Origin: Oscillospiraceae bacterium
Lineage (GTDB): Bacteria > Bacillota > Clostridia > Oscillospirales > Oscillospiraceae
Reading direction: 5' to 3'
Length of the DNA: 64,000 nt
NCBI GenBank assembly: GCA_015068455.1
Contig: SVKO01000008.1
Coordinates: 1-64,000, forward strand
Every line of letters starts with the position of its first letter. Position 1 is the stretch's first letter. Shown here piece by piece: positions 1 through 64,000 of the stretch. The notes beneath the pieces were generated by a model, which searched no databases, was not told the DNA's origin, and saw nothing but the letters and a program-made list of their open reading frames with translations. A program made the translations under genes and the position numbers.

Positions 1-3000
1 AAGTCGCCGGCGTCGGAGAAGCCGCCCTGATCCAGGTAAGGAATGTGCTCGTAGGCTTCGTACTTGGAATCCGTGGCGCTGCCCATGGACTGGCCGTCGA
101 AGTAGGACACACCGACAGGCGCCTGCAGAGCGTCGTCCATATGGGCGGCGTTGCGCCAGATCTTGTAGCCTTCACGGATGCGCATGTGGTCCATCTGGAC
201 AGCCATGTAGTTGCCGATGGATTCGGTCCAGATCTTCTCATAGACGTGCCTGTCAATGGGGAACGGATCGGTACGGACGCCGTCGTATTCGATGACGTAC
301 ATGCCTCTCGCCTTGACCTCGGAGAAGTCGAAGTCCTTGTAGACGTATCTCTGCCAGGTCTTGGCTTCGCCAAGGGCGCCGGTAAAGACTTCGGTGTAGG
401 TGCCGTCGGACTCAAGCTTCAGCAGCTTGGCCTCGGCGGGGCCTTCGTAGTTGGGATCGAGCTCGATCACAGCCACCTTGCTCAGCTCGGGCTCATAGCC
501 GACCTGGCTGTGGGTGATGTTGGGCTCGCGGACCCAGCCCGCGTTGGTGTCGGGGCTGATGTGCCATACGATCTCGGTCTTGTCGGCCGGGATCAGAGTA
601 CGCAGGACGAACCAGCCGTTCTGGGCGCGGTTGCGGCCGTCGTACAGGGCCAGGCCGTCGTCGGAGGAGATGCGGATGCGGTAGTCGTCCGTCTCGGCGG
701 CGAAGGTCATCTTGTTGCCGGTGGCAAAGGGGACGGGCTGGGCGTCGCCGCGCTGCTCGTTCCACTCCTGGACGTACCAGGCCTGGTTGTTGGTGCGGGC
801 GCGCTCCATGTCGACCATCTCGTCGCGCGGATCCTGCGGGAAGACGCCGAACTGATCATAGGCGCCGTCGCCGTCGGTATCGGACTGATAGCTCTTGCCG
901 ATGAAGACTGCGGGCAGGAACTCCATGTTGAAGCCGGCCTTGCCCACCAGATCCTCGGGCAGAGGCTCATCGAGCTTGACGGTCAGCTTGATGCCGCCGG
1001 GCTCGGGCTCAGCGATCAGCTGATAGTTGACCGCGGGATTCTCCGCGCCGCCTTCGAAGGTTTCGGCGGGGATCGTCATCGGAACGGTGACGGTGTTGCC
1101 GTCGGCCGTGATGGTGCCCTTGGTGGGGGCGGGAGTGGCGTCCCACTGCTCCGGGGTGGGCAGCAGATGGATGTCGCCGTTGGTCGCGATGCGGCGGCCG
1201 TCCTGGATCATTTCGATGCCGGCGCAGTGCTGATCGCCGAAGGTGCGGTCAAAGTCCGTGGCATACATGATCATGTTGAAGCCGTCGTCGGAGAAGTAGT
1301 AGTTGGAGCTGCTGCCGCCGAACATACCGGAGCCGGTCTTGGTGACGAGCTCGGCGTCGAAGGAGCTCTCGAAGTCCTTGGTCGCGGCAACCTCGGGCTC
1401 GGGCTCGTTGTGGGCGATATGGCCCGCAGCGATACCGACAGGCAGCCAGGAGGACTGATAGTTGATGATGGACTCACCCTCGAACCACAGATAGCTGAAG
1501 TCGTCCATGGACTCCACGTAGTCGGAGAAGGTGATGTGGCCGGGCAGGATGGAGCCGGGGATGTAGCTCTCTTCCGCACGGTTGGAGTTGTAGGGGTGCA
1601 TGGCGGACTGTGTACCAACACCGGAGATCCAGGACTTGTTGGTCGCAGGATGACGGCCCATGAGGTAGTCGACGGAACGAAGGATGTTCTGCTCGAACTT
1701 CTTCTCAGGGAAGTGGTAGTACATGAAGGAGATGTTGCGCACGCCGGAATAGGTATTCGGGCTGGCGCCCCAGCTCGCGCCGGAGGTGAAGTTCACGCCG
1801 TAGGGCTGATTGTTCACGCTGACATTCTGATTTGCAACAGAATTGCCAACCTTCTCCCACTGCTCGTCGGTGAGCAGGTGCTTCAGCGCCAGGACGTTGA
1901 TGTGGCTGCCGACATTCAGGTTGCTGTCGGTGAGCAGGTTATTGAGCAGGCCGCGGAAATAAGCGGCGTTGTAGGTATCCTGCTTGTTATAGGCAACGTT
2001 GTTGCGCTCGAAAGCGTCGGAAGCCAGAGCGAACTGTACAACGCTGTCCCAGTTGGAAGACCAGCCGGTGTTCCACTGATCCATGCAGACATTGAACAGA
2101 TACGTCGCATACTCCCGGGTGGCGGGATAATCCACAGCCATGTAGGCAGTGCCGGCAAAGCTGTTGACCAGGCCCTGGCTCAGGCCGGCGGAGAAGCCGC
2201 CGCCGCCACCGCCGGTAAGGAAGTAGCGGTCATCGGGCACGCCGGAGTAGACCTTGCCGTCGCGCTCCACGATCTCATCCTCGGCGAGGGTGGAATCGTA
2301 GATGTAGCCGTCGGTGTCGGAGGACGGGTCGCCCAGATGGGTGTACTGGCGGAGATAACGGGTCTCCATGGTGCCGCCGGTGCCGCCCAGGCACTCATAC
2401 TCGGCCAGGAACTGCTTGGTGCCGTGGATACAATGCTGGACAACGTCGGGCACGCCGTCGGGACGGTGCATCTCGACGAGACCGCCGGTTTCGTCGTCCC
2501 AGGTGACAGTCAGGTCGTCATAGTTGTCTGCTCTGCCGCAGATCTCACCAGCGTCGACCAGATAGCCGAGAACCTGATTGTTGCGGCTCATCTGCAGGTC
2601 GAAGTCGCCGGCGTCGAACCAGCCGCCCTTGTTCAGGCCTTCGACATGGTCTTCGCCTTTGTAGCCCTTGGCGCGGATGGCGCTGGGCATAGACTGCATG
2701 CTCATGCCGTCGAACCAGGAGCTGCTGCGGTCGCCGATGACGCCGTCGTCCATATGGGAGGCGCCGTGCCAGATCTTATAGCCCTCGCGGACGGCGATGT
2801 GGTCCATCTGGACCGTCAGGAAGCCGGAGAGGGTGGTATGCCAGACTCTGTCGTACGCTTCCTTGGAGATGGGGAAGATATCGCCTACATAATCGCCGTA
2901 ATGGATCCGGTACAGGCCGGCCTCAGTGACCTCGGAGAAGTCGAACCGGGCATACTTGAAGCGCATCCAGTCGGTGGTGGAGCCGAGGGTCTTCTTGCAG

Positions 3001-4055
3001 ACCTCTTCCTCGGAGCCGTCGGCGTTCACGCGGAACAGGGACATTTCCTTGGGATAGTCGTTGTCCCACTTGTCGAGCTCGACCACGGCGAATTTCTCCT
3101 GCGCGGGAGAATAACCCACCTGGCTGAAACCGACGTTGGGCTCGCGGACCCAGTCACTCCGGACGTTGGGCTCGATGATCCACTCGACGGCGGTCTCGCC
3201 GGACTTTGTGGCGGAGATGACGGTGCTCATGACGTACCAGCCGTTCTGGGCTCTGTTGCGGCCGTCGAGCAGCTCGATCTTGTCGTCGGTGTTGGCAGCA
3301 ATGGTGAAGGCTGCGCCGTCAGTGCCGTCCTCGGGAGCAAAGGAATAGCCAAAGGCGGTAGCGAAGGGCGCGGGCTGATCGTCGCCGCGCTGCTCGTTCC
3401 AGTCCTTGACGTACCACTCCTGGCTGGGCAGATCGACGCGCTCGGTGTCAACCATGGCATCCTGGGGATGCAGGGGGAATACGCCGAAGCTGTCGTACAC
3501 GCCGTCGCCGTTCAGGTCCGCCTGGAAGCTCTTATTCTTATAAGAGGAAGGCAGCAGCTCCAGATTGAAGCGAGCCTTGCCCTTGAGTGCCTCAGGCATA
3601 TCAGAGGTAAGGATCATCTGCAGCTTCAGGCCCTTAGAAGTGGGGGAAGCGACAAGATTATACGTCAGCGTACCGTTGCCTCTGTAGGTCATCGGCACAG
3701 TGATGGTATTCGTGTTTCTGTCGCGGGTGATGGAGCCTCTGCTGGGCGCGGGGGTCGCGTCCCACTGCTCCGGGGTGGGCAGCAGATGCAGGTCGCCGTT
3801 GGTGGCGATACGCATGCCGTTGAGCGAAAGCTCAATGCCGCCCATGTGCTGGTCACCGAACGTGCCGGAGAACGTATTGTCATACATAAATACGTTGAAG
3901 GCGTTGGAACCAACGGTGCTCAGGTAGTTGTTGCTGGTGATCTCCATGAAATTGCCGGCCTCGGCATCCGCAGCGGATGCGCTCAGTGCGGGCAGCATAC
4001 CGAAGATCAGGCAGGCAGCCAATACCAGAGACAAAAATTTCTTGCTTTTCTTCAT
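1..4055 (-). CDS. Tandem glycoside hydrolase family 9 protein (partial, C-terminus beyond window)
   Basis: Probable secreted beta-glucanase or cellulase, 1351 codons visible, still open at base 1. The start at 4055 follows an AAGGAGG ribosome site. A Sec signal peptide (MKKSKK, hydrophobic core, cut near ALSASA-ADA) covers residues 1-28. Unit 1 has a beta-rich module (about 35-290), an Ig-like domain typical of CelD-type GH9 enzymes (about 302-395) and a GH9 catalytic domain (about 395-880). Catalytic residues are visible: DAGD at 481-484, and a C-terminal D-x4-W-x3-E with the acid at about Glu861. After an NEPEPE linker the same order repeats from about residue 895 with high similarity (both units carry LLPTPEQWDATPAP). 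The second DAGD is at 1348-1351, exactly where the window ends. Unit length is about 867 residues. GH9 assignment is firm from the motifs; substrate is inferred from the family. Upstream is a 280-nt leader and a promoter. Confidence 0.88.
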   Translation of the reverse strand, partial: MKKSKKFLSLVLAACLIFGMLPALSASAADAEAGNFMEITSNNYLSTVGSNAFNVFMYDNTFSGTFGDQHMGGIELSLNGMRIATNGDLHLLPTPEQWDATPAPSRGSITRDRNTNTITVPMTYRGNGTLTYNLVASPTSKGLKLQMILTSDMPEALKGKARFNLELLPSSYKNKSFQADLNGDGVYDSFGVFPLHPQDAMVDTERVDLPSQEWYVKDWNEQRGDDQPAPFATAFGYSFAPEDGTDGAAFTIAANTDDKIELLDGRNRAQNGWYVMSTVISATKSGETAVEWIIEPNVRSDWVREPNVGFSQVGYSPAQEKFAVVELDKWDNDYPKEMSLFRVNADGSEEEVCKKTLGSTTDWMRFKYARFDFSEVTEAGLYRIHYGDYVGDIFPISKEAYDRVWHTTLSGFLTVQMDHIAVREGYKIWHGASHMDDGVIGDRSSSWFDGMSMQSMPSAIRAKGYKGEDHVEGLNKGGWFDAGDFDLQMSRNNQVLGYLVDAGEICGRADNYDDLTVTWDDETGGLVEMHRPDGVPDVVQHCIHGTKQFLAEYECLGGTGGTMETRYLRQYTHLGDPSSDTDGYIYDSTLAEDEIVERDGKVYSGVPDDRYFLTGGGGGGFSAGLSQGLVNSFAGTAYMAVDYPATREYATYLFNVCMDQWNTGWSSNWDSVVQFALASDAFERNNVAYNKQDTYNAAYFRGLLNNLLTDSNLNVGSHINVLALKHLLTDEQWEKVGNSVANQNVSVNNQPYGVNFTSGASWGASPNTYSGVRNISFMYYHFPEKKFEQNILRSVDYLMGRHPATNKSWISGVGTQSAMHPYNSNRAEESYIPGSILPGHITFSDYVESMDDFSYLWFEGESIINYQSSWLPVGIAAGHIAHNEPEPEVAATKDFESSFDAELVTKTGSGMFGGSSSNYYFSDDGFNMIMYATDFDRTFGDQHCAGIEMIQDGRRIATNGDIHLLPTPEQWDATPAPTKGTITADGNTVTVPMTIPAETFEGGAENPAVNYQLIAEPEPGGIKLTVKLDEPLPEDLVGKAGFNMEFLPAVFIGKSYQSDTDGDGAYDQFGVFPQDPRDEMVDMERARTNNQAWYVQEWNEQRGDAQPVPFATGNKMTFAAETDDYRIRISSDDGLALYDGRNRAQNGWFVLRTLIPADKTEIVWHISPDTNAGWVREPNITHSQVGYEPELSKVAVIELDPNYEGPAEAKLLKLESDGTYTEVFTGALGEAKTWQRYVYKDFDFSEVKARGMYVIEYDGVRTDPFPIDRHVYEKIWTESIGNYMAVQMDHMRIREGYKIWRNAAHMDDALQAPVGVSYFDGQSMGSATDSKYEAYEHIPYLDQGGFSDAGD

Positions 4056-4340
4056 GTTTGCCTCCTTAAAAAATGTGTGTCCTTCCGATTTTTCGATGCT
4101 GCATTTGCAGCAGCACGAAACTCACCTCCCTCCAGAAAGACCAGTTCCCACAGCAGAGGAATTGATTTGCAGCCTCCACGTGGGATGTGCAAAAGTGATT
4201 TACAATCTCGTTGCGCCTGTGCAGGGCCTTCGAGGTTATAAACAATTTTTCCTTGGCATGTGCGGTATGGACATGCCGGGGGAACGCTCGGGCACCCTTA
4301 AAAAAGCATAAAGATACCCTATTGTCATCTTTCTTGTGAT
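4056..4340 (-). promoter_or_regulatory. Long structured 5' leader of the GH9 gene
   Basis: About 280 nt separate the predicted transcription start (near 4334) from the GH9 start codon. No convincing coding sequence is present. Several stem-loops can be drawn, including one with arms GGCATGT/ACATGCC (about 4254-4276) and one with arms GCTGC/GCAGC near 4098-4114. I could not match it to a riboswitch class by eye. The rest of the gap up to hrcA is AT-rich and holds the two divergent promoters listed separately. Confidence 0.35.
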
Positions 4341-4369
4341 ATTGTAATTCAAGTGAAATTTGATTGCAA
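4341..4369 (-). promoter_or_regulatory. Putative sigma-A promoter for the GH9 gene
   Basis: On the minus strand, -35 TTGCAA (4364-4369) and -10 TACAAT (4341-4346) are separated by 17 bp. This would start transcription near 4334. Confidence 0.5.
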
Positions 4370-4607
4370 CCAAACAAAACTTTCCAACATGAAAATCTAT
4401 ATTTTGCTACAAAGCACCTGTTCAATTTTGTGTAATTCACCAATTGACAACCGCAAGATCATGTCTCCGATTTCCACGGATTCCCTCTTTCCGGCTGCTC
4501 AATCTACATTTAAAAACAAAAACACAGGTTTTGTATTCTTTCTGCCGTTGAAACGGCAAATCGTATGCGATCCGGCAAAGCTTCACAAAATATTCATATA
4601 AAATCTA

Positions 4608-4636
4608 TTGACAACGGCAGATGTTGGTAGTATAGT
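4608..4636 (+). promoter_or_regulatory. Sigma-A promoter of the hrcA-grpE-dnaK-dnaJ operon
   Basis: -35 TTGACA (4608-4613) and -10 TATAGT (4631-4636) with a 17-bp spacer, directly followed by the CIRCE operator. Confidence 0.9.
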
Positions 4637-4640
4637 ATGT

Positions 4641-4667
4641 TTAGCACTCGGGTGTATTGAGTGCTAA
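4641..4667 (+). promoter_or_regulatory. CIRCE operator (HrcA binding site)
   Basis: Perfect inverted repeat TTAGCACTC (4641-4649), 9-bp spacer, GAGTGCTAA (4659-4667). This is the canonical Firmicutes CIRCE sequence. It covers the transcription start region, so HrcA bound here should block the operon until heat or misfolded protein inactivates HrcA. It is the only CIRCE copy seen in the window. Confidence 0.97.
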
Positions 4668-4686
4668 ATCATTTCGGGAGGCTGCC

Positions 4687-5754
4687 ATGGAACTGTCAGA
4701 CCGAAAAAAGAAAATCCTGCGCGCCATCGTGGACAGCTATATCCGCACGGCCGAGCCCGTCGGCTCCAAAGCCATCGCCGCCATGCCGGATATGAACTTC
4801 TCATCGGCCACCGTGCGCAATGAGATGGCGGAGCTCACCAGCCTGGGTCTTTTGGAGCAGCCCCACACTTCCGCGGGGCGCGTCCCCTCCCCTGCCGGCT
4901 ACCGTCTGTATATCGACGAGCTGATGCAGGACTACCGGCTCTCCGTTGACGAGACCCAAAGCCTCAACCAGACCATGCAGGTCCGGCTCCAGGAATTCGA
5001 TACTGCCCTGGCCCAGGTGGGCAAGCTGATCTCCAAGCTCACCAACCTGCCGGCCTATGCCCTGACCGCCCGCACCGGCGCTGTCACGGTCAAGCACTTC
5101 GAGATCCTCATGGCCGAGGCCCACAGCTTTATCCTGGTGCTTATGCTCTCCGGCGACGTCATCAAGAACAAGCACATCAAGCTGCCGCTGGACGTGGACG
5201 AACAGGACCTGAAACTGCTCAGCGCTGTGCTGAACGCCAGCCTGACGGAGCTTCCCCCGGAGGAGATCACGCCGGATCTGCTTGCCCGTATCACCCGCAG
5301 CGCCGGCTCTGCCGCTTCCCTGGTGCCCATCATTTTGGATTACACCGTGGAAGTGCTCCGCGAACAGCGCGAGCGCGGATTCTACATGACCGGCCAGACC
5401 CGGCTGCTGAGTCAGCCGGAATACCGGGACGTGGACAAGGCCGAGGCCCTGCTCGACGGGCTGGACGAGAAAATGCTCTCCAACCTGCCCGCCACCCTGG
5501 AGCAGAACACCCCGGTTCAGATCATGGTCGGCCCGGAGAACGTGGCCCAGGGCCTAAAGGATACCTCCGTCGTCATGACACGGTTCGATATCGGCGACGG
5601 GATGCAGGGTCTGATCGGCGTGGTCGGCCCCACCAGAATGGACTACGCGCAAATCACCGCGCGTCTGAGCTATTTTGCCGAAGGACTCGGCCGCATGTTC
5701 GGAAAAAACGAGCTGCCGCCCGCTTCGGAAGAACATCAACAGGAGGAAAAATAA
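4687..5754 (+). CDS. hrcA: Heat-inducible transcription repressor HrcA
   Basis: Repressor of class I heat-shock genes that binds CIRCE. The product has 355 residues when started at ATG 4687, which has GGGAGG (4676-4681) five bases upstream. A TTG further upstream at 4657 is in frame but lies inside CIRCE and is rejected. The N-terminal winged helix is clear (SDRKKKILRAIVDSYI, then the recognition region SSATVRNEMAELTSLGLLEQPHTSAGRVP). The remainder is the GAF-like dimerisation region. It is the first gene of the operon and so controls itself. grpE follows after 3 bp. Confidence 0.97.
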   Translation: MELSDRKKKILRAIVDSYIRTAEPVGSKAIAAMPDMNFSSATVRNEMAELTSLGLLEQPHTSAGRVPSPAGYRLYIDELMQDYRLSVDETQSLNQTMQVRLQEFDTALAQVGKLISKLTNLPAYALTARTGAVTVKHFEILMAEAHSFILVLMLSGDVIKNKHIKLPLDVDEQDLKLLSAVLNASLTELPPEEITPDLLARITRSAGSAASLVPIILDYTVEVLREQRERGFYMTGQTRLLSQPEYRDVDKAEALLDGLDEKMLSNLPATLEQNTPVQIMVGPENVAQGLKDTSVVMTRFDIGDGMQGLIGVVGPTRMDYAQITARLSYFAEGLGRMFGKNELPPASEEHQQEEK

Positions 5755-5757
5755 GCC

Positions 5758-6312
5758 GTGGCTAAGAAACATGAGAACGAAAGCCCCGAGCCCGAGGTCA
5801 TTGAGACCGAGGCCGCCCAGGAGACGGAACCCGTCGCAGATACCGAACCCGCCGCAGAGGCCGAGACCGGCCCTTCCGAGCTGGAACAGGCAAAGGCGGA
5901 TCTGCAAAAAGAACACGATCAATACCTGCGGCTCGCCGCGGAATATGACAATTTCCGCAAGCGCAGCCAGAAGGAAAAGGATAACATCTACCGCGACGCC
6001 CAGGCAGACACCATCGGAAAGTTCCTTTCCGTATTTGATAATCTGGAGCGTGCCGCGGAACAGCACACCGAGGATGAGGCCTACAAGAAGGGCGTGGAAA
6101 TGACCCTGAACGGCCTCAGAGACGTCATGAAAAACCTCGGCGTGGAAGAATTCGGCGAATCCGGAGAGCCCTTCGATCCCAACCGCCACAATGCCGTCAT
6201 GCATATCGAGCGTGACGATCTGGGAGAAAGCGTCATCGCGCAGGTCTTCCAGAAGGGCTTCGCGGTGGGCGATCGGGTCATCCGTTTTGCAATGGTCCAA
6301 GTGGCCAACTGA
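5758..6312 (+). CDS. grpE: Nucleotide exchange factor GrpE
   Basis: Co-chaperone that releases ADP from DnaK. It has 184 residues and a GTG start at 5758 placed behind AGGAGG (5741-5746), three bases after the hrcA stop. The N-terminus (about residues 4-40) is an acidic, low-complexity tail rich in Glu and Pro. A long coiled-coil helix follows (EQAKADLQKEHDQYLRLAAEYDNFRKRSQKEK). The C-terminal beta domain includes NPNRHNAV-type sequence and the closing VGDRVIRFAMVQVA. Normal length and order for the family. Confidence 0.96.
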   Translation: MAKKHENESPEPEVIETEAAQETEPVADTEPAAEAETGPSELEQAKADLQKEHDQYLRLAAEYDNFRKRSQKEKDNIYRDAQADTIGKFLSVFDNLERAAEQHTEDEAYKKGVEMTLNGLRDVMKNLGVEEFGESGEPFDPNRHNAVMHIERDDLGESVIAQVFQKGFAVGDRVIRFAMVQVAN

Positions 6313-6351
6313 ACATATAAATAATTTGACTGACTATAGGAGGTAATTATC

Positions 6352-8178
6352 ATGAGTAAGATTATCGGCATTGATCTCGGTACCACCAATTCCTGCGTCG
6401 CCGTTATGGAAGGCGGCGAACCCATCGTTATCACCAATGCAGAAGGCAACCGCACCACTCCCAGCGTCGTGGCCTTCTCCAAGACCGGCGAACGCATGGT
6501 CGGCCAGGTCGCAAAGCGCCAGGCCGTCACCAACCACGACCGCACCGTCAGCTCCATCAAGCGTGAGATGGGCTCCGACTACAAGGTCACCATCGACGAC
6601 AAGCGCTATACGCCCCAGGAAATCTCCGCGATGATCCTTCAGAAGCTGAAGGCAGACGCCGAAGCTTATCTGGGCGGCCCCGTCACTGAGGCAGTCATCA
6701 CCGTCCCCGCCTATTTCACCGACTCCCAGCGCCAGGCCACCAAGGACGCCGGCAAGATCGCCGGCCTGGACGTCAAGCGCATCATCAATGAGCCCACCGC
6801 GGCTGCCCTGGCCTATGGCCTCGACAAGGAAACCGAGCAGAAGATCATGGTCTACGACCTCGGCGGCGGCACCTTCGATGTGTCCATCCTCGAGATCGGC
6901 GACGGCGTCATCGAAGTCCTGGCCACCGCCGGCAACAACCGCCTGGGCGGCGACGATTTCGACGAGTGCGTCATGAAGTACCTGGTGGAGGAATTCCGCA
7001 AGGCCGAAGGCATCGACCTCTCGGCTGACAAGGTCGCCATGCAGCGCCTCAAGGAAGCCGCTGAGAAAGCCAAGATCGAGCTGTCCGGCGTCACCACCTC
7101 CAACATCAACCTTCCCTATATCACCGCCGACGCCACCGGCCCCAAGCATCTGGACGTCACCCTCACCCGCGCCAAGTTCAACGAGCTGACCGCGCATCTG
7201 GTGGAGGCCACCATGGGCCCCGTCCGTCAGGCCATGTCTGACGCCGGCCTGAAGGCGGACGATCTTTCCAAGGTTCTGCTGGTGGGCGGCTCCAGCCGTA
7301 TCCCCGCCGTGCAGGAGGCCGTGAAGAGCATCACCGGCAAGGACGGCTTCAAGGGCATCAACCCCGACGAGTGCGTGGCCGTGGGCGCCGCCATCCAGGC
7401 GGGCGTGCTCGGCGGCGACGTCAAGGGTCTGCTTCTGCTGGACGTCACTCCCCTGAGCCTCGGCATTGAGACCATGGGCGGCGTGTTTACCCGTCTGATC
7501 GACCGCAACACCACCATTCCCACCAAGAAGAGCCAGATCTTCTCCACCGCCGCCGACGGCCAGACCTCCGTGGAAGTCCATGTCCTGCAGGGCGAGCGCG
7601 AGATGGCCGCTTACAATAAGACCCTGGGCAAGTTCCAGCTCACCGGCATTGCCCCCGCCCCCCGCGGCGTACCGCAGATCGAGGTCTCCTTCGACATCGA
7701 CGCCAACGGCATCGTGAACGTCACCGCCAAGGATCTGGGCACCGGCAAGGAGCAGAACATCACCATCACCGCCTCCTCCAACCTGTCCAAGGAAGACATC
7801 GACAAGGCCGTCAAGGAAGCCGAGCAATATGCCGCCGAGGATAAGGCCCGCAGAGAAGAGGTCGACGCCCACAACGGCGCCGAGCAGGTCATCTATCAGA
7901 CCGAGAAGACCCTGAACGAGCTGGGCGACAAGGTCAGCGAATCCGACAAGGCTCCGATCCTGGCCGCCATTGAAAAGCTCAAGGAAGCCAATAAGGGCAC
8001 CAACGTCGAGGCCATCAAGGCTGCCACCGACGAAGTCCAGAAGGCCTTCTACAGCGTGTCCGAGAAGCTGTATCAGCAGCAGCCCCAGGGTGCGCCGAAC
8101 CCCGGCGAAGGATTCAACCCCGGCGCCGGAAACGACGACGGCGTGGTTGACGCCGACTTCGAGGAAGTCAACGACTGA
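6352..8178 (+). CDS. dnaK: Molecular chaperone DnaK (Hsp70)
   Basis: ATP-dependent chaperone, 608 residues, behind a strong AGGAGG site. The ATPase domain (about 1-355) begins [18 protein letters not shown] and has the phosphate-2 motif [16 protein letters not shown] and the adenosine motif [12 protein letters not shown]. The linker [15 protein letters not shown] precedes the substrate-binding beta domain and helical lid. The C-terminus ends acidic ([13 protein letters not shown]), matching the EEVD-like tail of bacterial DnaK. The deletion in the nucleotide-binding domain usual in Gram-positive DnaK is consistent with this length. Works with GrpE and DnaJ encoded on either side. Confidence 0.98.
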
Positions 8179-8211
8179 GCCCGGCATTTCCCGGAATAAT
8201 CGTGGGATACA

Positions 8212-8233
8212 GGCGGCAGCTTCGGCTGCCGCC
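8212..8233 (+). other. Stem-loop between dnaK and dnaJ
   Basis: Perfect 9-bp stem GGCGGCAGC/GCTGCCGCC closed by a TTCG tetraloop. No T-tract follows, so it is not an intrinsic terminator. It may stabilise or delimit processed dnaK mRNA, which is inference. Confidence 0.6.
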
Positions 8234-8255
8234 GTCACCATGAGAGGTGAACCAT

Positions 8256-9404
8256 ATGGCAAATGAAAACAAACGAGATTATTATGAGGTCCTGGGCGTC
8301 GAAAAGAACGCAGCGGAGGCCGAGATCAAAAAGGCCTACCGCAAGCTGGCCGCAAAATATCACCCCGACGTGAACAGCGATCCCGGCGCGGAGGAAAAAT
8401 TCAAGGAGATCAATGAGGCCTATGAGGTCCTCTCCGACGCCGACAAGAAAGCGCGTTACGATCAGTTCGGCTTTGCCGGCGTGGATCCCAACTTCGCCGC
8501 GGGGGCAGGAAATCCCTTCGGCGGCGGATTCGGCGGCTTCAGCGGCTTCGGCGATCTTGGCGATATCTTCGGCGATTTCTTCGGAGGCACCGCAAGAACC
8601 CGCAGCGCCAGTGCGCCCCGCAAGGGTGAAAACGTGGTGGTTCAGGTGGATCTCAGCTTCGAAGAGGCCGCCTTCGGCGCGAAAAAAGAAGTCAGCGTCG
8701 GCCGGATCGAAACCTGCGACCGCTGCGGCGGCTCCGGCGCGGCAGCCGGGACCCAGGCAGAGACCTGCGACCGCTGCGGCGGCTCCGGTCAGGTACAGGT
8801 GACGCAGAACTTCATGGGTATGACCATGCAATCCTCCGCCGCCTGCCCCAAGTGCGGCGGCAAAGGCCGGATCATCCGCACCCCCTGCACCCGCTGCAAG
8901 GGCAAGGGCCGCATCCGCCGCAACCAGAAGATCTCCGTGGAAATCCCCGCCGGCATCGACGACGGCCAGACTGTGCGCGTCCGCGATCAGGGCAGCGCCG
9001 GTCCCAACGGCGGCCCCAACGGTGATCTGCTGGTCGCCGTGCGCATCCGCCCCCATCCCCTGTTCAAGCGCGACGGAGCCAACGTGCTGTGTGAGATGCC
9101 CATCTCCTTCACCCAGGCTGCCTGCGGCGCGGAGATCGAGGTGCCGACCCTGGACGGCAAGGTGCGCTACTCCATCCCGGAGGGCACCCAAACAGGCGCC
9201 ACCTTCCGACTGCGCGGCAAGGGTATCCCCTATGTGGGCTACAAGAACCGCGGCGATCAGTACGTCACCGTGGTGGTGGAGACGCCGACGCATCTGACCA
9301 AGGAGCAGAAGGATCTGCTCCGGCAGTTTGAAGAGGTCACCGCGGAGTCCGCCACCCCGAGGCGCAAATCCTTTTTCGAAAAGCTGAAGGACAATTTTAA
9401 ATAA
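8256..9404 (+). CDS. dnaJ: Chaperone protein DnaJ (Hsp40)
   Basis: Type I J-protein, 382 residues from ATG 8256. Ribosome site AGAGGTGA (8243-8250) favours this start over the in-frame GTG at 8247. The J domain occupies about 5-70 with the HPD motif in [10 protein letters not shown] Gly/Phe-rich stretch follows (about 75-115). The zinc-finger region contains four C-x2-C-x-G-x-G units (two [24 protein letters not shown]). The C-terminal substrate-binding domains follow. It delivers substrates to DnaK. Last gene of the heat-shock operon; an intrinsic terminator follows immediately. Confidence 0.97.
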
Positions 9405-9405
9405 T

Positions 9406-9437
9406 AAAAAAGGATCAGGAAAACCTGATCCTTTTTT
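9406..9437. terminator. Bidirectional terminator between dnaJ and rplQ
   Basis: Stem GGATCAGG/CCTGATCC with AAAA loop, flanked by six A on the left and six T on the right. It can end dnaJ transcripts on the plus strand and the ribosomal operon on the minus strand. Confidence 0.9.
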
Positions 9438-9447
9438 ATACGTCAAG

Positions 9448-9487
9448 CGGCGCTGCCTGTCGGTCGAATGACCGATGGGCAGCGCCG
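9448..9487. other. Large hairpin after rplQ
   Basis: Outer stem CGGCGCTGCC/GGCAGCGCCG, a two-base internal mismatch, inner stem TCGGTC/GACCGA and a GAAT loop. It lies in the 3' end of the ribosomal transcript just before the T-rich terminator. No T-run follows it directly, so it may serve RNA 3'-end protection (inference). Confidence 0.65.
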
Positions 9488-9499
9488 TTTCTGCATCAA

Positions 9500-9841
9500 T
9501 TAAACGAGCTCGATGATGGCCATCTCCGCTGCGTCGCCGCGGCGGGGGCCGATACGGACGACTCTGGTGTAGCCGCCGTTGCGCTCGGCATAGCCGGGTG
9601 CGATCTCTTTGAACAGCTTCTGCGCCACATCCTCTTTGGTGATGTAGGCCAGAGCTCTGCGATAGGCAGCCAGGTCGCCCTTCTTGCCCAGGGTGATCAT
9701 CTTCTCGACCACGGGCTGCACCTCTTTGGCTCTGTAGAAGGTCGTCTCAAGCTTGCCGTAGGCCAGCAGATCGGTGGTGAGCTGGCGGAGCATCGCTTTT
9801 CTCTGATCGCTGGTCTTGCCGAGTTTGCGAGTTCCGAACAT
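9500..9841 (-). CDS. rplQ: 50S ribosomal protein L17
   Basis: Large-subunit protein, 113 residues, starting [21 protein letters not shown], which is the conserved L17 N-terminus with the usual opening R-K-L-G-x-x-x-x-x-R. Length is normal for Firmicutes. It is the last gene of the alpha operon and lies 32 bp after rpoA. A double hairpin follows the stop. Confidence 0.96.
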
Positions 9842-9873
9842 ATCGGTTATCCTCCTTCTTCCAAGGTAAAAAC

Positions 9874-10839
9874 TTAACTGTTGTTTGCGCCGGAGTCATC
9901 GCTGGCCAGGCTGAGGCCCATCATCGCCAGCTTGTTCTGCACCTCTTCCAGGGACTTGCGGCCCATATTGCGGACCTTCATCATATCCTCGCCGGTTCTG
10001 GAAATCAGATCCTCGACGTTGTTGATGTTGGCGCGCTTGAGGCAGTTGAAGCTGCGGACCGAAAGATCCAGTTCCTCGATGGTGAGCTCCAGAACGCTGG
10101 ACTTCTTGGGCGCGTCCTTCTCGACCACGATGGACTTGCTGGACACGGCCTGGCTCAGGTCGGTGAACAGGGTCAGGTGGTCGCACAGGATCTTGGCGCC
10201 CAGAGACACGGCGTCTCTGGCAGAAATGGTGGAGTTTGTCCAGACCTCGAGCGTCAGCTTGTCGTAGTCGGTCATGTTGCCCACACGGGTGTTCTCCACG
10301 GTGTAGTTGACCTTATAGACAGGCGTATAAATGGAATCGACCGCAATGGTGCCGATGGGCATGGACGGGGTCTTGTTCCGGTCAGCCGGGACATAGCCGC
10401 GTCCGTGGCTCAGCGTGATTTCCATGCTGAGGGTGGCGTCCGGGCCCAGAGAGCAGATATGCAGCTCCGGGTTGAGGATCTCCACCTCGCCGTCGGCTTT
10501 GATGTCGCCCGCGGTGACTTCGCATTCGCCCGCGGCGTCGATATAGACGGTCTTGGTGCCTTCGCAGTGCAGCCGGGTGATCAGCTTCTTGACATTCAGG
10601 ACGATCTCCGTCACGTCCTCACGAACGCCGGGGATGGTCGAGAACTCATGCTGCACGCCGGCGATCTTGATGGAGGTCGCCGCAGTGCCGGGCAGAGACG
10701 AAAGCAGGATCCGTCTGAGGGAGTTGCCGAGGGTCGTGCCGTAGCCGCGCTCCAGGGGCTCTACCACATATTTTCCATAGGCGCTGTTCTCCGGAGAGTC
10801 AAAACATTCAATTCGCCGCTTTTCAATTTCAATCATCAA
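9874..10839 (-). CDS. rpoA: DNA-directed RNA polymerase alpha subunit
   Basis: 321 residues (320 if the second of two adjacent ATGs is used). The N-terminal domain that starts RNA polymerase assembly carries [26 protein letters not shown] linker is followed by the alpha-CTD (about 250-310), which binds UP elements and activators, recognisable by [19 protein letters not shown] and [12 protein letters not shown]. Between rpsD and rplQ as in other Firmicutes. Confidence 0.98.
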
Positions 10840-10857
10840 ATACCCTCCTTACAATCT

Positions 10858-10877
10858 TACGAAGCACGCGCTTCGTA
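10858..10877. other. Hairpin between rpsD and rpoA
   Basis: Perfect 8-bp stem TACGAAGC/GCTTCGTA with a four-base loop in the 74-bp gap. It could tune the ratio of rpoA to upstream ribosomal genes (inference). Confidence 0.5.
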
Positions 10878-10913
10878 GCCAATGTCAGCTTTCCAATAAA
10901 CGAGGGTCTAACT

Positions 10914-11510
10914 TTATTTGGAGTACAACTCGACGATCAGATGCTCGGCGATCTCGAAGTCGATATCCTCCTTGGCGGGCAGGCCGATGACCTTGCCCTG
11001 CAGGGTGTTGGTATCGCGGTCGAGCCACTTGGGAGCGGTCACGAAGGCGTTGTCCTCCTTCATCTTCTTAAAGCGGTTGTTGGAGCAGCTCTTCTCGCAA
11101 ACAGCGATCACGTCGCCCACACGAACCATATAGGAGGGGATGTTGACGCGCTTGCCGTTGACGGTGTAATGACCGTGGTTGACGAGCTGGCGCGCTTCGC
11201 GGCGGGTGGAGGCGAAGCCCAGACGGTACACGACGTTGTCCAGGCGGCGCTCGATGAGGCTCAGAAGGACCTCACCGGTGTTGCCCTCGGCGCGGGCAGC
11301 CTTCTCGTAGTAACCGCGGAACTGCTTTTCCAGAATGCCATAGACGAACTTGACCTTCTGCTTTTCCGTCAGCTGCATCGCATATTCGGATTTCTTCGCT
11401 CTTCTCTGGCCGCCGGGATGCTTGTTGGATTCCTTGGAGTAACCCATGGCCCCGGGAGACACGCCCAGAGTTCTGCAGCGCTTAAGAACAGGCTGAGTAT
11501 TCTTTGCCAT
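10914..11510 (-). CDS. rpsD: 30S ribosomal protein S4
   Basis: Primary 16S rRNA-binding assembly protein, 198 residues. The S4 RNA-binding domain lies at about 88-150 (RRLDNVVYRLGFASTRREARQLVNHGHYTVNG). The N-terminal region has only one Cys near its start (CRTLG), so it is the zinc-free form. In B. subtilis rpsD is separate from this operon; here it sits between rpsK and rpoA, as in many Clostridia and in E. coli. Confidence 0.97.
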   Translation of the reverse strand: MAKNTQPVLKRCRTLGVSPGAMGYSKESNKHPGGQRRAKKSEYAMQLTEKQKVKFVYGILEKQFRGYYEKAARAEGNTGEVLLSLIERRLDNVVYRLGFASTRREARQLVNHGHYTVNGKRVNIPSYMVRVGDVIAVCEKSCSNNRFKKMKEDNAFVTAPKWLDRDTNTLQGKVIGLPAKEDIDFEIAEHLIVELYSK

Positions 11511-11534
11511 AACTGAATTATCCTCCTTGCTAGA

Positions 11535-11936
11535 TTAAACGCGACGGCGCTTGGGGGGACGGCAGCCATTGTGAGGAATGGGCGTGACGTCCTTGATCAT
11601 AACGACTTCCAGGCCGGCGGACTGCAGCGCACGGATGGCGGCTTCACGTCCCTGACCGGGGCCCTTGACGAAAACCTCGACCGTCTTGAGGCCGCAGTTA
11701 TCGATGGCAGCCTTGGCCGCCGTCTCTGCGCACATCTGTGCGGCGTACGGGGTGGACTTTCTGCTGCCGCGGAAGCCGAGGCCGCCGGAGGAGGCCCAGC
11801 TCAGCGCATTGCCGTTGAGGTCGGTAATGGTGACCATGGTGTTGTTAAAGGAAGCACGGATATGGGCGGCACCCTTTTCGATGTTCTTGCGCTCTCTGCG
11901 GCGCTTGATTACCTTTTTCGCATTCGCTTTTGCCAT
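11535..11936 (-). CDS. rpsK: 30S ribosomal protein S11
   Basis: Platform protein of the small subunit, 133 residues. Typical core ([21 protein letters not shown]) and the conserved C-terminus [13 protein letters not shown]. Between rpsM and rpsD. Confidence 0.97.
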
Positions 11937-11950
11937 CTCATATCCCTCCC

Positions 11951-12319
11951 TTACTTCTTCTTATTCGCAATGGTCTTCTTCGGACCCTTGCGGGTGCGGG
12001 CGTTGGTCTTGGTGCGCTGACCGCGGACCGGAAGGCCTCTTCTGTGGCGGACGCCACGATAGCAGCCGATCTCGGTGAGGCGCTTGATGTTCATCGCGAC
12101 CTCGCGGCGCAGATCGCCCTCGATGGTGTAGTTCCGGTCGATGACGTCACGAAGCGCAGCTTCGTCGGCCTCGGTCAGGTCCTTCACGCGGGTGTCGGGG
12201 TTGACGCCGGCGGCAGCCAGGATGTCGCTCGCGCTCTTACGGCCGATGCCATAGATATAGGTCAGGCCGATTTCAATTCTTTTATCACGGGGCAGGTCGA
12301 TACCAGCAATACGTGCCAT
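11951..12319 (-). CDS. rpsM: 30S ribosomal protein S13
   Basis: Head protein contacting the P-site tRNA and L5, 122 residues. Starts [24 protein letters not shown] and ends with the conserved [18 protein letters not shown] plus a lysine-rich tail. Confidence 0.97.
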
Positions 12320-12339
12320 GTTTCTTAAAGCACCTCCTA

Positions 12340-12453
12340 TTAGCCTTGTCTCTGCTTATGCTTGGGATTTTCGCAAATTACCATAACGCGGCCCTTGCGC
12401 TTGATGACCTTGCATTTTTCGCACATGGGCTTCACGGACGGTCTAACTTTCAT
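12340..12453 (-). CDS. rpmJ: 50S ribosomal protein L36 (zinc-binding form)
   Basis: A 37-residue gene found by reading the gap between infA and rpsM. It begins [20 protein letters not shown] and ends KHKQRQG. The zinc ligands C11, C14, C27 and H32 are all present, so this is the C+ form. ATG at 12453, TAA at 12340, with GGAGG upstream. Confidence 0.96.
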
Positions 12454-12488
12454 ACTGTTTAACCTCCATTTGAGCAGATGTTCTCTGA

Positions 12489-12707
12489 TTACTTGTTTCT
12501 CCAGATGATCCGGCCGATGGTCAAATCATAGGGAGAGATCTGAACTTTTACCTTATCACCGGTCAAGATTTTGATAAAATTCATTCTCAGCTTGCCGGAA
12601 ATATGCGCCAGAATCGTGTGTCCATTGCCGATGTCGACCTTGAACATCGCGTTCGGCAGTGCATCTGTAACGATGCCCTCAAGTTCGATTACGTCGTCTT
12701 TTGCCAA
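12489..12707 (-). CDS. infA: Translation initiation factor IF-1 (TTG start)
   Basis: OB-fold factor that blocks the A site during initiation. The start is a TTG at 12707 behind AGGAGG (12714-12719), giving the family length of 72 residues, [18 protein letters not shown]. The longer upstream reading frame overlaps the KOW-domain gene and is rejected. The core motif [21 protein letters not shown] is intact. The TTG start may keep its synthesis low compared with its ribosomal neighbours (inference). Confidence 0.95.
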
Positions 12708-12711
12708 GTTT

Positions 12712-12999
12712 TTAACCTCCTTGGTTTTGAGAGCGGAAGGTTTGGCGCTCCCGCGCCAGAGCCTTTCGTAATTGGGCATTGAGTACCTGATCGCCGGATT
12801 TGAGCTTCCGGACGATCTCCGATTCATTCTGTTCGACGCGGAGAAGATGCTTGCGCTTCTTCCGCTTGGGACGCTCCAGCGTCCGGTCCTTGCCGTTCGC
12901 GAGCAGGGCGTACACGCCTTCTGTTCCGATCACATAGAACAGTTCTCCCCTGTCGCGGCCGGCCGTGGACACGACCAGATCCGAAACGTTCAGCTCCAT
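12712..12999 (-). CDS. KOW-domain RNA-binding protein (L14e/L6e-like)
   Basis: A 95-residue basic protein beginning [20 protein letters not shown]. The KOW-type beta-barrel is at about 5-45. A very basic patch follows ([10 protein letters not shown]) and a C-terminal helical, Arg-rich tail. Genes of this type sit between map and infA in many Clostridia; the role is probably rRNA or mRNA binding in translation, but it is not experimentally defined as far as I know. The stop is 4 bp before the infA start, and map ends one base upstream. Confidence 0.8.
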
Positions 13000-13000
13000 C

Positions 13001-13756
13001 TCAGCGTCTTTCAGTGACGGTGAGGATTTCCGGCTCGCCGTCTGTAACGAGCACAGTATTCTCATAGTGGGCCGACAGCTTACCGTCGCAGGTGACGGTG
13101 GTCCAGCGGTCATGCAGGACCCGCACCTCGCAGTCGCCCTCGTTGACCATCGGTTCGATGGCGAGGGTCATGCCGCGGATCAGCCTCGGTCCTCTGCCGG
13201 GAGTGCCGAAATTGGGGACCTCCGGTTCCTCATGCAGGTTTGCGCCCACACCGTGACCCACAAAGCTGCGGACCACGGAGAAGCCGTTGGCCTCGACATA
13301 CGACTGGATCGCATGTCCGATGTCAGAGACTCGGCATCCCTGACGTGCGAATTTCACGCCCTCAAAGAAGCTGCGCCGGGTGACATCTATGAGTTTTTGT
13401 GCGGTGGGTGAGATCTTCCCGCAGGGGAAGGTCCCGGCACAATCGCCCGTGAACCCGTTCCACATGGCGCCGACGTCCACCGAAACGACATCGCCCTCCT
13501 TCAGCACCCGGTTGCCGGGAATGCCGTGGATGACCACATCGTTGACGGAGATGCAGGCGCTAGCGGGGAATCCGCCGTAGTTCAGGAACGTGGGCGTTGC
13601 ACCCTGCGACACGATATAATCGTGGACTGCCTTATTGATCTGAGCGGTTGTGACGCCAGGCCTTACCATCTCCCCTGCCAAAGCACGGGCTGCCGCGGTA
13701 ATTTCACAGGCACGGCGCATGATCTCGATCTCTTTTGGGCTTTTCACAGGAATCAT
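13001..13756 (-). CDS. map: Type I methionine aminopeptidase
   Basis: Removes the initiator Met from new proteins. The chosen ATG at 13756 gives 251 residues; a GTG at 13762 that overlaps the adk stop is a possible alternative start. Metal ligands are visible: the two Asp in VDVGAMWNGFTGDCAGTF, the His in GHGVGANLHEEP, and the Glu in LAIEPMV and HYENTVL. The short N-terminus without a zinc finger is the bacterial type Ia form. Follows adk, as usual in Gram-positive spc operons. Confidence 0.95.
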   Translation of the reverse strand: MIPVKSPKEIEIMRRACEITAAARALAGEMVRPGVTTAQINKAVHDYIVSQGATPTFLNYGGFPASACISVNDVVIHGIPGNRVLKEGDVVSVDVGAMWNGFTGDCAGTFPCGKISPTAQKLIDVTRRSFFEGVKFARQGCRVSDIGHAIQSYVEANGFSVVRSFVGHGVGANLHEEPEVPNFGTPGRGPRLIRGMTLAIEPMVNEGDCEVRVLHDRWTTVTCDGKLSAHYENTVLVTDGEPEILTVTERR

Positions 13757-13758
13757 GT

Positions 13759-14391
13759 TCACACACCCAAAGCTGTCATAATATCACGAGTCACATCTTC
13801 AATGGGCTGATTTCCCTCGATAAGCCGGAGCTTGCCGAGCTTCTGGTAGAAGCCCTTGAGTGCCTCGGTTTCCTGGTGGAACACCTCCAGACGATGCCGC
13901 ACCGTTTCCGGGGTATCGTCCCTGCGGATCACCAGGGGTCCGCCGCAGACGTCGCAGACGCCTTCATTCTTCGGCGGGTTCGCGCTGATGTGATAGCTCG
14001 AACCGCAGCCGGAGCAGACGCGGCGGCCGGTCATTCTCGGCTCGATGATTGCGTCGTCGATCTCAATGGAGATCACGCTGTCGATCCGGATGCCGGTATC
14101 TTCCAGGGCCTGCGCCTGGGGGATCGTGCGGGGCATTCCGTCGAGAATGTAACCGCCGCGGCAATCCTCCTGATCCAGCCGTTCGCTGACGATGCCGATG
14201 ATGACATCGTCAGGAACAAGCAGGCCCTGATCCATGAACGCTTTGGCCTTGAGGCCTGTCTGCGTTCCATTTTTGATTGCTTCACGCAGAATGTTTCCGG
14301 TGGAGATGGTCGGGATGCCCAGCTTCTCGCTGATTCTCTCGGCCTGAGTTCCTTTTCCGGCGCCGGGTGCGCCCAACAGGATCAGTCTCAT
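13759..14391 (-). CDS. adk: Adenylate kinase (zinc-lid form)
   Basis: Interconverts AMP plus ATP and two ADP. 210 residues. P-loop GAPGAGKGT at 7-15; AMP-binding region (about 30-60); LID with four Cys at 126, 129, 146 and 149 in CSGC and CDVC, the zinc-binding lid of Gram-positive adenylate kinases. The adk stop overlaps the alternative GTG start of map. Confidence 0.97.
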   Translation of the reverse strand: MRLILLGAPGAGKGTQAERISEKLGIPTISTGNILREAIKNGTQTGLKAKAFMDQGLLVPDDVIIGIVSERLDQEDCRGGYILDGMPRTIPQAQALEDTGIRIDSVISIEIDDAIIEPRMTGRRVCSGCGSSYHISANPPKNEGVCDVCGGPLVIRRDDTPETVRHRLEVFHQETEALKGFYQKLGKLRLIEGNQPIEDVTRDIMTALGV

Positions 14392-14406
14392 AGATTCTCC
14401 TCCGGA

Positions 14407-15696
14407 TTATTCCAGGAAGCCCTTGTAGTGACGCATCATCATCTGCGCCTCGATCGCCGCCATGGTCTCGATCGCAACGCCGACCACGATGATGACGGAG
14501 GTACCGCCGATGGACAGCGAATTGATCTTGAAGATGTTGCCGGTAATGATCGGCAGCAGGGCGACAACGGCCAGATACAGCGCGCCGAAGATGGTGATCT
14601 TATTGATGACCTTGCCGATGAACTCGGAGGTCGGGCGGCCCGGACGGAAGCCGGGAATGAAGCCGCCGTTCTTCTTCATGTTGTTCGCGATCTCCACGGG
14701 GTTGTACTGGATCGACGAATAGAAGTAGGAGAAGAAGATGATAAGCAGGAAGTAGCAGATCGCATAGACCGTGCTGGTGTTGGACCAGATGTTGCGGTAA
14801 GCCCAACTGGTCTTGTCGCCGTTGACGAACGCATGGATCGTGGCGGGCATGGAAGCGATGGACTGTGCGAAGATGATGGGCAGAACACCGGACATGTTGA
14901 CCTTGATGGGCAGATAGGTGTTCTGGCCGCCGTAGACCTTGCGGCCCACAACGCGCTTTGCATACTGCACGGGCAGACGGCGCTCGGAGTTGTCGATGAA
15001 CACGATCAGAATGATCAGAGCCAGCATGCCGAGCAGCATCAGCAGGTACTTGTACCAGGTATGGGCGGGGTCCGCCACAACGTTGGTGAAAATGGTGCTG
15101 ACGCCGGAGGGGATGCGGGAAATGATGTTGGCAAACAGGATCATGGAGATGCCGTTGCCGATGCCGAATTCCGTGATCTGCTCGCCCAGCCACATGACGA
15201 ACGCAGAGCCGGCGGTGAACGCCAGGATAATGACGAACATGTAGGGCCAGATCTTGGTGGTGGTCAGCATGCTGGGATCGGAGTTGCGGAGCATGAAGTA
15301 GTAGCTCATGCCAAGAATAACGCCAAGACCAACCGTGGTGTAACGGGTGATCCGATTGATCTTCTCGCGGCCCTCCTCGCCGCCCTCCTTGCTCAGGCGC
15401 TCCAGAGCGGGGATGGCAACGGTGAGAAGCTGGATAATGATGGATGCGTTGATATAGGGCTGGATGGACAGCGCCAGGACGGTGGCTCTGGACAGAGCGG
15501 AGCCGGACATGGCGTTGAGCAGGCCCAGAACGGTATCGGACAGGTTGGCGTTGAAGTATTCATTCAGCAGTTCAACGTTGACGTAAGGTACGGGTACCGC
15601 GTTGCCGATGCGGTAGATCAGAAGGATCAGCAGAACGAAGAGCAGCTTTTTGCGCAGCTCGGGAATTTTCCAGGCATTTCGCAGTGTAGTAAACAC
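14407..15696 (-). CDS. secY: Protein translocase subunit SecY
   Basis: Pore of the Sec translocon in the cytoplasmic membrane, 429 residues with about ten transmembrane helices. Begins MFTTLRNAWKIPELRKKLLFV and ends in the conserved C-terminal region EIANNMKKNGGFIPGFRPGRPT followed by two helices. Starts with GTG at 15696 directly after the rplO stop codon, so it is probably translationally coupled. Ribosome-site sequence GAGGTGG lies in the end of rplO. Confidence 0.97.
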   Translation of the reverse strand: MFTTLRNAWKIPELRKKLLFVLLILLIYRIGNAVPVPYVNVELLNEYFNANLSDTVLGLLNAMSGSALSRATVLALSIQPYINASIIIQLLTVAIPALERLSKEGGEEGREKINRITRYTTVGLGVILGMSYYFMLRNSDPSMLTTTKIWPYMFVIILAFTAGSAFVMWLGEQITEFGIGNGISMILFANIISRIPSGVSTIFTNVVADPAHTWYKYLLMLLGMLALIILIVFIDNSERRLPVQYAKRVVGRKVYGGQNTYLPIKVNMSGVLPIIFAQSIASMPATIHAFVNGDKTSWAYRNIWSNTSTVYAICYFLLIIFFSYFYSSIQYNPVEIANNMKKNGGFIPGFRPGRPTSEFIGKVINKITIFGALYLAVVALLPIITGNIFKINSLSIGGTSVIIVVGVAIETMAAIEAQMMMRHYKGFLE

Positions 15697-16137
15697 TTAC
15701 ACCACCTCAGCCTTTCCACCTGCCTGCTCGATCTTCGCCTTGGCAGATTCGGAGAAAGCGGCTGCCTTCACGGTGAGCTTCTTCTCGAGCTTGCCGTTGG
15801 ACAGGACCTTCAGGCCGTACTTGCAGTCGTGGATGATGCCCTTCTCGATGAGAGCCTGAGCATCGACCACAGCGCCGTCGTCAAATGCGTTGAGGGCGGC
15901 GACGTTGACAGCGGTCAGGGGCTTGGCATAGATGTTGTTGAAGCCGCGCTTCGGAACGCGGCGGGCCAGAGGCATCTGGCCGCCTTCGAAGCCGATGCGG
16001 ACCTTGCCGCCGGAACGGGCCTTCTGGCCTTTGTGGCCGCGGCCTGCGGTCTTGCCGTTGCCGGTGCCGCAGCCACGACCCTTCCGCTTACCGACCTTGG
16101 TGGAGCCAAAGACGGGAGAAAGTTCGTGTAATTCCAT
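15697..16137 (-). CDS. rplO: 50S ribosomal protein L15
   Basis: 146 residues, Gly/Arg/Lys-rich N-terminus ([28 protein letters not shown]) and conserved [18 protein letters not shown]. Late assembly protein of the 50S subunit. The stop abuts the GTG start of secY. Confidence 0.97.
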
Positions 16138-16148
16138 GGTGTGCCTCC

Positions 16149-16328
16149 TTATTCCACTTCAGTGACTTCCAGCAGATAGCCGATCTTCGCGATCTTGCCG
16201 CGGGTCTGATCGTTATCGGGCTGGACGGTAACCTGGCCGATGCGGCGCAGGCCCAGGGATTCGGCCGTGGCGATATGCTTCTTCAGACGGCCGTTGAGGC
16301 TCTTGACGAGTTTGATTTTCAGCATCAT
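16149..16328 (-). CDS. rpmD: 50S ribosomal protein L30
   Basis: A 59-residue gene read in the gap between rpsE and rplO. The protein starts [19 protein letters not shown] and ends [10 protein letters not shown]. The family signature appears as KIKLVKS and LGLRRIGQ. Two adjacent ATGs (16328 and 16325) follow AAGGAGGG, and either could be used. Position is the standard one. Confidence 0.95.
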
Positions 16329-16340
16329 TTCGAGCCCTCC

Positions 16341-16859
16341 TTAACCGACGATCTCTTCGGGGCTCTTGCCGCGCACGCGGGCCACCTCGGTGGCGTCGCG
16401 CAGAGACATCAGGCCCTGCATGGTCGCCTTGACAACGTTCTGGGGATTGTTGGAACGAAGGCACTTGGTACGGATGTTGGAAATACCGACCGCTTCCATG
16501 ACAGCGCGGACCGCGCCGCCGGCGATGACGCCGGTACCGACAGCCGCCGGCTTGAGCAGCACGCTGCCCGCGCCGTAGACGCCGATGACCTCATGGGGAA
16601 TGGTGGTGCCGGAAAGGGTGATCTTGACCATGTTCTTCTTCGCGTCGGCGATGCCCTTGAGGATGGCTTCGGAAACTTCCGACGCCTTGCCCAGGCCGTA
16701 GCCCACGGTGCCCTTGCCGTCGCCCACGACGACCAGCGCCGAGAACTTCATGACACGGCCGCCCTTGACGGTCTTGGAAACACGGTTCAGGTAGACAACC
16801 TTTTCGATGAATTCGGGAGCAGCTTCCTGCTGACGATCTCTGTTGTTGTAGTAAGCCAT
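16341..16859 (-). CDS. rpsE: 30S ribosomal protein S5
   Basis: Decoding-accuracy protein, 172 residues. The N-terminal double-stranded-RNA-like domain has [22 protein letters not shown] and the C-terminal domain has [20 protein letters not shown]. Normal length. Confidence 0.97.
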
Positions 16860-16877
16860 AGTATCTTCCTCCCTGCC

Positions 16878-17237
16878 TTAAAACTCGAGTCCGCCTTCGC
16901 GGGCGCCCTCGGCGAGAGCAGCCACACGACCGTGGAAGATATAGCCGCCGCGGTCGAAGACGACCGTCTTGATGCCCTTGTCCAGGGCACGCTCGGCGAC
17001 GAGCTTACCGACCTTCTTGGCCGCCTCGCAGTTGCCTGCGGCGCCCTCAAAGGACTTATCCAGGGTAGACGCGGAGGCCAGGGTGACGCCGTTGACGTCG
17101 TCGATGACCTGGGCGTAGATGTTAGCATTGGAGCGGAATACGTTCAGGCGAGGTCTTTCGGGCGTGCCGGAGATCTTGCCGCGAACTCTGGTATGGCGCT
17201 TCAGGCGCTGGGCGTTCTTGTCAATTTTCTTAACCAT
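16878..17237 (-). CDS. rplR: 50S ribosomal protein L18
   Basis: 5S rRNA-binding protein, 119 residues, with [20 protein letters not shown] and the conserved C-terminal [20 protein letters not shown]. Works with L5, encoded upstream, in 5S RNA docking. Confidence 0.97.
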
Positions 17238-17253
17238 TTAGGCACACCTCCTG

Positions 17254-17799
17254 TTATTTCTTACCGCCGGCCTTGCCTTCTTTGCGGCGAATGACCTCGG
17301 TAGCGTATTTGATGCCCTTGCCCTTATAAGGCTCGGGGGGTCTGAGCCCTCTGACCTCAGCAGCGAACTGGCCGACCTTCTGCTTGTCGGGGCCGCTGAT
17401 GACGATCTTGTTGGGGGCGGGAACGTCGATGGTGATGCCGTCGATCTCGTCAACCTTGACAGGATGGGAATAGCCCAGGTTCAGGACCAGGGTCTTGCCT
17501 TCCTTGGCCGCACGGTAACCGACGCCGTTGACCTCGAGTTCCTTGCTGAAGCCCTTGTCGGTGCCGTTGACCATGTTCGCAAGCAGCGTACGGGTCAGGC
17601 CGTGCAGGCTTCTGTGGATGCGGTCGTCGCTGGGACGCTCCACCGTGATGGTGTCGCCGTCGCGCTTGATGACCATTTCAGTGTTGAGCTGGCCGCTCAG
17701 GGTGCCCTTGGGGCCGGTCACAGTGACGAAGTTCTTCTCGTCGATCTCCACCTTGACGCCTGCAGGTACAGTGATGGGCATTTTGCCGATTCTAGACAT
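17254..17799 (-). CDS. rplF: 50S ribosomal protein L6
   Basis: 181 residues with two L6 repeats and the signature [27 protein letters not shown] near the C-terminus. Starts [15 protein letters not shown]. Binds 23S rRNA near the GTPase centre. Confidence 0.97.
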
Positions 17800-17811
17800 A
17801 CTGTTACCTCC

Positions 17812-18210
17812 TTACCATACAAACGCCAGGACTTCGCCGCCGATGTGCAGCTTGCGGGCTGCCTTATCGGTCATGACGCCTTGGGACGTGGATACGATGG
17901 CGATGCCGAGGCCCTTGAGAACGCGGGGCAGCTCGTCAGCGCCGGCATAAACGCGCAGGCCGGGCTTGGAAACGCGGCGCAGGCCGGTGATAACCTTTTC
18001 CTTGTTGCCAAGGTACTTGAGCGTGATGTGAATGATGCCCTGGGTGCCGTTGTCCTCCACGGTGAAGGCCTTGATGTAGCCCTCGTCGAGCAGGATCTGA
18101 GCGATGGACTTCTTCAGATTGGAAGCGGGCACATCGACGCTGTCGTGCTTTGCAGAGTTTGCATTTCTGATTCTGGTCAGCATATCTGCAACGGGATCGG
18201 TGATTTGCAT
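17812..18210 (-). CDS. rpsH: 30S ribosomal protein S8
   Basis: Primary 16S rRNA-binding protein, 132 residues from ATG 18210 ([18 protein letters not shown]), which has GGAGGAG upstream. The upstream in-frame extension is rejected because the family starts here. Ends in GGEVLAFVW. It is preceded by an unusually long 119-bp gap after rpsN that contains a stem-loop. Confidence 0.96.
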
Positions 18211-18264
18211 TAGATACTCCTCCTTTATGAAGTTACGGAACAAATCCGTTCAGACGCCAGAGTA

Positions 18265-18306
18265 TCAGAGGAATGTAAACCGAGAACCGGTTCCATTTTC
18301 CTCTGA
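18265..18306. other. Stem-loop in the rpsN-rpsH spacer
   Basis: Inverted repeat TCAGAGGAA (18265-18273) / TTCCTCTGA (18298-18306) around a 24-base loop that itself holds the palindrome GAACCGGTTC. The 119-bp spacer is long for this operon, where most gaps are under 30 bp. No gene is seen in it. Confidence 0.55.
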
Positions 18307-18329
18307 CTTCTGATGTCCGTGATGCTTTT

Positions 18330-18515
18330 TTACCAGCTTGCCTTGCGCACGCCGGGGATCTGGCCCTTATAAGCCAGCTCGCGGAAGCAGATACGGCAAA
18401 CGCCGAAATCACGCAGATAAGCGTGGGGTCTTCCGCAGATCTTGCAGCGGTTGTAATGACGGGAAGAGAACTTCGGGTCTTTCTGCTGCTTCAAAACCAT
18501 TGCTTTTCTTGCCAT
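18330..18515 (-). CDS. rpsN: 30S ribosomal protein S14 type Z (zinc-binding)
   Basis: 61 residues from ATG 18515 ([16 protein letters not shown]). Zinc ligands C24, C27, C40 and C43 appear in CKICGRPH and CRICF, so it is the short C+ form. The longer upstream frame overlaps the end of rplE and lacks support. Confidence 0.96.
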
Positions 18516-18532
18516 AGCTTCAATCCTCCAAA

Positions 18533-19072
18533 TCAAGCGTAGAACGGGGCGCCGACCATCTTCAGAAGCTCCTTGGCTTCTTCATCGGTCTCGGCGGTGG
18601 TGCAGATGCAGATATCCATACCACGAATCTTGTCGATCTTGTCGTACTCGATCTCAGGGAAGATCAGCTGTTCCTTCAGGCCGAAGGCATAGTTGCCACG
18701 GCCGTCGAAGGCGTTGGGGTTGATGCCGCGGAAGTCGCGGACACGGGGCAGCGCCACATTGAAGGTGCGGTCCAGGAACTCCCACATCTTGTCGCCGCGC
18801 AGCGTCACCTTGACGCCGACGGTCTCGCCCTCACGAACCTTGAAGTTCGCAACGGACTTTCTCGCCTTGGTGGTGATGGGCTTCTGGCCGGTGATCTGGG
18901 CGACCTGCTTGCAGATCTCCTCGATCTCCTTGGCGTTGTTCTTGCTCTCGCCGCAGCCGACGTTCACGATGACCTTGTCGACCTTGGGGATCTGCATAAC
19001 GCTCTTGTACTGGAACTTCTCCATCAGAGCAGGAGCGATCTCAGCCTTGTACTTGTCATTCAGTCTTGCCAT
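18533..19072 (-). CDS. rplE: 50S ribosomal protein L5
   Basis: 5S rRNA-binding protein, 179 residues. Contains [20 protein letters not shown] and the conserved [20 protein letters not shown]. Contacts S13 and P-site tRNA. Normal length and place. Confidence 0.97.
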
Positions 19073-19090
19073 AATTCAGCTCCTCCTCTC

Positions 19091-19414
19091 TCAGAATGTC
19101 TCGCCGCACTTTTTGCAGGCGCGGTTGGAAACGTCTTTGTTCTTGCGGTCGCTGAAGACCAGCTTGTGACCCACGCGGGTGGGCTCGCCGCACTTCGGGC
19201 AAACCAGCATGACCTTGTCGGCGCGGATGGGGATCTCCTTGTGGATAATGCCGCCCACATCGCCCTGCTTGCGGGGCTTGGTGTGGCAGGTGGCCACGTT
19301 GATGCCTTCCACGATGACCTTGTTTTCCTTGGGCATGGCCTTGAGGATCTTGCCCTTTCTGCCCTTGTCCTTGCCGGACAGGACAATCACGGTATCATTG
19401 GTTCTGATATTCAT
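19091..19414 (-). CDS. rplX: 50S ribosomal protein L24
   Basis: Assembly-initiator protein, 107 residues. KOW motif at about 8-35 ([18 protein letters not shown]). The C-terminus has two CxxC pairs (CPKC, CKKC) that could bind zinc, as in many L24 proteins. Confidence 0.96.
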
Positions 19415-19426
19415 ATTGCGTCCCCC

Positions 19427-19795
19427 TTACACAGTTTCCGGAGCCAGGGAGCAGATCTTCACGAAATCCTTATCGCGGAGCTCTCTTGCGACCGGCCCGA
19501 AGATACGGGTGCCTCTGGGGTTCTTGTCGTCCTTGATCAGGACGGCAGCGTTCTCGTCGAAGCGGACATAGGTGCCGTCGCCGCGGCGAACGCCCTTCTT
19601 GGTGCGGACGATCACAGCACGGACGACCTCGCCCTTCTTGGCGGTGCCGCCGGGAGCAGCCTTGCGCACGGAGGCAACGATGACGTCGCCGATGTTGCCG
19701 AACTTGCGCCGCGAACCGCCGAGCACGCGGATGCACTTGATTTCCTTAGCGCCGGTGTTGTCGGCAACTTTCAGATGGCTTTCACTTTGAATCAT
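19427..19795 (-). CDS. rplN: 50S ribosomal protein L14
   Basis: 122 residues, starting [19 protein letters not shown], with [16 protein letters not shown] and the C-terminal [15 protein letters not shown]. Forms an intersubunit bridge and binds the silencing factor RsfS in other bacteria. Confidence 0.97.
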
Positions 19796-19810
19796 AGTTG
19801 TCCGACCTCC

Positions 19811-20074
19811 TTACTTCGCTTTTTCGATGACTTCCACGAGTCTCCATCTCTTGTCCTTGGACAGGGGACGGCACTCCATCACCTTCACGGTATCGCCGAT
19901 GCCGCACTCGTTCTTCTCGTCGTGGGCCTTCAGCTTGTAGGTTCTTTTCACGATCTTTTTATACAGCGGATGCTGCACGCTGTCCTGCACCGCAACCACG
20001 ATGGTCTTGTCCATCTTATCGGAGACGACCTGACCAACTCTGGTTTTGCGGAAAGCTCTGGTATTTTCACTCAT
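19811..20074 (-). CDS. rpsQ: 30S ribosomal protein S17
   Basis: OB-fold 16S rRNA-binding protein, 87 residues. Contains [18 protein letters not shown] and the signature [18 protein letters not shown]. Confidence 0.97.
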
Positions 20075-20087
20075 TTACGTTTCCTCC

Positions 20088-20285
20088 TCAGATTTCGGTC
20101 TGCTTCTCACGGATAATGGTCTTGATGCGGGCAATGTCCTTCTTGACAGCGGAGATCTTCACCGGGTTATCCAGCTGGTTGGTAGCATGCTGCATGCGAA
20201 GGAAGAACAGGTCCTTCTTGAGCTCGGCGACCTTGGCCTCCAGCTCCTCGGTGGTCATATTTCTAATTTCCTTTGCCTTCATCAT
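20088..20285 (-). CDS. rpmC: 50S ribosomal protein L29
   Basis: Helical-hairpin protein at the polypeptide exit, 65 residues (64 if the second ATG is used). Contains [21 protein letters not shown] and the [15 protein letters not shown]-terminus. Its start overlaps the rplP stop, implying coupled translation. Confidence 0.96.
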
Positions 20286-20713
20286 ACTTCACCACCATTC
20301 TCAACGACTTCGCGCTTGATGATCTTGGTCTTGATGGGCAGCTTGTGCTGGGCCAGACGAAGGGCCTCGCGGGCGATGGTCTCGTCCACGCCGCCGATCT
20401 CGAACATGACCTTCTGCGCCTTGACGACGGCGACCCAATGATCGGGCGCGCCCTTACCGGAACCCATACGGGTACCCAGTGCCTTGGCAGAAACGGGCTT
20501 ATCCGGGAAAATCTTGATCCAGACCTTGCCGCCGCGCTTGGTATGTCTTGTCATGGCGACACGGGCAGCCTCGATCTGGTTGCCGGTGATCCAACCGGGC
20601 TCCACAGCCTGGATGCCCCATTCGCCGTAAGCAACCTTATTGCCGCGGGAAGCAGCGCCGGTCATACGGCCGCGGTGCACCTTGCGGTACTTGGCTCTCT
20701 TGGGCATTAACAT
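20282..20713 (-). CDS. rplP: 50S ribosomal protein L16
   Basis: 143 residues with the conserved N-terminus [15 protein letters not shown]. The ATG at 20713 overlaps the rpsC stop as ATGA and is preferred because Firmicutes L16 begins with M-L-x-P-K-R. Essential for tRNA accommodation at the peptidyl transferase centre. Confidence 0.97.
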
Positions 20714-21510
20714 CAGCGGTTGCCTCCTTCCTGACGGTTGTACGGACGGCGCTCGCCGCCACGGTCGCCGTAGGGACGGCGGTCACGACGGTCGCCGCCA
20801 CCGCGGCGGTCACGGCGGTCACCGCGGCGCTCGCGCTTGGCGGGCGGCTCGGGAGCTGCCTGACGCAGGGTGGTGTTGAGCACTTCGCCCTTGTAGATCC
20901 ACACCTTGCAGCCGACCTTGCCGTAGGTGGTGTTCGCCTCGGCGAAGCCGTACTCGATGTCGGCGCGGATGGTCTGCAGAGGGATGGTGCCCTCGTGATA
21001 AGATTCGCTGCGGGCGATCTCGGCGCCGCCCAGACGGCCGGAGCAGGTGCACTTGATGCCCTTGGCACCCAGACGGGTGGCCTGCTGCATGGCCTTCTTC
21101 ATCGCGCGGCGGAACGAAATGCGCTTTTCGAGCTGCGCGGCGATGTTCTCGGCCACGAGCTGCGCATTGAGGTCGGGGCTGCGGATCTCAATGATGTTGA
21201 TGTTGACGGACTTGTTGATCATCTTTTCGATCTCTTTGCGGAGGATCTCGATGTCGGCGCCGCCCTTGCCGATCACCACGCCGGGACGGGCGCAGTGGAT
21301 GTTGACTTTGACCTTCGCATTGTTGCCATTGCTGCGCTCGATCTCCACCTTGGCAATGCCGGCGGAATAGAGCTTGTTCTTGAGGTACTTACGGATATTG
21401 TAGTCCTCTACAACCAGATCGCCCACCTTATCTTCGCGGGCATACCAACGAGAGTCCCAGTCCTTGATCACGCCGACGCGCAATCCGTGGGGATTAACTT
21501 TCTGACCCAT
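20713..21510 (-). CDS. rpsC: 30S ribosomal protein S3 with Arg/Gly-rich tail
   Basis: 265 residues, longer than the usual 210-230. A type-II KH domain lies at about 40-108 ([17 protein letters not shown]) and the S3 C-terminal domain at about 110-215. From about residue 222 the tail is low-complexity and dominated by Arg, Asp and Gly, with repeats such as DRRDRRGGG. Such tails occur in some Clostridia and Actinobacteria and probably bind RNA non-specifically (inference). Confidence 0.96.
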
Positions 21511-21523
21511 AGTAACCTCCTGC

Positions 21524-21859
21524 TTAAGCCTTCTCGCTCACACCGATGGTGATGTGAGTGGTTCTCTTCAGAATACGATTGAATCTGCCCTGTGCTCTCG
21601 GCATACCGCGCTTGAGCGTGGGACCGGGATTGGCAACGGCGGTGGAGACGTAGAGGTTATCCTTGTCCATACCGTGGTTGTTTTCCGCGTTTGCGATCGC
21701 ACTGTTGAGGAGCTTGAGCATGGGCTCGGAAGCTGCCTTCGGGGTGTTCATGATATAAGCCAATGCAGTGTTGACGTCCTTGCCGCGGATCATGTCGCAC
21801 TGGATCTTGACCTTGCGGGGGGACATCCGGAGATATCTCAGAGTTGCCTTTGCTTCCAT
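21524..21859 (-). CDS. rplV: 50S ribosomal protein L22
   Basis: 111 residues from ATG 21859 ([17 protein letters not shown]) with AAGGAGG upstream. The long beta-hairpin that lines the exit tunnel includes [20 protein letters not shown]. Confidence 0.96.
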
Positions 21860-21872
21860 TACAATATCCTCC

Positions 21873-22151
21873 TTACTTCGCATTGGAGGTCTTGCTGCCG
21901 GAATGACCTCTGAAGGTTCTGGTGGGAACGAACTCGCCGAGCTTGTGGCCGATCATATCCTCGGTGATATAAACGGGAACATGCTTGCGGCCGTCATGGA
22001 CGGCAATGGTATGGCCCACGAAGGAGGGGAAAATGGTAGAGGCTCTGGACCAGGTCTTGAGAACCTTCTTCTCGCCGCTGTTGTTGAGCTGCTCAATGCG
22101 CTTGAAGAGCTCGGGCGCAACAAACGGGCCTTTTTTAATGCTTCTAGACAT
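21873..22151 (-). CDS. rpsS: 30S ribosomal protein S19
   Basis: 92 residues, starting [15 protein letters not shown], with signature [23 protein letters not shown] (split across about residues 50-75) and RTFRGH. Confidence 0.97.
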
Positions 22152-22164
22152 GTTCTATTCCTCC

Positions 22165-23007
22165 TTACTTCGAATTTCTGCGCTTGATGATGAACTTGTT
22201 GGTCGGGTTCTTGGTCTTGCGCGTCTTCAGACCCAGAGCCGGCTTGCCCCACGGAGTGACAGGGCCGGGACGACCGACAGGAGCGCGGCCTTCGCCGCCG
22301 CCGTGCGGATGGTCGTTCGGGTTCATGACGGAGCCGCGGACCGTCGGGCGGATGCCCATGTGGCGCTTGCGGCCGGCCTTGCCGATGTGGATGTTGCCAT
22401 GGTCGATGTTGCCGACCTGACCGATGGTAGCCAGGCAGTTCAGGCGGATATAGCGGAACTCACCGGAGGGCAGTCTGACCTGGGCCAGGCCCTTCTCGGG
22501 CTCCTTCGCCATGAGCTGAGCGGCCACGCCGGCGGAGCGCACCAGCTGGGCGCCGCGGCCGGGGTTGAGCTCGATGTTGTGAATGACGGTACCGACGGGG
22601 ATGTTCTCGATGGGCAGGCAGTTGCCGGGCTTGATGTCGGCGCTTGCCGAGGAGATGACGGTATCGCCGGCCTTGAGGCCAACGGGAGCCAGGATATAGC
22701 GGAGCTCGCCGTCTTCATACTTCACCAGCGCGATGAAAGCGCTGCGGTTGGGATCGTATTCCAGGCGCTGCACTTCGGCGGGAACGTCGAACTTGTTGCG
22801 CTTGAAGTCGATGATTCTGTACTTCTTGCGGTTTCCGCCGCCCTTGTGGCGAACGGTGATTCTGCCGTAGCTGTTGCGGCCCGAGTGCTTCTTCTTGGTC
22901 TCAAGCAGGCTACGCTCGGGCTTTGCTTTCTTATCCACACCGTCGAACGCAGAAACAGTCATGTTTCTTCTCGCCGGCGTATAAGGTCTGTAAGATTTAA
23001 TTGCCAT
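22165..23007 (-). CDS. rplB: 50S ribosomal protein L2
   Basis: 280 residues; primary 23S rRNA-binding protein near the peptidyl transferase centre. C-terminal signature [20 protein letters not shown] includes the conserved His. Normal length. Confidence 0.98.
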
Positions 23008-23030
23008 TTTGCGTTACTCCTTTTTTGAGA

Positions 23031-23327
23031 TTAAACCATGCCTTCGAAGAACTCGATGCTCTTGGAATCGGGGGTCAGCTTGACCATGGCCTTCTTCCAG
23101 CTGGCGCGGCGGCCGATGGGATAGGCGCCCTGGCGCTTGGCCTTGCCCTGCATGCGGATGGTGTTGACCTTTTCGACCTTGACGCCGAAGATCTCTTCCA
23201 CAGCGCGCTTGATGTCGATCTTGGTCGCATCGACGGCAACCTGGAAAACGTACCGCTTGTCGTCGGCAGCTTCCATGGACTGCTCGGTAATGATGGGCTT
23301 TACAATCACGTCGTAAGCGTTCTTCAT
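23031..23327 (-). CDS. rplW: 50S ribosomal protein L23
   Basis: 98 residues, starting MKNAYDVIVKPIITEQS. Docking site for trigger factor and SRP at the tunnel exit. Its ATG shares one base with the rplD TAA stop, so the two are likely coupled. Confidence 0.96.
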   Translation of the reverse strand: MKNAYDVIVKPIITEQSMEAADDKRYVFQVAVDATKIDIKRAVEEIFGVKVEKVNTIRMQGKAKRQGAYPIGRRASWKKAMVKLTPDSKSIEFFEGMV

Positions 23328-23947
23328 TATGCGAACACCTCCTCGATCTTGGTCAGCGCAGCCTTGTCCACAACGAACTTATTGGCGTTGACAATGTCGT
23401 ACACGTTGATAACGGATGCGAACGCCACCAGGCAGCCGGGGATGTTGCGGGCGGAGCGGACCACCAGCTCGTCGGCCTCGGCGGTGACGACCAGGGGCTT
23501 GCGCTCGGCGCCGATGGCCTTGAGGAAGCCGGCGAACGCCTTGGTCTTGGGCTCGTCCACTTTGATCTCATCGATGACGATGATATCGTTGCTGGCGGCC
23601 TTGGCGCTCAGGGCGCTCTTGAGGGCCAGACGCTTCACCTTCTTGTTGAGGGTGTAGCTGTAGCTGCGGGGCTTCGGGGCAAAGACGATGCCGCCGTGGG
23701 TCCACTGGGGAGCGCGGATGCTGCCCTGACGGGCGCGGCCGGTGCCCTTCTGGCGCCACGGCTTGATGCCGCCGCCGGAGACCTCGGCACGGGTCAGAGC
23801 GCTCTGGGTGCCCTGACGGCAGTTGGCCAGGTGGTTCTTGACCACATCATGGACAACGGATTCGTTCGGCTCGATGCCGAAAATGGCTTCGGAAAGTTCA
23901 ACCTCGCCGACCTGCTTACCGGTCATATCGTAAACGTTGGTTTTCAC
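23327..23947 (-). CDS. rplD: 50S ribosomal protein L4
   Basis: 206 residues with the tunnel-lining loop signature WRQKGTGRARQGSIRAPQW. In E. coli L4 represses its own S10 operon through the leader; whether it does so here is unknown, but the leader of this operon has a terminator-like hairpin. Confidence 0.97.
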   Translation of the reverse strand: MKTNVYDMTGKQVGEVELSEAIFGIEPNESVVHDVVKNHLANCRQGTQSALTRAEVSGGGIKPWRQKGTGRARQGSIRAPQWTHGGIVFAPKPRSYSYTLNKKVKRLALKSALSAKAASNDIIVIDEIKVDEPKTKAFAGFLKAIGAERKPLVVTAEADELVVRSARNIPGCLVAFASVINVYDIVNANKFVVDKAALTKIEEVFA

Positions 23948-23966
23948 AGTTTAAACTCTCCTTTCC

Positions 23967-24692
23967 TTAGCGGTTTCTCGCGGAGGCCTTCTGCGGGTTC
24001 ATACGAGCGGAAGCCTTCTGCGGGTTGACGCTGGTGCCGGCCTCGCCCTTGGCAACGCGGATGGTCTTGACAGTGTTCTTCACATAGACAAGTCCGCCCT
24101 TGGGGCCGGGGATGGCGCCGCGAACAACGATCATATTGAGTTCGGGATCGACCTTGACGACGTCAAGGTTCTGAACGGTGACCTGCTCCAGGCCCATCTG
24201 GCCGGCGCCGATCTTGCCCTTGAAGATGCGGGAAGGATCGGAGCAGGAGCCCATGGAACCTGCATGACGGTGGACCGGGCCGCCGCCGTGGCTGGTGGGG
24301 GTGCGCTGCGCGCCGTGGCGCTTGATAACGCCCTGGTAGCCGTGGCCCTTGCTGATGCCGGTCACGTCCACATGGTCGCCGGCCTGGAAGGCGTCGGCCT
24401 TGACGGTGTCGCCGACGTTCATGTCGGCAGCGCCCTCAAGCTTGAATTCCTTCAGGTGACGCACAGGCGCTACGCCTGCCTTCTTGGTGTGGCCAAGCTC
24501 GGGCTTGGAGAGCTTGCGCTCCTTGACTTCTTCGAAGCCAAGCTGGATGGCGCTGTAGCCGTCGTTTTCCTCGGTCTTCTTCTGAGTGACGACACAGGGA
24601 CCCGCTTCGATAACGGTCACGGGGATGACCTTGCCGCTCTCATCGAAGATCTGGGTCATGCCCACTTTTTTGCCGATGATAGCTTTTTGCAT
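23967..24692 (-). CDS. rplC: 50S ribosomal protein L3 with duplicated C-terminal peptide
   Basis: 241 residues from ATG 24692 ([16 protein letters not shown]). Conserved core [18 protein letters not shown]. The C-terminus ends with two copies of NPQKASAR in a row, which is not a general feature of L3 and extends the family's usual length by about 20-30 residues. Upstream extension is rejected because the family starts at this Met and GGAG precedes it. Confidence 0.96.
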
Positions 24693-24822
24693 GATGTTTT
24701 CTCCTTTTTTTAGGTTATTGGTTGACAAACATAGCCATTGGGGAACCATTGGTTTGTCAACATGACCCGTCCGTCCTGGTGACAGACTGTGGCGGGCGCT
24801 GTATTATATAATAATGTATATA

Positions 24823-25131
24823 TTACAGCTTTATCTCAATCTCAACGCCGGCGGGAAGGTTCAGGGCCATGAGGGCCTCGACGGTCTTCTGGTTGGGGTT
24901 GAGAATATCGATCAGTCTCTTGTGGGTTCTGCGCTCGAACTGCTCGCGGGAATCCTTGTACTTATGAACCGCACGCAGGATGGTGATGACTTCCTTGCGC
25001 GTGGGCAGGGGGATGGGGCCGGAGACCTGAGCGCCGTTGCGCTTGGCCGTCTCAACGATCTTTTCCGCACTGGAATCGATGAGCTGATGATCGTAGGCCT
25101 TGAGACGAATTCTGATCATTTCGTTTGCCAT
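24823..25131 (-). CDS. rpsJ: 30S ribosomal protein S10
   Basis: 102 residues, starting [19 protein letters not shown], with [29 protein letters not shown]. First gene of the operon; a second role in NusB-dependent antitermination is known in other bacteria. A 130-bp gap to rplC holds only a GTTTGTCAACATGAC-type palindromic stretch and the ribosome site. Confidence 0.97.
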
Positions 25132-25221
25132 TGTTGTTTCCTCCTTGAAACGTACTCAGTTGTGTTTGGCTGGGTACGGTGAAGCTTCTATCCGCTTATC
25201 CGTGCGTATCACTCCGTAACA

Positions 25222-25247
25222 TGAAAAATGGCCGACGTTTGCCGGCC
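25222..25247 (-). terminator. Terminator-like hairpin in the S10 operon leader
   Basis: Read on the minus strand: stem GGCCGGC/GTCGGCC (one G-T wobble, AAAC loop) followed by ATTTTTC. It lies about 140-165 nt downstream of the predicted start and about 90 nt before rpsJ, which is where an attenuator would act. Confidence 0.5.
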
Positions 25248-25391
25248 GAATCTCACACGCGGCGATATACGCAGCGCACAGAATCCTCAGCCGCCCGATG
25301 ACCGGACATACTCTGCGGAAGTTACCTCCTTGCGGAGCAATCTCCCGCTTCATCGCATTTGCGCGCACTTGTCCTAATCGCGCGCCCGTCT

Positions 25392-25420
25392 ATAATATTA
25401 CACGCAGCCGTGAATGTCAA
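25392..25420 (-). promoter_or_regulatory. Promoter of the S10-spc-alpha operon
   Basis: Minus-strand -35 TTGACA (25415-25420) and -10 TATTAT (25392-25397) with a 17-bp spacer. Transcription would start near 25385, giving a leader of about 250 nt. Confidence 0.85.
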
Positions 25421-25554
25421 GCATTTTTTGAAAAAATTTCTGATTTTTTTCTTCTTTGGCGAATATGACCGGAAAACGCCATGCGTCCGATCCGGATTTT
25501 ACAATTATGACAGCTTTCGCACGCAAAAACCGGCGGCCGCTCCCCTGCCCCCGG

Positions 25555-25582
25555 TTGATTTCCCGTCCAAATCCGTTATAAT
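25555..25582 (+). promoter_or_regulatory. Promoter of topB
   Basis: -35 TTGATT (25555-25560), 16-bp spacer, -10 TATAAT (25577-25582), 28 bp before the topB start codon. Confidence 0.7.
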
Positions 25583-25610
25583 AGATGAAAACGATCAAGG
25601 AGGCCATATC

Positions 25611-27794
25611 ATGGCAAAGACGCTTGTACTGGCGGAAAAGCCCTCCGTGGGCAAAGAGCTTGCCCGGGTGCTGGGCTGCCGCAGAGGCGGCGAGGGCTAT
25701 ATGGAGGGCGACCGCTATGTTGTCACCTGGGCCCTGGGGCATCTGGTCACCCTGGCCGATCCCGACGTCTATGACAAAAAGCTGGAGAAATGGGACATGG
25801 AGGATCTGCCCATGCTCCCCCAGCATATGAAGCTGGTGGTCATCCGCGAGACGACGAAGCAGTACAAGATCGTCCAAGGTCTTATGAAGCGGGGTGATAT
25901 CTCCGATCTGGTCATCGCCACCGACGCCGGACGCGAGGGCGAACTGGTGGCCAGATGGATCATGATCAAAGCCGGCTGGAAAAAGCCCACCCGCCGCCTG
26001 TGGATCTCCTCGCAGACCGACAAGGCCATCAAGGAGGGGTTTGCAAACCTGCGCCCTGCATCTGAATACGATAATCTTTTCCGTTCCGCCCAGGCGCGGT
26101 CCGAGGCGGACTGGCTGGTGGGTCTGAACGTCACCCGCGCCCTGACCTGTAAATTCAATGCCCAGCTCTCCGCCGGCCGCGTGCAGACGCCGACGCTGGC
26201 GCTGATCGTGGACCGGGAAAACGAGATCCGCCGCTTCGTGCCGAAGGAGTTCTACGGCGCGGCCATCACCCTGGACGGCTTCCGCGCCCGGTATAAGGAC
26301 GCCAAGGGCGTGGCCCGCAGCTTCAACCGGGAGGAAATGGAGAAGATCGTCCGGGAATGCGAGGGCCGGGACGCGGTCATCACCCAGGTGCGCCGGATGC
26401 GCCGGCAGACCCCTCCCCCCGCCGCCTACGACCTGACGGAGCTCCAGCGCGACGCCAACAAGAAATACGCCTACAGCGCAAAAGAAACGCTGAACCTCAT
26501 GCAGAGCCTCTACGAGCGCCACAAGGTGCTCACCTACCCCCGCACAGACAGCCGCTATATCTCCGACGACGTGGTGCCTACCCTCCCCGACCGCATCCGC
26601 GCAGTCATGATGCCGCCCTATAAGGAACTGGCCCAGCGGGTCATGCGCAATCGGCCGCTGCAGACCAAATACCTGGTAAACAACGCGAAGGTCACGGATC
26701 ACCACGCCATCATCCCCACCGAGGAGCAGGCCTATCTTTATGATCTGTCCGGCCCGGAGCAGAATATTTACGACCTGGTGGTTCGCCGCTTCCTGGCGGT
26801 GCTCATGCCCCCTGCGGAATACGAGGAAGTGGAGCTCACCCTTTCCGTGGGCCCTTACAGCTTCCACGCCAAGGGCAAGATCATCCGCGAGCAGGGCTGG
26901 AAAGCCGCCTATGACCGCAATTTCTCCTTTGATGAAGAATCCGACGAGGAGGACGAGGATCAGCGTCTGCCCGATCTGCAGCAGGGCCAGCGCATGAAGA
27001 TCCGCTCCGCCAAGGTCACCACCGGCAAGACCTCTCCCCCCGCCCGCTACACCGAGGCCACCCTGCTCACCGCAATGGAGCATCCCGTGAGTCAGGTGGA
27101 GGATAAAAACCTGCGCCAGATCCTCAAGGAGACCTCCGGCCTCGGCACCCCCGCCACCCGGGCGGACATCATCGAAAAACTTTTCTCCGCTTTTTATATT
27201 GAGCGCCACGGCAAGGAGCTCATGCCCACCTCCAAGGGCATCCAGCTCGTTGGGCTGGCGCCGACGGATCTGCGAAGCGCCGAGCTCACCGCCCGCTGGG
27301 AGGACCGGCTGGCCCGCATCGCCAAAGGCCTGGAGCGGGACGACAAATTCGTCGATGAAATGCGCACCTACGCCACGAACCTCGTCAATGCCGTCAAAGC
27401 CAGCGACGCCACCTATACCCACGACAACCAGACCCGAAAGCCCTGCCCCGAGTGCGGAAAAATGCTCCTGCTGGTGCACGGCAAACGGGGCGACATGCTG
27501 GTATGCCCGGACCGCGAGTGCGGCTTCCGCAAGAGCGTCAAGCAGGTCACCAACGCCCGCTGCCCCAACTGCCATAAGAAGCTGGAGCTCTGGGGCGAGG
27601 GTGACAAGCAGACCTTCGCCTGCGCCTGCGGCTACCGCGAGAAGCTCACCGACTTCCAGAAGCGCAGAAAAGCCGACGGCGCCGGCAAATCCGAGGTGCG
27701 CAAATATATGGCCCAGCAGCAGCACAAGCAGGACGAAGGCAACACCGCCATGGCCGACGCCCTGGCCAAATGGCTGGCGAACAAAAACAAGTGA
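25611..27794 (+). CDS. topB: DNA topoisomerase III
   Basis: Type IA topoisomerase, 727 residues from ATG 25611 (AAGGAGG upstream); the in-frame extension further upstream covers the promoter and is rejected. The Toprim domain starts at KTLVLAEKPSVGKELARVLGC. The active-site Tyr is Y309 in LTYPRTDSRYI. Domains II-IV follow. The C-terminus carries a zinc-ribbon region with CPEC, CPDREC, CPNC and CAC motifs. It relaxes negative supercoils and decatenates DNA, acting on single-stranded regions. Chromosomal context with no mobility genes argues against a plasmid or ICE copy. Confidence 0.95.
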   Translation: MAKTLVLAEKPSVGKELARVLGCRRGGEGYMEGDRYVVTWALGHLVTLADPDVYDKKLEKWDMEDLPMLPQHMKLVVIRETTKQYKIVQGLMKRGDISDLVIATDAGREGELVARWIMIKAGWKKPTRRLWISSQTDKAIKEGFANLRPASEYDNLFRSAQARSEADWLVGLNVTRALTCKFNAQLSAGRVQTPTLALIVDRENEIRRFVPKEFYGAAITLDGFRARYKDAKGVARSFNREEMEKIVRECEGRDAVITQVRRMRRQTPPPAAYDLTELQRDANKKYAYSAKETLNLMQSLYERHKVLTYPRTDSRYISDDVVPTLPDRIRAVMMPPYKELAQRVMRNRPLQTKYLVNNAKVTDHHAIIPTEEQAYLYDLSGPEQNIYDLVVRRFLAVLMPPAEYEEVELTLSVGPYSFHAKGKIIREQGWKAAYDRNFSFDEESDEEDEDQRLPDLQQGQRMKIRSAKVTTGKTSPPARYTEATLLTAMEHPVSQVEDKNLRQILKETSGLGTPATRADIIEKLFSAFYIERHGKELMPTSKGIQLVGLAPTDLRSAELTARWEDRLARIAKGLERDDKFVDEMRTYATNLVNAVKASDATYTHDNQTRKPCPECGKMLLLVHGKRGDMLVCPDRECGFRKSVKQVTNARCPNCHKKLELWGEGDKQTFACACGYREKLTDFQKRRKADGAGKSEVRKYMAQQQHKQDEGNTAMADALAKWLANKNK

Positions 27795-27939
27795 CCGTCG
27801 CCCGCAGAAAGAATTCCGTCCGCGCACTTGAAATCAGCGCAGAATCGATATAAAATAGGATTGATATACGTCCGGTTCCCCGGGCCCGGGGCATGTTCTT
27901 CCCCGCCGCAATCGAGCCGATACGCAGGAGAATGAAATC

Positions 27940-28578
27940 ATGATAAAAGAATTATCCAAATCCGTCCTTCGAAGATTACCCGGTTATCTTGATTATCTCA
28001 AGGCCATGCCCGAGGATGCGCCTGTGAATATCTCCGCCACTTCCCTGGCGGCCGCCCTGGGCATGGGCGAGGTTCAGGTGCGCAAGGATCTGGCCCTGGT
28101 TTCCGACGGCGGCCGCCCGAAGGTCGGCTACAACCGTCAGCGCCTGATCCGCGACATTGAGCTGTCCCTGGGCTATGACAACACCAACGACGCCGTCCTG
28201 GTTGGCTCCGGCCGCCTGGGCAGGGCCCTGCTGGGCTACAACGGCTTCGCCGAATACGGGCTGAACATCCTCTGCGGCTTCGACACCGACTCCGATCTCA
28301 TCGGCGTCACCAAAACCGGCAAGATCATCCGCCCGATTTCGGAGCTGGAAGCCTTCTGCAAGGACCGGAACGTGCTCATGGGCATCATCACCGTTCCTGC
28401 CGAGAATGCCCAGGAGATCTGCAACCAGATGATCGCCTGCGGTATTCGGGCCATCTGGAATTTCGCTCCCGTTCACCTGGACGTCCCTTCCGGCGTTCTG
28501 GTGCAGAACGAAAACATGGCCACCTCCCTGGCCGTCTTGTCCAAGCACCTGTCGGCACAGATCAAAACCGAAAAATAA
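27940..28578 (+). CDS. rex: Redox-sensing transcriptional repressor Rex
   Basis: 212 residues. N-terminal winged helix at about 5-80 (SATSLAAALGMGEVQVRKDLALVS), then a Rossmann fold that binds NADH/NAD+ (VLVGSGRLGRALLGY at about 88-102), and a C-terminal domain-swapped helix. Rex represses fermentation genes when NADH is low. A plausible regulatory target within the window is the D-lactate dehydrogenase gene at 40157-41188, but no clear consensus Rex site was found there. A weak promoter (TTGAAA 27828-27833, TATAAA 27849-27854, 15-bp spacer) precedes it. Confidence 0.95.
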   Translation: MIKELSKSVLRRLPGYLDYLKAMPEDAPVNISATSLAAALGMGEVQVRKDLALVSDGGRPKVGYNRQRLIRDIELSLGYDNTNDAVLVGSGRLGRALLGYNGFAEYGLNILCGFDTDSDLIGVTKTGKIIRPISELEAFCKDRNVLMGIITVPAENAQEICNQMIACGIRAIWNFAPVHLDVPSGVLVQNENMATSLAVLSKHLSAQIKTEK

Positions 28579-28582
28579 AAAC

Positions 28583-28612
28583 CGGGGCTGCCTCCCATGG
28601 GAGACAGCCCCG
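28583..28612. terminator. Terminator hairpin after rex
   Basis: Near-perfect inverted repeat with arms CGGGGCTG/CAGCCCCG plus an inner CTCCC/GGGAG, one mismatch. A-rich sequence on its left makes it a good terminator for the minus-strand gene; the plus side has only a weak T-run. Confidence 0.7.
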
Positions 28613-28684
28613 ATGCTTTCGGGCGAAGACAACATCCGCTCGAATTTAGACAGCTGTTCTTTTCCTAAACAGTATGCTCGGCAT

Positions 28685-29692
28685 TTAAAAGTCTATCTCG
28701 TACTCAAAAATACGTCTGTCCTCGTTTTGTACCTCGCTGGTAATGTTTGCGCTTCCATTGATTTTCATAGCGCTCAACGCAGCATCAATTTTGATGGCGT
28801 CTTTGACTTTAATTCCTGTGGAAGAGCTAAAGTTCAGCGTGTAGACCTGATGGGTCATTGCGTTATCCGCCATGCGGAGAGAAACAAGACTTTGAATCTG
28901 CGGATCTTTTTTGAAGTACTTCAGGACAGGCTCCACCGGCTTATGTCCGATACATTCCATTTCAGCGGCAATTTCGATTTTAGAATAGCTGTCCTCTTGC
29001 CTTTGGTGCGAAGCATCAACATTTCCGTTGTTCCCGGCAATTCTAAACGCCGCCTTCCCTCCGGCGCTGATCGAATTAAATGTCTTTTTCTGCTCTTTAT
29101 ATGTAACGCGAAAATGTTTTGCGCCCAAATCCTGTGCGATTTTTTGCAATTCGCCAATCCGAGCAACTCTCAAATAATTAAAATAGTTGTCAAGTGCAAC
29201 ATATAAATCTCGGTCAGTAGGATCTACATAGTACACTTCACTTTCCATGTCCGGATAAAAGCTCAGTCCAAAATCCGCTATCTTTTCCGGATAAATTGTT
29301 ACAACGCTAACCTCTTTTTCTGAAAAGATGTATCCGACGGAATCCTTGCATAAGTCGCTCTCAGCGTGTTTCTTATCCATTTCCGCAACGCGAATTAGCT
29401 TTGGAAGCGAAAATTCCGGCGTATCAACATCCGCATCAAAGATCGGATGGAGTGATTCAAACTCTTTTTCCCGCTTTTTCTGCTCCTGAGTGTTATTCCA
29501 TTTATCCTTTCTGTCATTCACTTTTGTCTTTACAGATTCTGTTACAGATGCAACATCAGCTAATCCAAGTTTGCCGTCACCAGTTTGATCTGCTTTGTTG
29601 ATTACTGCTTTCTTCGTTTTCTCCAAAAAACTTGCGGCTGCTTTTCCGGCATTTGTGGCAGCAGTGCCAAAACTGATTTTTTTCTTTTCCAT
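28685..29692 (-). CDS. Unrecognised 335-residue protein, AT-rich, with EF-hand-like loop
   Basis: I do not recognise this family. The start at 29692 has AAAGGAGA upstream. There is no signal peptide or transmembrane helix. Residues 5-32 form an Ala/Lys-rich amphipathic segment. Residues 35-46 (DQTGDGKLGLAD) fit an EF-hand or dockerin-type calcium loop. A charged coiled-coil stretch covers about 55-80. The rest is mixed alpha/beta and ends in alternating polar/hydrophobic strands. The DNA is much more AT-rich than its neighbours and uses different codons. It lies beside tRNA-Leu and stands alone between two terminators, which suggests acquisition by transfer. Confidence 0.75.
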   Translation of the reverse strand: MEKKKISFGTAATNAGKAAASFLEKTKKAVINKADQTGDGKLGLADVASVTESVKTKVNDRKDKWNNTQEQKKREKEFESLHPIFDADVDTPEFSLPKLIRVAEMDKKHAESDLCKDSVGYIFSEKEVSVVTIYPEKIADFGLSFYPDMESEVYYVDPTDRDLYVALDNYFNYLRVARIGELQKIAQDLGAKHFRVTYKEQKKTFNSISAGGKAAFRIAGNNGNVDASHQRQEDSYSKIEIAAEMECIGHKPVEPVLKYFKKDPQIQSLVSLRMADNAMTHQVYTLNFSSSTGIKVKDAIKIDAALSAMKINGSANITSEVQNEDRRIFEYEIDF

Positions 29693-29838
29693 AAGTAATC
29701 TCCTTTTTGTGATGATGTCACTATAAAGAGTGTAATTTTCGCGCAGTAAACCTTTTTATCTACATTATCATATTTATAAGACGAAATCAATTCGGCGATG
29801 ACAATTATAGTCTAATAGTTAAAGTAATTGCGTGACGC

Positions 29839-29913
29839 TCCCGCGGGCTGACCGGCACTCCGCCGGCGTGTTGGCTGCGGCTGTGCTAGAGCCCTGTTCG
29901 AGTCCCACGGGAT
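29839..29913 (+). pseudogene. tRNA-like scrap
   Basis: The ends TCCCGCG and CACGGGA could form six of seven acceptor pairs, and TTCGAGT is a T-loop sequence. However the T-stem does not pair and the D-arm is not recognisable, so it is not a functional tRNA. A GTTCGAGTCCCAC segment is shared with the tRNA-Leu gene that lies 40 bp away in the opposite orientation. Confidence 0.25.
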
Positions 29914-29914
29914 C

Positions 29915-29950
29915 AAAAATACAGCCCCACCGCAGGTGGGGCTGTATTTT
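29915..29950 (-). terminator. Terminator of tRNA-Leu
   Basis: Stem AAATACAGCCCCACC with its reverse complement, short GCA loop, ending in a T-run when read on the minus strand. It starts right after the tRNA CCA. Confidence 0.85.
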
Positions 29951-30037
29951 TGGTGCCGGTAGTGGGACTCGAACCCACACGGTATCGCTACCAACGGATT
30001 TTGAGTCCGTCACGTCTACCAATTCCATCATACCGGC
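29951..30037 (-). tRNA. tRNA-Leu (anticodon CAA)
   Basis: 87 nt including an encoded CCA. Acceptor stem GCCGGTA/TACCGGC, anticodon loop CTCAAAA giving CAA (reads UUG), a long class II variable arm and T-loop TTCGAGT. Promoter upstream and intrinsic terminator directly downstream make it a single-gene unit. Confidence 0.97.
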
Positions 30038-30056
30038 TTATTCGATTGCCGCGTGT

Positions 30057-30085
30057 ATTATAATACACGGCGCTCAAAAAGGCAA
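30057..30085 (-). promoter_or_regulatory. Promoter of tRNA-Leu
   Basis: Minus-strand -35 TTGCCT (30080-30085), 17-bp spacer, -10 TATAAT (30057-30062), 20 bp before the tRNA. The -10 lies inside a perfect 18-bp palindrome (30052-30069, arms CGTGTATTA/TAATACACG). Confidence 0.75.
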
Positions 30086-30106
30086 GGGCAAAAAAGGTTA
30101 TCCCGA

Positions 30107-30751
30107 TCACCTTCTCAGATAATCGGAAGAAACCGGGAATTCAAAATAGGTATCCGGGTATGGCTCTTCTTTCAGGCAGAAGTGCCACCATTCGCACGGC
30201 AAGGGCGCAAATCCGCATCGCACCATGACCCGCTGCAGCAGCATCCGGTTCTCGTACTGCTCCTGCGTGATGCCCCGGTAGTCGGGATGGGATACCTCGC
30301 TGAACAGATCGAAGGGGCTGCCCATATCCAGCTCCTTGCCGCTTCGCATGTCCAGCAGGGTCAGATCCACGGCGCTGCCCCGGCTGTGGCTGGAGCGGCT
30401 GGCAATATATCCCTCGGTGAACAGCGCCTGCTTTTCCAGATCCGGGTAAAAATAAGGTTTCATACGGATATCCTGATCTTCTATGCCCCAAAGGACGAAA
30501 TGCCTGACCGCGCAGACGGGACGGTAGGCGTCAAAGATCTTCAGCCGATATCCCTGGACAAACAGCTCGCCGCTGGCGCGCTTCAGCGCCCGGGCGGCCT
30601 CCCTGGTCAAAAGGGCGCAGGGCTCCTCGTAGCCGTCGATGCGTTCGCCGATGAAATTGTAGGTGGAATAATAGCGGATCTCCTGGATGATGTGCGGCAC
30701 GGCCTCCGCCAGCAGCACAAAGCCGGAAGGATCGGACACCGACTTATTCAT
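30107..30751 (-). CDS. VanX-like D-alanyl-D-alanine dipeptidase (M15D)
   Basis: 214 residues, start behind AGGAGGAGG. Zinc metallopeptidase with all VanX catalytic residues visible: R77 in DAYRP, H122 and D129 in SSHSRGSAVDL, E187 and H190 in EWWHF. No signal peptide, so it should act in the cytoplasm on D-Ala-D-Ala, as VanX and the DdpX/VanX-like stress enzymes do. There are no vanH, vanA, vanR or vanS genes nearby, so a role in glycopeptide resistance is not supported; peptidoglycan-peptide recycling is more likely. Last gene of the long minus-strand cluster. Confidence 0.9.
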   Translation of the reverse strand: MNKSVSDPSGFVLLAEAVPHIIQEIRYYSTYNFIGERIDGYEEPCALLTREAARALKRASGELFVQGYRLKIFDAYRPVCAVRHFVLWGIEDQDIRMKPYFYPDLEKQALFTEGYIASRSSHSRGSAVDLTLLDMRSGKELDMGSPFDLFSEVSHPDYRGITQEQYENRMLLQRVMVRCGFAPLPCEWWHFCLKEEPYPDTYFEFPVSSDYLRR

Positions 30752-30767
30752 ATCGTGCCTCCTCCTG

Positions 30768-31643
30768 TCAGCCGTTTTGCGGGGTAATGTCGATCACGGT
30801 ATTTCCCTCCGCGTCTTTACGGATCGTCACAAGATAGTGATATTCGTTCTCCCCGTCGCGGATGGTCATGGGTGTGGAACCAAGGCGCGTGGAGCTGACG
30901 CGCACCATGCTGCTCTCCCCCGTCGATTCGACGGAAACCTGGGCGATCCCGGCATCCTCCACGGTCACGGAGGCAGACTCAGTGAGAACGGGATCGTCCG
31001 GCAGATACATCGTCCAGTTCACATCCACGGCCTTCGTCGTCAGCAGTATGAACGCAGCCGCCGCCAAAGCAGCCAGAAGACCGACCAGCTTCTGCCATAC
31101 GTTGGAGGTAAACAGATACACATAGAGCAGGATCTGCCCCAGGCAGAACAGGGCGGCGATCAGAAGCCGGGGAAAACAAAGCATGGTTTCGCGGGCTGTT
31201 TCAATGAAAACGGTGCCGAGAAATGCCAGCACCGGGGCCAGGATCAGCAGGCTCAGCCAGTTCTTTTTCGTAATATACCATCCGACAAAAGCCGCGGGAA
31301 AGGTCAAAAGCGTCAGGAAGAACCAGTAACTGTAGTACCCGAACAGGCTCCAGCCCATGGATGAAAACGGGACCTGAAACAGATATATCAGCGGCTGGCT
31401 GATGAGGAAAAAGACAAAGGTTTTCAGTGCGGACTCCAGAGGCGTTTTGCAGTTGGCCATAATGAGGATGGCTAAAAAGATCCAGGCCTCGAGGTATACG
31501 CCCATCCGATGAAATGACGTACCCTCAAAAAACGGAAAAATCAAAAATACAGCGGTCAGCGCGGCGGCGCCAACGGCATAGGCAATCAACCGCGGCCACG
31601 TGAAGCGGAGCCCGCCATATAGCTTTTGAATCAGTTTCTTCAT
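30768..31643 (-). CDS. Integral membrane protein of unknown function with extracytoplasmic C-domain
   Basis: 291 residues, no family recognised. About seven hydrophobic segments cover residues 18-205 (for example AVGAAALTAVFLIFPFF, WIFLAILIMA, ILLYVYLFT). From about 210 to the end the protein is soluble and beta-rich (SASVTVEDAGIAQVSVEST). The start has a normal ribosome site. Gaps of 14-16 bp to both neighbours indicate cotranscription with the MATE fusion and the VanX-like gene. Confidence 0.7.
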   Translation of the reverse strand: MKKLIQKLYGGLRFTWPRLIAYAVGAAALTAVFLIFPFFEGTSFHRMGVYLEAWIFLAILIMANCKTPLESALKTFVFFLISQPLIYLFQVPFSSMGWSLFGYYSYWFFLTLLTFPAAFVGWYITKKNWLSLLILAPVLAFLGTVFIETARETMLCFPRLLIAALFCLGQILLYVYLFTSNVWQKLVGLLAALAAAAFILLTTKAVDVNWTMYLPDDPVLTESASVTVEDAGIAQVSVESTGESSMVRVSSTRLGSTPMTIRDGENEYHYLVTIRKDAEGNTVIDITPQNG

Positions 31644-31657
31644 ATCATGTCCTTTAC

Positions 31658-33427
31658 TTAAATCCGGATCGTCAGTACGTTGAGACCGAGAATGTTCTGA
31701 TACTGCACATCTCTGGCCATTCCAAGGATCATTCGGATGCCGATGTTTTTCGCCGGATCGTCGCCGTTGAAGCGGCGCAGCCGTTCCGCCGGATCAAAGG
31801 GCACGCAGTCATCCTTGATGCGCAGGATGACGTCGTCATCCTTGCGAACCACACGCACATCGACCGTGTGCTTTTTTTTGTCCTTAGTAAACCCGTGATC
31901 CACGATATTGCCCGCCATTTCCTCCATGGAAAGGCCGGCGAGGTATGCACGGCGCTTGTCTATGCCCCGGGCGGCACAGAAGTTCTGGACCTGCTCGGCA
32001 ACGCTGACCACATCGTCCATGCTGCGCAGGCTCAGATCCATCCGCGCGTTGTCCGGCGCGCCGAAATCGTCCGGTATCACCATCAGTTCGTCCATATTGC
32101 GGGGCAGACGCCTCTTTTTCATCCAGGCATAGCCGATGATCACCAGCGTGGTCACCACGCCGTTGAGCACATTGGCGATGTACACACTGTTCATGCCGAT
32201 CGCGCGGATCAGCAGGGCCGTGAAGCCCGCCACGCACACCACGCCGTCGAGCAGAGCCAGCACATGCACCAACCCCTGCTTTCCGGACGCCTGTGCATAA
32301 CAGGTGAAATGCATACAGATGATGCTCAGCGGCATGCACAGCGGCAGGATCCGGAGGCCCCAGACCGTCATGGCATAGACGGGATCGCCGGGATCACGGT
32401 AGAAAATCCGCGTCAGTGGTACGGCACAGGCAATGATTGCAGCGCAGATAACCGCCATCAGCGGCAGGAAGCGCCTGAACATTACGCGCATGACGTCCGT
32501 CAGCGTCTGCCGGTCCTCCTCGCCGATGGAAACGCTGATCAGCATACGCGACACCGCCAGCATGCCCATGGGTACCGCCCACACAATCCGAAGCAGGCTG
32601 TCCGAGGCGGCGAAGGCGGAGATCCCGACGGCGCCGACCACGATCTCGATCAGATTGTTGACGATGAGGCCGCGAACGGTCTGATAAACATTGCTGAGGG
32701 CGCCGGGGATGCCGATGCGGATTATTTCCCCGCTCTGCTTCCAGGAAATGTGCCGGTTGAACAGGCGCAAATGGGAGCGGCCGAAGAAATAGTAAGGAAT
32801 CTGCACAAGCAGATATACCCACAGGCCCAGGGAGGACGCCAGCGCCAGGCCGAAGGCCTCCATATGCAGGACCTTGACGAACAGGAAATTGAGCAGCACA
32901 TTTGCAAGGATATAGGCCACGCTCGCGATCAGCGTCCGGGAGCCCTTGTTCTCCAGGGAGAGGAAGGAAGCAAAGGAATTGCCCAGCATCAGCGGCACAA
33001 ATCCGATGACCTGGCCGAGCAAATACCGATTGAAAATAGGGCGCACCTCGGGATCCCGCGTCAGGAATCCGGTGAGATCAAAGACCGAAAGCACCACGAA
33101 CAGGACGGTAAAGACGAGGGCGATCAGAACCGACAGCGCCAGATTCAGGGAAAAGACGTTCTGCAGCTTTTCCTGCTGATTTTGTCCCATGTATTTTCCG
33201 CACAGGATGACGGAACCGCCCACAAGGATGATGCTGATCGACGTAATAAGCATATTGATCGGCGCGTACAGGCCGACGGCGCTCATGGCGGCGACGCCGA
33301 TGTAATTGCTGGCAAAAAAACTCGAAACGATGCCGTTGACTGCGCTGATCGCAGCCAGCAGGATCTGGATCGGAAGCAGCCGAAACAGCAGCTTGGTTAC
33401 CATTTTTGCATTGGCGTTCTGGTTCAT
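31658..33427 (-). CDS. MATE-family transporter fused to an RsbW-like HATPase domain
   Basis: 589 residues. Residues about 10-440 are a MATE/polysaccharide-exporter-type transporter with about 12 membrane helices (starts KLLFRLLPIQILLAAISAVNG). Residues about 460-589 are a GHKL/HATPase_c domain of the anti-sigma-kinase type: N-box at 502-507 (EEMAGN), G1-like DDCVPFDP at 539-546 with Cys in place of the usual Gly, and NIGIRM at 561-566. The two halves are joined by a short basic linker (KKRRLPRN). The ATPase tail should lie in the cytoplasm and could bind or phosphorylate a STAS protein such as the one at 37970-38269. Substrate unknown. Domain calls are firm; the signalling link is inference. 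Confidence 0.88.
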   Translation of the reverse strand: MNQNANAKMVTKLLFRLLPIQILLAAISAVNGIVSSFFASNYIGVAAMSAVGLYAPINMLITSISIILVGGSVILCGKYMGQNQQEKLQNVFSLNLALSVLIALVFTVLFVVLSVFDLTGFLTRDPEVRPIFNRYLLGQVIGFVPLMLGNSFASFLSLENKGSRTLIASVAYILANVLLNFLFVKVLHMEAFGLALASSLGLWVYLLVQIPYYFFGRSHLRLFNRHISWKQSGEIIRIGIPGALSNVYQTVRGLIVNNLIEIVVGAVGISAFAASDSLLRIVWAVPMGMLAVSRMLISVSIGEEDRQTLTDVMRVMFRRFLPLMAVICAAIIACAVPLTRIFYRDPGDPVYAMTVWGLRILPLCMPLSIICMHFTCYAQASGKQGLVHVLALLDGVVCVAGFTALLIRAIGMNSVYIANVLNGVVTTLVIIGYAWMKKRRLPRNMDELMVIPDDFGAPDNARMDLSLRSMDDVVSVAEQVQNFCAARGIDKRRAYLAGLSMEEMAGNIVDHGFTKDKKKHTVDVRVVRKDDDVILRIKDDCVPFDPAERLRRFNGDDPAKNIGIRMILGMARDVQYQNILGLNVLTIRI

Positions 33428-33443
33428 TAAAATGCCTCCCGAT

Positions 33444-34226
33444 TCAATCGATCAGGCCGAAATGGCGCAGAGCCTTTTCTATGCCGTCATTGTCGATGGT
33501 GTCCGTCACATAATCCGCCGCAGCCTTGACAAGGTCAGATGAATTGCCCATGGCCACGCCGATGCCGGCAAACTTGAGCATGTCGATATCGTTCTCCCCG
33601 TCGCCGAAGGCCATGATCTCGCTGCGATCCAGGCCATGCTCCTCCAGGTATCTCCGGATGCCGGCGGATTTTCCCCCGTCCTTGGGTATGATGTCGATGC
33701 CGGTGTCGTTCCAGCTGATAACGGCGCACTCGTCCAGCAGTTCGTCCAGGAGCTTCTTCTGATGCTCCGGTACAAAGGCCAGGATCTGATAGACCTTCTC
33801 GCCGCCGTAGATGCCCAAAGCCGGCACCGTCCCCTTGGTTTGCTCCTGGGTGCGCACAACCGTTTCGTCTATATAGTTTATATAGCGTCCGTTCTCGCCG
33901 ATCAGTGCGAAGGGAATGCGCTTGGCCTGAAAAATGTGGGCAAGGACCTCCATCTCTCCGCGGTCAATGGGCGTGCCTGCGTACGCGTGACGATTGGCGT
34001 CGAGGATGAGATTCCCGTTGAGCGTCAGATAGCCGTCAAAGGGAATATCGCTCACCGGGAGCAGGGAAAATTCCGTCATATGACGGCCTGTGGCAACGAT
34101 GGTTTTGATGCCTCCGGCGCGCAGCGCATCCAGGGCGCGGCGGGTGCTCTCCGGCACGTCGCCCCGGCTGTGGGAGAGCAAGGTGCCGTCCACATCAAAA
34201 AAGATCGCCTTGATTCGATCGTTCAT
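33444..34226 (-). CDS. Cof-type HAD-superfamily phosphatase
   Basis: 260 residues. Motif I FFDVDGTLL gives the nucleophile D11 and acid D13; motif II is in KTIVATGR; motif IV is FGDGENDIDML near residue 207. A large C2 cap lies in between. Members dephosphorylate sugar phosphates, FMN or PLP; the substrate cannot be told from sequence. Starts behind AAAGGAAG, 17 bp from the MATE fusion. Confidence 0.9.
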   Translation of the reverse strand: MNDRIKAIFFDVDGTLLSHSRGDVPESTRRALDALRAGGIKTIVATGRHMTEFSLLPVSDIPFDGYLTLNGNLILDANRHAYAGTPIDRGEMEVLAHIFQAKRIPFALIGENGRYINYIDETVVRTQEQTKGTVPALGIYGGEKVYQILAFVPEHQKKLLDELLDECAVISWNDTGIDIIPKDGGKSAGIRRYLEEHGLDRSEIMAFGDGENDIDMLKFAGIGVAMGNSSDLVKAAADYVTDTIDNDGIEKALRHFGLID

Positions 34227-34258
34227 TGCCAGGTCTTCCTTTCAATTCCCAAAAATGA

Positions 34259-35461
34259 TCATCGATAGGACAGCAGCGTCAAAATCACATAGCTCAGGAT
34301 CAGGCCGCCGATGATCAGCGCCTGCTTCCCCCGATGGGCGGTCAGCAGACCCACAAATTCCCGCACCGCCGCGTTCGGCCAGAAATACCATTTTGTCCTG
34401 GCGCCCATACCCGCCGCCCGCATTTTCACACGGCGCGCGAACAGGCCGCTGCGGAACACATGATAATTGGTGGTGGCAAAGGCGATTTTCCCGTCGGGAT
34501 CGATCTGCAGAATCTTTTCCTTTGAAAATTTCATGTTTTCAAAGGTGTCGGTGGACTGATCCTCCTCGACGATCCGGGATGCCGGTACGCCGCGCTCCGT
34601 CAGATAACGCTTCATGGCGGCGCTCTCCGAAATGGCCTCGTCCGGGCCCTGCCCGCCGGAGGCGATGAAGGTCAGCTCCTTTCCGGTTTGGGCTTTCTGC
34701 TTCTGATAAAAGTCCAGCGCTCTGTCGAGCCTGCCCTTGAGCAGCGGCGTCGGTGTGCCGTCCGGGCGCAGTCCGCAGCCGAGAACGATGAGAAAATCCC
34801 TGTTCGGCTCCGGCTCATACCGGGCGGCAATGGCGTCGGCGACCATGGCGCCGAGGAGCATGCATTCAAAATAGAGATAAACGGCGGCAAATATGTTGGT
34901 AAAAAGATCATGGATCATGACCTCCCGCTCACTGCCGAAGGTGTAGAAGTCGTACCGCTGCAGGAAGACCACGCCCCCTACCAGAAGGAAGGACAGCACG
35001 ATCCCCAGCAGATTCACCACCCGCAGCCCCTCGTGCCGGATCAGCGACAGATTGGAAATGCACAGCGCCGCGGAGAATACCAGCAGAAACGGGGATGTGA
35101 TGATCATATAGTTTTTCGCAGACCGCAGAAGGACATGCGTGATCATGAGCGAAGTATAGACCTCCGGCTCCAGCGCAGTATGTACCGTCAGCACAAGATA
35201 GGCGACCATGACATAGAACGCGAACAGCGCAAACCCGAAATAGAAAATCGTATTATAAGAATACGGATTGTAACGGAGCTGCTCCCGGAACGCCCAGAGC
35301 AGAGTCAGGATCACGCACAGTGCATAGGCCGCCATCACGCCGCAGATCGCCGCATTCAATCCCCTGCGCGCAAGGATCCCGACAGCGATCCCCGCGGCGG
35401 CAGTGAAAAACAGAAGCACGCGGATTCTGGGTTTCGTGTCCCTCGTATCAAATCGAACCAT
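34259..35461 (-). CDS. Multi-pass membrane protein with DUF218 (YdcF/SanA-like) domain
   Basis: 400 residues from ATG 35461; an ATG at 35494 is an alternative start that overlaps the PHP gene further. Six hydrophobic segments cover residues 10-215, followed by the DUF218 domain (about 222-365), recognisable by FLIVLGCGLRPDG, SGGQGPDE and TNYHVFRS. One more membrane helix closes the protein. DUF218 proteins are linked to envelope polymer and undecaprenyl metabolism; precise chemistry unknown. Its start overlaps the PHP stop by 14 bp. Confidence 0.82.
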   Translation of the reverse strand: MVRFDTRDTKPRIRVLLFFTAAAGIAVGILARRGLNAAICGVMAAYALCVILTLLWAFREQLRYNPYSYNTIFYFGFALFAFYVMVAYLVLTVHTALEPEVYTSLMITHVLLRSAKNYMIITSPFLLVFSAALCISNLSLIRHEGLRVVNLLGIVLSFLLVGGVVFLQRYDFYTFGSEREVMIHDLFTNIFAAVYLYFECMLLGAMVADAIAARYEPEPNRDFLIVLGCGLRPDGTPTPLLKGRLDRALDFYQKQKAQTGKELTFIASGGQGPDEAISESAAMKRYLTERGVPASRIVEEDQSTDTFENMKFSKEKILQIDPDGKIAFATTNYHVFRSGLFARRVKMRAAGMGARTKWYFWPNAAVREFVGLLTAHRGKQALIIGGLILSYVILTLLSYR

Positions 35462-36323
35462 GCGCACTGTTTCCGATCTCCTCAAAAAAGGCATTCAAGA
35501 TCCGGGCATTCTCCCGATCCAGCCCGGTATCGCCCAACGCAATCAGCTTGTTCGTTCCGTGGTAATCGCTGCCTGCCGTGACGCACAGGGAGAAGCGTTC
35601 GGCCAGAGAGAGCACCTGTGCGCGGAGCTTCGAGGAAAATCCGGAATAGTAGGCTTCCAGGCCGCGCAGGCCGAAATCCATCAGCCGCCGGACTCGCGAC
35701 TCCAGCGCCGCGCCGAGAATCAGTTCGTCGCCGCTGCCGTAACACGGATGTGCCAGCACGGGAACACCCCCGGATGCCAGGATGCCGCGGATGGCCTCCT
35801 CCGGGCGTACGTATTCGTTGCGGAAATGCATCTGGTCCATGTAATCCTTGATGGCCTCATCCATGGAACGGGCATATCCGTATTTCATCATGAGATTGCC
35901 GATGTGCGGCTTGCCGGGATTATCCCGCGCAAGCAGCGCCCGGATCTCCTCCCTCGGAAAGTCGAAGCCGAATCTCTCTTTCAGAAAGTCCAGGCGAAGC
36001 CGGACCTTATTCATACGGAAATTGTGGCCCTTCTCCACGACGCGGCAAATGGGCTCCGCCTCCGGATCAAAGCCATAGCCGAGGATGTGGCACTTCCCTT
36101 CTTCGTCCTTGCACGAAAACTCCACGCCGGTCAGAAAGGCGGGATCATCCGGCGTCAGAAGCGCTTGAATGATGCGGCAGCCCTTCACCGCGTCGTGATC
36201 CGTTACGGAAAACAGGGCAAGTCCCGCGCTCCTGACTTTGTCCAGGATCCCCTCGGGCGAATCTGTGCCGTCGGAAACAGTGGTATGCATATGCAGGTCG
36301 ATCCTGCCGGTAAGGCTCGTCAT
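35448..36323 (-). CDS. PHP-domain metal-dependent phosphoesterase
   Basis: 291 residues. PHP metal-binding motifs are clear: DLHMHTTVSDG (H11, H13) and VTDHDAVKG. Relatives such as YciV/RNase AM and cyclic 3',5'-adenosine bisphosphate phosphodiesterases cleave small phosphoesters or short RNAs. No polymerase domain. Downstream of the STAS-kinase gene by 22 bp and overlapping the next gene, so expressed with the signalling cluster. Confidence 0.88.
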   Translation of the reverse strand: MTSLTGRIDLHMHTTVSDGTDSPEGILDKVRSAGLALFSVTDHDAVKGCRIIQALLTPDDPAFLTGVEFSCKDEEGKCHILGYGFDPEAEPICRVVEKGHNFRMNKVRLRLDFLKERFGFDFPREEIRALLARDNPGKPHIGNLMMKYGYARSMDEAIKDYMDQMHFRNEYVRPEEAIRGILASGGVPVLAHPCYGSGDELILGAALESRVRRLMDFGLRGLEAYYSGFSSKLRAQVLSLAERFSLCVTAGSDYHGTNKLIALGDTGLDRENARILNAFFEEIGNSAHGSI

Positions 36324-36345
36324 CCGGCCTGCGCCTCCTTTACAA

Positions 36346-37899
36346 TTACAGTTTCTTTTTCAGCTTCAGAATGTTCTGCCCATCCTTATACTCATAGGAA
36401 ATATCGTCCATGATCTTTTTGGTCATGAAAATCCCCAGTCCGCCGATTTCCCGCTCGGCTGCCGAGAGGGTCACATCGGGGTCCTGTTTGGTCATGGGAT
36501 CATAGGGTACACCGTTGTCCACAAACGTGATCGTGACAGTGACCGGATCCTCAGAAACCTCAACGCGGACCGTCGCATTTCCCCTTCCGGGGGCATAGGC
36601 ATAGTTGGCAATGTTTACGAAAATCTCCTCCACTGCCACGCCGATCTGCATTTTCGCTTTCATGGGGCAGTCGGCTGCTTCAAGATGCTCTTCCACGAAG
36701 CTCTGAACCTCCGCCAGATTCTCCAAAACAGCCTCCAGCACCAGTTCGTTTGCGCTGAACAGCAGCGTATCGTACTGCTCCAGCAGATCCAGGAGCCGCT
36801 GCTTCCAGAAATCGATCTCCGCCCGGCCGGCCTCGGTCTCCAGTCCGCCACGGCGGATGGAGCGGCGGATCATGCGGGTATACCCGATGATGCGGGCTTT
36901 GTCCTCCACCTCCCGGATCTTGCGCTCATTTTGCGTCCCCAGATAGGCAGAAAGAGACTTTCTCCAGAATGTGCTGCCGGTTTCAAAATCGAAGCCCTGG
37001 AACTTTATAATGGTCTCGTGGTCATACTCCGAGTAGCCCACAAAAGAGTTGAACATGGAAGCCAGCTCAAAAATCGGATGTCCCACCGCAAGGGTATCCA
37101 TGTCGATGAGCAGGACCTCGTCATTCTGCAGCATCACGTTCTTTGTATGGTAGTCGCCATGGATCATATAGTCGCTGTGGGGCACCGCATCCACCATGGC
37201 AACCAGCTTTTTTCCCAATTCCTCCGGCAGATAATCGCGCATGAACGCGGCCCAGCCGCGAACCGTCTGCTTCATATCCGGGAGCTTTCCCTCGGGCACC
37301 AGGGTGCCGTGGATCGTCTTGAGCAGATGCACATACTCCTTGACACACCAGTCCATCTTCTCCGGCTCGGTGGCCAGGATCCTGGAAAAGGAGCTTGCGT
37401 TGAGCAGCTCAAACACCGAGCCATAGCTGTCCCCGACTTTGACAACGTCATAGGAAATGGCCGTGGGAATGCCCAGGATCAGCGCCAGCTTGGCCACCTC
37501 GCGCTCGTGCTGTATATCCTCCAGCGCATCGGCGTTGATATAGACCTTGACCACGTTGTCCTGGTCGATGCGGTATATGGCGCCGTTGGCGCCGCGGCCG
37601 ATTTCCTCGCAGCCCTCCACGGATACGGTACGGTAAGCCTTTTCCACCGGCATCATTTCCGTGAATCCGGTCATATCAAGGATCTCATACACCTCGGAGC
37701 TGACGTCCCTGATCCGCACGTCAGGGTATGTCTTTTTGAGCCGCAAGATGACCCGCAGACCGGCGGAGGAAATATAATCCAGCTCCTTCGCATCCAGAAT
37801 CACGCAGGATGCGTCGCCGCTTTCCAGCTGCTTCAGGATCTCCTGTTCGATGCGGGCGGCATTGCCGGAATCAATGCGGCCTTTCAATTCTATTGTCAT
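36346..37899 (-). CDS. STAS - APH-like kinase - HATPase three-domain signalling protein
   Basis: 517 residues, start behind AAAGGAGC. Domain 1 (1-85) is a STAS anti-sigma-antagonist domain with DYISSAGLRVIL at 41-52; Ser45 matches the Ser phosphorylated in SpoIIAA. Domain 2 (about 95-380) is an aminoglycoside-phosphotransferase-like kinase: glycine loop GRGANGAIYR (101-110), Lys118, catalytic loop HGDYHTKN (247-254, D249, N254) and LIDMDT (metal Asp near 266-268). Domain 3 (about 395-517) is an RsbW-like HATPase: EEIFVN (424-429), FVDNGVPYDP (459-468), GGLGIFM (486-492). So one chain holds an antagonist, a small-molecule or protein kinase and an anti-sigma-type kinase. All catalytic residues look intact. 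The target is unknown and no sigma factor gene lies nearby. Confidence 0.9.
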   Translation of the reverse strand: MTIELKGRIDSGNAARIEQEILKQLESGDASCVILDAKELDYISSAGLRVILRLKKTYPDVRIRDVSSEVYEILDMTGFTEMMPVEKAYRTVSVEGCEEIGRGANGAIYRIDQDNVVKVYINADALEDIQHEREVAKLALILGIPTAISYDVVKVGDSYGSVFELLNASSFSRILATEPEKMDWCVKEYVHLLKTIHGTLVPEGKLPDMKQTVRGWAAFMRDYLPEELGKKLVAMVDAVPHSDYMIHGDYHTKNVMLQNDEVLLIDMDTLAVGHPIFELASMFNSFVGYSEYDHETIIKFQGFDFETGSTFWRKSLSAYLGTQNERKIREVEDKARIIGYTRMIRRSIRRGGLETEAGRAEIDFWKQRLLDLLEQYDTLLFSANELVLEAVLENLAEVQSFVEEHLEAADCPMKAKMQIGVAVEEIFVNIANYAYAPGRGNATVRVEVSEDPVTVTITFVDNGVPYDPMTKQDPDVTLSAAEREIGGLGIFMTKKIMDDISYEYKDGQNILKLKKKL

Positions 37900-37969
37900 G
37901 TGGTGCTCCTTTCCTGCCTCTGTATCCCAAAAAATACGGCGTCAAATTGCCGATCAGCGCATCGGCTGC

Positions 37970-38269
37970 TTATTCGATGGTCAGGATTTCCGAAAAGCCC
38001 GTAACGTCGAAAATCTCCATGATGGTTTCGTTGACATTGCAGATCTTCATTTTCCCCTGTTTTGTCATTGCCTTCTGGGCCGCAAGCAGCACCCGCAGGC
38101 CGGCGGAGGAGATGTAGTCCAGCTGCGCAAAATCCAGCGTCAGCTCGCTCACACCGTCGAGCGACTGCCGAAGCGCCTGCTCGAACTCCGGCGCAGTGAT
38201 GGTATCCATCCGGCCCGTCAGGGCAAAATCAGCCTTTCCGTTTTCAATCGTTTTATTGATCGACAGCAT
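37970..38269 (-). CDS. STAS-domain protein (anti-sigma factor antagonist type)
   Basis: 99 residues from ATG 38269. An ATG two codons earlier (38275) lies too close to GGGAGG, so the second is preferred. A single STAS domain with LDYISSAGLRVLL; the likely phosphorylatable Ser is S55. It is closely similar in this motif to the STAS part of the next protein, suggesting duplication. It should be the soluble partner of one or both HATPase domains in this cluster (inference). Confidence 0.9.
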   Translation of the reverse strand: MLSINKTIENGKADFALTGRMDTITAPEFEQALRQSLDGVSELTLDFAQLDYISSAGLRVLLAAQKAMTKQGKMKICNVNETIMEIFDVTGFSEILTIE

Positions 38270-38347
38270 ATTCATTACCTCCCTGTTATTTCAGCGCAGT
38301 ATTTGCGCATCGTGTATTTCCGTATCCGGGAATCCGCGCCAGTCTTT

Positions 38348-40138
38348 TCAGCCGATGGGCTCAAAGTCCGCCACACCGTGCTTGCAAAGCGGGCAGATGA
38401 AGTCTTCCGGCAGGTCTTCGCCCTCGTAGATGTAGCCGCAGACCTTGCAGACCCAGCCCTTTTTGCCCTCGGTCTGGGGCTTGGGCTTGACATGGTCCTG
38501 GTAGTAGTTGTAGGTCATGGTCTCCCGGTCGGAGATCACTCTGGCCTCGGTCACCTCGCAGATGAACATGCCGTGGGTGTCCAGATCCACATACTGCTCC
38601 ACCTTCAGGGACATGAACGCGTTGATGTACTGGGGCAGGAAGACCAGGCCGTTGTCCGAGCGCAGGATTTCCCTGCCCTCAAACTTGTCCACGGTCCTTC
38701 CGCTGCGGAAGCCGAAGTCCTCAAAGACCTTGAATGGCGCCTCGGTGGACAGGCAGTTGACGTTCATGACGCCGGTCTGCTTGATGATGTGGTGAGAATA
38801 GTTCTGCTTGTTGATGCACACCGCCACGCGGTTGGGGGTGTTGGTGACCTGGGTGACGGTGTTGACGATCAGTCCGTTGTCCTTCTTCCCGTCGTTGGAT
38901 GTGACCACATACAGGCCGTATCCAATGCGGAACAGGGCGGTCATGTCGTTTTTGTTGGCCGTCTCGTCCTGCCGGGCAAGATAATCCATGCACAGCTCGT
39001 CGGCCATGGCTTCGATCTGGGCCTTGCTTTCGTCGTTCAGGGCGGACATGATCTTCACCGTGGTATCGGTAAAGGTCAGGTTCTTGCAGGGCTCGAGCAT
39101 TTTCTTCATGGTCTTTGCCGCCAGGGGCGCCCAGGAACCGTTCTCAATCAGACCCACGGTGCGGTTTTTCCAGCCGCGCTCCGTGAGATGGTCGATGAAT
39201 TGCCGCATGAAGGGGAAAATGTCGGCGTTATAGGTGGTGGTGGCCAGAACGACCTTGCCGTAGCGGAAGGCGTCCTCCACGCATTCAGCCATGTCTTCTC
39301 TGGCCAAATCATTCACCGCGACCTTCGGGCAGCCCTTGGCCTTCAGCTTCTCGGCCAGCAGCTCCACAGCCTTTTTTGTGTTCCCGTAGACGGAGGTATA
39401 GGCGATGAGGATGCCGTCGGTCTCCACGCCGTAGCTCGACCAGGTCTGGTACAGGCCCAGATAGTAGCCCAGATTTTCCTTCAGGATCGGGCCATGCAGC
39501 GGGCAGATGGTCTGAATGTCCAGCGCCGCAGCCTTCTTGAGCACGTTCTGCACCTGGGCGCCGTATTTGCCCACGATGCCGAAATAGTAGCGTCTGGCCT
39601 CGCAGGCCCAGTCCTCCTCCGCATCCAGGGCGCCGAATTTACCGAAGCCGTCGGCGGAGAACAGAACCTTATCCGTGGCGTCGTAGGTCATAATGACCTC
39701 AGGCCAGTGGACCATGGGGGCGGTGACGAAGGCCAAAGTGTGCTCGCCCAGGCAGAGGGTGTCTCCCTCCCCCACCACCAGACGGCGGTCGGCGAAATCG
39801 GTGCCGAAGAAGTTCTGCATCATGGCAAACGCCTTGTTCGACGCCACCACCGTCGCCTTCGGATAAGTCTTCATGAAATTCGCGATGTTCGCAGAGTGAT
39901 CCGGCTCCATATGCTGCACGATCAGATAGTCCGGCTGGCGGCTGCCCAGCACGCCGGACAGATTATCCAGCCATTCATGGGTGAAGTTCCGGTCCACGGT
40001 GTCCATGACGGCGATTTTTGCATCCATGATGACATAGGAGTTATACGCCATGCCGTTCGGCACCACATACTGCCCCTCAAACAGGTCGATCTTATGGTCG
40101 TTGACGCCGACATAAAAAATATCCTTGCTGATAGTCAT
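38348..40138 (-). CDS. Flavodiiron protein fused to flavin reductase and rubredoxin
   Basis: 596 residues. The metallo-beta-lactamase-like diiron domain (1-245) has ligands H76, E78, D80 (HMEPDH), H144, D163 and H215. The flavodoxin domain follows (about 243-390, ILIAYTSVYGNTKKAVE). A flavin-reductase-like FMN-binding domain covers about 400-550, and a C-terminal rubredoxin has C564, C567, C582 and C585. The chain can therefore pass electrons internally to reduce O2 to water or NO to N2O, protecting an anaerobe. Similar multi-domain forms are known in Clostridia. It is 18 bp from the lactate dehydrogenase gene. Confidence 0.93.
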   Translation of the reverse strand: MTISKDIFYVGVNDHKIDLFEGQYVVPNGMAYNSYVIMDAKIAVMDTVDRNFTHEWLDNLSGVLGSRQPDYLIVQHMEPDHSANIANFMKTYPKATVVASNKAFAMMQNFFGTDFADRRLVVGEGDTLCLGEHTLAFVTAPMVHWPEVIMTYDATDKVLFSADGFGKFGALDAEEDWACEARRYYFGIVGKYGAQVQNVLKKAAALDIQTICPLHGPILKENLGYYLGLYQTWSSYGVETDGILIAYTSVYGNTKKAVELLAEKLKAKGCPKVAVNDLAREDMAECVEDAFRYGKVVLATTTYNADIFPFMRQFIDHLTERGWKNRTVGLIENGSWAPLAAKTMKKMLEPCKNLTFTDTTVKIMSALNDESKAQIEAMADELCMDYLARQDETANKNDMTALFRIGYGLYVVTSNDGKKDNGLIVNTVTQVTNTPNRVAVCINKQNYSHHIIKQTGVMNVNCLSTEAPFKVFEDFGFRSGRTVDKFEGREILRSDNGLVFLPQYINAFMSLKVEQYVDLDTHGMFICEVTEARVISDRETMTYNYYQDHVKPKPQTEGKKGWVCKVCGYIYEGEDLPEDFICPLCKHGVADFEPIG

Positions 40139-40156
40139 TGTGTGCTCCTTCCGTAT

Positions 40157-41188
40157 TCAAAAACATTTTTTATTTCTTGCTTTCCTGCATTGCTCGATGT
40201 TCCCGCAGCGATAGCACAGCTCGTTGTCGCACCAGCCGTTGGCGGTGAACTGCTCCAGGTTCTGCAGGGTGGTTTCGGCAATATTGTTCAGCGCCTCCTC
40301 CGTCAGGAATGCCTGATGGGAGGTGACGATCACGTTCGGCATGGAGATCAGGCGTGCCAGCACATCGTCGGAGAGGATATGGCCGGAATAATCCTGGAAG
40401 AAGATATCCGCCTCCTCCTCGTAAACATCCAGACAGGCGCCGCCGATCCTGCGCGCCTTGATGCCCTCCAGCAGGGCCTCGGCGTCGATCAGCGCGCCCC
40501 GGGAGGTATTGACAAGCATGACGCCCTTTTTCATCTGCGCGATGGAATCGGCGTTCACCATATGATAGGATTTCTTCGTCAGCGGGCAATGGAAAGAAAT
40601 GATATCGCTCTGCCGGAACAACTGCTCCAGCGGCACATAGATGTCGCCCAGCTCGGCATTGGGATACATGTCATAGGCCAGGATCTTCATGCCGAAGCCC
40701 CGGCAGATATCCATGAAGGCCCGGCCGATCCGTCCGGTGCCCACCACGCCCACGGTCTTTCCATGCAGGTCGAAGCCCGTCAGATTATTCAGGCTGAAAT
40801 TGAAATCCCGCGTGCGGATATACGCCTTGTGGATGCGGCGGACGGAGGTCAGCAGCATGGCCATGGCATGCTCGGCCACCGCGTAGGGCGAATAGGCCGG
40901 CACATGGAACACATGCAGCTTCCCGAAGCAGTGCGCGATATCCACATTGTTGTATCCCGCGCAGCGCAGTGCGATCGACCTGACCCCCAGCTCATACAGC
41001 CGGTCGATCACCGGGGCGTCCACCGTATCGTTGACGAATACGCAAACGCTGTCCGCCCCTTTGGCCAGCTCCACTGTATCAAGGGTCAGTCTGGATTCAT
41101 AGAACTTGAAAGCAAAGCCCCGATCCGCCCCGATATGCTCAAAGGACGCCCGATCATAGGGCTTGGTGTCAAAAAAAGTGATCTTCAT
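40157..41188 (-). CDS. D-isomer 2-hydroxyacid dehydrogenase (D-lactate dehydrogenase type)
   Basis: 343 residues from ATG 41188 (AAAGGAGC upstream). The Rossmann motif VGVVGTGRIGRAF binds NAD. The catalytic trio is present: Arg in VNTSRGALID, Glu in LDVYEEEAD, His in TSHQAFLTEEAL. Likely reaction: pyruvate plus NADH to D-lactate. The C-terminal 20 residues are unusual, with five Cys (CYRCGNIEQC then KKC) that could bind a metal or form disulfides; typical family members end before this. First gene of the long minus-strand cluster, behind a strong promoter. Confidence 0.88.
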   Translation of the reverse strand: MKITFFDTKPYDRASFEHIGADRGFAFKFYESRLTLDTVELAKGADSVCVFVNDTVDAPVIDRLYELGVRSIALRCAGYNNVDIAHCFGKLHVFHVPAYSPYAVAEHAMAMLLTSVRRIHKAYIRTRDFNFSLNNLTGFDLHGKTVGVVGTGRIGRAFMDICRGFGMKILAYDMYPNAELGDIYVPLEQLFRQSDIISFHCPLTKKSYHMVNADSIAQMKKGVMLVNTSRGALIDAEALLEGIKARRIGGACLDVYEEEADIFFQDYSGHILSDDVLARLISMPNVIVTSHQAFLTEEALNNIAETTLQNLEQFTANGWCDNELCYRCGNIEQCRKARNKKCF

Positions 41189-41201
41189 TTGTGCTCCTTT
41201 C

Positions 41202-41229
41202 GCATGACAAAGTGCGTGCATTGTCACGC
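41202..41229. repeat. Inverted repeat in the ldh leader
   Basis: Arms GCATGACAA (41202-41210) and TTGTCACGC (41221-41229), one mismatch, 10-base spacer. It lies just downstream of the predicted ldh start site and could be an operator or an RNA stem. It does not match the Rex consensus. Confidence 0.4.
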
Positions 41230-41245
41230 AATGCCATCTTTAGCA

Positions 41246-41274
41246 ATTTTACTAAATTTTATCTCATCTGTCAA
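41246..41274 (-). promoter_or_regulatory. Promoter upstream of ldh
   Basis: Minus-strand -35 TTGACA (41269-41274), 17-bp spacer, -10 TAAAAT (41246-41251). It could drive the whole cluster down to 30107, since no internal terminator was seen. Confidence 0.8.
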
Positions 41275-41300
41275 CACAGTTATGTTATATACGTATAAAA

Positions 41301-41328
41301 ATGCACGCCAGGGCTCCCCGGCGTGCAT
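41301..41328 (-). terminator. Terminator of telA
   Basis: Stem ATGCACGCC/GGCGTGCAT with a 10-base loop, followed on the minus strand by TTTTAT. It separates telA from the ldh promoter. Confidence 0.8.
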
Positions 41329-41343
41329 ATGATTGATTAATAA

Positions 41344-42510
41344 TCAGTTACCTCTGACCTGAAGCAGCTTCTGTTTGAGCTCGCCCTCGATGCGGCGGAG
41401 CTCCACCTCGGCCGCGGCGCGGCGCTGGGCCCCCTCGGTCTGGATCTGGAGCACCTCGTCCAGGGTGGAGATGAGCTGCTGGTTGGTATGCTGCAGCGTC
41501 TCGATATCCACGACGCCGCGTTCGGACTCCTTGGCGGTCTCGATGGTGGCCTCCTTGAGCATATCGGCGTTCTTCGCAAGCAGCTGGTTGGTCACCTCCG
41601 TGACCTGATGCTGGGCCTGCAGGGCCTGCTGAGAATCGTGGATGCCGAGGGCAAGGACCATCTGGCTCTTCCACAGAGGGATCGTGCTGACCAGGGAGGT
41701 CTGGATCTTCTCGGTCATCAGCGTGTCGTTGTTCTGGATCATGCGGATCTGCGGCGCCATCTGCAGGCAGATCACGCGGGTCAGCTCCAGATCGTGCAGC
41801 TTCTTCTCAAACCGCTCGACCATGTTGGCGTAGTCGTTGGCCTTCTGGGCGTCGCTGGCCAGGCCGGATTCGGCGGCGGCGGTACGCATCTGCGGCAGGG
41901 TGACTTCCTTGGCCTGCTTCAGCGAGCGCTGGCCGGCCAGGATATACATGGTAAGCTGCTTGTAGTAGTCCAGGTTCTTGTCATACATCTGGTCGAGTAC
42001 GGCAATGTCCTTGAGCAGGGTGATCTGATGATTCTGCAGCTGACGGGAGATCTTGTCCACGTTGGCCTCGGCCTTGTCATAGCGGACCTTCATGAGCTCG
42101 ATGCTGTTTCCCGCCTTTTTGAACCAGCCCTTGATGCCCTTGTTTTCGGCAACGGCGTCAAAGCCCTTGAGTTCCATCACCAGGCCGGAGAGCATATCGC
42201 CCACCTCGCCCATGTCCTTGGTGCGGACATTGTTGAGGGCGGAGCCGGAGAAATCGGCAATGTTCTTCTGGGCGGCAGCGCCATATTGCAGCACGAGACC
42301 GGAATCGGTGATGTCAATCTTTTCCGCAAATTCGATGACTGCCTTCTGCTCCGCCTCGGACAGCTGCGACATATCGGGGCCCGACTCGGGCCGGTTGTCG
42401 ACCTGCTCTGCAGGATTGACCAGGGTGGTTTCCGGCTTCGTCTCAAAGACCGGCTGGTCTTCAAGCTCCGGCGTCAGCGTAAGCTGAGGGATTTTTTCTT
42501 CCATTTCCAT
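41344..42510 (-). CDS. TelA-family toxic anion resistance protein
   Basis: 388 residues from ATG 42510 (AAAAGGAGC upstream). The first about 75 residues are acidic and disordered. The rest is long helices with the family features ITDSGLVLQYGAAAQKNIADFS and GVVDIETLQHTNQQLISTLDEVL. Members are linked to tellurite and cell-envelope stress resistance, often with TerD or XpaC; no such partner is nearby. Soluble and probably coiled-coil. Own promoter and terminator, so a single-gene unit. Confidence 0.88.
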   Translation of the reverse strand: MEMEEKIPQLTLTPELEDQPVFETKPETTLVNPAEQVDNRPESGPDMSQLSEAEQKAVIEFAEKIDITDSGLVLQYGAAAQKNIADFSGSALNNVRTKDMGEVGDMLSGLVMELKGFDAVAENKGIKGWFKKAGNSIELMKVRYDKAEANVDKISRQLQNHQITLLKDIAVLDQMYDKNLDYYKQLTMYILAGQRSLKQAKEVTLPQMRTAAAESGLASDAQKANDYANMVERFEKKLHDLELTRVICLQMAPQIRMIQNNDTLMTEKIQTSLVSTIPLWKSQMVLALGIHDSQQALQAQHQVTEVTNQLLAKNADMLKEATIETAKESERGVVDIETLQHTNQQLISTLDEVLQIQTEGAQRRAAAEVELRRIEGELKQKLLQVRGN

Positions 42511-42538
42511 CACGTTCGCTCCTTTTTCGTGTAGTTTA

Positions 42539-42581
42539 ATAGGTGTATACCTATTGTATGTCTGATTTAAAGTCAAGTCAA
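42539..42581 (-). promoter_or_regulatory. telA promoter with overlapping palindrome
   Basis: Minus-strand -35 TTGACT (42576-42581), 17-bp spacer, -10 TACAAT (42553-42558). The inverted repeat ATAGGT-GTAT-ACCTAT (42539-42554) touches the -10 and covers the start site, a usual repressor position. Confidence 0.6.
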
Positions 42582-42589
42582 GGGAGTGA

Positions 42590-42617
42590 TTGACTTTTTT
42601 AAGGATTTGGCTATAAT
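42590..42617 (+). promoter_or_regulatory. Promoter of rpe
   Basis: -35 TTGACT (42590-42595), 16-bp spacer, -10 TATAAT (42612-42617), divergent from the telA promoter. Confidence 0.8.
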
Positions 42618-42655
42618 ATTAAAGGTCGAATTCAGCAATCCGCGGAGGTGGTCAC

Positions 42656-43309
42656 ATGACTAAGGTCGCGCCCTCGATCCTGTCGGCAGATTATCTGAAT
42701 CTGGGGCGGGATATCCTGGGTCTGGAGCGCAACGGCGCCGATTACATTCACTTTGACGTGATGGACGGCTCCTTTGTTCCCAATATTTCGTTTGGAATTC
42801 CGGTGCTCAAGGCGGTCCGCACCATCACGAAGCTTCCGCTGGATGTTCACCTGATGATCCGCGAGCCCCTTCATCTGATTGAGCGTTTTATGGACTCCGG
42901 TGCGGATATTCTCACCGTCCACGTCGAATCCGATACCGAGGAGAATATTTTCAAGACCCTTCAGAGGATCCGCGATCGCGGCGTACATCCCGCCATCACC
43001 CTCAAGCCCGCCACTCCCGCTGAGGCGATCTTCCCCTTCCTCCCCCTTTGCGATCAGGTGCTCGTGATGACCGTGGAGCCCGGCTTCGGCGGCCAAAAAT
43101 TCATGAATGCCATGGTTCCGAAGATCCGTGCCATTTCCGAATATATCCGGGCGGAAAACCTGACCTGCGATCTGGAGGTCGACGGCGGCATCAATCCGCA
43201 GACCGCCGCGATTTGCCGGGAAAACGGCGCGAATGTGCTGGTCTCCGGCAGCACCTATTTCCGCTCTGACGATCCCGCCGCCTTTATCCGCGCTTTGAGG
43301 GGCGAGTAA
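42656..43309 (+). CDS. rpe: Ribulose-phosphate 3-epimerase
   Basis: 217-residue TIM barrel that interconverts ribulose-5-phosphate and xylulose-5-phosphate. Motifs: APSILSADY, HFDVMDGSFVPN (metal His and catalytic Asp), MTVEPGFGGQKF and VDGGI. Ribosome site GGAGGTGG. Stands alone between its promoter and terminator. In many Firmicutes rpe follows rsgA/prkC; that is not so here. Confidence 0.96.
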   Translation: MTKVAPSILSADYLNLGRDILGLERNGADYIHFDVMDGSFVPNISFGIPVLKAVRTITKLPLDVHLMIREPLHLIERFMDSGADILTVHVESDTEENIFKTLQRIRDRGVHPAITLKPATPAEAIFPFLPLCDQVLVMTVEPGFGGQKFMNAMVPKIRAISEYIRAENLTCDLEVDGGINPQTAAICRENGANVLVSGSTYFRSDDPAAFIRALRGE

Positions 43310-43332
43310 ACCCGAAAAAATATGCCGTTTCC

Positions 43333-43368
43333 ACCGGCTCCAGTCAAACCGACTGGAGCCGGTTTTTT
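43333..43368 (+). terminator. Terminator of rpe
   Basis: Perfect 13-bp stem ACCGGCTCCAGTC/GACTGGAGCCGGT with AAACC loop, followed by six T. Confidence 0.95.
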
Positions 43369-43387
43369 GATGGAAAAAGAGACAATA

Positions 43388-43416
43388 TTGACTTTATCTT
43401 CCAGATGTGTTATATT
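43388..43416 (+). promoter_or_regulatory. Promoter of the zinc-uptake operon
   Basis: -35 TTGACT (43388-43393), 17-bp spacer, -10 TATATT (43411-43416). Confidence 0.8.
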
Positions 43417-43419
43417 ACG

Positions 43420-43440
43420 ATTTGCGATTAAATCGCAAAT
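43420..43440 (+). promoter_or_regulatory. 21-bp palindromic operator, probable Zur/Fur box
   Basis: Perfect inverted repeat ATTTGCGAT (43420-43428) and ATCGCAAAT (43432-43440) around TAA, just after the -10 of the operon that encodes a Fur-family regulator and zinc transporter. Position and symmetry suggest autorepression by that regulator. It differs from the B. subtilis Zur box but is AT-rich and similar in span. Confidence 0.75.
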
Positions 43441-43455
43441 TCAGGAGGGGATTCT

Positions 43456-43860
43456 ATGCGGAAATATGCCACCCGGCAGCGCGCCGCCCTGCTGCAGCAC
43501 TTGCAGGAGCATGCAGACGAAGCGCTGTCCGCCTGTCAAATCGCCGACGCCCTGGCGCAGGCCGGCATCAGCAAAAGCGCCGTATATCGGAATCTGTCCG
43601 TTCTTGAGGCGGAGGGGCTGATCGGCCGCAGCGCAAAAAGCGGCAGCAAGACCATTCTCTATCGCTACCTCGGCGCGGAGACCTGCCGGGATCACCTGCA
43701 TCTGTCCTGCTCCAAATGCGGAAAAACTTATCATATGGACGTTTCCGCCACAAATCTGCTGGTCGACAGCGTGGCAAAGGGTTCGGATTTCGCCGTTGAC
43801 AGCGCCAGCACCGTGCTCTACGGCGTATGCGGCAATTGCCGTGACAAGGAGCAGCCATGA
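43456..43860 (+). CDS. Fur-family metal regulator, probably Zur
   Basis: 134 residues. Winged-helix DNA-binding domain at about 1-75 (ALSACQIADALAQAGISKSAVYRNLSVLEAEG). Metal/dimerisation domain includes HLHLSCSKCGKTYHMD and a C-terminal CGNC, giving the two CxxC pairs of the structural zinc site. First gene of the znu operon behind a palindrome, so the likely signal is zinc. Iron or peroxide sensing cannot be excluded from sequence alone. Overlaps the next gene by 4 bp (ATGA). Confidence 0.9.
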   Translation: MRKYATRQRAALLQHLQEHADEALSACQIADALAQAGISKSAVYRNLSVLEAEGLIGRSAKSGSKTILYRYLGAETCRDHLHLSCSKCGKTYHMDVSATNLLVDSVAKGSDFAVDSASTVLYGVCGNCRDKEQP

Positions 43861-44153
43861 AAAAAACACGACGTATCTGCGCTCTGACCATGGCTGTGCT
43901 CGTGATCGTCTGCATTGCGGCGTCCGCCTCGCTGATCGCGTATGAAGCCGATCACGACTGTACCGGCCCGGACTGCCCCATCTGTGCCGCCGTGGCTATG
44001 TGCACAAACGCGCTGCGCCTGCTTTCCTGCGCGGCATTTGTGAGCTTCGCAGCCCTTCCCGCATGGATCTGCCGGAAGCTGAGGGCATCGCGCCCGTCTG
44101 AGCCGGCTTTCAAATCCACCCCTGTCGCTTTGAAGGTTCTGCTTCTGAATTGA
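43857..44153 (+). CDS. Small membrane protein with HxC-x4-C-x2-C motif in the zinc operon
   Basis: 98 residues, ATGA overlap with the regulator. Hydrophobic helix at about 9-28, then an external or lumenal segment with H33, C35, C40 and C43 (HDCTGPDCPIC), a plausible zinc site, then a second hydrophobic stretch at about 52-72 and a basic tail. No named family known to me. Its place between the regulator and ZnuA suggests a role in zinc capture or sensing. Confidence 0.75.
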   Translation: MKKTRRICALTMAVLVIVCIAASASLIAYEADHDCTGPDCPICAAVAMCTNALRLLSCAAFVSFAALPAWICRKLRASRPSEPAFKSTPVALKVLLLN

Positions 44154-44199
44154 ATGCACTGGAATACAGCACAATACCAAATTCAATTCGGAGGTTATT

Positions 44200-45255
44200 A
44201 TGAAAAAAACACTTTCTGTCATTCTGTTATTCACCCTGCTCATCGGCCTGCTCTCCGGCTGCGGCACCTCTGCGCCGGCGGCGCAGTCTGACCGGCTGCA
44301 AATCGTCACCACCATCTTCCCCGTCTATGACTGGGTCCGCCAGATCCTGGGCGACCAGGCGGAAAACGCAGACGTCACAATGCTGCTGGACAACGGCGTG
44401 GATCTGCACTCCTACCAGCCCACCGCCACGGACATTGCCAAAATCTCCACCTGCGATCTGTTCATCTATGTGGGCGGGGAATCCGACAAATGGGTCGACA
44501 ATGCTCTGGACCAGGCGACAAACAAGGATATGCTTGTGATCAACCTGTTGGACGTGCTTGGCGACCAGGTCAAAGAAGAAGAGCTCGTTGAAGGCATGCA
44601 GGAGGAAGCGCATGACCACGACGAAGAAGAGCATGCGGAAGACCATGATCACGACGAAGAAGAGCATGACCACGAGGAAGGCGAAGAACACCATCACGAG
44701 CATGAAGAGGGCGAAGTCGAGTATGACGAGCACGTCTGGCTTTCTCTCAAAAATGCGGGCGTCCTGTGCGAGAGCATCTGTGAAAGCCTGTGCGAAGCCG
44801 ATAAGGAAAACGCGGATCGATTCAAGGCCAATTGTTCCGCTTATGTGGAGCAGCTCAAAGCGCTTGATGCCGATTTTCAGACTGCAGTGGAGGAATCCTC
44901 CGTTGATACCCTGGTGTTCGGCGACCGTTTCCCCTTCCGCTACCTTGTGGACGACTACGGTCTGAACTACTATGCGGCCTTCGTCGGCTGCTCTGCCGAG
45001 AGCGAGGCCAGCTTTGAAACCGTCATCTTCCTTGCCGGCAAACTGGACGAGCTTGGTCTCAAGTCCATCCTGCAGATCGAGACGGCGGACGGCTCCCTGG
45101 CTTCTACCATCCGTGACGCCACGAAGACAAAGGATCAGCAGATCCTGACCCTCAATTCCCTTCAGTCCGTCACCGCGTCCCAGTCGGCCGAGGGCGTCAC
45201 CTATCTGGACGTTATGAAGGAAAACCTGAATGTACTGCGCGAAGCGCTGAAATAA
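44200..45255 (+). CDS. znuA: Zinc ABC transporter substrate-binding lipoprotein (ZnuA/AdcA type)
   Basis: 351 residues. Lipoprotein signal with lipobox LSGC (Cys21). Cluster A-I metal-binding fold: TTIFPVYDWVRQILG near the start, H70 (DLHSY) and H178 (DEHVW) as zinc ligands. Between them residues 138-169 are a His/Asp/Glu loop typical of zinc-specific rather than manganese-specific members. Anchored on the outer face of the membrane, it passes Zn2+ to ZnuB. Confidence 0.95.
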   Translation: MKKTLSVILLFTLLIGLLSGCGTSAPAAQSDRLQIVTTIFPVYDWVRQILGDQAENADVTMLLDNGVDLHSYQPTATDIAKISTCDLFIYVGGESDKWVDNALDQATNKDMLVINLLDVLGDQVKEEELVEGMQEEAHDHDEEEHAEDHDHDEEEHDHEEGEEHHHEHEEGEVEYDEHVWLSLKNAGVLCESICESLCEADKENADRFKANCSAYVEQLKALDADFQTAVEESSVDTLVFGDRFPFRYLVDDYGLNYYAAFVGCSAESEASFETVIFLAGKLDELGLKSILQIETADGSLASTIRDATKTKDQQILTLNSLQSVTASQSAEGVTYLDVMKENLNVLREALK

Positions 45256-45269
45256 AAGGAGGATATAGC

Positions 45270-45965
45270 ATGGCGCTGATCACCTGCCGGGATCTGTCCC
45301 TGGGCTACGACGGGCGGGAAATCGTCCGGAACCTGAGCTTTGAGGTAAATGCCGGGGACTATCTGTGCATTGTCGGAGAGAACGGCTCGGGCAAAAGCAC
45401 GCTGATGCGCACGCTCCTGGGTCTGCAGAACCCGCTTTACGGAACCATTGCCTTCGGCGACGGTCTGAAGAAAAATGAAATCGGCTATCTGCCCCAGCAA
45501 ACGGTGGTACAGCGGGACTTCCCCGCCTCCGTCTGGGAGATCGTGCTGTCCGGCTGTCAGAACCAGTGCGGTCTGCGGCCCTTCTACGGCGCGGCGGAAA
45601 AGAAGCTGGCGCGGCAGAACATCGAAAAAATGGGACTGTCCGCACTCAAAAAGCGCTGCTACCGGGAGCTTTCCGGCGGCCAGCAGCAGCGCGTTCTGCT
45701 GGCCCGGGCCCTGTGCGCCACCAAAAAAATGCTGCTGCTGGACGAGCCGGTGGCCGGCCTCGATCCCAAAGTGACCCAGGAGCTGTATTCCCTGATCCGG
45801 AGCCTGCACGAAGAAGGACTGACCATCATCATGATCTCCCATGACGTGAGCGCTGCTCTGCTGGAAGCAGATCATATCCTGCATGTGGGCTCTCCCCTGT
45901 TTTTTGGCACCAAAGACGAATATATGCGCAGCGAGCATGCGCGCATCTTCATGGGAAAGGAGTGA
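45270..45965 (+). CDS. znuC: Zinc ABC transporter ATP-binding protein
   Basis: 231 residues. Walker A GENGSGKST, Q-loop LPQQ, signature ELSGGQQQRVLLARAL, Walker B LLLDEPVAGLD and the switch His in MISHD. Start behind AAGGAGG, 14 bp after znuA. Confidence 0.96.
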   Translation: MALITCRDLSLGYDGREIVRNLSFEVNAGDYLCIVGENGSGKSTLMRTLLGLQNPLYGTIAFGDGLKKNEIGYLPQQTVVQRDFPASVWEIVLSGCQNQCGLRPFYGAAEKKLARQNIEKMGLSALKKRCYRELSGGQQQRVLLARALCATKKMLLLDEPVAGLDPKVTQELYSLIRSLHEEGLTIIMISHDVSAALLEADHILHVGSPLFFGTKDEYMRSEHARIFMGKE

Positions 45966-45969
45966 GCTT

Positions 45970-46824
45970 ATGGGTATCTGGGAACAGTTATCGCAATACA
46001 TCACGCAATATTCGTTTGTGCGCAACGCCCTGATCGTGTGCCCTCTGATTGCCCTGTGCTCTTCCCTTCTCGGCGTGACCCTGGTGCTCAAGCGCTTCTC
46101 CTTCATCGGCGACGGCCTTTCCCACGTGGCCTTCGGCGCCATGGCCGTGGCTTCCGTGCTGAATCTGACCAAGGACATGCCCCTGGTGCTGGCAATCACC
46201 ATTTTGTGCGCCGTGCTTCTGCTGCGGGTGGGCCAGAATGCCAAAATCAAGGGCGACGCCGCCGTGGCTATGGTCTCGGTGGGCGCCCTTGCCATCGGCT
46301 ATCTGATCCTGAATCTGTTCTCCAATTCGGGCAACCTGAGCGGAGACGTATGCTCCACGCTGTTTGGATCCCAATCCATTCTGACCCTGCGTCCGTCCAA
46401 CGTGTGGCTGTGTATCGTGCTGTCCGTCACCGTGGTGATCATCTTTGTCCTGTTCTATAACAAGATTTTCGCCGTGACCTTTGACGAGAACTTTGCCCGG
46501 GCCACGGGCACCCGTGCCGGCGCCTACAATCTGCTGATCGCCGTGGTGGTGGGCGTGATCATCGTCCTGGCCATGAATCTGGTGGGCTCGCTGCTGATCT
46601 CCGCCCTGGTGATCTTCCCCGCTCTGTCCGCCATGCGGGTTTACAAGCGGTTCCTGTCCGTGACGATCTGCTCGGCAGTCATCTCCGTGATCTGCGCTCT
46701 GACGGGTATGCTGATCGCCATTCTGGCGGACACCCCCGTGGGCTCCACCATCGTGGCAATCGATATCCTGGTATTTTTGATTTTCTCGCTGATCGGCGCC
46801 CTGACGGGGATGCGCCGCAGATAA
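45970..46824 (+). CDS. znuB: Zinc ABC transporter permease (ABC-3 family)
   Basis: 284 residues from ATG 45970, four bases after the znuC stop; the longer frame that overlaps znuC is rejected. About eight membrane helices, with conserved ABC-3 segments such as GDGLSHVAFGAMA and ALVIFPALSAMRV. Forms the membrane channel with ZnuC. An intrinsic terminator follows. Confidence 0.95.
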   Translation: MGIWEQLSQYITQYSFVRNALIVCPLIALCSSLLGVTLVLKRFSFIGDGLSHVAFGAMAVASVLNLTKDMPLVLAITILCAVLLLRVGQNAKIKGDAAVAMVSVGALAIGYLILNLFSNSGNLSGDVCSTLFGSQSILTLRPSNVWLCIVLSVTVVIIFVLFYNKIFAVTFDENFARATGTRAGAYNLLIAVVVGVIIVLAMNLVGSLLISALVIFPALSAMRVYKRFLSVTICSAVISVICALTGMLIAILADTPVGSTIVAIDILVFLIFSLIGALTGMRRR

Positions 46825-46832
46825 AAAGAATC

Positions 46833-46866
46833 ACCCCATGGGGCCGGGGCCCCATGGGGTTTTTTT
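46833..46866. terminator. Terminator between znuB and a small minus-strand gene
   Basis: 13-bp stem ACCCCATGGGGCC/GGCCCCATGGGGT followed by seven T; A-rich on the other side, so it can serve both strands. Confidence 0.92.
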
Positions 46867-46868
46867 CA

Positions 46869-47027
46869 TTACGCGGCGCAGAAGCGGTAGCCGTCGGCAA
46901 ATAACAGCTTTTTGACCCGTTCCAGCGCCTCCTGCGATTCGTAGACAAATTTCGAATAACCGGCGATCTCCACCAGCGATATCAGTTTGTTCGGCAGATC
47001 TACCCAGAGACTGTAGCAATCTGTCAT
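46869..47027 (-). CDS. Small unknown protein (52 residues)
   Basis: Starts MTDCYSLWVDLPNKLISLVE behind a good AAAGGAGC site and ends just before the znuB terminator. Composition is normal for a small folded alpha/beta protein; there is no signal peptide or membrane helix. No family recognised. The proper ribosome site and terminator support a real gene. Confidence 0.55.
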   Translation of the reverse strand: MTDCYSLWVDLPNKLISLVEIAGYSKFVYESQEALERVKKLLFADGYRFCAA

Positions 47028-47238
47028 GGTATATGCTCCTTTCCGCGCCCAATGCCAAAGCGGCGGATCCATTCTAACATAAATGACGGGCGAATTATAG
47101 ATTTCCGTGTACAGGTCCGTTTTCCTGCACTTATATTTTATCGCGGCTCGCCAGCAACTTCTTGAATAATTCGTTAATTATTTGTGAATTCCTCCCATCA
47201 CCGTAAAAATATGCATTAATATTCTGTACATAATTAAC

Positions 47239-47262
47239 AAAGCCCTCCATCAGGAGGGCTTT
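47239..47262 (-). terminator. Terminator of the 52152-47277 minus-strand gene run
   Basis: Stem AAAGCCCTCC/GGAGGGCTTT with a four-base loop, then TTGTTAATT on the minus strand. The 47028-47230 stretch before it is AT-rich and shows no gene. Confidence 0.85.
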
Positions 47263-47276
47263 GTCATTCTGTCCTG

Positions 47277-48191
47277 TTATCTTTCCCAGAAGCGTGCCGG
47301 ATAGCTCCCGTCCCTGTGCATCGCCGCGATGGCCGCGCGGACCTCGTCCAGGTCCGCCGCGTAGGTCATCCCATGCCAGACGGAGTCAGTGGTCAGCACG
47401 CGGACGGTGCCGATCTTCTCCTGGATCTGTGCATTGGCGACGGTGGGCAGGAAGTATTCCGCCTTCAAAGGATTCTCCGCCAGCGCCTTGTCCAGGAACG
47501 CGGGGAACCTTGCCCAGAGCTCATCCATGAACCGCGGGCGGAAGCCCCATAGATTCATGGAAACAATGGTGTCGCCCGAAAGCGGGATAAATGTGGCGCC
47601 GTCGTCTTCGGTATAAGCCGCGTCGCCGCCGCGTTTTTCAATGTGGACGCGCTCCACGACCTCTGTCAGCAGGCCGTTTTCGATGTGGCAGATGCCCCGG
47701 GCCACCTGTCCGTGCTCGGTCACGGTGTTGCGGAGCCGATAGCCCACCATGGCATGCTCGTTCTCCCCCCGATCCTCGGCGAGGAAACGATATATTTCAG
47801 CAAATGCGCTCTGTCCGTAATAGTCGTCGGCATTGATGACGGCAAAGGGCTCGTCGACCTGGTCCCTGGCGCAGGCCACCGCGTGGCCGGTGCCCCAGGG
47901 CTTTTTCCTGCCCTCGGGCACGCTGTAGCCCTCAGGCAGGGCATCCAGGGTCTGATAGACATAGCGCACATCGAAAAACGGCGCGATCCGGTTGCCGATG
48001 CGCTCGCGGAAATCGGCCTCCATCTCCTTCTTGATGACAAAAATCACCTTGCGGAACCCGGCACGGTAGGCGTCGTACAGGGAATAGTCGATGATGATCT
48101 GGCCCTCGTCATCCACAGGGATGATCTGTTTGGGGCCGCCGAAGCGGCTGCCCATGCCTGCGGCCATGATAATCAGTGACGGGTTGCTCAT
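47277..48191 (-). CDS. Sugar-phosphate nucleotidyltransferase
   Basis: 304 residues from ATG 48191 (GGAGAAAAAA upstream, MSNPSLIIMAAGMGSRFGG). The N-terminal nucleotide-binding motif AAGMGSRFGGPKQ and VINADDYYG (metal Asp) mark the NTP_transferase fold. Likely transfers a nucleotide to a sugar-1-phosphate; sugar and nucleotide are not evident. The upstream frame extension overlaps the end of proC and is rejected. Confidence 0.85.
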   Translation of the reverse strand: MSNPSLIIMAAGMGSRFGGPKQIIPVDDEGQIIIDYSLYDAYRAGFRKVIFVIKKEMEADFRERIGNRIAPFFDVRYVYQTLDALPEGYSVPEGRKKPWGTGHAVACARDQVDEPFAVINADDYYGQSAFAEIYRFLAEDRGENEHAMVGYRLRNTVTEHGQVARGICHIENGLLTEVVERVHIEKRGGDAAYTEDDGATFIPLSGDTIVSMNLWGFRPRFMDELWARFPAFLDKALAENPLKAEYFLPTVANAQIQEKIGTVRVLTTDSVWHGMTYAADLDEVRAAIAAMHRDGSYPARFWER

Positions 48192-48228
48192 TTTTTTCTC
48201 CATCCTGCCCAAAATGCGGGCGTTTCGT

Positions 48229-49038
48229 TTATTTTTTTGTTTTTCCAAGCTCCAGTCCTCTGGCACTGGAGGCCTCCACAGCCTCCATGACAGCCGCGCG
48301 GAAAGCATGCTGCTCCAGAGCGCGGACGCCTGCGATGGTGCTGCCGCCGGGGGAACAGACGGCGTCCTTCATTTCGCCCGGGTGGATGCGGCTGTCCAGG
48401 TAGAGCTGCGCAGTCCCTGCGATGGCCTGCGCCGCATATTCCAGGGCTTTGCCCCTGGGCAGGCCGCAGGCGACGGCGCCGTCTGCCATGGCCTCGAGGA
48501 AGATGCTCACATAAGCCGGACCGCAGCCCGTCAGCACGGAGCCGACGTTCATCTGTGCCTCGGAAATGGCGTCAAACCGGCCCGCTGCAGCGGCGGCGTC
48601 CAGAAATTGCTCCACTTCTTCCTTCGTTGTCTCGGGGCTGACGCTGTAAAGGCACATGCCCGCGCCGATGCTCACCGGCGTATTGGGCATCACCCGCAGC
48701 ACGGGCCAGGGATGGCCCGCCAGGCGCTGGATCGCCGCAATGTCGAGGCCGGCAGCCAGCGACACCAGCACGAACCGGTCCTCCCTGGCCTCCAGCGTCG
48801 GTCGCAGATCGTCGAGCAGCTCCGCCATGTTCTGGGGCTTGACGCCCAGAATGACATAGCTGCACTTTGCGGCGGTCAGATTGTCCACCGCCGTGGCATC
48901 GAGTACCTCGGCCAGCACCTGAGCCTTCTTCGGGCTGCGGTTGGCCAGCATGATCCGATCCCCTTCGACGTTTTCGCGCAGGGCTTTTGCAATGGCGCCG
49001 CCCATCTGACCGGTGCCGATGATTCCGAATGTCGTCAT
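48229..49038 (-). CDS. proC: Pyrroline-5-carboxylate reductase
   Basis: Last step of proline synthesis, 269 residues. Rossmann motif FGIIGTGQMGGAIAKAL, and the C-terminal helical domain with GCGPAYVSIFLEAMADGAV and SPGGSTIAGVRALE. Start overlaps closely with plsC (4-bp gap). Confidence 0.96.
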   Translation of the reverse strand: MTTFGIIGTGQMGGAIAKALRENVEGDRIMLANRSPKKAQVLAEVLDATAVDNLTAAKCSYVILGVKPQNMAELLDDLRPTLEAREDRFVLVSLAAGLDIAAIQRLAGHPWPVLRVMPNTPVSIGAGMCLYSVSPETTKEEVEQFLDAAAAAGRFDAISEAQMNVGSVLTGCGPAYVSIFLEAMADGAVACGLPRGKALEYAAQAIAGTAQLYLDSRIHPGEMKDAVCSPGGSTIAGVRALEQHAFRAAVMEAVEASSARGLELGKTKK

Positions 49039-49042
49039 AATT

Positions 49043-49852
49043 TTATCCCTCCAGGGCCTGTTCCATCATCTTGTGGATGCGGTCGCCCACATCCTTGGTC
49101 GGGACCCCCGTCAGTTCCTCCACCGGCACGACGCCCAGGATCTCCATATCCACGTCGGTACGGCGGCGGAACATATTCTTTGCGATTTGCTTGGTATTGC
49201 GCAGGACGGCCACCACAATGGGCACCTGCGCCTTCTGGGCGATTTTGAATGCGCCGTTGCGGAACGGCAGCAGCTCGCCGGTCTTGCTCTCGTAGCCCTC
49301 CGGGAAGACGCCCATGGAGTGGTCGCCCTCACGCAGGATCTCAACCGTTTTCAGGATGGTCTTCAGCGCCTCCCGATCGTTTTCCCGGTTGATGCTCTGG
49401 CACTGGATCGCATGCATGTACTTGTTGACCAGATAGATTCTCTCATTTTCCCGCTTGGAAATGAACGCCAGTCTGGCCCAGGGGATGCAGTACAGGAAGA
49501 TCGCCGGATCCAGATCGGCGATGTGATTGCTCACCAGCAAAAACACGCCGTTTCTCGGCACCATTTCCAGCCCCTTGGCATGCACATGGATATTCGCCAG
49601 CCTGATCGCCAGGCCGACGAGCTGATAAGCCATGAAGCCGTAGTAACGGTTGTACCTTTTTTGCTCCTTCGACATATCCACGAACCAGGAGGATATCCAG
49701 ACGATCAGTGCAAACACAAGCACAAGCGCCAGGAAGAACCCGGCGAACAGTCCGACGCCCAGGACGATCATCCAGACGCCGGAGGCCAGCTGCGGCGCGA
49801 GGATCGCCGCCCCTATGACGCTGAGGATCAGAAACAGGGAAAAAAACAGCAT
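49043..49852 (-). CDS. 1-acyl-glycerol-3-phosphate acyltransferase (PlsC family)
   Basis: 269 residues. Two hydrophobic segments at 1-52, then the acyltransferase block with SNHIADLDPAIF (H-x4-D catalytic motif) and FPEGYESKTGELL (the EG motif). Makes phosphatidic acid at the membrane. Starts at 49852, two bases after the NUDIX stop codon. Confidence 0.9.
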   Translation of the reverse strand: MLFFSLFLILSVIGAAILAPQLASGVWMIVLGVGLFAGFFLALVLVFALIVWISSWFVDMSKEQKRYNRYYGFMAYQLVGLAIRLANIHVHAKGLEMVPRNGVFLLVSNHIADLDPAIFLYCIPWARLAFISKRENERIYLVNKYMHAIQCQSINRENDREALKTILKTVEILREGDHSMGVFPEGYESKTGELLPFRNGAFKIAQKAQVPIVVAVLRNTKQIAKNMFRRRTDVDMEILGVVPVEELTGVPTKDVGDRIHKMMEQALEG

Positions 49853-49853
49853 G

Positions 49854-50438
49854 TTATTCTCCAGATCGCGGGAACAGCGCCCGCGTTTTTTCGATCAGCT
49901 TACGGTAAATGGGAAGCATGTGCGGCTCGGATGAAAGCGAAAGGATTTCATCCATGCCGAACCATGCCACATCCTTCGTTTCTCCCGGCGCGGGACACAG
50001 GGACGCGGCCGGGTCCGCCTCCAGGAGGTACGTGGCATTCAGGTGCAGATGGGAGCTGACGTATGCGCCTCGCTTCATGTGCCCGGAAACGCCGAGGATC
50101 TCCAGCGAGAAGATTTCCGGCTGCACGGGCACGAGCGCATCAAGCCCCGTTTCCTCTGCGGCCTCGCGCATGGCGACAGCGAGCAGGTCCTCCTCCCCGT
50201 CGGCGTGACCGCCGGTCCAGGACCAGGAGCGGTAAAGCTCATGCCACACCAGCAGCGCCCTGCGCCTGTCCGGCGTGACGATCCAGCTCGAGGCGGTAAA
50301 GTGCATGACGGGATCGCCGCGTGTCAGAAGATCGCCGCGCAGACGCATCTGCTCAAGCATGCGCGCCCTGTCGGCCCGTTCCTGATCAAAGGTCGGGAGA
50401 AAGGCCGCGATCTTCGCATAAAGCTGCGGATATCTCAA
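49854..50438 (-). CDS. NUDIX hydrolase
   Basis: 194 residues; NUDIX box GGHADGEEDLLAVAMREAAEETGL with REAAEETG intact. Substrate unknown. It appears to start with TTG at 50438 that overlaps the stop of the upstream gene (TTGA), since no good ATG is available before the domain. Confidence 0.85.
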   Translation of the reverse strand: MRYPQLYAKIAAFLPTFDQERADRARMLEQMRLRGDLLTRGDPVMHFTASSWIVTPDRRRALLVWHELYRSWSWTGGHADGEEDLLAVAMREAAEETGLDALVPVQPEIFSLEILGVSGHMKRGAYVSSHLHLNATYLLEADPAASLCPAPGETKDVAWFGMDEILSLSSEPHMLPIYRKLIEKTRALFPRSGE

Positions 50439-50842
50439 AGGTATTTGCGAAGCGCCTCGTCAACGCTGTCCGGCGAATCAGAGATCGCAAGGGTGAAATT
50501 GATGGAATTCCGCGCGCCGAAGGCCTCGCACCAGCTGCAGAACTCCGCCGCCAGGGCGCGGTCGTTCTTCAGGATCTTGTAAAGGTTGTCGATGAACACA
50601 TGGGTGATGTCGAAATTGCCCGCATGCAGGCCGCTGACGAAGCCCGTGAGCTGGTCAAAATTCGTGATCTTATATTCCTCCGCATCCACCAGGCGGACGC
50701 GGTAACTGACGTCATAGCGCAGGCTGTTGCCCTTTTCGATGCACACAATATCGCCGTTTTCGTTTTTTACGGCGCTCTGGATCGCTTCGATGAGCTCCTT
50801 CGTCTTGCCGGAGCCCTTCTGCCCCACGATTACATTTACCAT
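50435..50842 (-). CDS. Small P-loop NTPase
   Basis: 135 residues from ATG 50842 (AAGGAGG upstream). Walker A is GQKGSGKT at about 6-13 and a Walker B-like THVFIDNLYKI follows near residue 85. This resembles a minimal RecA/thymidine-kinase-type core with no additional domain. No specific family recognised. Between pgi and the NUDIX gene in one operon. Confidence 0.75.
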   Translation of the reverse strand: MVNVIVGQKGSGKTKELIEAIQSAVKNENGDIVCIEKGNSLRYDVSYRVRLVDAEEYKITNFDQLTGFVSGLHAGNFDITHVFIDNLYKILKNDRALAAEFCSWCEAFGARNSINFTLAISDSPDSVDEALRKYL

Positions 50843-50859
50843 TGTTCGTTCCTCCTTGA

Positions 50860-52152
50860 TCAATAACCGGGTTTTCCCAGCAGATGGAACATGTTGCGTT
50901 TATAATATTCCACGCCGGGTTGATTGAAGGGGTTGACCCCCAGCATATACGCGGAAATCCCGCAGGATAATTCGAAGAAATAGAACAGCTCGCCCAGGGT
51001 CTTTTCGCAGACGGGGCCGAAGCTGATGGGGATGACGGGCACTCCGCCGTCCACATGGGCGCTCAGCGTGCCCAGATACGCCTGTTCCTCCACGAAGTCC
51101 AGGGTCCTGCCCTCGAGATAGTTCAGCCCGTCCAGGTCCTTCCAATCCACCTCAATGGCGGTCTTGCGCTCCGGCGGTGCGAAGCGGATGACGGTCTCAA
51201 AGAGATTGCGCTGCCCCTCCTGGATCATCTGGCCCAGGGAGTGCAGATCCGCCGTGAATTCCGCCGTGACCGGGAACAGGCCCTTGCCGTCCTTGCCCTC
51301 GGATTCGCCGAACAGCTGCTGCCACCAGCCGCCGAGCATTTTGGCGTCGGGCTCATAGGTGCAAAGCAGCTCCAGCGCTTTGCCGTGGCGGTACATCAGG
51401 TTGCGGATGGCGGCGTACTGCCAGGCAGGATTCTCAAAGGAGCGGATGTCCAGCGCCTTCTGCGCCTCGGCGGCGCCTGCCATCAGCGCGGAAATGTCGA
51501 TGCCTGCCACGGCCATGGGCAAAAGACCCACGGCGGTGAGCACGCTGTAGCGGCCGCCCACGTCCGGCGGGATGATGAAGGACTCCCAGCCCTCCTCGTT
51601 TGCCATCTGCCGCAGGGCGCCGTTTTCCGGGTCGGTGGTCACATAGGTGCGGGCCCGCGCCTTTTCGGTGCCGTATTTGCGCTCCAGCATCCAGCGCAGG
51701 GCGCGGGTGGCGATGGCCGGCTCCGTGGTGGTGCCGGATTTGGAAATGATATTGATGGAAAAATCCTTGTCCTCCAGCAGTCTGCACAGCTCCTGCCATG
51801 CGCGGGTGGACAGGTTATTGCCCGCAAAGAAAATCTGCGGATCGTCATTCATCAGATTGTGATTCTGCCCCTTGAGAAGTTCGATGGCCGCACGCGGTCC
51901 GAGGTAACTGCCGCCGATGCCGATGACCACCAGGACGTCGGAATTCTCCCGGATGCGCTCCGCGGCGCGCTTGATGCGCACCATCTCCGCCGTATCCTCC
52001 GCGGTGGGCAGCTCCAGCCAGCCGATATAATCATTGCCCGGGCCCTTGCCCTCGGCAAGCAGCTTATGGGCGGCAAAAACCTCCTGCTCCGTCTCGAGCA
52101 GCTGCGGAAGCGAGAACTCGCCCCACACATTTGACATATCAAGCTCAATCAT
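50860..52152 (-). CDS. pgi: Glucose-6-phosphate isomerase
   Basis: 430 residues, the shorter bacterial type. Motifs VIGIGGSYLGPRAAIE, NIISKSGTTTEPAIA and the C-terminal GVNPFNQPGVEYYK. Converts glucose-6-phosphate to fructose-6-phosphate. The divergent glucokinase gene supplies its substrate. Confidence 0.96.
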   Translation of the reverse strand: MIELDMSNVWGEFSLPQLLETEQEVFAAHKLLAEGKGPGNDYIGWLELPTAEDTAEMVRIKRAAERIRENSDVLVVIGIGGSYLGPRAAIELLKGQNHNLMNDDPQIFFAGNNLSTRAWQELCRLLEDKDFSINIISKSGTTTEPAIATRALRWMLERKYGTEKARARTYVTTDPENGALRQMANEEGWESFIIPPDVGGRYSVLTAVGLLPMAVAGIDISALMAGAAEAQKALDIRSFENPAWQYAAIRNLMYRHGKALELLCTYEPDAKMLGGWWQQLFGESEGKDGKGLFPVTAEFTADLHSLGQMIQEGQRNLFETVIRFAPPERKTAIEVDWKDLDGLNYLEGRTLDFVEEQAYLGTLSAHVDGGVPVIPISFGPVCEKTLGELFYFFELSCGISAYMLGVNPFNQPGVEYYKRNMFHLLGKPGY

Positions 52153-52190
52153 GTGATCAAAGTCCTTTCAAGGTATTTGGTCCCATCTAT

Positions 52191-52219
52191 ATGTTACCGC
52201 AAATTCTGCAAAAACTCAA
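52191..52219 (-). promoter_or_regulatory. Promoter of the pgi gene run
   Basis: Minus-strand -35 TTGAGT (52214-52219), 17-bp spacer, -10 TAACAT (52191-52196). Confidence 0.5.
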
Positions 52220-52321
52220 TATCACATTCAGAAAAAAGTAGCATTTCTTTTTTTGATGGGTTATAATGAAACCAGAAATATACAGCGTCGCACCCGGGCG
52301 CGGAAAGAACAGGTGAAAACG

Positions 52322-53266
52322 ATGAAATACGGATTCGGCGCAGACGTGGGCGGTACCACCGTAAAGCTCGGCCTCTTCTCCCATATGGGCGATCTTATTG
52401 AGCATTGGGAAATCCCGACCCGCACGATCAAAAACGGCGAACACATCCTTCCGGACATCGCAGAGGCCCTGGACGACTGCCTGGAACGCCGCGGCATCAG
52501 CAAGGAGGACGTCATCGGCATCGGCATCGGCGTGCCCGGTCCCGTCTCCGACGAAGGCGTGGTCAATCGCTGCGTCAATCTGGGCTGGGGCGTGTTCAAC
52601 CTCCATGAAGCCCTGAGCTCTCTGACCGGCCTGCCCGTCAAGGCCGGCAACGACGCCAACGTGGCCGCTCTGGGCGAATACTGGAAGGGCGGCGGCGCGG
52701 GCTGCAGGAGCATGGTGCTGGCCACCCTGGGCACCGGCATCGGCGGCGGCATCATCATCGACGGCAAGATCCTCTCCGGCGCCCACGGCGTGGGCGGCGA
52801 GATCGGCCACATCGTCCTCAACAAGAACGAAACCGAGCAGTGCGGCTGCGGCAAATACGGCTGCGCCGAGCAGTACGCCAGCGCCACCGGCGTGGTGCGC
52901 GTGACAAAGCGCTTCCTGGATCGCTGCGACGACCCCTCCTCCCTGCGCACCGTGTCGCCCCTGACCTGCCGTGACGTGTTCCTTCATGCGGCCCAGGGCG
53001 ACAAGATCGCAAACGAGGCCCTGGAATACGTCTATGACTGCCTGGGCGAATTCCTGGCGGACGTGTGCTGCGTGTGCGACCCGGAGCTGATCGTCATCGG
53101 CGGCGGCGTATCCAAGGCCGGACAGGTCCTGCTCGACGGCATCCAGCGCTACTTCCCCCACTACATGTTCCACGCCTGCAAGGATACGAAGTTCGCCCTT
53201 GCCCAGCTCGGCAACGACGCCGGCATCTACGGCAGCTTCCGCCTGGTGATGGATCACCTGGCATGA
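52322..53266 (+). CDS. glk: ROK-family glucokinase
   Basis: 314 residues from ATG 52322. N-terminal phosphate motif GADVGGTTVKLGLF; ROK zinc motif CGCGKYGCAEQYAS with the preceding His in EIGHIV. Phosphorylates glucose at the entry to glycolysis. A -10-like TATAAT lies at 52262-52267 with a poor -35. The longer upstream frame lacks a ribosome site. Terminator follows directly. Confidence 0.92.
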   Translation: MKYGFGADVGGTTVKLGLFSHMGDLIEHWEIPTRTIKNGEHILPDIAEALDDCLERRGISKEDVIGIGIGVPGPVSDEGVVNRCVNLGWGVFNLHEALSSLTGLPVKAGNDANVAALGEYWKGGGAGCRSMVLATLGTGIGGGIIIDGKILSGAHGVGGEIGHIVLNKNETEQCGCGKYGCAEQYASATGVVRVTKRFLDRCDDPSSLRTVSPLTCRDVFLHAAQGDKIANEALEYVYDCLGEFLADVCCVCDPELIVIGGGVSKAGQVLLDGIQRYFPHYMFHACKDTKFALAQLGNDAGIYGSFRLVMDHLA

Positions 53267-53280
53267 CCCCAAATCATTTA

Positions 53281-53317
53281 AAACCGCCTTCCGCACTTTT
53301 GCGGAAGGCGGTTTTTT
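53281..53317. terminator. Convergent terminator between glk and addA
   Basis: 15-bp perfect stem AAACCGCCTTCCGCA and reverse complement with CTTT loop, T-rich on the right and A-rich on the left. It overlaps the addA stop codon. Confidence 0.95.
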
Positions 53318-56300
53318 ATTGCAGAACAGCAGCGGTATCCGTGGCGAAGAAATAGAGGATCTTCTCCTTCACCGGCCGTTCAAAGATCCGCGACAGGGCG
53401 TCTGCGTAGGCGTTCAGCTGTCCGCGGTAGAATTCGGCGCGTTCCCGCTCGCCGCCGGGGCTGACCCGGTCGGTCTTGTAGTCGATGACGCACAGGCCGT
53501 CGGGCTCCAGCAGGCAGCAGTCCGTCACGCCCTGAAGCATGATCCGCTCGCCGGAAAGCGCAGGCTCGAGGATCGCGCCGTCCGCAAGAATCGAGAATTT
53601 GAACTCCCGGATCACCTCGGGCGCGGCCAAGATCCGCCGCCCCAGCTCGGAACGGAACAGAGCCATGATTTTGCCCGGCAGCACGCAATCGGCCTGCTCC
53701 GGCAGCAGGAAGCCCTCGGAAACCAGCCGCACAAGCTCATCTGCGACCGCCGACTCGTCCATGCAGCATTCATAACGGATGTACTGCATGGCCAGATGCA
53801 CCGCCGTACCCTGCTCCGTGGAGCTCAGGGGCCGCTTTCCGCGCAGGAAGATCGGCTGCCGCAGGGGCTGCTTTCCGGACTTCTCAGGCCGGGCGTCCTC
53901 CGCGCTCTCCCGATCCAGCTGCCTGCCCTTGAACTGTGTCGCCGTCAGCTTGGCCGGGGCGGCCGTTGCGGCAAGGTTCGGATATCGGAACCGGACAAGC
54001 TCCGCGGCCTCCCCGGAAAGGCGTTCCGGCGGATTTGCATCCATCGCCGCTGCGGCTGCCGCGGGCGGGAGCATGTCGGGCGTCCACAGACGGATCAACC
54101 ACGGATCGTCCGTCACCACAGCTTCATCCGGCTGACCGCCGAGGGAGAACAGCTCCCCCGCCTCTCCCCGCCGCATGGCGGCCATCAGAACCCAGTGGCC
54201 CAGGCAGTTGGCGTCCCTGCTCAGGCTCACCGGTCCGTCCGGTGCGAGCCGGTCGGCAATGGCGCGCAGCTTACTGCCCAGGCGCGCCGAGGCATAGGTC
54301 ATGATCAGCCGGTCCTTCGGTCTGGTCAGCGCGACATACAAAACCCGCAGTTCCTCCGACAGGCGTTCGGCACGCTGTTTCGCCTGCACCGCCCGTTTGG
54401 CAACGGAGGGATATTTGATCCGTCTTGCAAGATCCACCATATCGCAGCCCGTGCCCAGCTCCGGATGGATCAGCACCGGCTGGACGTCGTCCTGCGTATT
54501 GAACCCGGTGGCGAGTCCCGCCACGACAACCACGGGAAATTCCAGTCCCTTGGATTTATGGATGGACATGATATGTACCGCATCCTTGACATTCAGCCCC
54601 GCGCCTGCGACGCCGCGGTCGCGCTGCTGCTCAAGTCTGCACAGGAAATCATGCAGCGCGCCCGGCCCGTCGGGATCGAAGCCCGCGGCCATCAGATAGA
54701 TGGTCTGCAGGTTTTCCAGCCGCTGATCGCCGTCCTCCATGGCGCAGAACACGTCGCGAAGGCCGGTCCGCTGACAGACCGCACGCACGATCACGTCTGC
54801 GCTGTGCCTGTGCGCAATGGCGCGCAGCGCGCCGAAATCGTCCAAAAAGGCGGAGAAAGTCTCGTGTTGCCCGCTGTATTTCACCAGCGCGTCATAGACG
54901 TCTCCCTCGCGGCTGTTCGCCCGGATCTGCGCCACCTCATCCGCGCCGTATCCGTAAACGGGACTCAGCAGGACGCTCAGCAAAGGCACGTCCTGGTGAG
55001 GATTGTCCAAAATCTGCAGATAGGACAGCAGCACCGATACCTCCGTGGTCTGTAAGATATCGTCGTCCCGATCGCTGACCGCATCGATCCCCTCCTCCGC
55101 CAGCGCCCGCAGATAATACGGCGCCTGAGAGCGCGCGGAGCGGAGCAGAATGACGACGTCGGAGGGCCGGGCAGGGCGCAGCTCATCGCCCTCGCGCACC
55201 AATGTGCCGCTGCGCAGAAGCAGTGCGATCCGTACTGCCGCAAGCCGCGCCTCAGACGTCCGCACGGAATCCTCCGCGTCGGCGGTATCGAGGCAATGCA
55301 GCTCCACAGCGGGTCCGGGCAGCACCGGCGGCTGCGCGCCGGGATAGAGCCGCTCGTCGGGCCCGTAGCGGATGTCGCCCACTTCCTCGCTCATGCAAAG
55401 GCCGAAGACGTCGTTGACCGCGGAAAGGATCCGCGGGACGGAACGGAAGTTTTTCGAAAGTGTCACCCGCCGCGGCTCGCCGGGAGAAGCTGCCGCAGCA
55501 TCCTGATACCGTTTATATTTCTCCACAAAAATGCCGGGGTCCGCCAGCCGGAAGCGATAGATGGACTGCTTGACGTCGCCCACCATGAACAGGTTCTCCC
55601 CGTCCCGGGAGACCGCCGCAAAGATCCGGTCCTGGACGCGGTTGCTGTCCTGGTACTCATCCACCATGATCTCGCAGAATCGATCCCGGAGCTCCATCGC
55701 GGCTGGGGTCGGCTCCCCTGTGCCGCGCTGATACAAAAGCCGCAGGGCCTCATGCTCCAGATCGCTGAAGTCCAGCGCTCTGCGCCGCTGCTTGATCGCC
55801 TGATAATTGGCTGTGAAATCCGCCGCGAGGGAGAACAGGCCGCGAATGACCGGGGCGCTCTGCCGCAGCTCCTCCAGGGCTTCGTCCGAGGTCATGGAGA
55901 AAACCGCCTGGGCCTTTTTCACGCGGTCTTTGCAATTCTCTCTCGGGCGCCTGAACCGCTCCAGCTCCGTCTTATCTGCGCCCTTCACGCCCGCAAGCCT
56001 GCCGAAATCCGTGATCCGCCGGTCGCGCAGCTCGTCCCAGCTTCGGGCGGCCCGCAGGAAGCGGAGCTGCTCCAGATTGTTCCGGAACGCCGGAGCGTAT
56101 TTTTCCTCGACCTGCTCGTTTTCATGCAGGCGTATCAGTCCGCGCTCCATGGATTCGATCTGTTCATCCAGCAGGCGGACAAAGTCGCGCATCAGGTAGT
56201 CGCCCCATACGGTGTCGGCCATGTCCCTGCATGCGGAAACGTCCAGCTGCCGCAGGCAATCCGCGATCCATTCGGCGGGATCCGGGTGACACTGCACGCT

Positions 56301-56849
56301 GTTGTACGCCTGCATCAGGATCGTCGCAGCCATCCGGTCGTCCCGGCCTGCACCGAGCTGATCCAGAAATGCCCGCCGGGCGTCGTCCGCGTCCAGATGC
56401 TCGTATGCCGCCTCAAGGGTCCGCTCCATGGCCTGCTGCTTCCATTCCGCGCTCTCCGTCTCCTCGGCAATCCGAAAATCCGGATACAGGCCCAATTCAT
56501 GGGCATATTCCCGCAAAATATCGGCGCAGAAGGCATGGACGGTCGAAATCTTTGCCAGATAGATCCTGCTGAGCTGCCGCTGCAGGTGGCGGTCGCCCGG
56601 CCGTTTGGCCAGGGCCGCGGAAATCGCTTCGGCGATTTTTCCCCGCAGCTCCGCCGCCGCAGCTTTCGTATATGTGATGATCAGAAAGCGGTTGATATCC
56701 TGGGGGTCCGCCGGATCGCAGACACGCTTCAGCACCCGATCCACCAGGACCTTGGTCTTGCCCGAGCCCGCCGCGGCGCTGACAAGCAGCGCTCCGCCGC
56801 GGTCGTCCACCGCGCATTGCTGCTGCGCGGTCAATCGGATCTCAGCCAT
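53316..56849 (-). CDS. addA: ATP-dependent helicase/nuclease subunit A (AddA)
   Basis: 1177 residues from ATG 56849 (AAGGAGG upstream, MAEIRLTAQQQCAVDD). UvrD-type helicase with Walker A SAAAGSGKT, VDEYQDSNRVQ (Walker B) and MSIHKSKGLEFPVV. The C-terminal RecB-type nuclease domain has CVIDYKTDRV. With AddB it resects double-strand breaks until a Chi site. It starts inside the end of addB (8-bp overlap), so translation is coupled. Confidence 0.96.
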   Translation of the reverse strand: MAEIRLTAQQQCAVDDRGGALLVSAAAGSGKTKVLVDRVLKRVCDPADPQDINRFLIITYTKAAAAELRGKIAEAISAALAKRPGDRHLQRQLSRIYLAKISTVHAFCADILREYAHELGLYPDFRIAEETESAEWKQQAMERTLEAAYEHLDADDARRAFLDQLGAGRDDRMAATILMQAYNSVQCHPDPAEWIADCLRQLDVSACRDMADTVWGDYLMRDFVRLLDEQIESMERGLIRLHENEQVEEKYAPAFRNNLEQLRFLRAARSWDELRDRRITDFGRLAGVKGADKTELERFRRPRENCKDRVKKAQAVFSMTSDEALEELRQSAPVIRGLFSLAADFTANYQAIKQRRRALDFSDLEHEALRLLYQRGTGEPTPAAMELRDRFCEIMVDEYQDSNRVQDRIFAAVSRDGENLFMVGDVKQSIYRFRLADPGIFVEKYKRYQDAAAASPGEPRRVTLSKNFRSVPRILSAVNDVFGLCMSEEVGDIRYGPDERLYPGAQPPVLPGPAVELHCLDTADAEDSVRTSEARLAAVRIALLLRSGTLVREGDELRPARPSDVVILLRSARSQAPYYLRALAEEGIDAVSDRDDDILQTTEVSVLLSYLQILDNPHQDVPLLSVLLSPVYGYGADEVAQIRANSREGDVYDALVKYSGQHETFSAFLDDFGALRAIAHRHSADVIVRAVCQRTGLRDVFCAMEDGDQRLENLQTIYLMAAGFDPDGPGALHDFLCRLEQQRDRGVAGAGLNVKDAVHIMSIHKSKGLEFPVVVVAGLATGFNTQDDVQPVLIHPELGTGCDMVDLARRIKYPSVAKRAVQAKQRAERLSEELRVLYVALTRPKDRLIMTYASARLGSKLRAIADRLAPDGPVSLSRDANCLGHWVLMAAMRRGEAGELFSLGGQPDEAVVTDDPWLIRLWTPDMLPPAAAAAAMDANPPERLSGEAAELVRFRYPNLAATAAPAKLTATQFKGRQLDRESAEDARPEKSGKQPLRQPIFLRGKRPLSSTEQGTAVHLAMQYIRYECCMDESAVADELVRLVSEGFLLPEQADCVLPGKIMALFRSELGRRILAAPEVIREFKFSILADGAILEPALSGERIMLQGVTDCCLLEPDGLCVIDYKTDRVSPGGERERAEFYRGQLNAYADALSRIFERPVKEKILYFFATDTAAVLQ

Positions 56850-59800
56850 TTTGTGCCTCCTTTTCCGCCAGGCGCGTCCAGAATTCCTCTGCGCCCGTGG
56901 CGCGCAGGACGCGCGGCTCACTGCTGCAAAGGTCCAGATGGCAGACGCTTGCATACGGGCACCAGGTGCACGCCCCGGTGTCACCTTGGGTGTAGGGATT
57001 CGGCCGCACATTGCCGCTGCGGATCTCCTCCGTGACAGAGCGGAGCGCTGAACCCACGTAGCTGCGGAGATGCCTGAGCTGACCGGCGTCCATCAGATTC
57101 CCCGTCGGGCCGTTCTTTCCCTGCTTGTACGGCAGCAGCTCCGGCTGCGACGCGCCGCAGGGCTCCATGGCCTGCAAAACCGCCTCGTCATTGAGCAGAA
57201 GGCCCTGTCTTCGGTGGCTTTTTCTCCGTTCGCCGTCGATTTTCGCGTCGTCCTCGGGACGATCCGGAAAACGCTGCATGTCATCGTGCGCGGGCACATA
57301 CAGCACGCCCGCCGGACGGAGCGGTCCGCCGTACCGTTCGGTGCCGGACTGCTCCAGAGCGAACAGATAGATCAGCATCTGCAGTCCCCGCCGCTCCAGC
57401 AGGTCCGTGAAATCAAATTTTTTCCGGCCCGTCTTATAGTCCACCACGCGATAGTAGGTCTGTCCGCCGATCTCGGCCACATCCACCCGGTCCACCGCAC
57501 CGGCGACGACTGCCTGTCCCTCCGGCGTGGTGACCTGTACCGGCGGAAGCGCGCCGCCGTAGCCGAATTGCAGCTCACAGTCCGCGGGTGCAAACGCGCT
57601 GTCGCGCAGCTCGTCGCAAAGGACATCCACCACGCGGAGGACCTCGTCATAATTGCGGTTCATCAGATAGGAGAACCGCCCCGAGGAAAGCAGGGCCGGG
57701 TCGACCATATTGCTCAGAAATTCATCCATATGGGTTTTCGCGATTTCCCGCACGCGGGACTTTTCCGTCTGGTGGAAGCCGCCCTCCGCCATGACCCGGC
57801 GCACGGTCTTTTCCAGAACGTCATGCACGAAGGTGCCGTAGATCGGCGCGTCAAAGCTGGCCGCTTTGCGTTCCCTGGCCTTCAGGCCGTCATACAGGAA
57901 GAAATGAAAGCGGCATGCGGCATGCCGATCGATGCGTGAAGCCGAGAGAAACAGTTTCTCCCCGTACATTCCCCGGATACTTTCCGCCGACAGCGGCCCG
58001 AAATCGTAGGCGGCCGCAGCGCGCAGGCGGCGGCAATACTCCTCCGCCTCCCGCGGCGCGCCGTCCATCTGCGCGCCTCCGGCAAGACGCAGTCCGAGGG
58101 TGCGCGCCGTGGCAAACGCCGTCGACGGCGCGTCGGACCGCTCGGCAACCGCGTCGGGATAGAGCCTGCACAGCGTCGTAAACAGCCATGCGCTCTGATC
58201 CCCGGCGCTGAGCGTCAGGCGATCCTCCGCCGCGCACATCAGGGCATAGGAACCCAGAAGATTGCGGTCCATCTGTTCATTCTCATCCGGCGCCAGCCCG
58301 ACGCCCGCAGCGCGAAGCCGCCGGCGTTCCGGCTCGGTCAGAAGGCTGACGCCGCCGGCGCTCTTCGGGAAGCACCCGTCCGTGCAGCCGCAGAGGAACA
58401 GCAGCTTCGTCTGCCGATGCTCGAGCGCCGCGCTCTCCCCCACCGTGACCGCATCGAGGACCGCAGGGATCGCGCCCACCTGATACTGTCCCAGCAGGAT
58501 CTCCATCAGCCGGAGGAATTCCTCCGGCGAGCACTGCACATCGTACTGCACGCCGTACAGCTGCTCCAGCGCGTTGATCAGCAGCTCGTAAAGCTGCCGC
58601 GTCAATTGGGCCTGCTGCACCTCTCCGGCGCGCTCCAACTCGTCAAGATGGGATGAAACATTCGCAGAAAACGACGTATCGTGCAGAAAATCATAAAAAG
58701 CGATCACGCAGTCGCCCACCGTGGCGCATGCACGCAGCCGCGTGCGCAGACGCCAGAGGGGCTCGATGCATCTTTGCCGCAGGGCATTGAGCGTTTCCAG
58801 CAGCTGCCGGTCCGATTCCTCCAGCCCGTTGTCATAGCCCCGGGGATGCCAGGTCCACCGGCTGTTCCAGCGTTCGCCGGAAATATTCCAGAGGAAGGCA
58901 TAGTTTTCCAGCAGGTCGCATTCGGCCTGCGTGATGGGCGCCCCGTCAGAGCGGAGACAGGCGATCACATCCTCCCGCTCCATGCGTCCGCCCGCCGCCC
59001 GCAGCGCGCACAGGGTCGAATTGAGCAGCGGCGTGCGAAGCGCCGGCTGCTTCCCGGCGAAAAACGCGGGGATCTGACAGCGCGCGAAGGCTTCCTCCAG
59101 GATGGGACGAAGCGCCTCTGCCGAGGCGCATGCCACGGTGATATCCCGGAATCGGCCGCCGCTGCGAACATGCTGCAAAATATCGGCGCAAACGGCCTCC
59201 GCCTCCTCCCGGGGACTCGGGCAGCGATACAGCCGCAGACCGGCGGACGTCGGCGCAGCCTCCCTGGTGAAGGCGGAAAGGGCCGCCGCGCTCAGCGGCG
59301 GAAGGGGCGCCTCCAGCCGCGTCATGCGCACCTCGGCGCCGCACAGATCCGCTTCCCGCATCAGATCCAGCATCGTGGAGCGTACGCAGGAAAATACCTG
59401 GTTTCCTGTGTCGGGATCTTCGCGGCTGTCAAGACCGTCGCAGCACAAAAACACCGTCAGCGAAACGCCCTGGGCGAGAAATGCGCCCAGGATCTGCAGT
59501 TCAAGGGCTGTAAAGCCGAAAAAGCCATCCACAAGCAGCCGCAGTTCCCGGCCGAATCCATTCCGGGAAATATGCTCCAGCAGCTGCTCCAGCCGGTCGC
59601 GCGGGTCGAGTCCCGCGCCGGCGCACTGGGCTTCGTAGCCCTCCAGCAGGAGAGCCAGCTCCTGCGTCTTGACCGCAAGGGTCCCGTCCAGCCGGTCCGA
59701 AACCTCCGCCAGCGTACGGCTGTCCACGCGATAGCATTTGAGCTCATCCACAATGGACAGCATTTGCAGAAGGAAATCCGCCCGGCACGCGCTTCGGGCA

Positions 59801-60120
59801 TAGAATTGAAGCCGGGGACGCAGATCACTTACGGTTTTTGCCAGCGCCATGATCCGCCCGCCCTGATCCAGCACCGGCCGGGCCACGCCGCCGCACCGGA
59901 CACAGGCGCGTTCGGCCAGCCGCGAAAAGCTCAGCACTTCCGCATAGCGGCTGATCTGATCGCCGCCCTCGGCGCAGAGGGCGCGCTCGGCCTCAAAGGA
60001 ATACTGCTCAGGGACAATGAGCACCTGCCCGCTCTTCGACTGTTCGGCATCGCGCACGATCCGCGCTCTGGCGCTGCGGCTCAGAGCTTTCCAATCCGGC
60101 CCATATACGATCTCAAGCAC
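56842..60120 (-). CDS. addB: ATP-dependent nuclease subunit B (AddB) lacking an N-terminal Walker A
   Basis: 1092 residues, GTG start at 60120. C-terminal nuclease domain has VVDYKTGRKK and the four iron-sulfur Cys: one in HAACRFHFF and three in CTWCPYASVC. The N-terminus aligns in position with the AddB P-loop but reads VYGPDWKALSRS, without the GxxGxGK(S/T) of B. subtilis AddB. The helicase-like region is therefore probably structural, as in RexB types. A TATAAT lies upstream at 60153-60158 (minus). Confidence 0.93.
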   Translation of the reverse strand: MLEIVYGPDWKALSRSARARIVRDAEQSKSGQVLIVPEQYSFEAERALCAEGGDQISRYAEVLSFSRLAERACVRCGGVARPVLDQGGRIMALAKTVSDLRPRLQFYARSACRADFLLQMLSIVDELKCYRVDSRTLAEVSDRLDGTLAVKTQELALLLEGYEAQCAGAGLDPRDRLEQLLEHISRNGFGRELRLLVDGFFGFTALELQILGAFLAQGVSLTVFLCCDGLDSREDPDTGNQVFSCVRSTMLDLMREADLCGAEVRMTRLEAPLPPLSAAALSAFTREAAPTSAGLRLYRCPSPREEAEAVCADILQHVRSGGRFRDITVACASAEALRPILEEAFARCQIPAFFAGKQPALRTPLLNSTLCALRAAGGRMEREDVIACLRSDGAPITQAECDLLENYAFLWNISGERWNSRWTWHPRGYDNGLEESDRQLLETLNALRQRCIEPLWRLRTRLRACATVGDCVIAFYDFLHDTSFSANVSSHLDELERAGEVQQAQLTRQLYELLINALEQLYGVQYDVQCSPEEFLRLMEILLGQYQVGAIPAVLDAVTVGESAALEHRQTKLLFLCGCTDGCFPKSAGGVSLLTEPERRRLRAAGVGLAPDENEQMDRNLLGSYALMCAAEDRLTLSAGDQSAWLFTTLCRLYPDAVAERSDAPSTAFATARTLGLRLAGGAQMDGAPREAEEYCRRLRAAAAYDFGPLSAESIRGMYGEKLFLSASRIDRHAACRFHFFLYDGLKARERKAASFDAPIYGTFVHDVLEKTVRRVMAEGGFHQTEKSRVREIAKTHMDEFLSNMVDPALLSSGRFSYLMNRNYDEVLRVVDVLCDELRDSAFAPADCELQFGYGGALPPVQVTTPEGQAVVAGAVDRVDVAEIGGQTYYRVVDYKTGRKKFDFTDLLERRGLQMLIYLFALEQSGTERYGGPLRPAGVLYVPAHDDMQRFPDRPEDDAKIDGERRKSHRRQGLLLNDEAVLQAMEPCGASQPELLPYKQGKNGPTGNLMDAGQLRHLRSYVGSALRSVTEEIRSGNVRPNPYTQGDTGACTWCPYASVCHLDLCSSEPRVLRATGAEEFWTRLAEKEAQNG

Positions 60121-60191
60121 ATGCCCGCCTCCCCTCCGGAGTGATTTGTTTCATTATAACACAGCCGCCCCGTTTTGGGAAACATCCGCGC

Positions 60192-60221
60192 AAAAAAAAC
60201 GGGACGCACCGCGTCCCGTTT
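60192..60221 (-). terminator. Terminator of the peptidoglycan-binding gene operon
   Basis: Stem AAACGGGACGC/GCGTCCCGTTT with a three-base loop and eight T on the minus strand. Confidence 0.93.
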
Positions 60222-60230
60222 CACACGCAT

Positions 60231-60770
60231 TCAGCAATGATCAATGCCGCCGTTCCCGCAGGAGAGCCGATAGAGGCCCGCCAAACAGCGCCAGGTCCGC
60301 CGATCCACCTCTCCGGTTTCCGGCAGACCGGACATTGCCTGCAGCCATTTGATCGCGCAGACGCATTGGGGGTCGTTTACCCCGTTGATCACCACCTCCG
60401 GCACATTCTCATAGACTCTGCCCAGGGCTTTGAACATGGCCTCCACCAGGTACATATGCAGATTCTCCTCCCCCGGCACAATGCACTGCCCCGGCGAGAG
60501 CGCCGGCGCCAGACACCGGGGCGGCATCCGATCCTCGCAGACGCCGTCATACATGCTGACGATTTTGTCCCAGGTCGCCTGATCCACCACGCCCGTGACC
60601 GGCAGATCCGCATAGCGCTGCAGCGCGGTGACGGCGCGCATGGTGCTCTGTCCGTAGACGCCGTCGGGGATCACCGGAGGGATCTCCGGGATCGCCCTGG
60701 AAATGACGCGAAGCATGGTCTGCAGACTCCGCACAGGTCTGCCGAGAAAGGTTCCGGACTCGCTCATCAT
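60231..60770 (-). CDS. Protein with two peptidoglycan-binding domains
   Basis: 179 residues. Two PG_binding_1-type repeats: about 10-70 (IPDGVYGQSTMRAVTALQRYA) and about 115-168 (VVINGVNDPQCVCAIKWLQ). No signal peptide or catalytic domain is visible. Its ATG overlaps the stop of the SpoIID-like gene (ATGA), so they are coupled. Probably a spore cortex or wall-associated protein made in the mother cell (inference). Confidence 0.8.
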   Translation of the reverse strand: MMSESGTFLGRPVRSLQTMLRVISRAIPEIPPVIPDGVYGQSTMRAVTALQRYADLPVTGVVDQATWDKIVSMYDGVCEDRMPPRCLAPALSPGQCIVPGEENLHMYLVEAMFKALGRVYENVPEVVINGVNDPQCVCAIKWLQAMSGLPETGEVDRRTWRCLAGLYRLSCGNGGIDHC

Positions 60771-61927
60771 GTCACCTCCCCGTCCCGGCTGCCGGGCGTC
60801 AGATCTGTCCCGGGGAATTGCCCGGGAAGCGCGGGCAGCTCACCCTGGGCAATCAGCACGTCGCGCACGCCCTCGTATTCATCATAGATCCGGTTCCAGG
60901 TCACGTCCCCCACCTGGCCCGTCTGCTCCAGCCCGGCCCACTGCTGGAACGCGTCCACCGCCCGCTTTGTGGCGGGGTCAAAAAAGCCGTTGATCTCCAC
61001 GCGGGGGATTTGATCGATAAACTGTGACAGCACTTCCAGCAGGAACTGCAGCTGCTCCACCCGGATGCCGGTATCGCCCTCCTGCAGCACCTCGGGGTAC
61101 TCCCATTCCAGGACATCCAGCCGAATCCCCTCGGATTGAAGCTCCGCCAGCCGCGTGACCGCCACAAACAGCCGCCGCAGCTCATACCAGGTCGCCGGAC
61201 CGACGATCCCGTCCGACGTCAGACTGAACACCGTCTGGAAGGAACGGACCGCCTGCTCCGTCGGCAAGGCAAAGATCCCGTCCACAACGGGGATCTGCGG
61301 AATCGCCGGATAATTCTGCGATACGCGGTTGATGGCATACTGCACCCGCGCCACGTCCGGTCCGACGTCTCCGAGCCGCAGCGCCCTGCCCGGATAGGAA
61401 GGGGCCAGCTCCCTGGACGGAACATTCTGCACGATCTCGACGTCGTCTCCGTAATAAGTGCGCAGGATCTGCACGGAGTCGTAGCCCTGCCTGGCCAGGG
61501 CCTGGGAGCCCCATTGGCTCAGGCCGTCGCAGGTCACGGTGGTTCCGTTGCAGAACTTGGCCGCCAGGGGCTCGATGAAGCCCTGCCGCCGCAGATAGTC
61601 GTCGAACAGATCGTCCACCAGCCGGTCAATGGTATCGAAGGTGCTGCGCCCGTTGACGAATCGCTGATCATATGCCGTCGTGGAGGTAATATCAAAATCA
61701 TAGCCCCGGCTTCGGTAGTAATCCAAATAGACCCGGTTCAGCGCAAAGGATACGATCGCCAGAATATTTGCCCGCAGAGCGCTGATCTCCCAGGTGGGAT
61801 AAACCTCGCTGGAGGCAACGTTTTTGATATAATCGATAAACGGCACCGTCACGTTCGGCGCATCGGTTCCCGGCGCGCCCAGGTGGACGGTGATGTACTC
61901 CGGGATGTACGGCACAGCCTGACTCAT
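60767..61927 (-). CDS. SpoIID-like domain fused to two peptidoglycan-binding domains
   Basis: 386 residues. Residues about 5-165 resemble SpoIID/LytB lytic transglycosylases: ASSEVYPTWEISALRANILAIVSFAL carries the conserved catalytic-type Glu (E41), and CDGLSQWGSQALARQG matches the family's GMSQxG block. Two PG_binding_1 domains follow (about 183-250 and 275-350). There is no N-terminal membrane anchor, unlike true SpoIID. Likely role in spore cortex or engulfment-related glycan cleavage; the exact job is inferred from the family. Confidence 0.8.
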   Translation of the reverse strand: MSQAVPYIPEYITVHLGAPGTDAPNVTVPFIDYIKNVASSEVYPTWEISALRANILAIVSFALNRVYLDYYRSRGYDFDITSTTAYDQRFVNGRSTFDTIDRLVDDLFDDYLRRQGFIEPLAAKFCNGTTVTCDGLSQWGSQALARQGYDSVQILRTYYGDDVEIVQNVPSRELAPSYPGRALRLGDVGPDVARVQYAINRVSQNYPAIPQIPVVDGIFALPTEQAVRSFQTVFSLTSDGIVGPATWYELRRLFVAVTRLAELQSEGIRLDVLEWEYPEVLQEGDTGIRVEQLQFLLEVLSQFIDQIPRVEINGFFDPATKRAVDAFQQWAGLEQTGQVGDVTWNRIYDEYEGVRDVLIAQGELPALPGQFPGTDLTPGSRDGEVT

Positions 61928-61930
61928 GGC

Positions 61931-62326
61931 CTACAGCCCCTGATCCGGCGTGTCATAGACCGTGTCGGGAAAGGCGTCCACGCCAATCCCGGGTGACGGA
62001 ACAAGAAAAATCTCCTGGGTGGTCAGGATCCCGTCAAACACCTGCACCTGCCGGACGGTCACCCGGTTGTAATCCGGGTGATCCGCGACAATATCCACCA
62101 CGCCGTAGGGCTCCGGATCACCCGCTGCGTCGGGCTGCAGGCTGGCCGACGCATCCGGAGCGTTCAGCGAAATGGGCTGCGTCGCACCGCTTCGATCAGT
62201 CATACGCAGGCCGACAAGACGTTTGACTCCGCCGGGCGCAGCCTTATAATAGGCAACGGCGGCGTTCTCGATGGGCAAATCGGCGTCGGATGTACGGACC
62301 CGGCTGATGAGTGTACCGTAAGCCAT
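61931..62326 (-). CDS. Unknown 131-residue beta-rich protein
   Basis: Starts MAYGTLISRVRTSDADLPIE. Pattern fits a carboxypeptidase-regulatory or Ig-like fold (A-V-A-Y, G-V-V-D-I-V-A, then V-x-V-x-Q-V-Q-V-F-D-G). No signal peptide. Four bases before the SpoIID-like gene, so part of that operon and possibly its partner. No family name can be given. Confidence 0.6.
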   Translation of the reverse strand: MAYGTLISRVRTSDADLPIENAAVAYYKAAPGGVKRLVGLRMTDRSGATQPISLNAPDASASLQPDAAGDPEPYGVVDIVADHPDYNRVTVRQVQVFDGILTTQEIFLVPSPGIGVDAFPDTVYDTPDQGL

Positions 62327-62401
62327 GGCGTTCCTCCTGATTGTTCGGATAGAACACCATATGCTGCCGGCGGCGCATTCATGACCGGGTCCACGCCATG
62401 T

Positions 62402-62830
62402 TTAGAGAAACGGCTTCATCTGCTCGATATTTGTCAGCTCTGTCTGCAGCAGCCGGTTTGACAGGTTCGACACCTTCGGGTCCAGGGCATGCAGCGCCCG
62501 GTTCTGCCGCATGCTTTTCACCATGCCCTTGGTGTTGCCCTCGATCATCATTTCGGCGATTTTCGAGCTGGAGCCATCCCGGGCAAGCCTCATCTGCGCC
62601 CCCATGCGCGACGCCGCCAGCACCAGGCCCGGAATGCGCTGCGCCGATTCCCCGCGGTCGCGCAGAAGCCGGTCCGCCTGATGATGGATGGCGTCATACT
62701 CCCGCAGCTGGGAGGCCAGCGCCTGCTTCATGGCAGGCTCCCGCGCTCCGGTAAAGACCGCCCGGATGCCGCTTTGACCCATCTGCGTGCTTTTGCAGAT
62801 TTGCTGCAGCATCTGTGTATCCTGATTCAT
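62402..62830 (-). CDS. Unknown 142-residue helical protein
   Basis: All-helical prediction with blocks such as QLREYDAIHHQADRLLRDRG and NRLLQTELTNIEQMKPFL, resembling a four-helix ferritin-like bundle of the type annotated in sporulating Clostridia. No metal-ligand set could be placed with confidence. It precedes the 131-residue gene by 75 bp in the same direction. Confidence 0.6.
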   Translation of the reverse strand: MNQDTQMLQQICKSTQMGQSGIRAVFTGAREPAMKQALASQLREYDAIHHQADRLLRDRGESAQRIPGLVLAASRMGAQMRLARDGSSSKIAEMMIEGNTKGMVKSMRQNRALHALDPKVSNLSNRLLQTELTNIEQMKPFL

Positions 62831-62918
62831 GGAATCACCCCCGCGCTCAGTGTTCCCTTTTCTGTGAAAAAACTGCGCGGAAAAAGCTGGCAGCCCAGGG
62901 AAAAAATCCCCGGATTCG

Positions 62919-62947
62919 TTGACTTTTACAGGACGAGACCATATAAT
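62919..62947 (+). promoter_or_regulatory. Promoter of the phosphoribosyltransferase gene
   Basis: -35 TTGACT (62919-62924), 17-bp spacer, -10 TATAAT (62942-62947). Confidence 0.85.
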
Positions 62948-62978
62948 ATTAAGGAAAAATCGGAAGGAGCGAACTGCC

Positions 62979-63533
62979 GTGTATTATCCCATGACCATCG
63001 CGGGGCTCGAGCGAAAACTCCCCCTTTGTCCCCTGAACGATACCCTGTATATCGGCGCATTCGTCATCTTCGGCGACCCGGAGCTGACCACCGCCTGCGC
63101 CAAGGCGCTTCTGGAAAAAGCCCCGGAATACGATTACATCATCACCGCCGAGGCCAAGGGCATCCCCCTGGCCCATGAGATGGCCCGTCTTGCCGGAAAT
63201 CAGAAATATCTCCTGGCCCGCAAGGCGCCGAAGCTCTATATGACCGGCGTATTTGAATCCACGGTGCGTTCCATCACGACCCGCCGGCTGCAGCATCTCT
63301 ACCTCGACACCGCCGACGCGGAGCTGATGCGCGGCAAGAGAATCCTGATCGTGGACGACGTGATTTCCACGGGAGAGTCTCTCAAGGCCCTGGAGGCCCT
63401 GGTGGAGCAGGCCGGCGGCGAGATCTGCGGCCGCATGGCGATCCTGGCAGAGGGCGACGCCCAGAACCGTTCGGATCTCATCTATCTGGAAAAACTGCCC
63501 CTGTTCAACGAAAAAGGCGAAGTCATCGGCTGA
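62979..63533 (+). CDS. Phosphoribosyltransferase family protein
   Basis: 184 residues from GTG 62979, with GGAAGGAG upstream; the earlier in-frame ATG lies within the promoter. PRPP-binding loop ILIVDDVISTGESL. Resembles adenine/xanthine phosphoribosyltransferases (IITAEAKGIPLAHEMAR), but the base cannot be told. May form a unit with the HD-domain gene that starts 14 bp later. Confidence 0.88.
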   Translation: MYYPMTIAGLERKLPLCPLNDTLYIGAFVIFGDPELTTACAKALLEKAPEYDYIITAEAKGIPLAHEMARLAGNQKYLLARKAPKLYMTGVFESTVRSITTRRLQHLYLDTADAELMRGKRILIVDDVISTGESLKALEALVEQAGGEICGRMAILAEGDAQNRSDLIYLEKLPLFNEKGEVIG

Positions 63534-63547
63534 GAAAGGACATCATC

Positions 63548-64000
63548 ATGACAAGAGACGAAGCATGGGCCCTTTTGACCCAGTACAACCACGACGCCTT
63601 TCACCTGAAGCATGCTCAGACCGTGGAGGGCGTGATGCGCTTCTTTGCCAATTCCCTCGGCTACGGCGACGAGGCCGACTTCTGGGCCAATGTGGGTCTG
63701 CTGCACGACATCGATTTTGAACAGTGGCCGGATCAGCACTGCGTCAAATGCGTCGAGCTTCTGACAAAGGGCGGCGCCGACGAGCGCACCATCCACGCCG
63801 TTGTCAGTCACGGCTACGGCATCTGCGCCGACGTGGAGCCGACCCATGAAATGGAAAAGGTGCTTTTCGCCTCTGACGAGCTCACCGGCCTGATCGGCGC
63901 CGCTGCCCTGATGCGCCCAAGCAAGAGCGTGCAGGACATGGAGCTCAAGAGCCTCAAGAAGAAATACAAGGATAAAAAATTTGCCGCCGGGTGCAGCCGG
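63548..64000 (+). CDS. HD-domain protein (partial at window end)
   Basis: 151 codons visible from ATG 63548 (AAAGGA upstream), open to the right edge. HD-type metal motif: H in LKHAQTVEG, and HD in LLHDIDFEQW, then SHGYG as a later ligand. Likely a metal-dependent phosphohydrolase of nucleotides. It is coupled to the phosphoribosyltransferase, suggesting nucleotide metabolism or housecleaning. Confidence 0.82.
   Translation, partial: MTRDEAWALLTQYNHDAFHLKHAQTVEGVMRFFANSLGYGDEADFWANVGLLHDIDFEQWPDQHCVKCVELLTKGGADERTIHAVVSHGYGICADVEPTHEMEKVLFASDELTGLIGAAALMRPSKSVQDMELKSLKKKYKDKKFAAGCSR

Follow-up and report, generated by a model that had tools for sequence, protein, structure and literature searches.

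A MATE transporter with an RsbW/SpoIIAB-type HATPase tail in partner-switch gene clusters of gut and rumen bacteria

A gene encoding a MATE transporter with a HATPase domain of the RsbW/SpoIIAB type at its C terminus was analyzed in a 64,000-nucleotide stretch of an Oscillospiraceae contig (the window). The fusion protein is read here as the output, at the membrane, of a phospho-module of the partner-switching kind, at a probability of roughly 0.55. On the best reading of the tail, it would serve as a docking or output domain for STAS proteins and not as the main kinase. The evidence was drawn from the fused open reading frame and its conservation, structural models of both domains, and the gene clusters in which the fusion occurs. 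No description of a MATE-HATPase fusion was found in the open literature searched. The parts are individually known; the same literature yielded no account of an anti-sigma-type domain on a transporter within a partner-switch cassette.

The fusion gene and its family

The fusion gene occupies 31658..33427 on the minus strand, with its ATG at 33427, its stop codon ending at 31658 and 589 codons in an unbroken frame. A ribosome-site-like stretch, GGGAGG, is located 5' of the ATG. The MATE part spans approximately residues 3-438 and contains 12 transmembrane helices, and the HATPase part spans approximately residues 459-589. The protein was matched to the Pfam family MatE with an E value of 1e-23, and its tail to HATPase_c_2 at residues 472-588 with an E value of 1.6e-11, above the Pfam cut-off. 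An AlphaFold model generated with 54 homologues (pLDDT 86) consisted of 12 long transmembrane helices followed by a separate alpha/beta domain. The initial annotation had described a MATE transporter fused to an RsbW-type HATPase, and the single uninterrupted reading frame with its two Pfam matches bears this out. A chimera of two proteins created by a frame error was ruled out because the same fused frame recurs in approximately 100 homologues, comprising the 77 other aligned proteins and 20 genes of a class-wide sample.

A single scan of genome contigs yielded 80 loci, and the resulting alignment held 78 proteins, including the window protein and a paralogue from its own genome. The sources of the aligned homologues were Clostridia of the rumen and gut, Lachnospiraceae, Oscillospiraceae and Erysipelotrichaceae; a few contigs carried the labels Coriobacteriaceae, Olsenella or Spirochaetaceae. 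In two relatives (L043 and L075) the gene was broken up by what look like assembly frame errors. Mean pairwise identity in the main set was 60% for the HATPase and 52% for the transporter. The paralogue is a second fusion on contig C5 (L004 / L136:6965-8842), ∼25% identical to the window protein; it has the G1 sequence RDDCGAFDP, keeps the Asp residues of TM1 and TM5 and has no STAS or PP2C gene nearby.

The class-wide, unselected sample of 291 genomes was searched with the tail only. Outside the window's own genome 20 genes in 16 genomes were verified as MATE fusions, a denominator from which two non-MATE matches are excluded. These two were the weakest matches of the search, one a PP2C-HATPase protein (L113) and the other histidine-kinase-like (L114). 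All strong tail matches were MATE fusions, and an occurrence of this HATPase_c_2 domain on other transporter types was rejected on that basis.

The transporter domain

PfMATE was the best match of the membrane part both by structure and by sequence, the AlphaFold model giving a TM-score of 0.85 by target length against 6fhz. PfMATE and DinF-BH, a DinF-type MATE, were its best structure and sequence matches, and the solved chains of these proteins carry no HATPase tail. Unlike PfMATE, the window clade lacks the N-lobe Asp pair (D41 and D184), the aligned residues being Ser35 in TM1 and Asn180 in TM5, and has Asp394 in TM11; this combination was present in 60 of the 78 relatives. Arg252, Arg294 and Arg359 are conserved in predicted helices 7, 8 and 10. 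The Asp pair of PfMATE is not needed by all MATE proteins and bears on ion coupling, not on membership of the fold. The residues hint that the predicted transporter has a different ion coupling, and its substrate is perhaps anionic.

The HATPase domain

MATE structures took up the Foldseek match list of the complete protein, and the tail was modelled and searched alone. The isolated model (pLDDT 91) matched UsfX-RsfB (8ih8, Z 15.9), RsbW-RsbV (6m37, Z 15.5) and SpoIIAB-SpoIIAA (1th8, Z 15.3), with SiaB at Z 12.7, whereas histidine kinases reached a Z of only ∼8.6. Sequence comparison alone linked the tail to RsbW weakly (E 0.006); the tail is therefore, as modelled, a divergent member of the RsbW/SpoIIAB fold class.

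The N-box (E502-E503-M-A-G-N507), the G1-like motif KDDC541VPFDP (D539-D540-C541) and the G2-like motif N561IGIRM566 were found exactly where they had been annotated. Unlike RsbW and SpoIIAB, the tail has DDC in G1, with C541 in place of the Gly, and lacks the Gly-rich G2 lid, N561-I-G563 standing in place of G-x-G in a shortened lid without Gly-Gly. Glu503 and Asn507 of the N-box and Asp539 of G1, the adenine contact, are invariant across the 78 aligned proteins. Cys541 is present in 77 of them, the paralogue included. Since it is near-invariant in two clades, with Asp539, Glu503 and Asn507 kept, Cys541 is judged from the alignment to be a lineage hallmark and not damage. The initial annotation was thus correct that the G1 glycine is replaced, but the replacement does not behave as a lesion. 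A degenerate gene or a random Cys substitution was ruled out by the conservation of Cys541 and by the tail being more conserved than the pump.

The same near-invariance would suit Cys541 acting as a redox or electrophile sensor, modification of the thiol at the nucleotide site switching the tail and with it the pump. In other fusion clades this position is taken by Gly (L104, L106-L108, L117 and L119) or Ser (L109 and L118), redox signalling is not indicated by anything in the gene clusters, and this explanation was given hardly any weight. The clade with the canonical G1 glycine, DDGIPFDP (L106, L107, L108 and L117), belongs to the fusions that have no STAS or PP2C neighbour, and may have a different mode of use.

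The N-box Asn is lost in four distant members (L105, L110, L111 and L112) and the G1 Asp is also lost in three of these (L110, L111 and L112), which speaks against a need for catalysis throughout the fusion family. The STAS-contact residue R20 of SpoIIAB was seen neither in the MATE tail nor in the canonical HATPases of the clusters, in an alignment read by eye.

The apparent operon in the window

The fusion gene belongs to a minus-strand run that encodes, in 5' to 3' order, a STAS protein, a STAS-APH-HATPase protein, a PHP protein, a DUF218 protein, a HAD protein, the MATE-HATPase fusion, a membrane protein and an M15 peptidase. The genes overlap or are separated by gaps of 14-70 bases, and a terminator-like stem is located at the end of this apparent operon. 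A promoter scan of the operon gave 12 matches against 7.4 expected, barely above chance.

The first gene (37970..38275, minus strand) encodes a stand-alone STAS protein of 101 residues with the phospho-Ser motif YISSAGL. A STAS gene had been annotated at 37970-38269; the gene is present, but its open reading frame starts at 38275, and 38269 is the next in-frame ATG. The second gene (36346..37899, minus strand) encodes a 517-residue triple fusion of a STAS domain, an APH-type kinase domain and a canonical HATPase_c_2 domain with an intact lid, REIGGLGIFM. From its sequence this protein is the best candidate for both the STAS kinase and a second effector. A small-molecule-kinase-like domain is thus placed between two partner-switch halves, its nearest model being TIGR02172, below the cut-off. 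The arrangement is widely conserved in the fusion clusters, at times as separate STAS-APH and HATPase genes.

The remaining genes are all on the minus strand. A PHP-domain phosphoesterase resembling RNase AM / 3',5'-bisphosphate phosphatase (35448..36323) and a membrane protein with a DUF218 domain of the ElyC/SanA type (34259..35494) are recurrent cluster members, and a Cof-type HAD-IIB phosphatase (33444..34226) is an occasional one. An uncharacterised membrane protein (30768..31643), 14 bp past the fusion gene, had no Pfam or NCBIfam match and has a relative in locus L017. The M15 gene (30107..30751) encodes a VanX-type D-Ala-D-Ala dipeptidase-like protein, again a recurrent member, and the terminator-like stem (30128-30101) lies at its end. 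A tRNA-Leu (caa) gene is located just downstream of the stem (29951-30037, minus strand).

No PP2C gene was found in the window operon. The window's own genome encodes two RsbU-type PP2C proteins (L089 and L090, at loci C7 and C1) with long N-terminal parts, one of them with a beta-propeller sensor. In L089 (C7), a 1152-residue open frame, the PP2C domain is preceded by a sensor part made of a beta-propeller (Reg_prop) and Y_Y_Y, a layout resembling that of hybrid two-component sensors. A stand-alone HATPase_c_2 protein with a GAGMG lid, similar to the kinase class, is encoded at C4:163932-164285 (L005). Of the three STAS matches found in this genome, two fall in the window operon and the third in the SpoIIAB/SigF locus.

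There were 18 matches to sigma-70 region 2 in the genome, and the ten that were named comprised two RpoD-like proteins, SigE, a SigK-like protein, SigG, SigF and ECF types. No SigB equivalog was found among these ten, and the window STAS proteins are therefore without an obvious sigma target. Their output would most naturally be the fusion. A conventional anti-sigma system, with a sigma factor tethered to the membrane by the fused HATPase, would agree with the fold of the tail, which is that of anti-sigma factors, and with the ECF sigma factors of the genome. Such a system was considered very improbable given the lack of a SigB equivalog among the ten named sigma proteins and of a sigma factor gene among those of the window operon.

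Gene clusters in relatives and same-genome controls

The neighbourhoods of the relatives contain shuffled subsets of the window operon genes on the same strand, with a PP2C phosphatase of the SpoIIE/RsbU type as an extra cluster gene that is fused to a canonical HATPase in L022, L026 and L029. A complete partner switch, made up of STAS, PP2C, canonical HATPase and MATE-HATPase genes, was present in six loci (L120, L121, L122, L123, L128 and L129). The fusion gene was directly paired with a STAS gene in L013, L028, L044, L052 and L130, with a STAS-APH gene in L076 and L126, and with a PP2C gene in L018, L020, L038, L124, L125 and L127. An SS-[AG]-G serine motif was present in 52 of 52 STAS matches near the relatives and in both STAS domains of the window; the serine of this motif is phosphorylated in this class of STAS proteins (PMC10120452).

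In the class-wide sample a STAS and/or RsbU-type PP2C gene was found within 7 kb of 13 of the 20 fusion genes, compared with 7 of the 109 best-scoring ordinary MATE genes of the same 16 genomes (Fisher p 1.7e-8), and both were found within 7 kb of 6 fusions and of none of these 109. Proximity to STAS genes as a general property of MATE genes was ruled out by this control. RsbU-type PP2C proteins (E below 1e-40) were encoded in 16 of 16 genomes with the fusion and in 2 of 16 listed genomes without it, groups which are not phylogenetically matched and in which related genomes are not fully independent. The same fusion with a nearby STAS gene occurs in the clusters of many relatives. The link to a STAS switch that the initial annotation had suggested holds as an association of gene clusters, seen in their conservation, in the excess over ordinary MATE genes and in the co-occurrence with PP2C across genomes.

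Neither a STAS nor a PP2C gene was near the other 7 of the 20 fusion genes, although both occur elsewhere in each of the 16 genomes. These 7 genes, the C5 paralogue with no such neighbours and the lack of a PP2C gene in the window operon count against the favored reading. Fusions of this kind, together with the nucleotide-contact residues kept in the window clade, would fit a tail that senses ATP/ADP or the energy state and gates the pump by itself, the STAS neighbours being incidental. Incidental neighbours are argued against by the strong STAS/PP2C excess over ordinary MATE genes and by members deficient in the N-box or G1 that persist beside STAS genes (L120, L122 and L123). Gating by energy state alone was accordingly judged improbable.

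When the HATPases of one cluster were aligned, the stand-alone and STAS-APH-fused domains retained the N-box and had GGLG at the end of a long lid. In the MATE-fused domains the lid was shortened, and Gly-Gly was absent from it in most cases. In the MATE-fused HATPases of L120 and L123 the N-box and G1 residues were also lost. This division suggests phosphorylation of STAS by the canonical domain and a mainly docking role for the tail. The window clade keeps Glu503, Asn507 and Asp539, residues of the catalytic type, which counts against a tail used for docking only.

These residues, invariant in the window clade, could also belong to an active STAS kinase with the transporter as its sensor, a kinase whose activity would change as substrate binds or flows and would set the phosphorylation of STAS for a downstream target; this corresponds to the transporter that reports to a STAS switch in the initial annotation. 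Several minimal clusters (such as L013 and L130), consisting of STAS and the fusion with no other HATPase nearby, point the same way. Set against this are the Gly-to-Cys change in G1, the lost Gly-Gly lid, the canonical HATPase in many of the same clusters, and the loss of the N-box Asn or G1 Asp in some members; an active-kinase tail is considered unlikely. Of the anti-sigma-kinase likeness initially annotated, the fold is retained, as matched to RsbW and SpoIIAB, and the kinase role probably is not, the canonical second HATPase of the same clusters being the better kinase candidate.

Proposed mechanism

In the favored reading, with the fusion as a membrane output, a canonical HATPase kinase would phosphorylate the STAS protein, a role that would fall in the window to the C-terminal domain of STAS-APH-HATPase, and an RsbU-type PP2C, here encoded at C7 and C1, would dephosphorylate it once its sensor parts were triggered. 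In one phosphorylation state the STAS protein would dock on the divergent HATPase tail, and the activity of the transporter would be altered or a partner recruited. By analogy with SiaC-SiaD the unphosphorylated form is the likelier one to dock. The tail would be mainly a docking domain; it may bind nucleotide, but the main kinase would lie elsewhere. In proteins that join STAS to an APH-type kinase, this docking contact could bring the kinase to the transporter. A more specific proposal is held tentatively, at somewhat less than even odds: that STAS docks on a degenerate anti-sigma-type HATPase of the MATE pump, that a STAS-linked small-molecule kinase docks there too in many genomes, and that modification and export are so coupled with no sigma factor involved.

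Comparison with known systems and significance

Most of what is known of RsbV/RsbW-type partner switches concerns the control of sigma factors, and a few have enzymes as outputs. As in RsbU-RsbV-RsbW and SpoIIE-SpoIIAA-SpoIIAB, a PP2C, a phospho-Ser STAS protein and a HATPase are encoded in one gene cluster, and the MATE tail has the RsbW/SpoIIAB fold; unlike those systems, a second, divergent HATPase is carried on a transporter and the window operon has no sigma gene. The best precedent for direct action of a STAS protein on an effector is, by analogy, SiaABCD of Pseudomonas aeruginosa, in which the unphosphorylated STAS-like protein activates the effector SiaD directly and does not act on transcription (PMC8457831). 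The effector there, a diguanylate cyclase, has a stalk of its own, whereas here it would be a transporter with a HATPase tail. SypA/SypE of Vibrio fischeri combines STAS, a HATPase kinase and a PP2C with a biofilm output, STAS being the more downstream part (PMC10120452); in contrast to the present clusters, its kinase and phosphatase are one protein and no transporter is included. In SLC26/SulP proteins a membrane transporter is fused to the STAS half of the STAS/HATPase pair (PMC8256260). The present protein is likewise a transporter fused to one half of the pair, but here to the HATPase half, and HATPase on MATE thus mirrors STAS on SulP/SLC26 transporters.

If the favored reading is true, partner-switch signalling would be extended to the direct control of membrane transport, in a form widespread in gut and rumen bacteria. 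A concrete function would be given to many genes now annotated merely as MATE efflux transporters, and some of the proteins called multidrug MATE transporters in gut bacteria may instead transport envelope components or metabolites under regulation and differ in their ion coupling.
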